From assembly GCA_019637585.1 (NCBI GenBank), contig JAHBVL010000007.1, positions 1 to 42,286 of the forward strand: a DNA stretch of 42,286 nucleotides, given 5' to 3'. Each line of letters begins with the position of its first letter. Position 1 is the first letter of the stretch. Source of the stretch: Thermomicrobiales bacterium. Lineage in GTDB: Bacteria; Chloroflexota; Chloroflexia; Thermomicrobiales; UBA6265. The notes under the pieces are model-generated. The model saw only the letters and a program-made list of their open reading frames with translations, was not told the origin of the DNA and did not search any database. Shown piece after piece: positions 1-42,286 of the stretch. A program made the position numbers and the translations under genes.

Positions 1-1130
1 ATTCGTCTGATGCGAACCTGAAAACGCTGTCCCAGACGGCAAATTGCCGGAAGGGAGACGCGACGTTCGTGCTCAAACCGACGACTCCGGGAGATTTGGT
101 GTCGATCAAGTTCGTCACCGGAGCCGACGGTATCGCGCACCTGACGCTGCCGGCCGGAACCTACACCTTGACCGAGCTGGCCACTGGCGCGACAACGCAG
201 GTCGAGGTCTTCGTCAGCCAGCAGACCACCGTGGTCTACATGAACTACGAAGCACCGCCGCCACCGGCTCCGGCTGCGATCAATGTCTTCAAGTTCACCT
301 GCGATCCTGGATTCCAGGGACAGTTCTACCTGGACTTCATCAATGCGTGCGGCGGTACGGAGAACCTGACGAACAACGTGACCTTCCGAATCAGCGGCGC
401 GGCCAATGCGAGCCGGGTCACCGGAGACGCCGGCAAGCGAGGGCAGACGCGCTTCACCCAGCTGCCGTCGGGTCTCTATCTGCTGCGTGAGGACACGAAC
501 AACACGAGCGGCCAGACCTACATGTGGTGCGGCCTGAAACTCGAGAGCTACGAGTACGGCGCGATCGGCAATCAAATTGCCTTCCCGCTCCAGCTCGGGC
601 AGACGATGTACTGCGCCGCGTTCAATGTGCCGGATCAGGTCACCGATGCGACTGGCTCGATCGTGGTGCAGAAGTATGGCTGCGAATTGCCCCCGACCAA
701 GCGTCCGGCGAACTTCGACTGGTTTGCCGAGTGCAATCCGCAGACGACCGGCGTCAAGTTCGGACTCTCCGAGCTCGTCGATGGCGCCTACGTGCCACGC
801 CTGACCGGTGTGACGAATGTGAACGGTTTGCTCACCTTCAGCGGTCTCAAACCGGGTACCTACAAGCTGCAGGAGATCGGCGACGACTGGTGCCACGCCG
901 AATCCGATTCGGTGAATGCGACCGGCGACCTGATCGTCAAAGCGGGCAAGCGGTCGAACGTCTGGATCTTCAACTGCATCCCGACGGTCGGACCGCCGAA
1001 CACCGGAGCCGGCACAACGGCAGCCGCCGCTGCGTCGAACCTGCAGGGATCGGCGTTGCTCGTCTGGCCGGTCCTGGCGTTGCTCGGGCTTGCCGCACGG
1101 CGGCGGTGGCTGAGTAGCCCCGTAGCCTGA
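1..1130 (+). CDS. Cell-surface prealbumin-fold repeat protein, 5' end cut by window
   Basis: The frame is open to the first base, so this is the last ~375 residues of a longer protein; the GTG at 69 is probably an internal Val. The visible part holds three beta-rich modules resembling SpaA/Cna-B prealbumin-like domains. Each ends in a Gly-x-Tyr-x-Leu-x-Glu pattern (GTYTLTE, SGLYLLRE, GTYKLQE), typical of these folds. Several Cys residues may form disulfides. The C-terminus reads PPNTGAG, an Ala-rich stretch, a hydrophobic helix (LLVWPVLALLGLAA) and RRR. This is the layout of a sortase sorting signal or a membrane anchor. Role inferred: a wall- or membrane-anchored stalk or adhesin. It lies 149 bp upstream of another secreted protein. 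The fold assignment is by pattern only. Confidence 0.7.
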   Translation, partial: SSDANLKTLSQTANCRKGDATFVLKPTTPGDLVSIKFVTGADGIAHLTLPAGTYTLTELATGATTQVEVFVSQQTTVVYMNYEAPPPPAPAAINVFKFTCDPGFQGQFYLDFINACGGTENLTNNVTFRISGAANASRVTGDAGKRGQTRFTQLPSGLYLLREDTNNTSGQTYMWCGLKLESYEYGAIGNQIAFPLQLGQTMYCAAFNVPDQVTDATGSIVVQKYGCELPPTKRPANFDWFAECNPQTTGVKFGLSELVDGAYVPRLTGVTNVNGLLTFSGLKPGTYKLQEIGDDWCHAESDSVNATGDLIVKAGKRSNVWIFNCIPTVGPPNTGAGTTAAAAASNLQGSALLVWPVLALLGLAARRRWLSSPVA

Positions 1131-1141
1131 TTTGTCCGGAT

Positions 1142-1176
1142 GCGCCCCTCTTCCCGTGAGGAGGGGCGCGTTCTGG
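1142..1176 (+). terminator. Hairpin terminator after the surface protein
   Basis: A perfect 9-bp GC-rich stem (GCGCCCCTC at 1142-1150 with GAGGGGCGC at 1161-1169) and a 10-nt loop lie 12 bases after the stop codon. The following tract (gttctgg) is only weakly T-rich, so termination efficiency is uncertain. Confidence 0.55.
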
Positions 1177-1279
1177 CGCCAGGGTACGCCCGCGAGCCAA
1201 CCGGGGTACCATTGAGCGGTTGCGGAGCGTGCTGCGGCGGAGCCGTGGTATCAAAGAACAGATCGAAGGACTCGCACTG

Positions 1280-4200
1280 TTGAAACTGACTCGATCAGGA
1301 ACAGGACGACACTCGCGACTCTTTGCGGTCGCTGTTGTCCTGATGCTGCTGATGGGGGCGTCGCCCTTCGGGTCGATCACGCCGCAAGAGACCGCAGCTG
1401 CGCAGAGCGTCACTCCCCTGGCCGGGGATGTGATCATCCTCCTGAACAACCCAGGAATCGACCCAGAGGTTTTCGCCGCCGGATTCGGCGTCGATCCCGT
1501 CTTCACCTACAACAGCGCCGTTATCGGGTTTTCCGCCACACTCACTGAGGAAGCGGCCCGGCGCCTGGCGCAGTCGTCGGTCGTGCGAGGCATCTATCCA
1601 AACGCTCCGGTCTACGCGTCGGCGCAGGTTCTTCCCGCCGGCATCAACCGCGTGAACGCGGATCTCCATCCCGTCGCGTCGATCGACAACATCGACAACC
1701 CTGTCGCCGCATCGGTGGCGGTGCTGGACAGCGGTGTCACCCCGCAGGCCGATTTGAATGTGTCTGGGGTAGGCAAGGACTGCTATTCGCCGGATGTGTC
1801 GTCAAATGACTTCTTCGGTCATGGATCGCACGTAGCCGGCTCGATTGCGGCGAGGGACAACACCATCGGCGTGGTCGGCATCGCTCCCGGCGCCACCATC
1901 TATTCGGTGCGTGTGCTGGGTCCGACCGGGGGTGGGACGGTCGCCGGATTGATCTGCGGGCTGGACTGGGTTGCTGCCAACTCCAGTCTGGTCGATGTGG
2001 TGAACATGAGCATCACGACCGGGGCGTTGTCGGCGGCGGCATGCGGAACGAGCGGCGCCCACGCCCTGCATATCGCCATTTGCTCGGTTGTGAACACGCA
2101 CCAGATCCCCGTCGTCGTAGCCGCGGGCAACAGCGGCGTCCCGATTGCGGATGGATCGCTGGCAAGTTATCCGGAAGTCATCACGGTGTCGGCGTTTGCC
2201 GATTTCGACGGCAAACCGGGGGCCCTCGCGGCGACACCCTCTTACGATTGCGCAGCTGGCGAGTTCGACGACGTCTTCTATGAGTCGACGAACTTCGGAC
2301 CGGAAGTCGATATCACGGCTCCGGGCGTTTGCGTGGTTTCCACGAATCAGAACGGTGTGCTCGTCTTGCGGACCGGCACCAGCATGGCCACCGCTCACGT
2401 CACGGGCGCGCTGGCTCTCTACTACGCCATGAATCCGGGGGCGTCGGTCGCAGCGGCGCGCAGCTGGCTTTTCGGGTCGGCATCGGTTTCCCAGAGCGCC
2501 GCGGGCGTGACAGGCGATCCGGACGGATTTGCGGAACCTGTGCTGATGCTCGCTCCCGAAGCGAGCACCCCGACAGCAACCGCGACCATGACGGCGATCG
2601 CGACAGCCACGCACACGGCAACCTCCACGTCAACCAACACGCCGATACCGCCAACAGCGACCCACACGGCGACCAACACGCCAGTGCCGCCGACAGCCAC
2701 GCACACGGCGACCAACACACCGGTGCCACCAACGGCAACTCACACGGCGACCAACACGCCAGTGCCGCCGACAGCGACACACACCGCGACCAACACGCCA
2801 GTGCCGCCAACGGCGACACACACCGCGACCAATACACCAGTACCGCCAACTGCGACCCACACGGCGACCAATACACCGGTACCGCCAACCGCAACCCACA
2901 CGGCGACCAACACACCGGTGCCGCCAACGGCGACTCACACCGCGACCAACACGCCAGTACCGCCAACTGCGACCCACACCGCAACGAATACAGCGGCACC
3001 ACCAACCGCGACGCACACGGCGACCAACACGGCGGTGCCACCGACGGCCACGCACACGGCAACGAACACGTCCGTGCCACCAACCGCGACCCACACGGCA
3101 ACCAATACGGCGGTGCCACCGACAGCGACGCACACGGCGACCAACACGGCGGTGCCACCGACGGCCACGCACACGGCAACGAACACGGCTGTGCCACCAA
3201 CCGCGACGCATACGGCAACGAACACAGCGGTGCCGCCCACGGCCACGCATACGAACACGGCGGTGCCACCAACCGCGACCCACACGGCGACCAATACAGC
3301 AGTGCCGCCAACCGCAACGCATACCGCTACTGCCACCAGAACACCAACGGCAACGCGAACGCCCACGATCACACCGACGCCGCTCGGCGGTCTGCAGGCG
3401 GGTGATCTGGTCAGAACGACGGCCGCGCTGAACGTGCGGAGCGCTCCGGGCACCGGCAACCCATCGGTCGCCGTATTGCCGAATGGCGCGCAAGGCGTGC
3501 TTCTGAGCAATGGTGTCCAGAGCGGCTCGTATATCTGGTATCAGATCAGCGTCAGTGGTTATCCGGTGGGTTGGGTAGCAGGAACCTACCTGCAGAAGAT
3601 CGGCGTCGCCCCGCCGACAGCGACCGCAACCATCACCCGCACGCCAACGGTGACTCTGACCCCAACGCAGACCCGTACACCAGGCGCTGCCACCAACACG
3701 CCAACGATTCCGCCGGGTGGTTTCGCTCCGGGTGACGTCGTGCGGACAACTGCGGCTCTGACGGTGCGCTCTGCGCCCGGAACAGGGAGTCCATCGATCT
3801 CGGTGCTGCCCAACAACACGCAGGCAACGGTGCAGAGCTTTGGTGTGATCAATGGCTCGTACACCTGGTATCAGGTGAGTGCGTCCGGCTATCCAACCGG
3901 TTGGGTTGCGGGTACGTGGCTGACGAAGGTTGCAGCGCCCACGGCCACCGCCACGCGAACTCCGACGAGAACCGCCACGCCGAACACGGGATGGGCTGCG
4001 GGTACCCAGGTGCGGACGACCACAGCCGTCAACATGCGGACGAACCCCGGCACAGGAAATACCGTGATTGCCGTTGTCAGCACTGGCACGATATGTACAG
4101 TCGTCGCGGGTCCCTCGAATGCGTCGGGGTACACCTGGTATCGGTTGAACTGTCCTGGATTCGGTACCGGCTGGCTGGTGCGGAACTATCTGGTCGTCGT

Positions 4201-4768
4201 GACCTCTGCGGCGTCTGAAGCGGAGGAGGTCGGCGAGTCCGCGACTGAGACACCCACGATCGCCACCACACCAGCAGAAGCCCCGCCAGCTCCGACCAGT
4301 ACGGTCGACACACTCCAGTCTGTGACCGTGGCCGAGTCAACGGAGACCCCGGTCGCTCTATCGGTGCCCATAGAGCCGACGCCATATCCCGTTGTGCGGG
4401 TGCAGCGAACCGAGGGTTCGTCGAACGGGGCTGTGCTTGTCGACGACGATGTGACGACCGTCTGGAAAACGAACGGCGCGGAGTTTCCCCAGATCGCTTC
4501 TTTTGCGCTCGATCTCGACAAGGTCTTGCCGGTTGGCGAGTTGCGCTGGCTGCCAGACGAGGGTGGTGTCGAAGGGCGACTGCTGATTCAGATCTCCTCC
4601 GATGGCCAGAACTGGGTCGATCTCGATCTCGAACTGGCGACGCAGGATGTGGAGGGATGGACTGTCCTCCCCGTTGATGCTTCCGCCCGGTACATCCGCT
4701 TCGTCTTCCTCAACGAAGCCCAAACCGCCCAGCTCGGCGGGATCGCCGAACTGGAAGTGTGGGAGTAG
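1280..4768 (+). CDS. Secreted subtilisin-like serine protease with Thr/Pro linker, SH3b x3 and discoidin-like domain
   Basis: An S8-family endopeptidase acting outside the membrane. The TTG at 1280 is chosen because GAAGGA lies 9 nt upstream and it puts a Sec signal peptide (KLTRS..., then [14 protein letters not shown]) at the N-terminus; TTG 1220 would add 20 residues. Order of parts: signal peptide; inhibitor-I9-like propeptide (~45-115); catalytic domain with Asp150 (VLDSGV), His181 (HGSHVAG), oxyanion Asn284 (AAGNSG) and Ser368 (GTSMA); a tandem 13-residue Thr-rich linker (459-677); three SH3b domains (~704-773, 814-883, 904-971) joined by Thr/Pro spacers; and a C-terminal F5/8-type-C-like galactose-binding domain (~1038-1162). 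The catalytic set is complete, so activity is expected. SH3b and discoidin-like domains commonly bind cell wall or glycans, suggesting a surface-attached or substrate-targeted protease. No operon partner is evident. Confidence 0.9.
2654..3310 (+). repeat. In-frame 39-bp tandem repeat encoding a 13-residue Thr/Pro linker
   Basis: Sixteen full 39-bp units plus one 33-bp unit (which lost two codons) encode [13 protein letters not shown] variants. The first eight units carry PVPP and the later ones AVPP, AAPP or SVPP, so the array falls into two blocks. Synonymous third positions vary between units, so protein sequence is kept while DNA drifts. The long antisense and out-of-frame ORFs across this stretch are artefacts of the periodic composition. 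Confidence 0.95.
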
Positions 4769-4775
4769 GGGGCAT

Positions 4776-4804
4776 TTGACCTCCTGCCGACGTTGCGCTA
4801 AACT
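4776..4804 (+). promoter_or_regulatory. recA promoter (-35 TTGACC, -10 TAAACT, 17-bp spacer)
   Basis: TTGACC at 4776-4781 and TAAACT at 4799-4804 are separated by exactly 17 bp, which predicts a transcription start near 4811. The -10 box lies inside a 20-bp perfect palindrome. Confidence 0.65.
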
Positions 4805-4817
4805 GATTCCAGTTTAG
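4798..4817. promoter_or_regulatory. Perfect 20-bp palindrome over the recA -10 box
   Basis: CTAAACTG at 4798-4805 and CAGTTTAG at 4810-4817 are perfect reverse complements around a 4-bp centre (ATTC). The palindrome covers the -10 box and the predicted start, where a bound repressor would block transcription. It does not match the Gram-positive LexA box GAAC-N4-GTTC. Confidence 0.6.
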
Positions 4818-4830
4818 AACATGCATTCTA
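4815..4830. promoter_or_regulatory. SOS-box-like palindrome before recA
   Basis: TAGAAC-ATGC-ATTCTA has 6-bp arms with one mismatch and matches GAAC-N4-GTTC, the box used by many Gram-positive LexA proteins, at seven of eight bases. It lies just past the predicted start and shares three bases with the upstream palindrome. LexA binding is inferred from position and sequence. Confidence 0.5.
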
Positions 4831-4891
4831 TTCCGGTGGGTGAGACTCCCGGAAAACCGCTTCCAAATGAACCGAATGAGGGAATTGACAG

Positions 4892-5956
4892 ATGGCTGGA
4901 ACTGAACGAGAGCGCGCGATAGATCTGGCCATCTCCCAGATCGAGCGCCAGTTTGGCAAGGGCGCGATCATGAAGCTCGGCGAAACGCACGAGCGGCAGG
5001 TCGAGGCGATTTCGACGGGCAGCATCTCGCTCGATATGGCGCTGGGCATTGGCGGTATTCCACGCGGCCGCATCACGGAGATTTACGGACCGGAATCGTC
5101 GGGTAAAACGACGCTGGCGCTCCATGTGATCTCCGAAGCCCAGCAGCTTGGTGGGGTAGCGGCCTATATCGACGCCGAGCATGCGCTCGATCCCGGATAT
5201 GCCGAGCGGCTCGGGGTCAATCTGGAAGAGCTCCTCATCTCCCAGCCAGATACCGGTGAACAGGCGCTGGAGATCGTCGAAACCCTGGTCCGGTCCGGAG
5301 CGCTCGATGTGATCGTCATCGACTCTGTGGCGGCGCTGGTGCCCAAAGCGGAAATCGATGGGGATATGGGTGATTCGCACGTCGGTTTGCAGGCCCGCCT
5401 GATGAGTCAGGCGCTGCGCAAGCTGACCGGTGCGATCAGCCGCAGCAAAACAGCCGTGATCTTCATCAACCAGCTTCGTTCCAAGATCGGCGTGATGTTC
5501 GGCAATCCGGAAACGACGACCGGCGGCAATGCCCTCAAGTTCTATGCATCGACCCGGCTCGACATCCGCCGGATCGAAACGATCAAGAGTGGTCAGGACT
5601 CGGTCGGTTCGCGGGTTCGCGTCAAGGTGGTCAAAAACAAGGTGGCGCCGCCATTCCGGCAGGCTGAGTTCGACATCATGTACAACGAGGGCATCTCCAT
5701 CAGTGGCTCGGTGCTCGACGTGGCGACCGATCTCGAAATCGTCCGGAAACAGGGAGCCTGGTTCTACTTCGGCGAAGACCGGCTCGGACAGGGACGGGAA
5801 AATGCCAAGGAATTCCTGAAGCACAACCCAGATCTGCTCGATGAGATTCGCGACCGGATCAAAGCGACCTCACCTGAGTTGAGCGGGGGCGAGCTGCCCG
5901 GCGAGGATCTGGTCGTGTCAGCCACCGCCGCGAATGGCACCGCCGCCGAGTTTTAG
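4892..5956 (+). CDS. recA: Recombinase RecA
   Basis: DNA-dependent ATPase that forms filaments on single-stranded DNA, carries out strand exchange and triggers LexA self-cleavage. The 354-residue length is usual. The Walker A motif GPESSGKT spans residues 66-73, a Walker B-like [10 protein letters not shown] follows, and [13 protein letters not shown] plus [12 protein letters not shown] are the conserved loop regions. The ATG is preceded by GAGGG about 10 nt upstream. The gene stands alone, with no recX visible downstream. The promoter carries two palindromes, so damage-inducible control is likely. A 117-bp palindromic repeat lies 126 bp after the stop. Confidence 0.98.
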
Positions 5957-6082
5957 CCGGAAGCTGGTTTGCGCATTTGTGTAGCGGCGGGGCTTGCCTC
6001 GCCCGTCGTTGGCGAGGTGTAACGTCGCGAATGAGCGGGCCCCTCCGGCAACGTCATCATGCCGACCGGGCCACCTTCAATG

Positions 6083-6199
6083 GTCATCCCGACCGGAGCG
6101 AAGCAGAGTGGAGGGACCTCTCCGTCGAGTCTGGCAACGCGGCAGAGCAGCTGGTGGCCAGGCGCGAAAGAGAGGTCCCTCGACCTTGCTCGGGATGAC
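6083..6199. repeat. 117-bp palindromic intergenic repeat, copy 1
   Basis: The ends are a perfect 10-bp inverted repeat (GTCATCCCGA at 6083-6092, TCGGGATGAC at 6190-6199). An inner perfect 12-bp pair is GAGGGACCTCTC at 6111-6122 with GAGAGGTCCCTC at 6170-6181. A copy of identical length in reverse orientation lies at 24712-24828. The element fills the gap between convergent genes, so the whole 5957-6265 spacer can be read as a recA 3' region. Short ORFs across it are not believed. Confidence 0.85.
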
Positions 6200-6265
6200 G
6201 GTTGTTTCGCTGCTGTAGAAGTCCCCGAACGACGGACGTGGGCAATAGCGCCATAAATGGCGAGG

Positions 6266-6958
6266 TTACGCGTCGTTTTGGTGGCGCGTTGGCGCGGTCG
6301 CGGCGATGTCGTCGATCAGCCAGATCAGGTTGCGGTCGTCGTAGACGAAGTCGATGCGTTCGTCTGGCCGGCCTTCACCCTCGGATGGTGCATAGCGCAC
6401 GACGGCTGACGCCCGGTGAGGCGGGTCGATGGTGATCTCGGCGATGTCGCCGATCGCCATTGGCGGATCGGCGGGCCGGGGTTCGCCACGCAGGAGGCGT
6501 TCGAACTCGCCGGCGTCGAGCCCCAGCGCCTGTTGATGGCGACCAAGAAGCTCCGGCGTATAGAGTGAGAACCCCAGGCGAAGATCGCCCCGGTTGGCGG
6601 CGTCCACCATCCGCTCGATCGTGGCGCGGACTCCCTCTGCGGCGCCGTGCGACTGTCCGGCCACCGCTTGCCGGTACCAGGCTGGAACCGCAGCCGGATC
6701 CGCCTGCCGGGCTGCCTGTCGTGATCCGGGTGAGCGTTCCGGTGGGTGGCTGATGGGATGGAGAGAGGCGTCGCCCGTCTGGATTCCGGCGCGGCCGGCG
6801 AGATCGTCCTGGATAGCGTGCGTTCCCGGTTGCAGCATGTCGCGCAGGAGCAATCCGGCTGTTGTCGCCAGCATCACGACGAAAAGGGCAAAGAGCGCTA
6901 CGGTCACGGAGTCGTAACCGTCCGCAGACTCAGTCACCTGCAAGAGCGCCGGTACCAT
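6266..6958 (-). CDS. Single-pass membrane protein, possibly with NTF2-like domain
   Basis: Function not recognised. From the ATG at 6958 it is 230 residues; a TTG at 6982 would add eight, and neither has a clear Shine-Dalgarno sequence. The N-terminus has one hydrophobic helix (VTVALFALFVVMLATTAGLLL). A polar, Arg/Pro-rich linker follows, then a ~110-residue C-terminal part (from about AEGVRATIERMVDAANRGD) whose pattern suggests a SnoaL/NTF2-like fold: helix, AANRGD turn, and late strands ending RIDFVYDDRNLIWLIDDI. No catalytic residues can be named. The gene is convergent with recA. Confidence 0.6.
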   Translation of the reverse strand: MVPALLQVTESADGYDSVTVALFALFVVMLATTAGLLLRDMLQPGTHAIQDDLAGRAGIQTGDASLHPISHPPERSPGSRQAARQADPAAVPAWYRQAVAGQSHGAAEGVRATIERMVDAANRGDLRLGFSLYTPELLGRHQQALGLDAGEFERLLRGEPRPADPPMAIGDIAEITIDPPHRASAVVRYAPSEGEGRPDERIDFVYDDRNLIWLIDDIAATAPTRHQNDA

Positions 6959-7192
6959 ATCGATCCGATTCAGATTGCCCAAACACCGGGAGCAAGGCTG
7001 GCGCGGTTATCGTGCCCAGCGCATGCTCCTGGTGCTGCCCCAGATCCCATTCCCGCAGCAGAATCTACTCGATTCACCGCCGGAAAAGCGCCGTCGCCAG
7101 GACAACCCGTTCATTAATGTGACCAAAGTACCAACCGGTCCAGCGGTCGAGGCAATAGCAGAGGCGGGATGCTCCGATGCTGGCGCGCGGCG

Positions 7193-9127
7193 TTAGCCCA
7201 GGTTCCTGATCTCGACTGCTTCGATCTCTCCCGCGGGTTCGAACCCGAGGACCTTTCCATAGAAGTAGAGCTCGGCTTCGAGCGCCCGCTTGATGTTCTG
7301 TGATTGCCGGAACCCGTGCTGTTCACCTTCGAACAAGAGCATGGCCACCGGGATGCCCTTGCGGTCGACCGCCTCGAACATCATCTCGGCCTGGTTCGGC
7401 GGCACGACCTTATCCTCGAGCCCCTGAAGGAGGATCAGCGGGCTGGAGAGCATATCGATGTGCTGAATGGGGGAACGCTCGTCGTAGACGCTCTTCTGCT
7501 CGGGATAGGGCGCCACCAGATCGTCGAGATAGCGCGACTCGAACTTGTGGGTGTCGAGCACCATGGCTTCGAGATCGCTGATGCCGTAGTTGCTTGCCCC
7601 GGCCCGGAAGTCATCCCGAAAGGTGAGCGCGGCCAGCGTGGTGTAGCCACTGGCGCTCCAGCCGTGGATCAGGAGGCGGTCGGGATCGACCAGTCCTTCA
7701 TCCGCCAGATACCTGGCGCCGTACACACAATCGTCCACATCGTAGACGCCCCAGGTGCCATCGAGGGCATCGCGATAGGCCCGGCCATAGCCCGTGCTGC
7801 CGCGATAGTTGACATCGAGCACCGCGAAACCGCGGCTGGTCCAGAATTGGATGTTGATCTCGAGGCCGGTGCTGGTCGAGCCTGTCGGCCCGCCATGGCT
7901 CTCCACGATCAGCGGCGGCAGTTCTCCCGCCGGCGCGGTGAAATCCCTGTTCTGGGGTGGATAGAAGAAGCCGTGGGCAACCTGGTTGTCGGAGGTTGGA
8001 TAGGTGATGGCGCCAGGAACCGACAGGTAGTCGCGGTCGATGTCGATATCGATCGAGTGTCGCAGAATCGCGACCTGTCTGGTTGCCAGATCGAGTGAGA
8101 CGACGGTGTTTGCCTCCCGGGGGGATGCCACGATCGCCAGCGCCATGCCGTTGCATGCGACAACCCTGGCGATCTCGGTCGAGGGAAGCGTGATCGGTGT
8201 TCGTTCACCGGTCTTCGGGTCGAGCAATATCAGGGCGTCGACGCCGTTCGAGGCGGTCCGGACCAACAGCGTGCCATCGGTGTCGACGGCATAGGTGGAC
8301 GCGCCCAGGTTCCATCCCGGCGCTCCATACTCGACATCCTCGGGCGTGAGATTCGTGTCCTCGCTGCCGGCGCGACGGTAGAGATTCCACCAGCCGGTTC
8401 GGTCGGAAACGAAGTAGACGTCCCCTTCTGGCGACCATTCAGGTTGAAAGATCGACTCCTTTTCGGTCCCGGCGATCCTGGTGCGATCGACGATCTCCCC
8501 AGCATCATCGAACCGGCCGGTCCAGAGCTCCGTTTCGTCCCAGGGCATGTTCGGGTGATGCCACTCCAGCCAAAGGAGGCGATCGCCATCCGGACTCACC
8601 CGCGGATTGGAGTAGAAATCGGCTCCCTCGATGAGGATGCGCGACTCTCCGGCTCCGTCGCCCGACAGAGCAATCGCGGCGATGGAGTTCTTCGGCTCCG
8701 ACCCGCCATCGAGTGTGTCTTCCCGCACCGCGATCAACCGGCTGCGCTGCCGGTCGAGGGCGAAATCGCCATGCCGAACGTCGTCGATCGTCGTCAGCGG
8801 TTCAGGTGTGTTGCCGGCAGTTGTCCGGTAGACGCGCTGGTCGGCATAGTTGGTGAAATAGATCACCCCGTCGAACACGGCAAACGCCGCACCACCGTAT
8901 TCATGGATGCGGTCGCGGGCGTTGTAGGGCGCGGGAATCATCGTCTCGTGATCGCCGTTCTCCGAGCGCTTGACGATGGCGTACCGCCCTTTTTCCACTG
9001 GGCGGGATTCCGACCAGTAGAGGTCCTTGCCATCGATGCACAGGTCCACCAACCGGATTCGATGGCCTGCGATCAGATCGGCACTGATCGGCGATTCCCA
9101 GGTTCCGTAGGGGCGTTCGGTCGTCAT
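7193..9127 (-). CDS. S9-family prolyl oligopeptidase-like peptidase
   Basis: A serine peptidase of the prolyl oligopeptidase/acylaminoacyl-peptidase family (644 residues). The N-terminal half is a beta-propeller with WD/PD40-like blades (e.g. PRVSPDGDRLLWLEWHHPN, FQPEWSPEGDVYFVSDRTG). The C-terminal alpha/beta-hydrolase domain has Ser491 (GWSASGY), Asp572 (LEDKVVP) and His604 (GEQHGF). The nucleophile elbow reads GWSASG where most relatives have GWSYGG. The ATG at 9127 is preceded by AAGGA 7 nt upstream; the longer reading to 9409 has no such signal. There is no signal peptide, so it is probably cytosolic and acts on peptides. Divergent from the 9263 gene across 135 bp. Confidence 0.92.
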   Translation of the reverse strand: MTTERPYGTWESPISADLIAGHRIRLVDLCIDGKDLYWSESRPVEKGRYAIVKRSENGDHETMIPAPYNARDRIHEYGGAAFAVFDGVIYFTNYADQRVYRTTAGNTPEPLTTIDDVRHGDFALDRQRSRLIAVREDTLDGGSEPKNSIAAIALSGDGAGESRILIEGADFYSNPRVSPDGDRLLWLEWHHPNMPWDETELWTGRFDDAGEIVDRTRIAGTEKESIFQPEWSPEGDVYFVSDRTGWWNLYRRAGSEDTNLTPEDVEYGAPGWNLGASTYAVDTDGTLLVRTASNGVDALILLDPKTGERTPITLPSTEIARVVACNGMALAIVASPREANTVVSLDLATRQVAILRHSIDIDIDRDYLSVPGAITYPTSDNQVAHGFFYPPQNRDFTAPAGELPPLIVESHGGPTGSTSTGLEINIQFWTSRGFAVLDVNYRGSTGYGRAYRDALDGTWGVYDVDDCVYGARYLADEGLVDPDRLLIHGWSASGYTTLAALTFRDDFRAGASNYGISDLEAMVLDTHKFESRYLDDLVAPYPEQKSVYDERSPIQHIDMLSSPLILLQGLEDKVVPPNQAEMMFEAVDRKGIPVAMLLFEGEQHGFRQSQNIKRALEAELYFYGKVLGFEPAGEIEAVEIRNLG

Positions 9128-9262
9128 CGTTTGTCCTTTTCTCTCACGGTCTGCCCTCCTGTTGGCGCAGAGAGTAGCCTGATCGTGGTGGTGCCGTCTT
9201 GCCGGACTCCGTACAATCGTGCCAGCCAACGGCTGTGACCATAGCAGGACAGGTATCCACTC

Positions 9263-10312
9263 GTGACGCTCCGCTCGCTTCTCTTTTCGCAGACTCCCAC
9301 CGGCAGCCCGGTGGCCACACCGGCTGTCGTCCAGTTCGGCGCCAGTACCGCTACTCCGGTGGCGATCGGCGAACCGGTCACGGCTGGCCCTCTCGAGCTC
9401 ACGGTGCACGAAGCGGTTTCGGGAGGCGAAGGCACGGAAATGGTCATGGATGCGTGGGAATGGAACCCCGCCCCGCCCGACGGCTACGGCTACGTCGCCG
9501 CGCAGATCTCGATTACGAACAGCGGCGACAGAGCGATCATCGTCGACAACGACGATTTCGGATTCGTCACCTCATCCCGCCGGGTCTGGGCCCGGCAGGG
9601 ACTTGTGGCGCCTGAACCGGCGCTTCGCGCCACACTCGAACCGGGTGACAGCGCCGAAGGCTGGGTGGCCGGTCAGATCGAGGACGGTGACGATTCGATG
9701 CTGCTGGTGTTCTCCAACCGGGATCTGGGATCCTGGTCCGAGCGATTTGTGGCGCTGTCGCCTGGCGCTTCCCTTGCATCGAGAGCAGCCGATCCGGTAT
9801 CCGCCAATGCGGTGGGGCGCCAGGTCGATACACCTGCCAAACCCGGGGAATCAGTGGTGACGGCGGATTGGTCGCTGACGATCACCGACGTTCGTTTTGC
9901 CGAGGATGTCGTCGCGCTCTTTCCTGAGGAGGACTATCGAACCACGGCGCTGGCTTCCGCCGATCCGAGCGTGATTCCATTCTGGATTGCATTCCAGCTG
10001 GACATTCGCCACGCCGGCACAGTCTCCACGCCGCTGCACTGGCCGGTCGACGCGATCGGACTCGCTTACGCTGATGGATCTGCTGTCGAGGATGTGCGGA
10101 TACTCAGCGCGCCTTTGCCCGACTTGTCGGGATGGTATCTGCCGGGAGGGCGGGGCGAGGGATGGTATCTGATCGAGCTGCCCTACCAGAGCAGTGGCAA
10201 TGTGTTGCGATTTCAGCCTTTCCGGTCGGATGCCGACATCCGGTACCTGACCTGGAGTGACGACGTCTCCTCTGCCGCTCCCGAGCCCCTCCCTGATTCG
10301 TCTGGCGCGTAA
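9263..10312 (+). CDS. DUF4352-like beta-sandwich protein
   Basis: A 349-residue protein with two similar Ig-like beta modules (~33-150 and ~195-325). Each opens with a phrase of the type 'LELTVHEAV' or 'WSLTITDVRF' and has an 'AQISITNSGD'-type strand, as in DUF4352/telokin-like extracellular domains. The GTG start is the furthest possible, with an in-frame stop seven codons upstream. No signal peptide follows; the N-terminus (SQTPTGSPVATPAV) looks like the low-complexity stretch that normally follows one. Its stop overlaps the start of the next gene (TAATG), indicating translational coupling. Function unknown. Confidence 0.65.
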   Translation: MTLRSLLFSQTPTGSPVATPAVVQFGASTATPVAIGEPVTAGPLELTVHEAVSGGEGTEMVMDAWEWNPAPPDGYGYVAAQISITNSGDRAIIVDNDDFGFVTSSRRVWARQGLVAPEPALRATLEPGDSAEGWVAGQIEDGDDSMLLVFSNRDLGSWSERFVALSPGASLASRAADPVSANAVGRQVDTPAKPGESVVTADWSLTITDVRFAEDVVALFPEEDYRTTALASADPSVIPFWIAFQLDIRHAGTVSTPLHWPVDAIGLAYADGSAVEDVRILSAPLPDLSGWYLPGGRGEGWYLIELPYQSSGNVLRFQPFRSDADIRYLTWSDDVSSAAPEPLPDSSGA

Positions 10313-10575
10313 TGGACTGGCAGACCTTTTTTCTTCTGGTTGCCATTCTCACCTTTGCCGTGGCGTATTACGGGCTGGCTTATCTGGCGATTCGCGACCT
10401 GCTTCGCCGCCCAGCGGTACGCGGGCAGAACAAGGTCATCTGGGCTTTGGTGATCCTCTGCCTGCCGGTCCTGGGGGCGCTCTTCTATGGATATATGGGC
10501 GCGACGAGCTTTGTGCCCAGAACCCGATCCGCTCCGCCTGGCCGCCCCGAGAGCAAGGGCCGTCCGTCTGATTGA
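10312..10575 (+). CDS. Small PLDc_N-like two-helix membrane protein
   Basis: 87 residues with two transmembrane helices (FFLLVATLTF-like at 5-28 and VIWALVILCLPVLGALFYGYMG at ~42-64). The RRPAVRGQNKVIWALVILCLPVLGAL-type arrangement is characteristic of the phospholipase-D-nuclease N-terminal (PLDc_N) membrane domain found as a stand-alone small protein. The ATG overlaps the upstream stop codon by one base. Biochemical role unknown. Confidence 0.7.
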   Translation: MDWQTFFLLVAILTFAVAYYGLAYLAIRDLLRRPAVRGQNKVIWALVILCLPVLGALFYGYMGATSFVPRTRSAPPGRPESKGRPSD

Positions 10576-10602
10576 GGCAGGGGAAGAATCTGATTCCGGA
10601 CG

Positions 10603-10608
10603 TATACT
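10603..10608 (+). promoter_or_regulatory. -10 element TATACT just before the deacetylase start
   Basis: TATACT matches the -10 consensus at five of six positions and ends 7 nt before the GTG at 10616. That is the geometry of a leaderless mRNA. No -35 is visible at 16-18 bp. Confidence 0.35.
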
Positions 10609-10615
10609 GCCTCGC

Positions 10616-11593
10616 GTGAACGAACCGTCGCCTTCCACCACGATCACCCGCCAAACCGCGATTTTCCATTCGCCGCTGTTCGCCAGCCACGACGAGCCGC
10701 AGCACGTCGAGAATCAGCGCCGCCTCCAGGCCATCGAACGCCGTCTGCAGTCCAGCGACCTGCTCTCCGGGCGGGCGTTGCCCGATTTCGCCGAGGCGCC
10801 CCTGGCGCTGGTCGAGCTTGTGCACAACGCCTGGTATGTGGAGCGACTCGATCGCCTGGCGATGGGCGGCGGAGCGATGCTCGATTCGGACACCTATATC
10901 GGCGCCAATTCCTACGATGTGGCGCTGAGCGCGGCCGGGGCGGCGGTGGCGGCGGTCGACTGGGTGCTGGAAGGGCATTCACCGACGAGTTTCGCCCTGG
11001 TCCGTCCGCCGGGCCATCACGCCACACCCGAACGCGGCATGGGCTTCTGTTTGGTGAACAATGTCGCGGTGGCGGCCGTTCGGGCGCTCCAGGCCGGTCT
11101 GGAGCGGGTGGCGATCGTCGACTGGGATGTGCACCACGGCAATGGCACCCAGGATGCGTTCTACTCGTCTGACAAAGTGTTGTTCTGTTCCGTCCATCAG
11201 TACCCCTTCTATCCCGGTACCGGCGCCTACGATGAGCGAGGCGAGGGTCCGGGCGAGGGACTGACGGTCAATGTGCCGCTGCTGGCAGGTCAGACGGATG
11301 CCGAGTATCTGCATGTCTTCAACCATCTCTTTCTGCCAGCGCTCAGGGCATTTCGTCCCGAGCTGATCCTCATCTCCGCCGGGTACGATGCGCACGTCGC
11401 CGATCCGCTGGGAGGCATGAAGCTGACGGAAGCTGGTTTCTCAGCAATGACCGGCATGCTGCTCGATGTGGCGTCCCAGAGTGCGGATGGGCGTGTGGTG
11501 GCGGTGCTCGAAGGGGGGTACGATCCGCCCGCTCTGGCCCGAAGCGTCGAAGCAACATTGCGTACACTCGATGGTGAGCGAATCGGGGTATAG
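10616..11593 (+). CDS. Histone deacetylase family protein (zinc-dependent deacetylase)
   Basis: A 325-residue arginase/deacetylase-fold enzyme that removes acetyl groups, probably from small amines such as acetylpolyamines or from lysines. The active site is complete: tandem His134-His135 (PPGHHA), zinc ligands Asp171 and His173 (DWDVHHGNG), Asp258 (SAGYDAH), and the LEGGYD loop. The GTG at 10616 is preferred to the longer frame starting at 10487, which overlaps the upstream gene and adds a non-family extension. No good Shine-Dalgarno is present, but a TATACT lies 7 nt upstream. The natural substrate cannot be read from sequence. Confidence 0.9.
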   Translation: MNEPSPSTTITRQTAIFHSPLFASHDEPQHVENQRRLQAIERRLQSSDLLSGRALPDFAEAPLALVELVHNAWYVERLDRLAMGGGAMLDSDTYIGANSYDVALSAAGAAVAAVDWVLEGHSPTSFALVRPPGHHATPERGMGFCLVNNVAVAAVRALQAGLERVAIVDWDVHHGNGTQDAFYSSDKVLFCSVHQYPFYPGTGAYDERGEGPGEGLTVNVPLLAGQTDAEYLHVFNHLFLPALRAFRPELILISAGYDAHVADPLGGMKLTEAGFSAMTGMLLDVASQSADGRVVAVLEGGYDPPALARSVEATLRTLDGERIGV

Positions 11594-11651
11594 TTTTCTC
11601 TGGTTCCCCGCACCGCCTATCCCCCTCGTCCAAAATCTGAAGGACCGGCAC

Positions 11652-12803
11652 GTGTCAGTGAACAGGATGGATCCTCCCAGAACCCCACCTGGCGCCGCAG
11701 TACAGCGTCAGGAGGATGAACGTCAGCGGGAACTGGCCAGGCTGGGATCGCAGCAATCGCAAATCGATGAGTTGCGCCAGGCGCTTCGCGAACTGGCGAG
11801 CCGGCAGGTGCGCATCGAGGAGATCATCCGCCACTACGAAGGCGGCGTGGCTCAGAACAAGATGATGCTCGATCAGTTCCGAGCTGAGGCGCAGCAAACC
11901 GCCCAGGCGCGCGCGCTGGACGAAAACCGCACCCGGCAGACGATCAGCGACATGGACCAGCGGCTCGATGACGCGACCCGCCCGATTCGCTCGCTTCAAG
12001 CGCACGTCAACGAATTGCTGGAGAGCTCCCGTCGTCGCATCGACGATTCTGGCCAGAACCAGCGCCGGTTCGAAGAGCTTCGAGCCATGATCGACCACAT
12101 TCAGGCGGTCAACGATCGCAACAATGTGGCGGTTCATCAGGTTCGGGATACGGTCGAGGGGGTCAAGGGCGATCTGGAACAGGTGCGGCGCGATCAGATG
12201 CGCAATGAAGACGCGGTGAAGATCGTCGATCAGGAAACGAGACGGCGAATCGCGGAAGTGGCCGAATCGGCCGAGTCGGTCGACTCCCGCATGGACGAGC
12301 TCCGCGCCGATATCAGTCACTCCCTCGATCTGATCGACGAAACGCGACGTTCGCTCGTTCATATCGACCCCACATTCGATGAGCTCCGCAAAGCCGATGG
12401 CGATCTCAAACAGGAGATCGGCAAGGTCAACACGCAGGCTATGGAGCGCCACGATTCGCTCGTCGACCGAATCGACGAAACCCGGCAGTTCGCCGATGCC
12501 CAGATCGCCGAAGTCCGGCAAGCGCACGATGCGCGCGTCGACCGGTTCAACGAGCGGCTCGACGATGCGATCGATCAGTATCGCGAGCTTGGCGCCCGCA
12601 TCAGTGGGCTGGCCAACGCGCTGGAGCAACTGAAGCTGGCCGACGAAGGCATTCGCCGCGATCTCTGGCAGCTTCACGAGCAACGGGTGCGGTTGCGTCT
12701 CGAACAGGCGCAGGAAGAGCTCGATCGCTTTTCCGGGATGCGGCGGGGTGACGAGCCGGCCACGCCCGGTCCGGCGGCTCCCCCTCGTCCCGCCGACCGG
12801 TAG
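11652..12803 (+). CDS. Long coiled-coil protein
   Basis: 383 residues, almost entirely charged heptad sequence (e.g. RRIDDSGQNQRRFEELRAM, RMDELRADISHSLDLIDET), so a long, mostly continuous coiled coil is predicted. There is no signal peptide or membrane segment; the C-terminus is a short Pro/Ala tail. The GTG at 11652 has AAGGA 7 nt upstream. The next gene, encoding a membrane protein, begins six bases after the stop, so the two are probably cotranscribed and may act together at the membrane. It has no recognisable family motif; chromosome-segregation or scaffold roles are possible but unproven. Confidence 0.75.
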   Translation: MSVNRMDPPRTPPGAAVQRQEDERQRELARLGSQQSQIDELRQALRELASRQVRIEEIIRHYEGGVAQNKMMLDQFRAEAQQTAQARALDENRTRQTISDMDQRLDDATRPIRSLQAHVNELLESSRRRIDDSGQNQRRFEELRAMIDHIQAVNDRNNVAVHQVRDTVEGVKGDLEQVRRDQMRNEDAVKIVDQETRRRIAEVAESAESVDSRMDELRADISHSLDLIDETRRSLVHIDPTFDELRKADGDLKQEIGKVNTQAMERHDSLVDRIDETRQFADAQIAEVRQAHDARVDRFNERLDDAIDQYRELGARISGLANALEQLKLADEGIRRDLWQLHEQRVRLRLEQAQEELDRFSGMRRGDEPATPGPAAPPRPADR

Positions 12804-12809
12804 CAGGGT

Positions 12810-13286
12810 TTGCCTCGTCCTTCGCGCCGGCGCCGCCTGGGTCCAGGACAGCTGTCCCATCTGGCGAGCTATGCGCTCGTCCCGGTTGTGGCGCTCTCGG
12901 CCGGTGGCGCGTGGCTGCGGTTGACCGATGGCGATTGGCGCCGCCCCGGACTTGGCGTGCTGCTGACCATCCTGGCCAGCGCGCTCGGTGTTGTCGCGGC
13001 CGCCGTCAAAGCCCGCGCTTCGGCCATTCTGATGGTATTCTCGCCCCGTCCCGTGCGGGCAATTGCGATTGTCTCGCTCATCGCCGGGCTGTTGGCCATG
13101 TTGCTCGGATGCGTGATTGCATCTGGCGCGGCCCGCGACGATCGCCTTTGGCGGAACGTGATTGGCGAAGCCGCCATTGGCGGCGGCCTGAGTCTTGGCC
13201 TGGCGGGATTCTTCACCCTCTTCTGGGCGTTCGGACTGGATTATCTGGGCGAGCGGATCGAGGACCGAGCGGGAGAAGAGTGGTAG
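12810..13286 (+). CDS. Four-helix integral membrane protein
   Basis: 158 residues with four predicted transmembrane helices (~20-33, 46-65, 81-105, 120-145) and an Arg-rich N-terminus (PRPSRRRR). The start is a TTG six bases after the coiled-coil gene; the ribosome site is weak (AGCAGGG, very close), which suggests coupling to upstream translation. No known family recognised. Confidence 0.6.
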   Translation: MPRPSRRRRLGPGQLSHLASYALVPVVALSAGGAWLRLTDGDWRRPGLGVLLTILASALGVVAAAVKARASAILMVFSPRPVRAIAIVSLIAGLLAMLLGCVIASGAARDDRLWRNVIGEAAIGGGLSLGLAGFFTLFWAFGLDYLGERIEDRAGEEW

Positions 13287-13316
13287 GGCAGCCACCGCAT
13301 TCGCGATTCAGGTAGC

Positions 13317-15752
13317 ATGAGCGAAGCCACCGCAACTCCGCAGCAGATCGCGACGTCGGAACGTCGTCTGGCGTTGACGGCCAGGCAGCTGGAAGGGCTG
13401 TGCCTGGGCATCCTGGCCATGCTGAGCCTGATCACCCTGTTGCGTATTCTGGGAAACGGCACCCTGATCGGACAGGACTCCGCCACCCAGTTCTATCCCT
13501 GGTACTCCTATCTCGGCGAGCGCCTCCGCGACTTCGACATCCCCTCCTGGAATCCATCCCAGTTTTCCGGCGCTCCGTTTGCCGCCGATCCTCAATCGGG
13601 ATGGACCTATTTGCCGGCGATGGTCCTCTTCACCGCGCTGCCACTCTCATTGGCCATCGCGGCCTATCTCTCTTTTCATCTCCTCCTGGCCGGGTTCGGG
13701 GCGTACGCGCTGGCCCGGGTGCTCGGCATCGGACCGCTTGGCGCGCTGGCCAGCGGTATCGCCTATCAACTCTCGGGTCCGGTCTTCTCCCGGTCGATCT
13801 GCTGTCCGGCTCAGTTGCAGGTCATCTGCTGGGTACCGGTTGTCCTGATCGGCGTGGAAATGACGATGCGGCGCACTACGTGGGAATCGCGCATTCGGTG
13901 GATGGCGTTGTCCGCCTTTGCCATGAGTCAGATCGTGGCCTCCTGGGTCGGGCAAGGGAGCTATTACGCTGCGCTCCTGGCCGGAGCCTATACGGTCTAT
14001 CGCGGCGCCATCGATCCTCCCGATCGACTGAAAACCGGCCGACAGCGACTTGGCCTCGTGTTGTTCTGTGGGGTGGGTATTGCCCTGATGACCGCCGGCC
14101 TCTCGGCAGCGGGGATTATTCCGCGGCTGGAGTTCAACGCTCTCTCCAATGTCGCCGGAGGCGAGTATCACAATGCCCAGGTTACGGCGGCGGTCAGTGG
14201 CGGGTGGCAAGCCGGGGGGACGTTCTATCGAGATGTCACCACCGACCCCTATTACCCGGGGAGTGTGGTCATCGCCCTGGCGGTGATCGGATTGTTGCTG
14301 GCCCGCGGCAGATACTCGACCCCGTTTTTCACGTTTGTGGTGCTCATCGCGTTCGTGCTCTCTGCCTCGACGCAAACCCCGCTGCATTCATTCTTCTATA
14401 TCGTGCTTCCCAGGTTCGAGGCGTTTCACCGGCACTGGCCGGAGCGGATCGCCATGGCTGGCTTCATTGCTATTGCCATTCTGGCCGGAGCGGCGATCGA
14501 CGCGCTGCCCAGCCTTCTTGGCAAGCATCGGCGTGCGTTGCGCATCGCCGCGCTGCCGCTGGCAATCGCCGCCGTCTTTGCGATCTTTCTCCACCGGTCG
14601 GGGGATGCTCTTTCTCTGCCTGTCTACGCCGGCATCGGAGTGACAATCGCGGCGGTGCTGGTTGTCGGGTATGGCGCAAGTCAGCAGCGAGCATGGGCAA
14701 CATCCGCCCTGCTCGTTGCCGTGCTGGCAATCGAGCTGTCGATTGCCAATGGCGTGATGGCTCGCAATGGTCCCTATGGCGGTTACTTCGATGTCGACCT
14801 TGACCAGTATTTCGCTCCGTCGAACGCGGGGCAATTCCTCATCGGGCAGCAACGGGAGCAGGTGACCCGGTTTTTCGGGTTCGATCCCCGCTTGCAGCAA
14901 ATGTCGGCGGGTCTGCCGGTCTACTACCGCTACCAGTTCGGCAATGAGCGGACCCGCTCCATTGTGGTCAACAATCGAGCCACGCTGCACGGGCTCCACG
15001 ATCTTCAGGGGTACAACCCGGTCCAGCTCCAGGCGTACGTGGAGTACATGACCCTGCTGAATGGCCAGGAGCAGGACTACCACGATGAAAATGTCCTCCC
15101 CTCGGGACTCGATTCTCCGCTGCTCGACATTCTCAACGCGCGGTACTTCGTCATTCCCTCTGATCTGACCGCGGAGGGCGATCCTCTCCTCCAGGAACTG
15201 GCGCGAACGTACGTCACCGTTTTCGACGATGGATACACCCGTGTGCTGGCGAGGCCGACCGCATTGCCGCGCGCCTGGATCGTGCACAACGCCGTCCAGG
15301 CGGCGGGTCTCGACGGCGCGGTGCTGGTGAGTGACGGAACAATCGATCCGTCCCGGACTGCGGCGATCGATGGCCCTATCCCCTCGCTGCAGCCGGTTGG
15401 CAGCATGCCGGAGTCGGCGACGATCGTGTCGTATGAGCCGGAGCGGATCGTGATCAGAACCGATTCGCCGGCAGATGGCATCCTCCTGCTGAGTGAGGTC
15501 GACTATCCGGCGTGGCGGGCCACAATCGACGGCGTGGAGGTCGAGATACAGACGGCGTTCGGCCTCATCCGGGCCATTCCGTTGCCTGCCGGGACGCATA
15601 CGGTCGCGTTCGAATACGTCGCGACGGCGGAAGAGAACGGACTCATCGTGACCTCGACGACGGCAGCCGGGATCGTCGCTCTGCTTGGCATCCTGGCGTT
15701 CCGCCGCCGCCGCATGGGCCAGCTTTCCGGCGAAGCTGAGGAAAAGTTGTGA
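13317..15752 (+). CDS. YfhO-family multi-pass membrane protein
   Basis: 811 residues with an N-terminal cytoplasmic stretch, about a dozen transmembrane helices up to ~residue 480, and a ~300-residue extracytoplasmic domain before a last helix (LIVTSTTAAGIVALLGILAF) and an RRRR tail. GQDSATQFYPWYSYL and WNPSQFSGAPF match the conserved first-loop region of YfhO-like proteins. That family is GT-C-like and implicated in glycosylating teichoic acids or lipids. The donor and acceptor here are unknown. The ATG lies 30 bp after the preceding gene. Confidence 0.85.
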   Translation: MSEATATPQQIATSERRLALTARQLEGLCLGILAMLSLITLLRILGNGTLIGQDSATQFYPWYSYLGERLRDFDIPSWNPSQFSGAPFAADPQSGWTYLPAMVLFTALPLSLAIAAYLSFHLLLAGFGAYALARVLGIGPLGALASGIAYQLSGPVFSRSICCPAQLQVICWVPVVLIGVEMTMRRTTWESRIRWMALSAFAMSQIVASWVGQGSYYAALLAGAYTVYRGAIDPPDRLKTGRQRLGLVLFCGVGIALMTAGLSAAGIIPRLEFNALSNVAGGEYHNAQVTAAVSGGWQAGGTFYRDVTTDPYYPGSVVIALAVIGLLLARGRYSTPFFTFVVLIAFVLSASTQTPLHSFFYIVLPRFEAFHRHWPERIAMAGFIAIAILAGAAIDALPSLLGKHRRALRIAALPLAIAAVFAIFLHRSGDALSLPVYAGIGVTIAAVLVVGYGASQQRAWATSALLVAVLAIELSIANGVMARNGPYGGYFDVDLDQYFAPSNAGQFLIGQQREQVTRFFGFDPRLQQMSAGLPVYYRYQFGNERTRSIVVNNRATLHGLHDLQGYNPVQLQAYVEYMTLLNGQEQDYHDENVLPSGLDSPLLDILNARYFVIPSDLTAEGDPLLQELARTYVTVFDDGYTRVLARPTALPRAWIVHNAVQAAGLDGAVLVSDGTIDPSRTAAIDGPIPSLQPVGSMPESATIVSYEPERIVIRTDSPADGILLLSEVDYPAWRATIDGVEVEIQTAFGLIRAIPLPAGTHTVAFEYVATAEENGLIVTSTTAAGIVALLGILAFRRRRMGQLSGEAEEKL

Positions 15753-16065
15753 AGAAGTGGGTTGACACTCCTGTCACGGTTTGTTACGTTGGTCGCATCC
15801 TGCAAATACTTCGGCAACGAAGCCGATGAGCATGCGGGTTTTGACTTGCCCAGGTGGCGGTGACTCGGTTGGTCAAGCCCTGGCGCAATTTTGGAATCAT
15901 GCGATTGTCTGACCGTGGCTGGCAGACGATCAGAAGTACCGGTCCGGTGGCGGTGGCACGCTCCGGAAGAGGATGTACAGGAGGATCACAGGTCAACCAA
16001 TTTCCCGTCGCCTGCGGGACGGCTGAGGGGCTGCTCGGCTGATTTGTCACTACGGAGGGATTCTT
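15753..16065 (+). promoter_or_regulatory. Long hairpin-rich leader of the NlpC/P60 gene, with promoter
   Basis: TTGACA (15762-15767) and TACGTT (15785-15790), 17 bp apart, form a plausible promoter giving a ~270-nt leader. Hairpins seen: CTTCG-GCAA-CGAAG at 15809-15822 (GNRA loop) enclosed by CCTGC (15799) with GCGGG (15834); GATTGTCTG with CAGACGATC in the middle; and CCGTC with GACGG near 16010. No known riboswitch core (c-di-AMP, cobalamin, TPP, SAM) could be matched by eye. AGGG before the TTG start is the ribosome site. No gene is seen here. Confidence 0.5.
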
Positions 16066-18561
16066 TTGGCTGGCACAACATTCCGAGTTCGCAGAGAAGT
16101 GATCTTTGCGCTCATCGGCGTTCTTTGCGCCACACTCCTCTTACCACTTGCCACGTTGGCAGACACAAACCTGGTGGTTGGCGGCAAAGCCGTCATTGCC
16201 TATGCAAACGGCGACCAGGTCCGGCTGAGACAGGACATCGGATACGAAGCAACGCTCCTCGCCAATTACAGCGAAGGGACCGTTGTGGACGTCGAGGATG
16301 GCCCGTTCACCGATTCCGCGGGGAACTACTGGTATAAGGTCACCGTCGATACGCTGACCGGATACATCATTGCTGACTACCTCGCTCTCGAAAGCGGCGT
16401 TCCCCTCGAAACCATTGCCCAGACTGAAGAAGAGGCTCCCGCCGAAGCGGCCACTGAGTCAGCGTCGGCTGGCGCGGCCGGTGTCGTGATCGGGCTTGCC
16501 TATGTGGCCGGCACCAATGGTGACGGCGTTCGCTGCCGCACCGGTGCGGCGTCGACCAGCCCGGTGATCACGGTTGTGCCGGAAGGCTCGACGATCGAGC
16601 TGACGGGCGTTCCTGTCGACGGCTGGCAGCCGATCAACTGCGGTGGCGTCGGCGGATTCGTTTCCGAGCAGTTCGTGAGCTACAACCCACCGACTGTTCC
16701 CGAAGCGGCTCCGGCGGAGACCTCGGGCGATGAAGCCGCTACCGAAGAACCAGCATCCGACCAGCCTGCCGCCGATCAGTCGGCGACCGACGATTCGGCT
16801 CCTGCCGATGACGCCGCCGCTGCTCCTGAAGCAGAGAGCGAGACCTCCGCTCCCGTCGCCGGCACGATCACCGGCAAACTGATCGTCACAGGCACCAACG
16901 GCGATGGCGTCCGCTGCCGGGCGAAAGCCGGATATGACGGAAATGTCATCACCATTCTGCCGGAAGGCTCGACCGTCGACCTGAATGGCGGCATCCAGGG
17001 CGAATGGCAGCCTGTCTATTGCGGCGGAACCACGGGTTACGTGTTCGCGTCATTCCTCGCCGCCACCCCCGACAACGCGTCGGCAGGCGATGAGGGATCG
17101 AGCGATGTGATCGTTGCCGAGCTTGCCGTTGGCGGGCCGACCGCGACGGCAACCGTGTCTGGCACCAACGGCGACGGTCTCCGCTGCCGCAACGCCGCCA
17201 ACTACACCTCCGCCACCATCGCCGTGCTCGCCGAGGGCACCGCGGTCACCGTTCGCGGTGACGCGCAGGGTGACTTCCTGCCGGTGACCTGCAGCGGCCA
17301 GAATGGCTTCGCGGCCAAGGCGTATCTGTCGCTTTCAGCAGCGTCGAATGCCGGTACGCCGACAACTACCACCACGGTGGCGGCATCGTCGGGTTCCGCA
17401 GTCGTCAACAGCACCGGCGGACTCAATTGTCGGTCTGGCGCCAGCATGTCGGCTTCGGTTCTCACCGTTCTGGCGAACGGAGCCACGATTTCCCTGCGCA
17501 GCGGTTCCACAACTGGCTGGCAGGCGGTTCTCTGCAATGGTCAGAATGGATTCGTTGCTTCGCAGTATCTGACGGCGAGCAGCTCGTCCGGTTCCACCAC
17601 AGGGGGTGACAGCACTTCCGGCGCTTCCGGCAGCTTTGTTGTCGGCGCCTCGATGAAGATCTCCGGAACGGGCGGTGGCGGTCTGCGCCTCCGGTCGGCC
17701 GCGAACTACAACGGTTCGGTTCTCGCCGTCATCGGCGAGGGTGCGAGCGTCACGGTGCGGAGCGGCAGCACGGGTGAGTGGGTGGCAGTCAGCTACAACG
17801 GCACCAACGGATTCGTGCACAAGGACTATGTCTCCGCGACGACGGGCAGTACCGGCAGCACGGGCAGCGGCACCACGAATCCGGGATCGACCGGCTCGAC
17901 CACGACCGCTCTGTCCAACGGCGATCACGCTCGTGTGACGTCCAGCCTGAACCTCCGCTATTCCGCGAGCTACACCGCTGGTGTGGCGGCGGTGGCGCCG
18001 GCGGGCACCGTGGTCAAGGTCACCGGTTCAGCCTCCTCCGGGTTCTACCCGGTGAGCTGGGACGGGCTGAATGGCTTCATGCATGGCGACTATCTGACCA
18101 AGACCACCCAGGCGCTCTCTGAGCGTGGTGGATCGGCGGCGCAGCCCGACGGTTCGACCGGTACGGGCAATACCCAGACTGGTTCGGCGTCCGGCAACTC
18201 GATCGTCAGCTACGCGATGCGCTACATCGGCTACCCATATGTCTGGGCCGCCGCCGGGCCGTCCGCATTCGACTGCTCGGGATTCATCTACTGGGTTGTC
18301 ACGAACTCCACGGGCAAGAGCATTGGGCGTGTGCTGACGACGCAGATTTCCGCGGGTCGGGCCGTGAGCCAATCGGAGCTGCAGCCTGGCGATCTGGTCT
18401 TCTTCCAGAACACTTATCAGGCAGGTCTGTCGCATGGTGGCATCTACATCGGCAATGGACAATTCATCCATGCGTCGAACCCCTCGACGGGTGTCATGAT
18501 CAGCACCCTCAGTTCGAGTTACTACGCTTCCCGCTGGTATGGAGCGGTGAGGTTGAGCTAG
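16066..18561 (+). CDS. Secreted NlpC/P60 peptidoglycan hydrolase with seven SH3b domains
   Basis: An 831-residue cell-wall hydrolase, expected to cut stem peptides (gamma-D-Glu-diamino acid bond) outside the membrane. A Sec signal peptide (VIFALIGVLCATLLLPLATLA) is followed by seven SH3b repeats (~32-105, 150-215, 268-335, 358-425, 433-495, 512-580, 605-668), the 'NGDGVRCR' or 'GGLRLRS' strand recurring. An acidic Ala/Glu linker separates repeats 2 and 3, and Ser/Thr/Gly linkers the later ones. The C-terminal NlpC/P60 domain (~705-831) has Cys737 (FDCSGF) and His790 (SHGGIYIG). The TTG start has GGAGGG 7 nt upstream. It is transcribed alone between a long leader and a strong terminator. Confidence 0.93.
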   Translation: MAGTTFRVRREVIFALIGVLCATLLLPLATLADTNLVVGGKAVIAYANGDQVRLRQDIGYEATLLANYSEGTVVDVEDGPFTDSAGNYWYKVTVDTLTGYIIADYLALESGVPLETIAQTEEEAPAEAATESASAGAAGVVIGLAYVAGTNGDGVRCRTGAASTSPVITVVPEGSTIELTGVPVDGWQPINCGGVGGFVSEQFVSYNPPTVPEAAPAETSGDEAATEEPASDQPAADQSATDDSAPADDAAAAPEAESETSAPVAGTITGKLIVTGTNGDGVRCRAKAGYDGNVITILPEGSTVDLNGGIQGEWQPVYCGGTTGYVFASFLAATPDNASAGDEGSSDVIVAELAVGGPTATATVSGTNGDGLRCRNAANYTSATIAVLAEGTAVTVRGDAQGDFLPVTCSGQNGFAAKAYLSLSAASNAGTPTTTTTVAASSGSAVVNSTGGLNCRSGASMSASVLTVLANGATISLRSGSTTGWQAVLCNGQNGFVASQYLTASSSSGSTTGGDSTSGASGSFVVGASMKISGTGGGGLRLRSAANYNGSVLAVIGEGASVTVRSGSTGEWVAVSYNGTNGFVHKDYVSATTGSTGSTGSGTTNPGSTGSTTTALSNGDHARVTSSLNLRYSASYTAGVAAVAPAGTVVKVTGSASSGFYPVSWDGLNGFMHGDYLTKTTQALSERGGSAAQPDGSTGTGNTQTGSASGNSIVSYAMRYIGYPYVWAAAGPSAFDCSGFIYWVVTNSTGKSIGRVLTTQISAGRAVSQSELQPGDLVFFQNTYQAGLSHGGIYIGNGQFIHASNPSTGVMISTLSSSYYASRWYGAVRLS

Positions 18562-18610
18562 CCCCGATTCCAACGCAGGGGGAAGCGCTCTGCAGCAGCG
18601 CGAGGGAACC

Positions 18611-18648
18611 AGGCGGAGAGAGCAACTGCTCTCTCCGCCTGTTGTTTT
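18611..18648 (+). terminator. Strong intrinsic terminator
   Basis: Arms of 14 bp (18611-18624 and 18627-18640, AGGCGGAGAGAGCA and its complement) are perfectly paired around AC, then GTTGTTTT. The T tract follows only in the plus direction, so it ends the NlpC/P60 transcript; the convergent methyltransferase stop is 10 bp away. Confidence 0.9.
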
Positions 18649-18657
18649 GTGTCCGGG

Positions 18658-19380
18658 CTATTGCGCGATGAATCCCCAGGTGGTGGCGGTCGCCTGCTGC
18701 AGGCGTTGATTGTCGCTCTCGACCGCGATTCGGCTGGCGCTCGACGGGTCCTGCATCTCCTGACCCGACCAATCACCCCACTGATCGATCACGCTCCAGC
18801 CTGATTCGGCGAGAAGCGATTCGAGCTCCCACGGGGTCATGCCGTTGACCGGCCGCAGCTCCGATGAAAGGTGGCGCCGCCACACATTGGCATAGATGGG
18901 AGACAGCGCCCCCGGCACGCTGACATAGATTCGCCCCGAAGCGCGGAGAACGCGCCTGAACTCGCGGAGAACGGCGAGAGGCTCTGGGGTGAGGTGGAGA
19001 ACCGTTCGGCAGAAGACGGCGTCGTATGACGCATCTGGGAGCGTCAGGGGAGCCAGCGATCCCAGCCGGAAGTCGATATCGACGCGTGCCTCACCGGCAT
19101 TCCGCTTCGCCCGCTCGAGCATCTCCCTTGAAAGGTCGAGAGCGGTGACCCGGCAGCCACGCAATGCCCAGGCGATGGCGAACTGGCCGCTACCGCATCC
19201 GGCGTCGAGGAGAAGAGACTGATCGCCCAGCCCGAGTCCGGTTTGCCAGCGATCGAGCTCCGCGTGGCGGTCGGCCGATGCGGCGTTGGCCGCGGACATC
19301 TCGTCCCACCAGGGCGCGCGCTCGTCCCATGTCCGGGCAGCGCGAGCGAGCCAGTCGGCGTTTCGCTGGCGATCGCTCAT
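18658..19380 (-). CDS. Class I SAM-dependent methyltransferase
   Basis: 240 residues with a Methyltransf_11-type Rossmann fold. Motif I LLDAGCGSGQFA at ~57-68 binds S-adenosylmethionine, VTALDLS is the acidic loop after strand 2, and SYDAVFCRTVLHL corresponds to motif IV. The substrate is unknown. It starts 19 bp after aroF ends and is probably the last gene of the trp/aro operon, although no direct pathway link is obvious. Confidence 0.85.
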   Translation of the reverse strand: MSDRQRNADWLARAARTWDERAPWWDEMSAANAASADRHAELDRWQTGLGLGDQSLLLDAGCGSGQFAIAWALRGCRVTALDLSREMLERAKRNAGEARVDIDFRLGSLAPLTLPDASYDAVFCRTVLHLTPEPLAVLREFRRVLRASGRIYVSVPGALSPIYANVWRRHLSSELRPVNGMTPWELESLLAESGWSVIDQWGDWSGQEMQDPSSASRIAVESDNQRLQQATATTWGFIAQ

Positions 19381-19399
19381 GACATCGGGTCCAGTTGGG

Positions 19400-20443
19400 T
19401 CAGACGCTGGCTGGCGCGCCGGTCAGGACGTTTCGCCCGACAGCGGATGCGACGGTGGCCAGGCGAGGCATCAGATCCTCGAATTCGGCGAAATCGAGCG
19501 ATTGATTGCCGTCTGAGAGGGCCTGGTCGGGGGCGGGATGGACTTCGATCATCAATCCATCTGCTCCTGCCGCCACACCGGCCAGCGCCAACGGTCCAAC
19601 GAAGGGCCGTTTTCCGGCGGCATGACTCGGGTCGACGAAAATCGGCAGGTGGGAGAGTTTCTGCACAACCGGCACGGCGGCGATATCGAAGGTGTTGCGG
19701 GTCTGCGTTTCGAAGGTGCGAATGCCCCGTTCACAGAAGATGACATGAGGATTGTTCTGAGCCAGCACATACTCGGCGGCGAGCAGCCATTCCTCGATCA
19801 TCATGCTCATACCCCGTTTGAGCATCACCGGTTTTCCGGCTCGCCCGACTTCCTCCAGGAGGTTGTAGTTCTGGCAGTTGCGAGCGCCGATCTGGAAAAT
19901 GTCGGTGTAGTCATACACATGCGCCACATCGGCGGGGGTCATCACCTCGGTGATGATCGCCAGACCGGTTTCCGCGCGAGCATTGGCCAGGATCTCGAGT
20001 CCGGATTTCCCCAGACCGCGAAACTCGTACGGAGAGGTGCGGGGTTTGTAGGCGCCGCCTCGCAAAATCCTGGCGCCAGCGGCGCGGACCGCTCTGGCGG
20101 TGCGGATCGTCTGCTCTTCGCTCTCCACCGAACATGGACCGGCGATGACGACAACCTCGTCTCCCCCGATCACGAAGTCGAGAACGGGGATACGCGTTTT
20201 CTCGGGATGGAAATCCCAGCCGCTCAGCTTGTACTTCTTGGTGACGCGCAGCACCTGCTCGACCCCACCGAAGACCTCCAGCATCTCATCCAGTGTCGGA
20301 GGGAGAGGCGTGGTGCCGACGACGCCGATGATCGTTCGCTCTTCACCGGTCGAGAGGTGCGCTTCCAGGCCCAGCTCCTGGACCCGCCCGACGACGGCGT
20401 CGATCTGGGCTCTGGACGATCCGGGTTGCATGACGACGATCAT
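19400..20443 (-). CDS. aroF: 3-deoxy-7-phosphoheptulonate (DAHP) synthase
   Basis: First step of the shikimate pathway: phosphoenolpyruvate plus erythrose-4-phosphate to DAHP. At 347 residues it has the Thermotoga/Bacillus-type layout, with an N-terminal ferredoxin-like regulatory domain (~1-75), usually the feedback-inhibition site, and a TIM barrel (~85-340). Barrel landmarks: [29 protein letters not shown] (phosphate and substrate binding), [25 protein letters not shown]. The ATG has AGGAG 8 nt upstream. It sits 33 bp after aroH, so entry to the pathway and the chorismate branch point are cotranscribed with trpBA. Confidence 0.95.
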
Positions 20444-20476
20444 CGAAACGACTCCTGTTGGTGACTCCGGGCGCTG

Positions 20477-20884
20477 CTAGCCGGCCCGGTTCAGTATCTC
20501 GGTCAGCTGTTCATCCGAATAGGCCCATTCGGGTCGCAGCTGCCGGGCATTCTTGAGGTAGACATGTTTGATCTCGGACGCCGATTTGGTGGTATTGACG
20601 TGGACGAGGACGCGGACCGCTTTTTGCAGCGATGCGGGAACGTCCATCTCGTGGCTGCACATCAGCGGCACTTCGCTCCAGCCAAGCTCACGAGCCGCGA
20701 CCGCGGGAAAGGTGGCGTTGAGATCGGGTGAGGTGGTGAAAATCGCGCTGGCGATGTCTTCGGTCTGCAGATCGTTGAGCACGATCAGCGCTTTCACCAT
20801 CTCCAGTGTGGCTTCCAGGATATCCTCAGACGTGTTGGCCGTTGCCGTCGTTGCCCCACGAATCCCCCGGCAGGTTGTGCCCAT
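20477..20884 (-). CDS. aroH: Chorismate mutase, AroH type
   Basis: Converts chorismate to prephenate at the branch to Phe/Tyr. At 135 residues it is the trimeric alpha/beta AroH fold known from Bacillus subtilis. Conserved catalytic features are visible: CRGIRGATT at the N-terminus (Arg9), EMDVP (Glu), VRVLVHV (Arg) and KHVYLKNARQLRP (Tyr). It lies 25 bp after trpA. Its placement with trpBA couples the Phe/Tyr branch enzyme to tryptophan synthase in one transcript. Confidence 0.95.
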   Translation of the reverse strand: MGTTCRGIRGATTATANTSEDILEATLEMVKALIVLNDLQTEDIASAIFTTSPDLNATFPAVAARELGWSEVPLMCSHEMDVPASLQKAVRVLVHVNTTKSASEIKHVYLKNARQLRPEWAYSDEQLTEILNRAG

Positions 20885-20909
20885 AGTCCCGTAACCCTCG
20901 CGTTTCCCG

Positions 20910-21743
20910 CTAGTCCTGTTGTCCGTTTCGGTATGTTGCCGTTTTCATTGCCGAGATGAACGATGTCGCCACGGCCACCTGTTCCGATTCCGGCGCGGCG
21001 GCGATGGCGTTGAGCATGGCGCTGGCCACAATGACGCCATCCGCCATCGACGCGGCTTGCGCGACGTGCTGCGGGGTCGAGATGCCGAATCCGATGGCGA
21101 GCGGCAGATCGGTGTGGGCGCGAATGCGTTGCATATAGGCGCCGATACCCTCCCACAGCCGGTCGCGGGCGCCGGTCACGCCGGTTAGCGACACGCAGTA
21201 GATGAATCCTGTTGCTTTCTTGGCCACGCCCTCGATGCGGGCGTCGGTGCTGGTTGGCGACACGAGAAAGATGAGATCACGGCCCCGTTCCCGCAATGGC
21301 ACGGCGAACTCTTCGCTTTCCTCCAGCGGCAGGTCGGGAATGATGAACCCATCGACGCCAGCATCGACGGCCTCCGCCGCCAGGCGGTCGAGCCCGTACT
21401 GAAAAAACGGGTTGGTGTAGCCCATAAAGACGATGGGCACTGAACCGCCGCGACGCCGAAACTCCCGAATCAGATCGAACGCCTTCTGCAGCGTCATCCC
21501 CTGCTCGAGCGCGATCTGGCTGGTGTGCTGCACCGTGGCGCCGTCGGCCAGCGGATCGGAAAAGGGAATCCCGACCTCGACCAGATTGGCGCCGGCCGCG
21601 ACCAGGGCTTCGAGGAGCTCGGCAAAGCGTTCCGCGGTCGGATAGCCGGCAGTCAGATAGGGCATCAGCGCGGCGCGATTCTCCGCCGCCGCGGCAGCGA
21701 AGGCATCAGCGATGGCGTTGGTCGACGATTTGGTCGCGGTCAC
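20910..21743 (-). CDS. trpA: Tryptophan synthase alpha chain
   Basis: Cleaves indole-3-glycerol phosphate to indole and glyceraldehyde-3-phosphate; indole passes to the beta chain. 277 residues, TIM barrel. [15 protein letters not shown] holds the catalytic Glu and Asp; [22 protein letters not shown] and [10 protein letters not shown] (phosphate binding) are all family signatures. Its start overlaps the trpB stop by four bases (ATGA), ensuring coupled synthesis of both subunits. Confidence 0.97.
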
Positions 21744-22966
21744 AGTGTTACTCCCAGCTCGCGGGCGACGGTTTCCAGGTCTTTGTCTCCGCGCCCTGAG
21801 AGGTTGACCAGCACGATGTCATCCTTGCTGCGGTCGGCCGCCCACTGCATGGCGTAGGCCACGGCGTGGCTCGATTCCAGGGCCGGAATGATTCCTTCGG
21901 TTCGGCAGAGAGCAATGAACCCGCCCAGCGCTTCGGCGTCGGTAATGGGTACGTAGGACGCCCGGCCGGTGTCGTGCAGCCAGGCATGCTCCGGTCCGAC
22001 GCCGGGATAGTCCAATCCCGCCGAAATCGAATGCGTTTCGATCACCTGTCCGTCGTCATCCTGCAGCACGATCGACCGCGATCCATGCAGAATGCCTTCG
22101 CGGCCGGCCACGATGGTTGCCGCATGACTGCCCGGTTCGATGCCATGACCACCCGCTTCGATACCGATGAGCTGGACATTCGCGTCGCCGGCAAATGGAT
22201 GGAAGATGCCAATCGCATTCGACCCGCCGCCAACCGCCGCCATCACCGCCGTGGGCAAGGCGCCGAGCCGTTCCTGGATCTGCTGGCGGGCTTCGCGCCC
22301 GATCACGGTCTGCAGATCCCGCACGATCAGCGGATAGGGGTGCATGCCCGCTGCGGTGCCGAAGAGGTAGAAGGTCGACTCGACATTCGTCACCCAGTCG
22401 CGGATCGCTTCGTTGATCGCGTCTTTCAGGGTTCGCGATCCGTTGGTCACCGGCCGGACTTCGGCGCCGAGCAGTTTCATGCGGAAGACATTGGGTTTCT
22501 GGCGCTCGATATCGAGATCGCCCATGTAGACGATGCAATCGAGTCCGAGCAATGCGCAGACAGTTGCTGACGCCACGCCGTGCTGGCCCGCGCCCGTTTC
22601 CGCAATGATTCGCTTCTTGCCCATGCGCTTGGCCAGCAGCGCCTGGCCGATCGCATTGTTGATCTTGTGCGCGCCCGTGTGAGCCAGATCTTCACGTTTG
22701 AGGAAAATGCGCGCTCCGCCGATTTCGTTGCTCAGCCGTTCGGCTTCGTAGAGGGGCGTGGGGCGTCCGACGTATTCAGCGGCCAGACGGGCGATCTCGT
22801 CGTGAAATGCGGGATCGGCTTGCGCATCGATCCACGCCTGTTCGAGTTCCTGGAGCGCCGGCATCAAGGTCTCAGGCGCGTACTGCCCGCCAAATCTTCC
22901 GAAACGCCCATGTTCGTCGGGAAACGACTGGGACGCGGCGTCCGGTTTGGTCAGGGTGTCAGTCAC
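21740..22966 (-). CDS. trpB: Tryptophan synthase beta chain
   Basis: PLP enzyme joining indole and serine to give tryptophan. 408 residues, TrpB1 type. [14 protein letters not shown] at the N-terminus, Lys101 in [11 protein letters not shown] forms the PLP aldimine, [12 protein letters not shown] and [11 protein letters not shown] bind substrate and cofactor phosphate. The GTG start has AAGGAG about 8 nt upstream. It is the first gene of trpB-trpA-aroH-aroF-methyltransferase; the remaining trp genes are not in this window. A small hairpin (CTGCTC/GAGCAG at 22993-23007) lies just upstream, but no T-box or attenuator could be recognised. Confidence 0.97.
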
Positions 22967-23217
22967 GTCTGGTGCTCCTTGTCAGGCGCATACTGCTCCG
23001 CGAGCAGGTGGAATCGTCGCCATTGACGCTGCGAACGCCAATGATACTCTGGCTCCGTCTGCAGTCGCCCTCCTACCCATTGGAAAACGGATCGATCTCC
23101 CGAAACCTGTTTGCCTGTGGCGGCGCGGCATACAATGTTCCTGAATGAGATCAGCTTGGCCATGGTGGTTGGGCGTTTGCCCGCCTCTGGTCAGTGTGGA
23201 TGGAGATGTGACCCGAG
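22967..23217. promoter_or_regulatory. Divergent trpB / pyk control region
   Basis: 251 bp without a gene. On the plus strand TACAAT (23131-23136) is a good -10 for pyk, but no -35 fits. On the minus strand TATCAT (complement of 23041-23046) is a possible trpB -10, again without a -35. A perfect 6-bp hairpin lies at 22993-23007. No known operator was recognised. Confidence 0.4.
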
Positions 23218-24672
23218 ATGAGCAGTCCCACCGACCGGAGAGTGAAGATCGTCGCTACCCTCGGTCCGGCTGTCGCCGGCCGTGAGAAGTTGCGCGATCT
23301 CCTGCTGGCCGGGACCGACATGGTGCGGGTCAATGCCGCGCATGGTTCGCCGGACGAGCGGGCCAGGCTCATCGACGATGTCCGGGCGGTGGCCAGCGAT
23401 CTCGGGCTCAACATCCCGATCCTGTTCGATTTGAAGGGACTCAAGATTCGAACCGGGCCGTTGCAAAGCGACGCCAAGGTGCCGATCGCCCGCGGATCGA
23501 AGGTCGAGATCTTTCCCGAACCGGTGGCCTCGGGAGAAGGTCAGATCGGTATCGATTACCCCGACCTGCTGAATGTCATCCAGCCCGGTTCCCGGCTCCT
23601 GATCTCCGATGGTCTGATCGAGCTGCTGGTGGAGAAGATCGAGCGCGACCGCGCGCACTGCCGGGTGGGGCGTGGCGGTCTCCTGCTGGCCAGACAGGGC
23701 GTGACCTTGCCTGGCGCCCAGATTGCCGGGGGCGCACTGACCCCCGCCGATCGCGAGGACATCGCCTTCGCCGTCAAGCACGCTGTCGACTTTCTGGGGA
23801 TGAGCTTCGTCAACGACGCCAGCGATCTGGTGATGGCTCGTGGGGTGGCGCAGGCATACGGCGCCGATCCTCCCGGTCTGATCGCCAAGATCGAGCGCCC
23901 CGACGCATTGAACAATGTCTATGGCATTGCCCAGCAGGCGAATGGTCTGATGGTGGCTCGCGGGGATCTCGGCGTGCAGCTGCCGCCGGAACAGGTGCCT
24001 CGCGCCCAGAAGAACATCATCGCTTGCGCCAATTCACTCGGCGTGCCGGTGATCACCGCCACGCAGATGCTCGAATCGATGATCACCCAGCCAATGGCCA
24101 CCCGAGCCGAAACGAGCGATGTGGCCAACGCGGTCTGGGACGGCACAGACGCCGTGATGCTGTCGGCCGAAACGGCGGTCGGGCTCTTTCCCATCGAAGC
24201 TGTGGAAACGATGTCTCGCATCATTTACGAGGCGGAACGGGATGGTCCCATCCGCACCGGATCGGCGGCGCAACCATTGCCGACCGAAGGGGATGCCTCT
24301 CTTTCCATTGCCGATTCGATCGCCCGGGCCACCTATGCCCTCTCCGAGACTGCGCCGGTCGATCACATCGTCGTGTTCACGCTGACGGGCAACGCGGTGC
24401 GTCGCGTGGCGAAGTACCGGCCCCGGCCGCCAGTCATCGCCGTCACCACCAGCGAACAGGTCGCGGCAACGCTGAATGTGGTCTGGGGGGTGAAAGCGCT
24501 GATCGTGCCGCTGGAAACCGACCCGGACAAGATGTTCCGCATCGCCGGCAACGCTATCATCGACGCCGGCATGGGCACGAAGGGAGAGCACATTCTCATC
24601 GTCGGTTCGCTGCCGATGATGAAAGTGGCAGGCAAGACCAACCTCCTGCACATCCGTCGCCTCGGCTCGTGA
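23218..24672 (+). CDS. pyk: Pyruvate kinase with altered potassium-site residues
   Basis: Transfers phosphate from phosphoenolpyruvate to ADP, the last step of glycolysis. 484 residues: A barrel, B cap (~75-170) and C regulatory domain, without an extra phosphohistidine domain. Catalytic residues are kept: KIER (Lys and metal Glu), ARGDLG (metal Asp), TATQMLESM (Thr). The monovalent-cation region differs: canonical DTKGPEIRTG reads DLKGLKIRTG (residues 71-80), so the Glu is Lys76 and the Thr is Leu72, and NFSHG reads NAAHG (39-43). Glu-to-Lys at this position marks potassium-independent pyruvate kinases, so independence from K+ is predicted. The ATG is at 23218; divergent from trpB. Confidence 0.95.
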   Translation: MSSPTDRRVKIVATLGPAVAGREKLRDLLLAGTDMVRVNAAHGSPDERARLIDDVRAVASDLGLNIPILFDLKGLKIRTGPLQSDAKVPIARGSKVEIFPEPVASGEGQIGIDYPDLLNVIQPGSRLLISDGLIELLVEKIERDRAHCRVGRGGLLLARQGVTLPGAQIAGGALTPADREDIAFAVKHAVDFLGMSFVNDASDLVMARGVAQAYGADPPGLIAKIERPDALNNVYGIAQQANGLMVARGDLGVQLPPEQVPRAQKNIIACANSLGVPVITATQMLESMITQPMATRAETSDVANAVWDGTDAVMLSAETAVGLFPIEAVETMSRIIYEAERDGPIRTGSAAQPLPTEGDASLSIADSIARATYALSETAPVDHIVVFTLTGNAVRRVAKYRPRPPVIAVTTSEQVAATLNVVWGVKALIVPLETDPDKMFRIAGNAIIDAGMGTKGEHILIVGSLPMMKVAGKTNLLHIRRLGS

Positions 24673-24711
24673 GGTTCATCGCGGCCGATCGTTCTTGCGA
24701 CCCATCTGATC

Positions 24712-24828
24712 GTCAACCCGAGCGGAGCCGAGGGATCTCTCGGTCGCGTCGGGCCACCTGCTCTTTTGCAGCGTTGCCAGACCCGACGGAGAGATCCCTC
24801 CACTCCGCTGCGCTCCGGTCGGGATGAC
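24712..24828. repeat. 117-bp palindromic intergenic repeat, copy 2 (reverse orientation)
   Basis: Same length as the 6083-6199 copy, and on the complementary strand similar along its whole length. The inner stem reads GAGGGATCTCTC with GAGAGATCCCTC, one C-G pair being T-A relative to copy 1, with both strands changed. It lies between pyk and the convergent kinase-like gene. The 10-base terminus TCGGGATGAC recurs at 24848-24857, a probable fragment of another copy. The remaining spacer holds no gene. Confidence 0.85.
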
Positions 24829-24875
24829 GACGTTTGGGGGTGCCCAGTCGGGATGACGAAACCCGGGGTGGTGGG

Positions 24876-26102
24876 CTACTGCACGATCTTCGGCAGGGTG
24901 AACGAGGTCACCAACCCGCCGGTCAGCGGCTGAGCGGTCCAGACCCGGCCCTGGTTGAGCTCGATCAATCGCCTGGCCAGCACCAACCCGACGGAAAATG
25001 GCGCCGTTCGCGCACCATACGGCGAACCACTGGACGCCACATTCACCTGCGCTTCGATACCCAGGTCGAGTGTTTCGATCAGGACCGAGTCGCCCGATCG
25101 ACCTTCCCGCATGGCGCTGTCGATCAACTGCTGGAGGATCGTCGCCAGCTGGTCCGGATCGGCCAGTACCGGCGCAATCGCGAAATCGACCCGCGGCAAC
25201 AACGTGACGCCAAGCATGGCCGATTGAGGATGGAGTTTCTCGCACGCGGCGAGAACCGCGCCGCTCAGCACGACAGGCTGCAGCTCGACCGCGACCCGCC
25301 CCGCGTCGATGTCGGCCAGAACCTCCAACTCGCGAATCAGGGCTTCCTGCCGGTCCAGATCTCGCTGCAAGGCGATCCCCAGACGCTTGAGGGAGGAAGG
25401 ATCGACGTCCGCCGATCGCAGCAGGCTGTCGGTGTTGCGCTGCAACGCGGAGACCGGTTCCTGCAGCTCTGAGATCACCGCTGCCACCAGATAGCGTTGC
25501 GATTCCTCCAGCGTTCGTTGCCGTTGATAGGCGAACTGGAGCCGTCCCGCCATCGTGTTCATGGCCATACCGAGATCGGCGAATTCCTTCTCGCCGGTAT
25601 CGGGCATCCGCGCCGACAAATCCCCTTCGGCCAGCCGGCGCGACACCCCGCCGATGTCGGTCAACGGACCAGTGAACCAGCCGCTAACGAATGCAGAATA
25701 GATCGACGCCACAGCCACGGCATATGCCAGCACCAGACCGAGACGCTCGAAGTCGTGCGACGAGTCGAAGAGGAGCGCGGCGCTGATGCCGACGGTGAGC
25801 ACGACAACCAGCACGCCGATGATGTGGGCGGTGATCAACCGGGCGGAAATCCTGCGACCCTGTTGATGTCCCAGCGTCCAGAGCAGTATTCCGCCCGTCG
25901 CGAGCGACGCTCCGCCCGCCAGCGCCAGCACGCCCAGCAGTTCCGGCAAATCGCTCGTGGGAATACTCAATCCGACGACCGCGACGACAAGCGCCGCCGC
26001 CAACGCAACCCCCGCCGCCAGCGCTGCCAGCACCAGCCGTTTCCAGGTGGGTGCGCTCCGAACGAGATCGGAATATGTGGGCGGTGCGTAGGAGTCAGAC
26101 AT
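24876..26102 (-). CDS. Histidine-kinase-like membrane protein lacking catalytic residues (pseudokinase)
   Basis: 408 residues. Four hydrophobic helices (~24-46, 55-75, 88-110, 122-143) lead into a HAMP domain (~140-195, GPLTDIGGVSRRLAEGDLSAR), a DHp-like helix and an HATPase-like domain. Expected catalytic features are absent. The H-box SHELRTP reads ISELQEP, with Ser211 where His is phosphorylated. The N-box Asn is Ser329 (QQLIDSAM). No DxGxG G1 box is found, while the G2-like VGLVLARRLIELNQGRV remains. It therefore probably cannot autophosphorylate and may act as a sensor scaffold or partner of another kinase. No response regulator is adjacent. No Shine-Dalgarno precedes the ATG. Confidence 0.8.
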   Translation of the reverse strand: MSDSYAPPTYSDLVRSAPTWKRLVLAALAAGVALAAALVVAVVGLSIPTSDLPELLGVLALAGGASLATGGILLWTLGHQQGRRISARLITAHIIGVLVVVLTVGISAALLFDSSHDFERLGLVLAYAVAVASIYSAFVSGWFTGPLTDIGGVSRRLAEGDLSARMPDTGEKEFADLGMAMNTMAGRLQFAYQRQRTLEESQRYLVAAVISELQEPVSALQRNTDSLLRSADVDPSSLKRLGIALQRDLDRQEALIRELEVLADIDAGRVAVELQPVVLSGAVLAACEKLHPQSAMLGVTLLPRVDFAIAPVLADPDQLATILQQLIDSAMREGRSGDSVLIETLDLGIEAQVNVASSGSPYGARTAPFSVGLVLARRLIELNQGRVWTAQPLTGGLVTSFTLPKIVQ

Positions 26103-26115
26103 GGGTTAGGAGGTT

Positions 26116-26296
26116 TGGTGCATAGTGCATAGTTGATGGTGCATAGTAGATGGCGGAAGGTAGATAGTAGATAGCAGATGGTAGATGGGTGGGGTGGAGA
26201 GGGGCGGTGACCCTTTCCCGGGGCGAGCGATCGACTTTCCAACCGCAACTCCACCATCAACCATCAACTATGAACTATGCACCATGAACTAAGCAC
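26116..26296. repeat. Heptanucleotide-repeat island with 25-nt inverted arms
   Basis: From 26119 to 26188 the sequence parses into ten consecutive 7-mers of one family (TGCATAG, TTGATGG, TAGATGG, TAGATAG, CAGATGG and variants). From about 26250 the same family recurs inverted. Arms 26116-26140 and 26260-26284 pair over 25 nt with one mismatch. The stretch looks AT-richer than its surroundings. It fills the 26103-26314 spacer, where no gene is credible. Confidence 0.8.
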
Positions 26297-26314
26297 CGTC
26301 GCACGCGCGGCGCG

Positions 26315-26695
26315 TCACCAGGGCTCATCCCCCGGCACCTGGCGTCCTCCGAAACGACCCCGCTCCCCGGCGTCCTGTTCCGCGATGGAGACGAGCCAGG
26401 TGAGGAATCCATCGTTGGTCATCGCCTGGTCGTGAAAGTGAAAGCGGCCGATTTCGTAGGCGGTTTGCTGTCCCGGCGCGAATGATTCGCCTTCGCCCGC
26501 CAGGAAAGCCAGACGGTCGAGTCTCGGGTCGTCGAGCGGGAGCTGTTCGACCCAGTCGGCAAAAGCAAGGAGCGCATCGGCGCTCTGCAGATTCCGCGTG
26601 TCGCGCAAGTCGTCGTTGTACCGGGCGCGACGCCAGGTGCTGATTGCGCGTACATACGCAGCCATCGACGTTCTCAGGTCATTCACAGTTGGCAC
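26315..26695 (-). CDS. Hypothetical protein, 126 residues
   Basis: Not recognised. A soluble, largely helical protein; AYVRAISTWRRARYNDDLRDTRNLQ and DALLAFADWVEQLPLDDPRL suggest two amphipathic helices, then a Gly/Arg-rich tail. There is no signal peptide or membrane helix. The GTG start has AGGAG about 8 nt upstream. Divergent from the 26917 gene. Confidence 0.6.
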   Translation of the reverse strand: MPTVNDLRTSMAAYVRAISTWRRARYNDDLRDTRNLQSADALLAFADWVEQLPLDDPRLDRLAFLAGEGESFAPGQQTAYEIGRFHFHDQAMTNDGFLTWLVSIAEQDAGERGRFGGRQVPGDEPW

Positions 26696-26751
26696 GGAGT
26701 CTGCTCCTGGAGAGATCGGGCAATCTGGAAGACAAAGGAGGAAATGTCACA

Positions 26752-26886
26752 ATGAGGACTTGCAATAGATCACCTGTTCTGATAGAGTGTGTACGTACAC
26801 CTCAAAAGCCGCTTCCGGAAGGACCGGAACAAGCGCACCGGGTCAGAGTATGCCCGTGCGCGCTGGCTACGGCATTGCCTTCTTGA
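26752..26886 (+). CDS. Possible 44-residue small ORF with perfect Shine-Dalgarno
   Basis: AAGGAGG at 26735-26741 lies 10 nt before an ATG that opens a 44-codon frame with four Cys residues (RTC, IEC, VCPC). Against it: a good promoter candidate and a palindrome lie inside the frame, and the composition is otherwise unremarkable. It could be a leader peptide for the 26917 gene or a chance ORF. Confidence 0.25.
   Translation: MRTCNRSPVLIECVRTPQKPLPEGPEQAHRVRVCPCALATALPS
26760..26788 (+). promoter_or_regulatory. Promoter TTGCAA-N17-TAGAGT
   Basis: TTGCAA (26760-26765) and TAGAGT (26783-26788) are spaced by 17 bp, with the predicted start inside the adjoining palindrome. It would drive the 26917 gene with a leader of about 120 nt. 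Confidence 0.4.
26789..26800. promoter_or_regulatory. Palindromic operator GTGTACGTACAC
   Basis: A perfect 12-bp palindrome directly abuts the -10 box and covers the predicted start, between divergent genes at 26695 and 26917. The symmetry fits a dimeric repressor (TetR or GntR type), but no such regulator is encoded nearby. Confidence 0.5.
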
Positions 26887-26916
26887 GGATGATCGATAGA
26901 AAGAGAGCTCCGCACC

Positions 26917-27282
26917 ATGGCTATGCGCATGCCCCGCTTCATCAAGCCCACCGGCGCTGTCCCGAGTGCCTTTGCCGACACGCAGCTTCGCCCTCTTGGC
27001 GAACCAGCGGCCATCATTCCGTTTCCCGGCGCGTTCGAACAGGAAACGACGACCGGGCCGGTCAGCCGGGTTCCGGCGCGCGTGCAGCTTCGCACCCGAC
27101 GGCTCAGCGACAACCAGCGTCCAGAAGAGGACCGGTACGAGGCGGCGTTCATCGCGTCCGACGCCTCGCCGGTCGAACTGCTCCGGTCGCTGACCGCCAT
27201 GCTCGAGGAAGTCAACGATTTGAAGCGTTCGGCCTCCATTGCCGAGCCGGTTATTCTCGATATCCACCTCATTGCCGGATGA
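26917..27282 (+). CDS. Hypothetical protein, 121 residues
   Basis: Not recognised. The N-terminal half is Pro/Arg-rich and probably disordered. The C-terminal ~45 residues (ASPVELLRSLTAMLEEVNDLKRS then EPVILDIHLIAG) suggest a helix plus a strand. No signal peptide. The ATG is preceded by AAAGAGAG. It stands alone behind a promoter with a palindromic operator and ends 19 bp before the convergent oxidase. Confidence 0.55.
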   Translation: MAMRMPRFIKPTGAVPSAFADTQLRPLGEPAAIIPFPGAFEQETTTGPVSRVPARVQLRTRRLSDNQRPEEDRYEAAFIASDASPVELLRSLTAMLEEVNDLKRSASIAEPVILDIHLIAG

Positions 27283-27301
27283 TCGAGTGGCGAATCCGCA
27301 G

Positions 27302-28447
27302 TCAATCAGCCGCGCCGCCGGCGAACCGGTCGAGCGCGAACAGGGACGTGTCGTGGCGGGTCGATCCGTCGATCACCAGATCCGCCACGATCTCTCCCAC
27401 CACCGAGCAGAACTTGTAGCCATGCCCGGAACATGGCGAGACCAGCACTACCGAATCGTGCGCCCGGCTCCGATCGATGATGAAGTGCTCGTCCGGCGTG
27501 TTGGTGAAGATGCACGAAGCCATTGACATCACCGGTCCTGACGCCGCCGGGAAGTAGCGGTCGGTGAACTGGCGCAGGATCGCCTCGTCCCGATCATTGG
27601 GGTCGCGGTCGAAGTTGTCCGGATCGACCATCTCCTCGAAATGGTGATAGCGCCCCACTTTGAAACCGGGAATCCCAGCCACGGGGAATCCGTAGTACCG
27701 TCCTTCTTCGACAGTCAGATTGAACACAGGAAACGCGTCCGGCGAGAAGTGGGCCGGTTGGGTGGGCTGGAACCAGCAGAGCACCTGCCGCTCCGGAGAG
27801 AGCAAGGGCGAGAGCTCGTCCGAAAGGGCGCCATTCCAGGCGCCGGCGGTGAGCACCAGCTGTTCCGCTTCGTAGCTGCCTCGATTGGTGGTCACCCGCA
27901 CACCGTTGGGCGTCGACGTCCATTCGAGCACCTGTTCCTGCGCATGGACGACTGCGCCGGCGTTCATGGCGCCGTTGACATGCGCCACGACACATCGCTC
28001 CGACAGCAGGTAGCCGCCTTCCGGTTGCAGCAATGCGAAGTGCCCGTCCGGCAGTTGATAGCCGGGGAATCGTCCGGCAAGCTCCGCCGCGTTCAGCACC
28101 TCATGTTCCAGATCGTGCAGTTCGCAGGAGCGGAGCGCCCCGGCGAAGACCTCGCCCTCTTCGGGACTGGCATCCACCGACCCGGTGATGTACAGCAACT
28201 GCTCCCCGGCTTCGTCCTGCAGCGATCGCCAGAGCTCGTACGCCCGTCGCAACAACGGAACATAGGAGGGGTCCTCGTAATAGGCGAGCCGGATGATCCG
28301 GTTGACTCCGTGGAACGACCCCATCGTGTGCGGAACGTTGTAGCGCTCCAGCGCCAGAACGCGGGAGCCTCGCCTGGCGAGGTGATAGGCGGCGGCGGAA
28401 CCCATACCGCCGCAGCCCACGACGATGACATCGAACTGCGTTGTCAC
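27302..28447 (-). CDS. FAD amine oxidase of the sarcosine / N-methyltryptophan oxidase family
   Basis: 381 residues. Oxidises a secondary amine such as sarcosine or another N-methyl amino acid, giving the amine, formaldehyde and hydrogen peroxide. FAD-binding VIVVGCGGMGSAAAYHLARRG is at the N-terminus, and the MGSFHGVNRIIRLAY loop is typical of the family. Cys312 in SCIFTNTPDEHFIID is at the site of covalent flavin attachment in monomeric enzymes, followed by CSGHGYKF. The GTG start has GAGGG about 8 nt upstream. The exact substrate is not determinable; the gene starts 28 bp after the AI-2E-family gene ends on the same strand. Confidence 0.9.
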   Translation of the reverse strand: MTTQFDVIVVGCGGMGSAAAYHLARRGSRVLALERYNVPHTMGSFHGVNRIIRLAYYEDPSYVPLLRRAYELWRSLQDEAGEQLLYITGSVDASPEEGEVFAGALRSCELHDLEHEVLNAAELAGRFPGYQLPDGHFALLQPEGGYLLSERCVVAHVNGAMNAGAVVHAQEQVLEWTSTPNGVRVTTNRGSYEAEQLVLTAGAWNGALSDELSPLLSPERQVLCWFQPTQPAHFSPDAFPVFNLTVEEGRYYGFPVAGIPGFKVGRYHHFEEMVDPDNFDRDPNDRDEAILRQFTDRYFPAASGPVMSMASCIFTNTPDEHFIIDRSRAHDSVVLVSPCSGHGYKFCSVVGEIVADLVIDGSTRHDTSLFALDRFAGGAAD

Positions 28448-28475
28448 GACTCTTGCCCTCTCGTTCTCTGGTCGG

Positions 28476-29675
28476 TCAGGCCGGCGCGTTCACCGGTGGC
28501 TCGGCGGAATCTTCGGCAATTTCCGACAAGCGCAGGCTGCCAGGTCCCGTCACCGATTCGATATCTTCACCCCATACCCTGAACGCCGCCGAGATCAATG
28601 CCGCGACAGGTGGACCAAGCAAGACGCCCGGAATGCCCATCAGGGTGCTTCCGATCAGAACAGCGATCAGACTGACAAAGGGTGAGATGCGCAACGTCCT
28701 GCCGAAGACGCGCGGAGACGTGACATAATTCTCGAACTGCTGATAGATCAAACACGCTACAACGATGATCAGGAATTCGGTTGTTCCCTGGGCGAGCGCC
28801 AGGATGGCGAAGATGCCCGTTGCCAGCGTCGCGCCGACGATCGGCACCGCGTCGAGCACAAAGGCGATCACAGCCGCGACCAGCGGGGAGGGGAGATCGA
28901 GAATGGTGAAGAGCGCGAAGGTGAAGAGAGCGAAGAGGGTCGAGTTGATCATCTGACCCACGATGTAGCCACTGACTACACGGATGACCTCTGGCACCAG
29001 CCGCCGCACCTTTTCTTCCTGACCGCGCGGCAGCCCCCGCCCGAGACTCTTCAGCGTCTCGTCGCCGGTGGTCAGAGTGAACGCCGCGACGGCGATCGCC
29101 GCGATGAGCCCGGCCAGAATGCCGAAGATGGTCATCCCGCCGCTGATCGCCTGTTCGACATCGATTTCGGGTACAGCGCTGTCCGATGTCTGCTCATCGA
29201 CATACCGGATGATGCGGGTGTAGAGCTGCGGTTCCCGTTTCTCCAGGAAGGAGAGGGAGTCTCTGGCGTAGGTTGGCAGATTGTTCCAGAAATCGGCGGC
29301 TTCCTCGACGAGCGAAGGCACGACCAGCGCAACAAGGAGGGCCAGTACGGCGATCGTCGACAGGAGAACCGCCACCACGGCCGCTCCGCGACTCATACCG
29401 CGCCGCTCGAGTCTCCAGACCAACGGGAAGAGCGCTGCCGCCAGCAGGAAGCCGAGGAAGATCTGCATCAGCACATCTTTGGTTTCGTAGATGAACCAGA
29501 GGAGTCCCAGGGTCAACAGTACCCGGAGGACAGTTCGCCAGGGCAGCTCCATCTCAGTTCTGGTCGTTCCCGGCGGGGGTGGTGTGCCGGGGTGCGTTCC
29601 GAGCACATCGACGACGTCGGCAATCGGTCCGTCGTCGTCAGGCGGCAGCGCCGAACCTCTGATGATGTCATCCAT
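28476..29675 (-). CDS. AI-2E family (PerM-type) membrane protein
   Basis: 399 residues, about eight transmembrane helices, in the family formerly called DUF20/PerM. A first helix pair (~44-80), a third helix, a soluble periplasmic-type insertion (~110-170), then helices from ~175. Family features: SGYIVGQMINSTLFALF, LDAVPIVGATLATG, ENYVTSPRVFGRTLRISP and IPGVLLGPPVAALI. Members have been linked to autoinducer-2 export or Na+/H+ antiport; the role here is open. The ATG at 29675 has GGGGAG 9 nt upstream, so the 13-residue extension to 29714 is rejected. Confidence 0.9.
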   Translation of the reverse strand: MDDIIRGSALPPDDDGPIADVVDVLGTHPGTPPPPGTTRTEMELPWRTVLRVLLTLGLLWFIYETKDVLMQIFLGFLLAAALFPLVWRLERRGMSRGAAVVAVLLSTIAVLALLVALVVPSLVEEAADFWNNLPTYARDSLSFLEKREPQLYTRIIRYVDEQTSDSAVPEIDVEQAISGGMTIFGILAGLIAAIAVAAFTLTTGDETLKSLGRGLPRGQEEKVRRLVPEVIRVVSGYIVGQMINSTLFALFTFALFTILDLPSPLVAAVIAFVLDAVPIVGATLATGIFAILALAQGTTEFLIIVVACLIYQQFENYVTSPRVFGRTLRISPFVSLIAVLIGSTLMGIPGVLLGPPVAALISAAFRVWGEDIESVTGPGSLRLSEIAEDSAEPPVNAPA

Positions 29676-29750
29676 CGAAGTGCACTCCCCAAAACCACGA
29701 AATCTCCTGGCCAAGTATGCAATACCGGCCCTTCGGCCAGGCTCAAACGG

Positions 29751-29779
29751 TTGTCAATCGTGATGCCGGAGAGTAGCGT
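29751..29779 (+). promoter_or_regulatory. Promoter TTGTCA-N17-TAGCGT before the M32 carboxypeptidase
   Basis: TTGTCA at 29751-29756 and TAGCGT at 29774-29779 are 17 bp apart. The box overlaps TTGACA on the opposite strand, so the same spot may also serve the divergent membrane-protein gene. Confidence 0.4.
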
Positions 29780-29828
29780 TGTGGGAACGTCTGAAACGAG
29801 ACACCCCGGGAGGGGCGAGGGAGACTGG

Positions 29829-31340
29829 ATGGGCACCGCAATTGACGCACTGCGCGAGCGCATGGCCACGTACTACGACCTGACGATGACCGGCTCGCTC
29901 CTCACCTGGGATCAGCTGACCATCATGCCGATCAACGGCGGTCCAGCCCGGGCGCACCAGATCAAAACGATCGAGATGATGAGCCACCAGCTCCTGGTCG
30001 GCGACGAAACCGCCCGTTTGCTCGACGCCGCCGAGGCTGAGGTGGCCAGCGGCAAGGGTTCGGAGGTCGAGCAATGTCTGGTTCGGGTCACCCGTCGCGA
30101 TTTCGAGCGTGCCGTGCGCGTGCCGGGCGAGCTCGTTGGCGAGATCGCCAAGGCCGCGGCCGATGGCTATGCGGTCTGGACCGACGCAAGGGCAAATGAC
30201 GACTTTCCGGCATTTCTCCCCGCGCTGGAGAAGAACATCGAGCTGCAGAAGCGATACATCGACTGTTTCGACGTCGCCGAGTCGCCCTATGACGTGCTGA
30301 TCGACAACTACGAAGAAGGTTTGACCAGCGCCGAGATCTCGGCGGTGTTCGACGGCATCAAGCCCTATCTGCGACCGTTGATCGACCGGGTCGTGGACCG
30401 GCAGGAAGCGGTTTCAGACGAATTCTTCCGGAAGCCTTTTTCGCTGGCGGGGCAGGAGGAGGTCGGACTCTGGACCGCGGAAAGACTCGGTTTCGATCCA
30501 GCCAGCTGGCGGCTCGACCCGACCGTCCATCCGTTCCAGTCATCGATGTCGATTCAGGATATCCGGCTGACGACGCGGTACAACGAGAACGATCTCTTCG
30601 ATTCGCTCTTCAGCACCGTTCACGAATTCGGACACGGCATCTACGAGCACCAGATCAGTATGGACCTCGAGCGGACGCCGCTTGGCGGTGGTTGCTCGAT
30701 GACGTTGCACGAATCGCAGAGCCGTTTCTGGGAGAACATGATCGGGCGGAGCCGTGAGTTCGCCGGTCTTCTCCATCCTGCGCTCGCGCGCGTCTTTCCC
30801 GAGGAAATGAAGGGCTCGACCCCCGAAACGACCTACAAGGCGATGAATGTGATGCGACCGTCGCTCATCCGCGTTGAAGCCGACGAACTGACCTATGGGT
30901 TCCATATCATCGTGCGCTATGAGCTCGAGCGGGAGATCATCGAAAACGGGATGAAAGCGAGCGACCTTCCCGAAGCCTGGAACGCCAGAATGAAGCAGTA
31001 TCTGGGTATCGATGTTCCGAACAATCGCCTTGGGGTGCTGCAGGACGTGCACTGGTCGGCGGGATCGATCGGCTACTTCCCGACCTATTTCCTGGGATCG
31101 ATTCTCGCCGCCCAGATCTGGAAGAAGATGGCGGGCGATCTGCCCGATCTGCGCGATCTCATCGCCGCCGGCGACTTTGCGCCGATCCGGGAGTGGCAGC
31201 GAGAGCATTTGCACCGCTATGGCCGGATGTACACGCCCAAAGAGACAATCGAAAAGGTGGTGGGCGGACCGCTCGATCCGCAACCCTACATCGGCTACAT
31301 GACCGCCAAGGTCAATTCGCTCTATGGACCGGCCGCCTGA
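29829..31340 (+). CDS. M32 metallocarboxypeptidase
   Basis: 503 residues. Zinc-dependent removal of C-terminal amino acids, cytosolic. The HEFGH motif (residues 265-269, full context HEFGHGIYEHQ) supplies two metal ligands and the catalytic Glu; HESQSRFWEN downstream gives the third ligand. IRLTTRYNENDLFDS and YPTYFLG-like (YFPTYFLGSILAAQ) segments are family signatures. The ATG at 29829 sits ~6 nt after GAGGGAG; the longer frame to 29592 overlaps the opposite gene and is rejected. It precedes the aldo/keto reductase by 77 bp. Confidence 0.95.
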   Translation: MGTAIDALRERMATYYDLTMTGSLLTWDQLTIMPINGGPARAHQIKTIEMMSHQLLVGDETARLLDAAEAEVASGKGSEVEQCLVRVTRRDFERAVRVPGELVGEIAKAAADGYAVWTDARANDDFPAFLPALEKNIELQKRYIDCFDVAESPYDVLIDNYEEGLTSAEISAVFDGIKPYLRPLIDRVVDRQEAVSDEFFRKPFSLAGQEEVGLWTAERLGFDPASWRLDPTVHPFQSSMSIQDIRLTTRYNENDLFDSLFSTVHEFGHGIYEHQISMDLERTPLGGGCSMTLHESQSRFWENMIGRSREFAGLLHPALARVFPEEMKGSTPETTYKAMNVMRPSLIRVEADELTYGFHIIVRYELEREIIENGMKASDLPEAWNARMKQYLGIDVPNNRLGVLQDVHWSAGSIGYFPTYFLGSILAAQIWKKMAGDLPDLRDLIAAGDFAPIREWQREHLHRYGRMYTPKETIEKVVGGPLDPQPYIGYMTAKVNSLYGPAA

Positions 31341-31417
31341 ACGGTGCGGGCCAGGGCACTGGGATTGGATTGCTTCGGAACGCCGCAAGGGTGTTTCCGG
31401 GAGGGAGAGAACGTTTG

Positions 31418-32407
31418 ATGGCCACAGATCGACTCGCAAAACGTCCGTTTGGCTCGGGAAGACTGATGACGCCGCCGATCGCGGTCGGATGTGCGCCGAT
31501 GGGCAGCATGACCGAGGCATTCGGGTACGCGGTGTCCGAGGAAGACGCGGTCGCCACGATCGCGACCGCCCTGGCTGGTCCGATCAACTTCATCGACACG
31601 GCCGCGCTCTACGGCGACGGCGTGAGTGAAACGCGGGTTGGCAAAGGACTGGCGGCACTGGGAGGGTTGCCCGAAGGCGCTGTGCTCCAGACCAAGCAGG
31701 GTCGCAACCCGAAGGACAACGACTACAGCGGCGACACCGTGAAGTGGCGCATGGAGCGGAGCCTTCAGCTCCTGGGTGTCGACCGGGTCGATGCCGTCTA
31801 TCTGCACGATGCGGAATGGACGACATTCGAAGAGGCGATGGCGCCGGGCGGACCGGTGGAGGTCCTGCAGAAGTTCAAGGACGAGGGTGTGTTCGACTAT
31901 CTCGGTGTGGCGGCCGGTCCGAACGAGGTCGAACTGCAATACATCGAAACCGGGCAGTTCGATGCGGTGATCACCCACAACCGGTACACGTTGCTCAACC
32001 AGAACGCCAACCCGGTGATCGACGCGGCGCATGAGCGCGGCATGGCGGTGCTCAACGCGGCGCCCTATGGCAGCGGCATCCTCGTCCGCGGCCCGGAGAG
32101 CTACCCGCGCTACGCCTATTCGGAGGCGCCTGACGCCATGATCGAGCGCACCCTGGTGCTGCGGGAGATCTGCGACCGCTATGGTGTACCGCTGGCCGCG
32201 GCGGCGGTGCAATTCTCCACCCTCGACCCGCGGATCGACGTCACGATCATCGGCATGAGTCACCCCGACCGCCTGGCCCAGACGATCGAATTCGCCACCA
32301 TCGAGATTCCCGACGCCTGCTGGGAAGAGATCAACGCTCTTCCTGCCCTGCCGCAGGACAATCCGGAAGAGCGCCGGTATTCGGAGAAGCTGCCGTACGA
32401 GAAGTAG
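31418..32407 (+). CDS. Aldo/keto reductase
   Basis: 329 residues, NAD(P)-dependent TIM-barrel oxidoreductase. FIDTAALYGDG carries catalytic Asp and Tyr, QTKQGRN the Lys and VYLHDAEW the His; SHPDRLAQTIEF near the end is the cofactor-binding region. Overall it resembles the D-threo-aldose/L-fucose dehydrogenase branch, so a sugar lactone-forming activity is possible but not shown. The ATG at 31418 has GGGAGGGAGA upstream; the longer frame overlaps the peptidase. Confidence 0.9.
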   Translation: MATDRLAKRPFGSGRLMTPPIAVGCAPMGSMTEAFGYAVSEEDAVATIATALAGPINFIDTAALYGDGVSETRVGKGLAALGGLPEGAVLQTKQGRNPKDNDYSGDTVKWRMERSLQLLGVDRVDAVYLHDAEWTTFEEAMAPGGPVEVLQKFKDEGVFDYLGVAAGPNEVELQYIETGQFDAVITHNRYTLLNQNANPVIDAAHERGMAVLNAAPYGSGILVRGPESYPRYAYSEAPDAMIERTLVLREICDRYGVPLAAAAVQFSTLDPRIDVTIIGMSHPDRLAQTIEFATIEIPDACWEEINALPALPQDNPEERRYSEKLPYEK

Positions 32408-32640
32408 CTGGCAGCGGGCGGCCGGCAGCGGGCAGCACGTAGTTCGGGCACCTGTGGCCCGATGGGTGATCTGCCCGCCGGTGCGTCCACCCTTGGGTGT
32501 CGCGGATCGGCAGCGACGTCGGGCCAGAGGTGCCCGAACTACGATCTAACTGCCGACTGCCGACTGCCGACTGCCGACTGCCGACTGCCGACTGCCGACT
32601 GCCAGCTGCCAGCTGCCAGCTGCCGACCGCCTGCCGCCCG
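32406..32640. repeat. Second heptanucleotide-repeat island around a 106-bp hairpin
   Basis: Arms 32438-32462 and 32519-32543 pair over 25 nt with one mismatch, closing on a centre with CACCC-TT-GGGTG. Outside the right arm, 32549-32625 holds eleven tandem 7-mers (seven ACTGCCG, then ACTGCCA, GCTGCCA twice, GCTGCCG), decaying into 32640. Outside the left arm, 32406-32437 has the inverse family (CGGGCGG, CCGGCAG, CGGGCAG). No gene is credible here. Confidence 0.85.
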
Positions 32641-32652
32641 CTCGAATCCCAC

Positions 32653-32681
32653 TTGACATCAACGCCATGCTGCAATAGGTT
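32653..32681 (+). promoter_or_regulatory. Promoter TTGACA-N17-TAGGTT before the amidohydrolase
   Basis: A perfect -35 TTGACA (32653-32658) and TAGGTT (32676-32681), 17 bp apart, predict a start near 32688 and a ~50-nt leader. It follows directly on the repeat island. Confidence 0.6.
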
Positions 32682-32738
32682 GCCCCTCATCTGAATCCGG
32701 CCGTTTTGACCGGTGCTCGGCGTGGTTGAGAGTGAGGC

Positions 32739-33986
32739 GTGCAGGTGACGAAAGCATTCGATCTGGTCATCACGGGCGGCGATGTCGTCGATCCGGGTTC
32801 GGGCCTGAGTGGCAAGCTCGACATCGGTGTCAAGGAAGGCAAAATCGCGGCGGTCGAAGCTGGTATCGACGCGTCGACCGCGGCCAGGGTGATCGACGCT
32901 TCCGGCCGGTATGTCACCCCAGGTCTCATCGACCTCCACACGCATGTCTACTGGGGATCGACGTTCTGGGGGATCGAACCCGATCCGGTGGCGGCGCGGT
33001 CGGGTTGCACCACCTGGCTCGACGTTGGATCGTCGGGCGGCTACTCATTTCCCGGCTTGCGGCGACACATCGTGGAAACGAGCAAAGCGAAAGTCTTCGT
33101 TCTGCTCAATCTCTCCTCGATCGGCCTGATCGGCCCCTCCTGGGAGCTGGCCAATCCCGACTACTGGGATATCGAGCTGGCCCAGACCATCGTCGAAGCG
33201 AACCGGGATGTGATCATCGGCATCAAGGCCCGCATCGATTCGAGCACGACGCGTGGAGTCGGGGTGGCGCCGTTGGCGAAAGCGCGAGAGCTCGCCGACA
33301 GGGTCGGCCTGCCGCTGATGACCCACATCGGCGGTGGTCCGCCGACGATCGAAGAGGTCATCCCTCACTTGCGGCCGGGAGACATCCTGACCCATTGCTT
33401 CACCGGCAACAGCATGCGGATCATCGACGACAACCGAAAAATCCTGCCCGAGATCAAAGCGCTGAAAGAGGCCGGTTTGATTTTCGATATCGGGCATGGC
33501 ACGGGGTCGTTCAGCTATGACACAGCCGAAGCGATGCTCGAACAGGGCTACCTGCCCGACGTGATCAGCACCGACATCCATCAGATGGCCATTCAGGGGC
33601 CGGCGTTCGATATGCCGACCACGATGTCCAAGTTCCTCAATCTGGGGTTGACGCTGGAGCAGGTGATCGAACGATCGACCGCAGCGCCGGCGGCGGCGAT
33701 GCGCCGCACCGATGTCGGCTCCCTCGCTGTCGGCCAGGCGGCGGACATCGCGCTCTTCACGATCGAGGAAGGTGAGTACACCTTCCAGGACGTGCGTATG
33801 AACGAGCGGAAAGGCAGCAAATTGCTGCGCAACACGCTGACGATCATCGATGGCGAGGAGCTGGAGCGGGTCGAGCTGCCCGATCTGCAGCCATGGGCGG
33901 TGTTGCCGGCGCATCAGCGGGGCAAGGTCATCCCATTGACCGAGGTGCCGGCCAAGCCTGCGGCTCCTCTCCTTGACAATCGATAG
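32739..33986 (+). CDS. Amidohydrolase / deacetylase-family metallohydrolase
   Basis: 415 residues. A metal-dependent amidohydrolase resembling the EF_0837/AHA_3915 deacetylase group. Binuclear-site ligands in order: His67 and His69 (DLHTHVYW), Lys163 (GIKARID, likely carboxylated), His196 (THIGGG), His219 (HCFTGN), Asp279 (STDIHQM). Known relatives hydrolyse N-acyl or ester bonds of small amino-acid derivatives. GTG 32739 or GTG 32745 could start it. It is the first gene before an ABC importer, suggesting that it processes the imported compound. No signal peptide, so it acts in the cytosol. Confidence 0.9.
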   Translation: MQVTKAFDLVITGGDVVDPGSGLSGKLDIGVKEGKIAAVEAGIDASTAARVIDASGRYVTPGLIDLHTHVYWGSTFWGIEPDPVAARSGCTTWLDVGSSGGYSFPGLRRHIVETSKAKVFVLLNLSSIGLIGPSWELANPDYWDIELAQTIVEANRDVIIGIKARIDSSTTRGVGVAPLAKARELADRVGLPLMTHIGGGPPTIEEVIPHLRPGDILTHCFTGNSMRIIDDNRKILPEIKALKEAGLIFDIGHGTGSFSYDTAEAMLEQGYLPDVISTDIHQMAIQGPAFDMPTTMSKFLNLGLTLEQVIERSTAAPAAAMRRTDVGSLAVGQAADIALFTIEEGEYTFQDVRMNERKGSKLLRNTLTIIDGEELERVELPDLQPWAVLPAHQRGKVIPLTEVPAKPAAPLLDNR

Positions 33987-34001
33987 TTTTCACGTCAGAT
34001 T
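33973..34001 (+). promoter_or_regulatory. Possible promoter of the ABC importer genes
   Basis: TTGACA (33973-33978) is perfect, but the -10 at 17 bp (CAGATT) is weak. It overlaps the 3' end of the amidohydrolase and could give extra transcription of the binding-protein gene. Confidence 0.3.
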
Positions 34002-34051
34002 GTTGGGGATTTCCAGACAGGAATCGTTCGCCAGAATGGAGGAATGCATCC

Positions 34052-35356
34052 ATGAAGATCGACCAGCGATTTATCGAGCATTTCGCAGCGACTGCTGAAA
34101 AGCGGCGCTACACGCGACGTCAGGTCGTGCGCGCGGGCGTGGGATTGGGGCTTTCAGCGGCCGCGATCGGCTCCGTGCTGGCCCGCCCGGCGTTCGCCCA
34201 GGACTCCAGCGCTTCCCCGGCGGCGGCCGGTCCGGTGCTCGATCCGATTTCCGGCGCCGAGATGTCCTATGACGACATCGTCGCCGCCATCCAGGCCGAA
34301 GGGGAAGTGACCGTCGGCAATTGGACCTACACGGCCACCGATGCCCTGATCGAGCGCTTCGAGCAGTATGTGAGCGACGTCTATGGTGTCGACGTCACCT
34401 TGAACTATCTGGGCACCCAGCAGCCGAGCACCTATCTCACCGAGCTCTACGCGGCCGCGGGTGCGGGCAACACTCCACCGCACGACCTGCTGGCCATCGA
34501 GGAGAACTACTGGGCGGAAGTGCGGGCGCAGGAGGAAGCGGAAGGGGTCACGCTGCTGGCCGACGTTTTGCCGTCGGGTCTCATTCCCAATGCCGACCGC
34601 GTCTTCGAGAACTTCACCCAGTTCCCGACCGCCGTGGGCTTCCAGGCGTCGGCGTCGCCGGGCATCACCTACAACAACGACAATGTCGACTTCCTGAACG
34701 ACTGGACCGATCTCGCGGACGAGCGGCTGAAGGGCAAGCTCCTTGCCTGGCTGCCGGGCGACATCACCGGCGGCGGCGTGCTGCTCGGCGTCATCGCCGC
34801 TCAGGGTGGCGACTACAAGAACCCTGATGATGTGGCGGAGGGGATCCGGTTCCTCGTCGAGGAAGTCCACCCCAACGTGCTCAAGTACACGACCGACACG
34901 TCCGAGGCTCAGCAACTGCTGAAAGATGGCGTTGTCGACGCCGTGACCTTCTGGAACTCGCTGGCCCGCCTCCAGTATCTGGATGGCCAGGAGAATGCCG
35001 CATTCCTCGTCGCCGCGTCGGGGCAGTATGCGGTGAACGGCTACATGTTCATGCCGGTTGGCGCCGCGCATCCGATTCTGGCCCAGATCTTTATGGACTG
35101 GCGCCTGAGCGACGATGCCCAGTTCCCCGATATCGAGGTCTGGGGCATCACCGAAGGCAACTGGGCCGAGTTCCAGGAAGGATTCATGGGCGAGAGTTAC
35201 GTCGATCTGGTTCCCGACTGGATCAAGGACGTCTATTTCAACTTCTTCCCGACGCCGGAACAGCTCAGCACCCAGTACAAGAGTGTCGACTGGGCCTACT
35301 ACGTCGAAAACGCCAGTGCCTGGTACGACGAGTGGCTGGCGGGGATCGGTCTCTAG
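34052..35356 (+). CDS. ABC transporter extracellular solute-binding protein, Tat signal
   Basis: 434 residues, a spermidine/putrescine (PotD)-like binding protein. The N-terminus reads RRYTRRQVVRAGVGLGLSA, a twin-arginine-type signal with cleavage near AFA-QDS. There is no lipobox. Mature features include VGNWTYTATDALIERFEQY, ASASPGITYNNDNVDF and AVTFWNSLARLQYL. GGAGG lies 9 nt before the ATG. It is followed by two permeases and an ATPase, so the importer is complete. The ligand is not evident; the upstream deacetylase suggests an acylated amine or amino acid derivative. Confidence 0.88.
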   Translation: MKIDQRFIEHFAATAEKRRYTRRQVVRAGVGLGLSAAAIGSVLARPAFAQDSSASPAAAGPVLDPISGAEMSYDDIVAAIQAEGEVTVGNWTYTATDALIERFEQYVSDVYGVDVTLNYLGTQQPSTYLTELYAAAGAGNTPPHDLLAIEENYWAEVRAQEEAEGVTLLADVLPSGLIPNADRVFENFTQFPTAVGFQASASPGITYNNDNVDFLNDWTDLADERLKGKLLAWLPGDITGGGVLLGVIAAQGGDYKNPDDVAEGIRFLVEEVHPNVLKYTTDTSEAQQLLKDGVVDAVTFWNSLARLQYLDGQENAAFLVAASGQYAVNGYMFMPVGAAHPILAQIFMDWRLSDDAQFPDIEVWGITEGNWAEFQEGFMGESYVDLVPDWIKDVYFNFFPTPEQLSTQYKSVDWAYYVENASAWYDEWLAGIGL

Positions 35357-35381
35357 GAGAACGTCCGTGGTAAGCAAACGA

Positions 35382-35403
35382 GCCGGCTGGGTTTCCAGCC
35401 GGC
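35382..35403 (+). promoter_or_regulatory. Stem-loop between binding-protein and permease genes
   Basis: GCCGGCTGG (35382-35390), loop GTTT, CCAGCCGGC: a perfect 9-bp stem with no T tract. This position in importer operons often holds a hairpin that stabilises the abundant binding-protein mRNA and lowers permease expression. That role is inferred here. Confidence 0.6.
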
Positions 35404-35445
35404 CCGTTCATGGCGAGTCCGCGGAGCCGTTCGGTTGCTCATCTC

Positions 35446-36348
35446 ATGGCAGAAGTCGTAGTCGATACCCCCGTTCCACCACGTTCGACGGTTGGTGACG
35501 AATCCCGGGACTGGCGCAAAGCGCTGACCGGGGTAGGCTTGCTCGCGCCAGCCATCGTGATTGCGATCATCTTTTCCATCATTCCGTTGATCTACCTGAT
35601 CAACGTCTCGCTGACCCGGGAATCGACCTTTTTCTTCAACAATCCCCAATACACGTTCGACAACTATCGCCTGATCTGGAATCGCTACCTGCCGCATGTC
35701 TGGACCACGATCCGTCTGGCCACGCTGGCCTCCCTCTTCTGTCTGATTTTCGGATATCCCTTTGCCTACATTCTGGTCAGAAAGGTGCAGTACCGCGATC
35801 TGGTCCGCATCCTGATGACCTTTCCGCTCTTCGGGCCGCTCTACCTCACCTACGGCATCCGGTTCGTGTTCGGGGTGAACGGCCCACTGGCGCCCCTGTT
35901 CGACTTCATCGGCGTCGACAGCCGGACCCTGCTCTTCGCCTATCCCGAGCAGATGACGATCTTCGGTATGGCGGTCTTCACTTTCCCCTTCATGGTGATG
36001 AATGTGGTTGCCGCGTTGACCAATGTCGACCCGACGCTCGAGGAAGCGGCGCGGACCCTGGGATCCCGCCCCTGGCAGGTGTTCACCCGGGTGCTCTTTC
36101 CGTTGAGCTGGCCCGGCGTGCTGGCCGGATTCCTGATCTGTTTCGGATGGAATCTCGGCGTTTTCATCGTGCCCATGCTCCTCGGTAACATCGAGCAGCA
36201 GCGGGTGCTGTCGCTGGCGCTCTACCAGAAAGCGATGAGCCAGTTCGACTACGGTCTCGGATCGGCGATGGGCGTCGTGCTGATGCTCCTGGCCTTCACC
36301 GTCACCTGGCTGTCACTCCGCTTCTCCCGGGGAGCGCTGGCCACATGA
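35446..36348 (+). CDS. ABC transporter permease 1 (PotB-like)
   Basis: 300 residues, six transmembrane helices. The EAA loop EEAARTLGSRPWQVFTRVLFPLSWPG, which docks on the ATPase, is at ~195-220. Start uncertain: the ATG at 35446 is chosen because the alternative at 35410 begins only seven bases after the hairpin; neither has a Shine-Dalgarno. It overlaps the next permease by four bases (ATGA). Confidence 0.88.
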   Translation: MAEVVVDTPVPPRSTVGDESRDWRKALTGVGLLAPAIVIAIIFSIIPLIYLINVSLTRESTFFFNNPQYTFDNYRLIWNRYLPHVWTTIRLATLASLFCLIFGYPFAYILVRKVQYRDLVRILMTFPLFGPLYLTYGIRFVFGVNGPLAPLFDFIGVDSRTLLFAYPEQMTIFGMAVFTFPFMVMNVVAALTNVDPTLEEAARTLGSRPWQVFTRVLFPLSWPGVLAGFLICFGWNLGVFIVPMLLGNIEQQRVLSLALYQKAMSQFDYGLGSAMGVVLMLLAFTVTWLSLRFSRGALAT

Positions 36349-37178
36349 GCGAGACCACCGCAATCGGCGGCCCCTCCCGCTTCAGAAGCTCCGGCAGATG
36401 GCTGACCTCGGGTCTCCAGCACGCCTACATCTGGCTCTGGATGGCCTTGTTCGTGCTGCCGTTTCTGACCACGGTCTATCGCTCGCTCGAGGACCCGAAA
36501 GGGGGATACTCGTTCGAGGGATACAGGTTTGCCTTTGGCTCGTTCCAGGACGCGCTGATCCTGTCGTTGCAGACAACGATCGTCACGATCGTGCTGAACA
36601 TCCTCATCTCCATCCCGGCCGCGTATGCGATCGTCCGGTATCCGATCCCGGGCAAACGCACGATTCTGGCGGCGCTCAATGTGTCGCTCTACACGCCCGG
36701 CGCTGTCATGGGCCTGAGTCTCTCGCTGCTCTTCGCCTACCGGCTCAGCAGCATCCAGGGGTCGTTCTGGGCGCTGGTGGCGGCGTATGTCGTTGGGACA
36801 TTCCCTCTCATGCTCATCCCGGTCATTGTCGCCCTGCGCGATCTCCCGACGGTGTTCGGCGAAGCGGCCAGAACCCTGGGAGCCGGCCGGTGGCGGACAT
36901 TGCTGCGCGTGGAGATTCCGCTGCTTGGCCCGGGGATCACGGCCGGCATTCTGCTGACATTCGTCATCGTGTTCAATGAGTTCCTGGTGACGCTCTTCAT
37001 CGCCGGCAAAGGCAACCAGACCGCCGCGCTTACGATCTACAACATCCTGGCCAGAGCCGGGTTTGCTCCCTCGACCGCCGCTCTGGCGTCGATCATGCAA
37101 TTCACCTCATTTGTCGTCGTTCTGCTCTTTTTCAAGGTCTTTGGATCGCGGTATCTCAAAGGCACCTATCTGGGCTAG
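36345..37178 (+). CDS. ABC transporter permease 2 (PotC-like)
   Basis: 277 residues, six transmembrane helices. The EAA loop is GEAARTLGAGRWRTLLRVEIPL. It pairs with the upstream permease to form the channel. The four-base ATGA overlap implies coupled translation. The ATPase gene follows after 14 bp. Confidence 0.9.
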   Translation: MSETTAIGGPSRFRSSGRWLTSGLQHAYIWLWMALFVLPFLTTVYRSLEDPKGGYSFEGYRFAFGSFQDALILSLQTTIVTIVLNILISIPAAYAIVRYPIPGKRTILAALNVSLYTPGAVMGLSLSLLFAYRLSSIQGSFWALVAAYVVGTFPLMLIPVIVALRDLPTVFGEAARTLGAGRWRTLLRVEIPLLGPGITAGILLTFVIVFNEFLVTLFIAGKGNQTAALTIYNILARAGFAPSTAALASIMQFTSFVVVLLFFKVFGSRYLKGTYLG

Positions 37179-37192
37179 CAGCCGGAGTACAC

Positions 37193-38290
37193 ATGGCGCG
37201 CGTCACCCTTCAGGATGTAACAAAACGGTATGGCGACACCGTCGCCGTCGATCGGGTCAGTGCCGAGATCGCTGATGGCGAATTCGTGACGCTGCTCGGC
37301 CCCTCCGGATGCGGCAAAACCACGACGCTGCGGATGATCGCTGGCCTGGTGGAGCTGACATCGGGTCATATCCGGTTCGATGACCAGCTCATGGATAACG
37401 TTCCGACGCACAAGCGGAACATCGGTCTGGCCTTTCAGAGCCACGCCCTTTTTCCACACATGTCGGTGGCGAAGAACATCGCGTTTGGGCTGACCAATCG
37501 GCGCGCTCCCAGAGCGGAAGTCCAGGCGAAAGTCGAGGAAATGCTCGACATGATCGAGATGACCGGGATGGGCGACCGGATGCCCTCGCAGCTCTCGGGA
37601 GGACAGCAACAACGCGTGGCGCTGGCGCGCATGCTGGCCACCGATCCGCGCGTTCTCCTCTTCGACGAACCGCTTTCCGCGCTCGACCGCAATCTGCGCG
37701 ACACGCTGAAGTACTCGATTCTCGAGCTGCAGCGTCGCACGAAGAAAACCGCGATCTACGTGACCCACGACCAGTCGGAGGCGTTCGCTATTTCCGACCG
37801 GATCATGGTGATGAACCAGGGCCGGGTCGAACAGGCGGGCACCCAGCTCGACATCTACCTCCGGCCGGAAACGGAGTTCGTGGCCAATTTCGTCGGCGAC
37901 AACAACACCCTGCAGGGAACCGTTCGGGCGATCGAGCCGGGAACCGACGGGATTCGCGAGGTTGTGGTGGATTGTTCCGGCATGACGGTGCGCGCGATTG
38001 CGCCCGCCGATCTGGCGGCCGGCGACGCCGTGAGTGTTTTCGTCCGCCCCGAACACATCGAGGTTCTGCCCGATGGCAGCCGGGAGGGTCAGGATGGTGT
38101 GCTGCGGGGCAAGATCGTCCAGCTGGTGTTCGAGGGGCCGACGCTGCGCATGACCATCGACGCCGACGGCGTGCCCCTCCACGTCAGTGTGAGCGGCACC
38201 GAGCGACTGGCGTTGCTCGACCAGGCGAACGCCTCGGTCTGGGTCGAGCTCCGCAATCCCTCAGTGGTGAAGAATCCCCCGGCGGTCTGA
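37193..38290 (+). CDS. ABC transporter ATPase with TOBE domain (PotA-like)
   Basis: 365 residues. Walker A GPSGCGKTT at residues 36-44, Q-loop AFQSHALFPHM, signature LSGGQQQR, Walker B VLLFDEPLSALD, His-switch VTHDQSEAF, then a C-terminal TOBE-like regulatory region (~245-355). The last gene of the importer operon, it energises uptake. Its stop is 5 bp from the stop of the convergent lactonase gene, with no terminator between them. Confidence 0.95.
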   Translation: MARVTLQDVTKRYGDTVAVDRVSAEIADGEFVTLLGPSGCGKTTTLRMIAGLVELTSGHIRFDDQLMDNVPTHKRNIGLAFQSHALFPHMSVAKNIAFGLTNRRAPRAEVQAKVEEMLDMIEMTGMGDRMPSQLSGGQQQRVALARMLATDPRVLLFDEPLSALDRNLRDTLKYSILELQRRTKKTAIYVTHDQSEAFAISDRIMVMNQGRVEQAGTQLDIYLRPETEFVANFVGDNNTLQGTVRAIEPGTDGIREVVVDCSGMTVRAIAPADLAAGDAVSVFVRPEHIEVLPDGSREGQDGVLRGKIVQLVFEGPTLRMTIDADGVPLHVSVSGTERLALLDQANASVWVELRNPSVVKNPPAV

Positions 38291-38295
38291 GCCGC

Positions 38296-39144
38296 TTATC
38301 GCCGCGGCCGGTTGTCGCATAGCTCCTGGCCGGGGATGTCGACGCGGGTTCGGTAGACGGAGCCGGTCGAGACTTCGGTGATCATCAGCGTTTTGCCGTC
38401 GTCTCCCCCAAACGCGCAGTTCGTCACCTGATGCCCCGGAATGTCGATTTTGCCGGTCAGCGTGCCGGATGGGTCGAAGATGTCGACCGCGCTGCCATTG
38501 AAATGGGCGACATAGAGGTTGCCTTCGGCGTCGAACGCCATGCCATCGGCTCCGGACGGCTCATAGGTCGAGGCCCAGACGGTGCGCTCCCCCACTGATC
38601 CATCACTGCCGATCGCATAGCGCAGCAGCCTGTTGCGCATTGTTTCGGCCAGGATCACAGCCGACCCATCGGCGGTCAGCGCCACCCCGTTGGGAAAGGC
38701 CAGACCGGTATCGAGCTGCTCCAGGCGTCCGTCCGGAAAGTAGCGGTAGAAACCGCCGACCGGGTTCTCGAGCGAGGTTGCCCAGGGGTCGGAGAAGTAG
38801 GCGACGCCGTTGGCGTCCAAGACCAGATCGTTGGCCCCATTGAGCGGCTTGCCTTCGAATTGGTTGACGAGGATCGTCGCTTCGCCATCCGGGGTGATGC
38901 GCATCAGCCCGTGAATATGTTCGCCCTCGTCAGCCACATAGAGCGAGCCGTCCGGATGGAACGCCAGACCGGCCGGAATGCCTCCGGTGTTGAAGAACTC
39001 GCTTACCTCGCCGTCCGGTGTGGCTCGCAGGATGGCGCTGGTCAGCCAGTTGACGAAGTAGAGGTTGCCCTCGGCGTCGAAACAGGGTCCCTCCGGCGAC
39101 GTCAGTCCGGAGACGAAGACCTCGACGGGATATGGGTGTTGCAT
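38296..39144 (-). CDS. SMP-30/gluconolactonase-family protein
   Basis: 282 residues, a six-bladed beta-propeller hydrolase of the SMP-30/gluconolaconase/LRE type. GLTSPEGPCFDAEGNLYFVN provides the first metal-ligand Glu, and GANDLVLDANGVAYFSDP and FPNGVALTADGSAV provide the Asn/Asp ligands. It probably opens a sugar or other lactone. The ATG at 39144 has GGGAG 9 nt upstream; the longer frame to 39231 runs into repeats. Convergent with the ABC importer, and could act in the same catabolic route, although this is not shown. Confidence 0.9.
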   Translation of the reverse strand: MQHPYPVEVFVSGLTSPEGPCFDAEGNLYFVNWLTSAILRATPDGEVSEFFNTGGIPAGLAFHPDGSLYVADEGEHIHGLMRITPDGEATILVNQFEGKPLNGANDLVLDANGVAYFSDPWATSLENPVGGFYRYFPDGRLEQLDTGLAFPNGVALTADGSAVILAETMRNRLLRYAIGSDGSVGERTVWASTYEPSGADGMAFDAEGNLYVAHFNGSAVDIFDPSGTLTGKIDIPGHQVTNCAFGGDDGKTLMITEVSTGSVYRTRVDIPGQELCDNRPRR

Positions 39145-39208
39145 CGATTGGGACTCCCTTGTTGGTGAGCGGATGTGCTGGCGTGAGGGTAGCAAGGAAA
39201 CGGGAAAC

Positions 39209-39402
39209 TGTCCCTCACTCGCGAGCGGCAAAAATCCCTCACCCCCGGCCCCTCTCCCTCACGGGAGAGGGGAGTCAGGACAAACGAAGAACCCTCTCCC
39301 GCGGTCGGGAGCCGGGACAACAACACAGAACCCTCTCCCGCGGTCGGGAGAGGGCAGGGTGAGGGACATTTCCGCAATCGAGAGGGTGCGGCGTGAGGGA
39401 CA
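39209..39402. repeat. Nested hairpin repeat cluster (CCCTCTCCC type)
   Basis: Two perfect 10-bp stems: CCCCTCTCCC at 39249-39258 with 39263-39272, and CCCTCTCCCG at 39331-39340 with 39345-39354. A half copy lies at 39292-39311. They are enclosed by TCCCTCACCC (39235-39244) with GGGTGAGGGA (39357-39366), and by TGTCCCTCAC (39209) with GTGAGGGACA (39393-39402). ORFs here are not believed. Confidence 0.85.
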
Positions 39403-39411
39403 TTCCGGCGG

Positions 39412-39936
39412 CTAGTCGAGGTGCTTGCCTGGACAGCCGGGGATGAATCTGGGCACCTCTTCGGTTTCCGCTTCCGTGATCACGGGAGCCGGTGCTTCGC
39501 CGACGAGCTGCGCGGCTGCCGCGCCGATCTCATCGACCTGGTCGCGCATGAATCCCTGGGTGGTGTAAGTGATCTGACCCTGCTGGTCGATGACATAAAC
39601 CGCAGGGGTGCCGAAAACATCGAATGCCTTCGACAGCGGATAGTCATCCCCCTCAATGAGAATGGGGTATTCGATACCGCTGCGGCGAATGAACGAGCGC
39701 GTCACATTGGCCGAGTCCTGCGCGACGCCGTAGACCGTCAATCCCTTGTCCGCATATCGCTCCTGAAGCCGGTTCAGGAAGGGCATCATCGTTTTGCAGG
39801 CAGGGCAGGAGCTCTTGTAGATGGCCAGAAGCACTGGTCCTTCGGTCAGCTTGTCGCTGATCGTGTGCTCTGCGCCGTCCTGATCGGGAAGTGTGGTTGT
39901 CAATAAGGGGGCTGAAACCCCGGCTTCGAGTGGCAT
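39412..39936 (-). CDS. Peroxiredoxin/TlpA-like redoxin
   Basis: 174 residues, thioredoxin fold. YKSSCPACKTMMPFL contains a CPAC redox motif, and FGTPAVYVIDQQGQ is the cis-Pro region. This suits a thiol-disulfide oxidoreductase or AhpC/TSA-type redoxin. No signal peptide is present with the ATG at 39936, chosen for AGGA just upstream. The longer frame to 40143 overlaps the Kelch gene and is rejected. An extra Cys is close to the C-terminus (IPGCPGKHLD). Substrate unknown. Confidence 0.85.
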   Translation of the reverse strand: MPLEAGVSAPLLTTTLPDQDGAEHTISDKLTEGPVLLAIYKSSCPACKTMMPFLNRLQERYADKGLTVYGVAQDSANVTRSFIRRSGIEYPILIEGDDYPLSKAFDVFGTPAVYVIDQQGQITYTTQGFMRDQVDEIGAAAAQLVGEAPAPVITEAETEEVPRFIPGCPGKHLD

Positions 39937-40066
39937 TGTTCCTCGATTCGATGGTGAATTCCGTGCTGTCCGGGCATCGGCGCCGTGCGCCACCGGACAC
40001 CATAATGATACCAAATCGTTCAAGGAAATCGGCGGATTCCACCACTCCAGAATGCTGGCTCGAGCG

Positions 40067-41092
40067 TCAGAGGTGAAGCACCCAGAGATCATTGACGGCG
40101 CCATTGTCCGACAGCCCGCCGAAGAGATAGATCGCCGATTCAAGCTCCGCGGTGTCGTGACTCGATCGAGGCGCAGGCATCGACTCGGAAACGGTCAGTT
40201 CCTCCCAGGCGAGCTTTTCGCCGGACAGGGTTCCCAGCCAGAGGTCGTTCGTTTTCCCTGCCTCGGTTTGCCCACCGAACAAGATGACTCCTCCCGACGC
40301 ATCTGACCAGGTAAGGGCCGGGTTGGATCGAGCCGCAGGTCCGGATGCAGGGGTCACGTCGATCCACGAATTGGTGGCGGCATCCATGAGCCAGGCGTCG
40401 CCCTGCGGACAGGGACCATATCCGGACGAACACCCGCCATAGAGCAGCGCGTTCGACGTCCTGGCGACCGCGACGACCTCGTGGAGGCAGCGGTTCAATG
40501 GTCTCGGGCCCTCAGGCGTGCTGTTTTCCCAGGTTTGGGAGGCGAAGTCGAACCTCCAGCTATCGTCGAAGCGGCCCTCGAAGGTAAATCCGTGAGAGAT
40601 GAACAGATTTTCATCAGGGTCGGTCATTGCGCCCAGACCGTAGCGCGGAGACGGGGCCGTAGTGGCGCCATCGTCGAGCAGTTGCCAGCTTCGATCGGCG
40701 AAGTCGAATCGCCATGTGTCGTTGAAGAACGTCGATCCCGCCTGACCGCCGAAGAGGAGATGTCCTCCGCTTGCGACGGAAGCGTGAGCGGAGCCGAATC
40801 TGGCCGCGGGGCCGTCGCCAGGAACTTCCTTCCATGCCGATGTCTGCAGGTCGAACAGCCACGTATCCCCAAGTGCGTTGCCGGCGTCGTCGCGCCCTCC
40901 AAACACCATCAGGGTCTGCGATGCTGCATCGGCAGCAAGATGATGATCCCAGCGAGCCGCGGGGATGTCGCCGCTGACCGTGAGTTCCTGCCATTCAGGA
41001 GCCGGCAACGCCGATGCGTGCCGCGCGGGAATAGCCAGGGTTACCGCACCGAAGAGAACCGCCCGCCGAGACACCACTGATGAACCGACCAT
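40067..41092 (-). CDS. Secreted Kelch-repeat beta-propeller protein
   Basis: 341 residues. A twin-arginine-like signal (SRRAVLFGAVTLAIPARHASA) is followed by about six Kelch blades, seen as repeated GG and D-x-W pairs (MVFGGRDDAGNALGDTWLFD, LLFGGQAGSTFFNDTWRFD, ILFGGQTEAGKTNDLWLG, YLFGGLSDNGAVNDLWVL). Kelch propellers usually bind proteins or sugars; no catalytic residues are evident. AAAGGA lies ~10 nt before the ATG. Function unknown. Confidence 0.85.
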   Translation of the reverse strand: MVGSSVVSRRAVLFGAVTLAIPARHASALPAPEWQELTVSGDIPAARWDHHLAADAASQTLMVFGGRDDAGNALGDTWLFDLQTSAWKEVPGDGPAARFGSAHASVASGGHLLFGGQAGSTFFNDTWRFDFADRSWQLLDDGATTAPSPRYGLGAMTDPDENLFISHGFTFEGRFDDSWRFDFASQTWENSTPEGPRPLNRCLHEVVAVARTSNALLYGGCSSGYGPCPQGDAWLMDAATNSWIDVTPASGPAARSNPALTWSDASGGVILFGGQTEAGKTNDLWLGTLSGEKLAWEELTVSESMPAPRSSHDTAELESAIYLFGGLSDNGAVNDLWVLHL

Positions 41093-41156
41093 CGAGTCTT
41101 CGTCCTTTCGCGTAGAGGTGACTGCTGGTGTCTACGCTGCCGGGTGCTGGTTCGGT

Positions 41157-42286
41157 TCAGTTGCTCGCTGCTGCATCTGCGAGAATCTGCTCGAGGTCGG
41201 GACGGATATGCGCCCACGGCCGCAATTGCTCGAATGCCGCCGCCGCGCTGAGCACCAGGGCATCCTCGGCCCGGCGGCCGACGATCTGCAGTCCAACCGG
41301 AAGCCCGTTGGCGGTGAATCCCGCCGGAACCGTGGCCGCTGGATTGCCGGTCAGGTTGAACGGATAGGTGAACGCCGTCCAGCCGAGATAAGTCGTCTCG
41401 CTTCCAGCGATCGTGTCTGGTTTGGTCTGACCCACCGGGTATGCCTCGCAGGGCAGCGTCGGTGTGAGGAGCAGGTCGTAGCTGTCGAAGAAACGGCGCA
41501 TGCGGTCGTAGTAGGCGTTTCTGCGAATCTGGGCGTTGGCCACATCGACACCGGTGAAACGCGACGCCGACTCGATGACTTCCAGCCGGCCCGGATCGAT
41601 GAGATCGCGGATTTCGTCGAGGTTGTCCTTGTGCAGACCGGCCATGCCGCACGACCAGATCGTGTCGACGATGTCCCAGGGATCGGGCAGACCGGGATTC
41701 GCCGCTTCGACCGTTGCCCCGGCTTCGGCAAACGCCGCGGCGGCCGCTTCGACGAGCGCTACCATCTCGGGCTCGACCGGTGCGTAGCCCAGATCGGGCG
41801 ACCAGGCCACACGCAGTCCTTTTACCGCCACCGGATCGAGGCTGGCCACGTAGTCAACGCCGCTCGACCAGGACCACCGGTCCATTGTGGTCATGCCGGC
41901 GGTGACATTCATCAGCAAGGCGGCGTCGGCAACGGTGCGCGTCATCGGACCCATGTGGGAGGCGTCGAGCATCGAGCTGGCAGGGTACTGCGGCACCAGA
42001 CCAAACGATGGTTTCAGTCCGAAAATTCCCGAGAAGCAGGAGGGAATCCGGATCGAGCCGGCCCCGTCGCTTCCCTGGGCCAGTGGTCCCATGCCCGCCG
42101 CCGCCGCCGCGCCCGCTCCACCGCTCGACCCACCCGGGGTGCGTCCATATTTCCAGGGGTTGTGGGTGGAACCGGTCACCCGGCAGGTCGTTTCCCCTTT
42201 CCACCCGAACTCAGGTGTCGTCGTTTTGCCGACGATCACCGCGCCGGCTTCCTTGACGCGAGTGATGAACGGCGCGTCCTCATCTG
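41157..42286 (-). CDS. Amidase (amidase-signature family), 5' end beyond window
   Basis: At least 376 residues are visible; the frame stays open to the window end, so the GTG at 42239 is an internal Val and the N-terminus is missing. It hydrolyses a carboxylic amide by a Ser-cisSer-Lys triad: Lys in VIVGKTTTPEF, cis-Ser in GRTPGGSSGGAGAA, nucleophile Ser in GSDGAGSIRIPSCFSGIFGLKP. The rest of the fold is normal to the C-terminus. The substrate is open. It lies 64 bp upstream of the Kelch gene on the same strand. Confidence 0.93.
   Translation of the reverse strand, partial: DEDAPFITRVKEAGAVIVGKTTTPEFGWKGETTCRVTGSTHNPWKYGRTPGGSSGGAGAAAAAGMGPLAQGSDGAGSIRIPSCFSGIFGLKPSFGLVPQYPASSMLDASHMGPMTRTVADAALLMNVTAGMTTMDRWSWSSGVDYVASLDPVAVKGLRVAWSPDLGYAPVEPEMVALVEAAAAAFAEAGATVEAANPGLPDPWDIVDTIWSCGMAGLHKDNLDEIRDLIDPGRLEVIESASRFTGVDVANAQIRRNAYYDRMRRFFDSYDLLLTPTLPCEAYPVGQTKPDTIAGSETTYLGWTAFTYPFNLTGNPAATVPAGFTANGLPVGLQIVGRRAEDALVLSAAAAFEQLRPWAHIRPDLEQILADAAASN

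Follow-up and report, generated by a model that had tools for sequence, protein, structure and literature searches.

The gene at positions 24876..26102 (minus strand) of the window, by which we mean the whole 42,286-nt stretch of Thermomicrobiales DNA analysed, encodes a 408-residue protein built like a membrane sensor histidine kinase that has lost its phospho-acceptor histidine and its ATP site, and this dead state is common to two genera at one syntenic place. Judged by alignment and modelling, the protein is a pseudo-histidine kinase, having the histidine kinase fold but not the catalytic residues, and sequence comparison shows that the inactive state is conserved across lineages, two in number. 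We lean towards the view that the protein is ancient, has been maintained and signals by conformation, probably associating with or scaffolding another sensor kinase or regulator with no phosphotransfer. Natural bacterial pseudo-histidine kinases that have been characterised are, to our knowledge, few.

The open frame is supported by full-length homology to sensor kinases with four transmembrane helices (TM) followed by HAMP, DHp and CA domains. AlphaFold2 secondary structure and the alignment place the four helices at residues 19-143 (25674..26048; this and all other features of the gene are on the minus strand), and the SSHD motif seen in intact relatives is preserved in the loop between TM3 and TM4. 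The HAMP domain (residues 138-189; 25536..25691) is a Pfam match above the cut-off (PF00672, E 8.4e-11). Alignment and model then predict a DHp-like helical hairpin without His (residues 190-268; 25299..25535) and a GHKL/CA-like domain without N box, G1 box or ATP lid (residues 269-408; 24879..25298). Pfam scores for these last two parts fall below the gathering cut-offs (HisKA, 14.4 vs 26.9; HATPase_c, 18.9 bits vs 26.4). No PAS domain was matched by Pfam and the protein has no HPt domain. NCBIfam and PDB sequence searches nevertheless place it among sensor kinases, with DivL as the best PDB sequence match. The AlphaFold2 model, built on a 24-sequence alignment, has a mean pLDDT of 84.9 and still predicts the four transmembrane helices, the helices of HAMP and DHp, and a GHKL core modelled with confidence; the CA blocks reach a pLDDT of 86-97, but residues 361-370 only 57. 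Foldseek matches of the model are histidine kinases, DivL being among the top ones. An earlier note on this DNA, made from the letters alone, had held that the membrane helices, the HAMP domain and the kinase fold remain, and the Pfam HAMP match and the model agree.

The catalytic motifs were compared by aligning the window kinase to 28 intact relatives. The phospho-acceptor column, which is His in 28 of 28, holds Ser211 (codon at 25470..25472), and the N-box column, Asn in all intact relatives, holds Ser329 (25116..25118); both substitutions are as the earlier note had read them. The G1 glycine box that it reported missing is reduced to a remnant at residues 357-361 (25020..25034), where DxGxG is replaced by SSGSP, or a similar register, with one Gly kept and the Asp and second Gly lost. 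The ATP lid of the intact relatives (FxRFYRGExSRSR) is deleted, and the G2 box GLGL is degraded to SVGL. The only His residues of the protein are at positions 79, 93, 116 and 291; none is within the DHp helices, which rules out an alternative acceptor His. The protein thus falls short of an active sensor histidine kinase in its acceptor His, in its N, G1 and G2 boxes and lid, and in having a cognate regulator (see below). We considered an assembly artefact but rejected it, since the frame aligns on either side of the missing motifs and an orthologue from a separate assembly is equally dead.

That orthologue belongs to another genus. Within the window's family, strong homologues were found only in genomes G009 (two copies) and G002 (one), and the G002 locus is syntenic with the window's, with matching gene order and orientation throughout. 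Identities between the two loci are 76% for pyruvate kinase, 68-70% for an AI-2E-type permease, 64% for a FAD-dependent oxidoreductase, 58% for a 126-residue protein, 51% for a carboxypeptidase-like gene and 30% for the kinase; aldo/keto-reductase-like and amidohydrolase-like genes are also shared (these two and the carboxypeptidase-like gene were named by eye). The G002 kinase reads AIAADAQLP at the H box and LVSYALSETP at the N box, lacks a G1 box and has a remodelled lid. Loss of the boxes is therefore common to both, as expected of a protein that the note had called conserved but dead; the particular residues are not, Ser211 being replaced by Ala and Ser329 by Tyr. The G002 contig was recovered again, as L083 (Thermomicrobiales bacterium ACE_NR_CHLO10), by a separate scan that used the 126-residue neighbour as query and yielded no further dead orthologue; a scan of genome contigs with the window kinase alone as query gave no match. 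The known dead orthologues are thus two, both from metagenome-assembled genomes. In two genomes of a third genus (L085 and L088) the 126-residue gene and pyruvate kinase are adjacent and the kinase is absent between them; in its place, on the opposite strand, is a different gene that reads, by eye, like an M24 peptidase.

More distant relatives are intact. Catalytic motifs are intact in some 35 class- and phylum-wide homologues of matching architecture, at least 17 of which have an OmpR-type response regulator in their locus. The closest comparison is with the two G009 copies (C64 and C103), which share the 4TM-HAMP-HisKA-HATPase_c architecture and align end to end with the window kinase at 34-36% identity. 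Both keep the H, N, G1, lid and G2 elements and adjoin an OmpR-type regulator, all of which the window kinase lacks. When the class and phylum were scanned for other dead members, the best-scoring homologues that were read proved intact, with two reservations: L082 has a C-terminal part unreadable in frame, and L178 was not matched by the N-box pattern used. Taken alone, these homologues would suggest a single decaying copy, the outcome that the note had named as its own refutation. The dead syntenic orthologue counters this: it is the distant homologues that are intact and the positional orthologue that is dead.

Were the two proteins inactivated once or twice? In the maximum-likelihood tree, which carries a long-branch warning, they are joined (support 93/94) and have the G009 pair as neighbour (95/93), and in leave-one-out trees either dead protein alone groups with G009. 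Because two long branches meet, the union of the dead pair rests partly on synteny. Seven columns with almost no variation among 22 intact kinases hold an identical new residue in both dead proteins (111 L, 214 Q, 226 S, 230 S, 258 E, 260 E and 333 E). These shared residues, together with synteny, favour one ancestral, already derived protein behind both. The last steps of inactivation may have been separate in the two lineages, the acceptor position being Ser in one and Ala in the other.

The note's remark that no response regulator lies nearby can be extended. The window's 114.5-kb contig has no match to PF00072 (response regulator), nor any HATPase match besides the window kinase itself. 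There are six OmpR-type regulators in the window's genome, each with a kinase beside it by position, and ten in G002; none of the six or of the ten joins the clade of 17 cognate regulators recovered from intact loci. This makes it likely that the cognate regulator was lost in both lineages, the assemblies being 96.6% (window genome) and 90% (G002) complete, so that its absence from G002 could be an assembly gap.

Another feature of the locus is the 126-residue gene (26315..26695, minus strand), which lies upstream of the dead kinase in both genomes and is a possible operon partner. The protein is of unknown family, with no Pfam match and no PDB fold match, and so offers no clue to its function. 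Of the order's 61 genomes, 32 have a member of its family, whose C-terminus, FGG...GDxPW, is conserved.

Is the gene decaying, or is it kept? A kinase made useless by loss of its regulator and now on its way out would account for the loss of all catalytic boxes along with the cognate regulator, and for very fast evolution: the branches of the dead kinases are 1.8 and 2.7 long vs 0.26-0.36 for the G009 kinases, about 5-10 times longer, and the dead pair is about 30% identical vs about 45-69% for sensor kinases that are reciprocal best matches between these two genomes. Both genes, however, are full-length, stop-free frames whose codon-position composition is that expected of working genes and, in the window gene (GC3 0.78), matches that of its neighbours. 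That two genera with only about 30% identity in this protein should both keep such frames is very unlikely under a neutral simulation (substitutions only), in which at most 1 in 1000 frames stayed free of stops at 0.3 or more substitutions per site. The shared derived residues moreover imply a long history since divergence from intact kinases, and within the dead pair the CA domain (32% identity) is no less conserved than the TM (27%) and DHp (29%) regions, which argues against its being a useless tail. We accordingly consider decay improbable, and read the branch lengths, frames and simulation as pointing to relaxed catalytic constraint with continuing selection for a protein, although the low identity of the pair makes strongly relaxed constraint across much of the protein possible.

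A retained protein could still have an enzymatic or nucleotide-sensing function with unorthodox residues. The confidently modelled GHKL fold is in keeping with this, as is the weak binding of a nucleotide analogue that persists in DivL (PMC4211667), but the protein has lost the N-box Asn and, from G1, the Asp and second Gly, the lid is deleted, the DHp helices have no His, and the orthologue lost the identical elements by a different route, so that we hold continued activity of this kind to be very improbable. Somewhat less doubtful, yet still rather unlikely, is a stand-alone membrane protein with no kinase link, in which the HAMP/DHp/CA fold serves the membrane part or binds a target outside two-component signalling such as the 126-residue protein. 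No response regulator or histidine kinase lies nearby, and the constant neighbour is the 126-residue gene, about 19 nt upstream in G002 if a downstream ATG is used. In the window, however, 212 nt and a dispersed repeat separate the two genes, and the 126-residue gene is widespread without the kinase, which makes a private partnership uncertain.

The best inference, by analogy with DivL, is a phosphorylation-independent role in hetero-association or as a scaffold, in line with the note's proposal of a regulatory partner or a relay independent of phosphorylation. The ancestor would have been a sensor kinase with four transmembrane helices, HAMP, DHp and CA domains, whose partner was an OmpR-type response regulator; in the common ancestor of the two Thermomicrobiales genera, the copy beside the pyruvate kinase gene would have lost its cognate regulator, acceptor His and ATP site, and have stayed under selection as a membrane protein. 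It would presumably still dimerise through HAMP/DHp and pass the membrane signal by conformation to a phosphorylation-independent output. Its most likely action, with no phosphotransfer, would be to associate with or scaffold another sensor kinase or a regulator. The first candidates for partners are the genome's intact sensor kinases and the adjacent 126-residue protein. A more specific proposal, which we put forward only tentatively, is that a naturally occurring membrane pseudokinase whose ATP site is fully eroded became, in one Thermomicrobiales lineage, a phosphorylation-independent subunit of a complex with another sensor kinase (or with the 126-residue protein).

Known systems offer partial parallels. 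DivL of Caulobacter needs no kinase activity to act on the CckA pathway; it has Tyr at the His site and PAS domains, and keeps the N, G1, F and G2 boxes (PMC4211667). The window protein resembles it in replacing the acceptor His while keeping the DHp-CA fold, and differs in having Ser at that site, four transmembrane helices and HAMP instead of PAS; against DivL, which keeps most ATP-site motifs, the erosion of the whole site is notable. In Corynebacterium glutamicum, an evolved ChrS pseudokinase promotes signalling through the paralogue HrrS (PMC9491836). That protein, ChrS-Ala245fs, is likewise a membrane sensor kinase, and its signalling is non-catalytic, as that of the window protein would be, but it is a laboratory-evolved frameshift that keeps its His and its regulator ChrA (PMC9491836). 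RcsD of Salmonella is also a membrane protein with a degenerate kinase domain; it is a phosphorelay member with an HPt domain (PMC3762810), of which the window protein has none. An intact relative with its regulator and two syntenic dead copies, all in the same family, give a clean before-and-after comparison for the conversion of a two-component sensor into a protein without enzymatic function, although it overturns nothing known.

The window also contains several repeats. The intergenic segment 26103-26314 has imperfect 47-nt inverted arms made of heptamer-like units (CATAGTT, GATGGTG); with 67 partial matches genome-wide it belongs to a dispersed repeat family, and it is absent from the corresponding position in G002. 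Another intergenic repeat with a 7-nt unit, at 32549-32631, is a tandem array of about 12 copies of ACTGCCG. At 1220-4768 a large, secreted-looking, subtilase-like protein is encoded (domain names by eye), in which about 18 copies of a 39-nt repeat, each encoding 13 residues, are followed by SH3-like segments.
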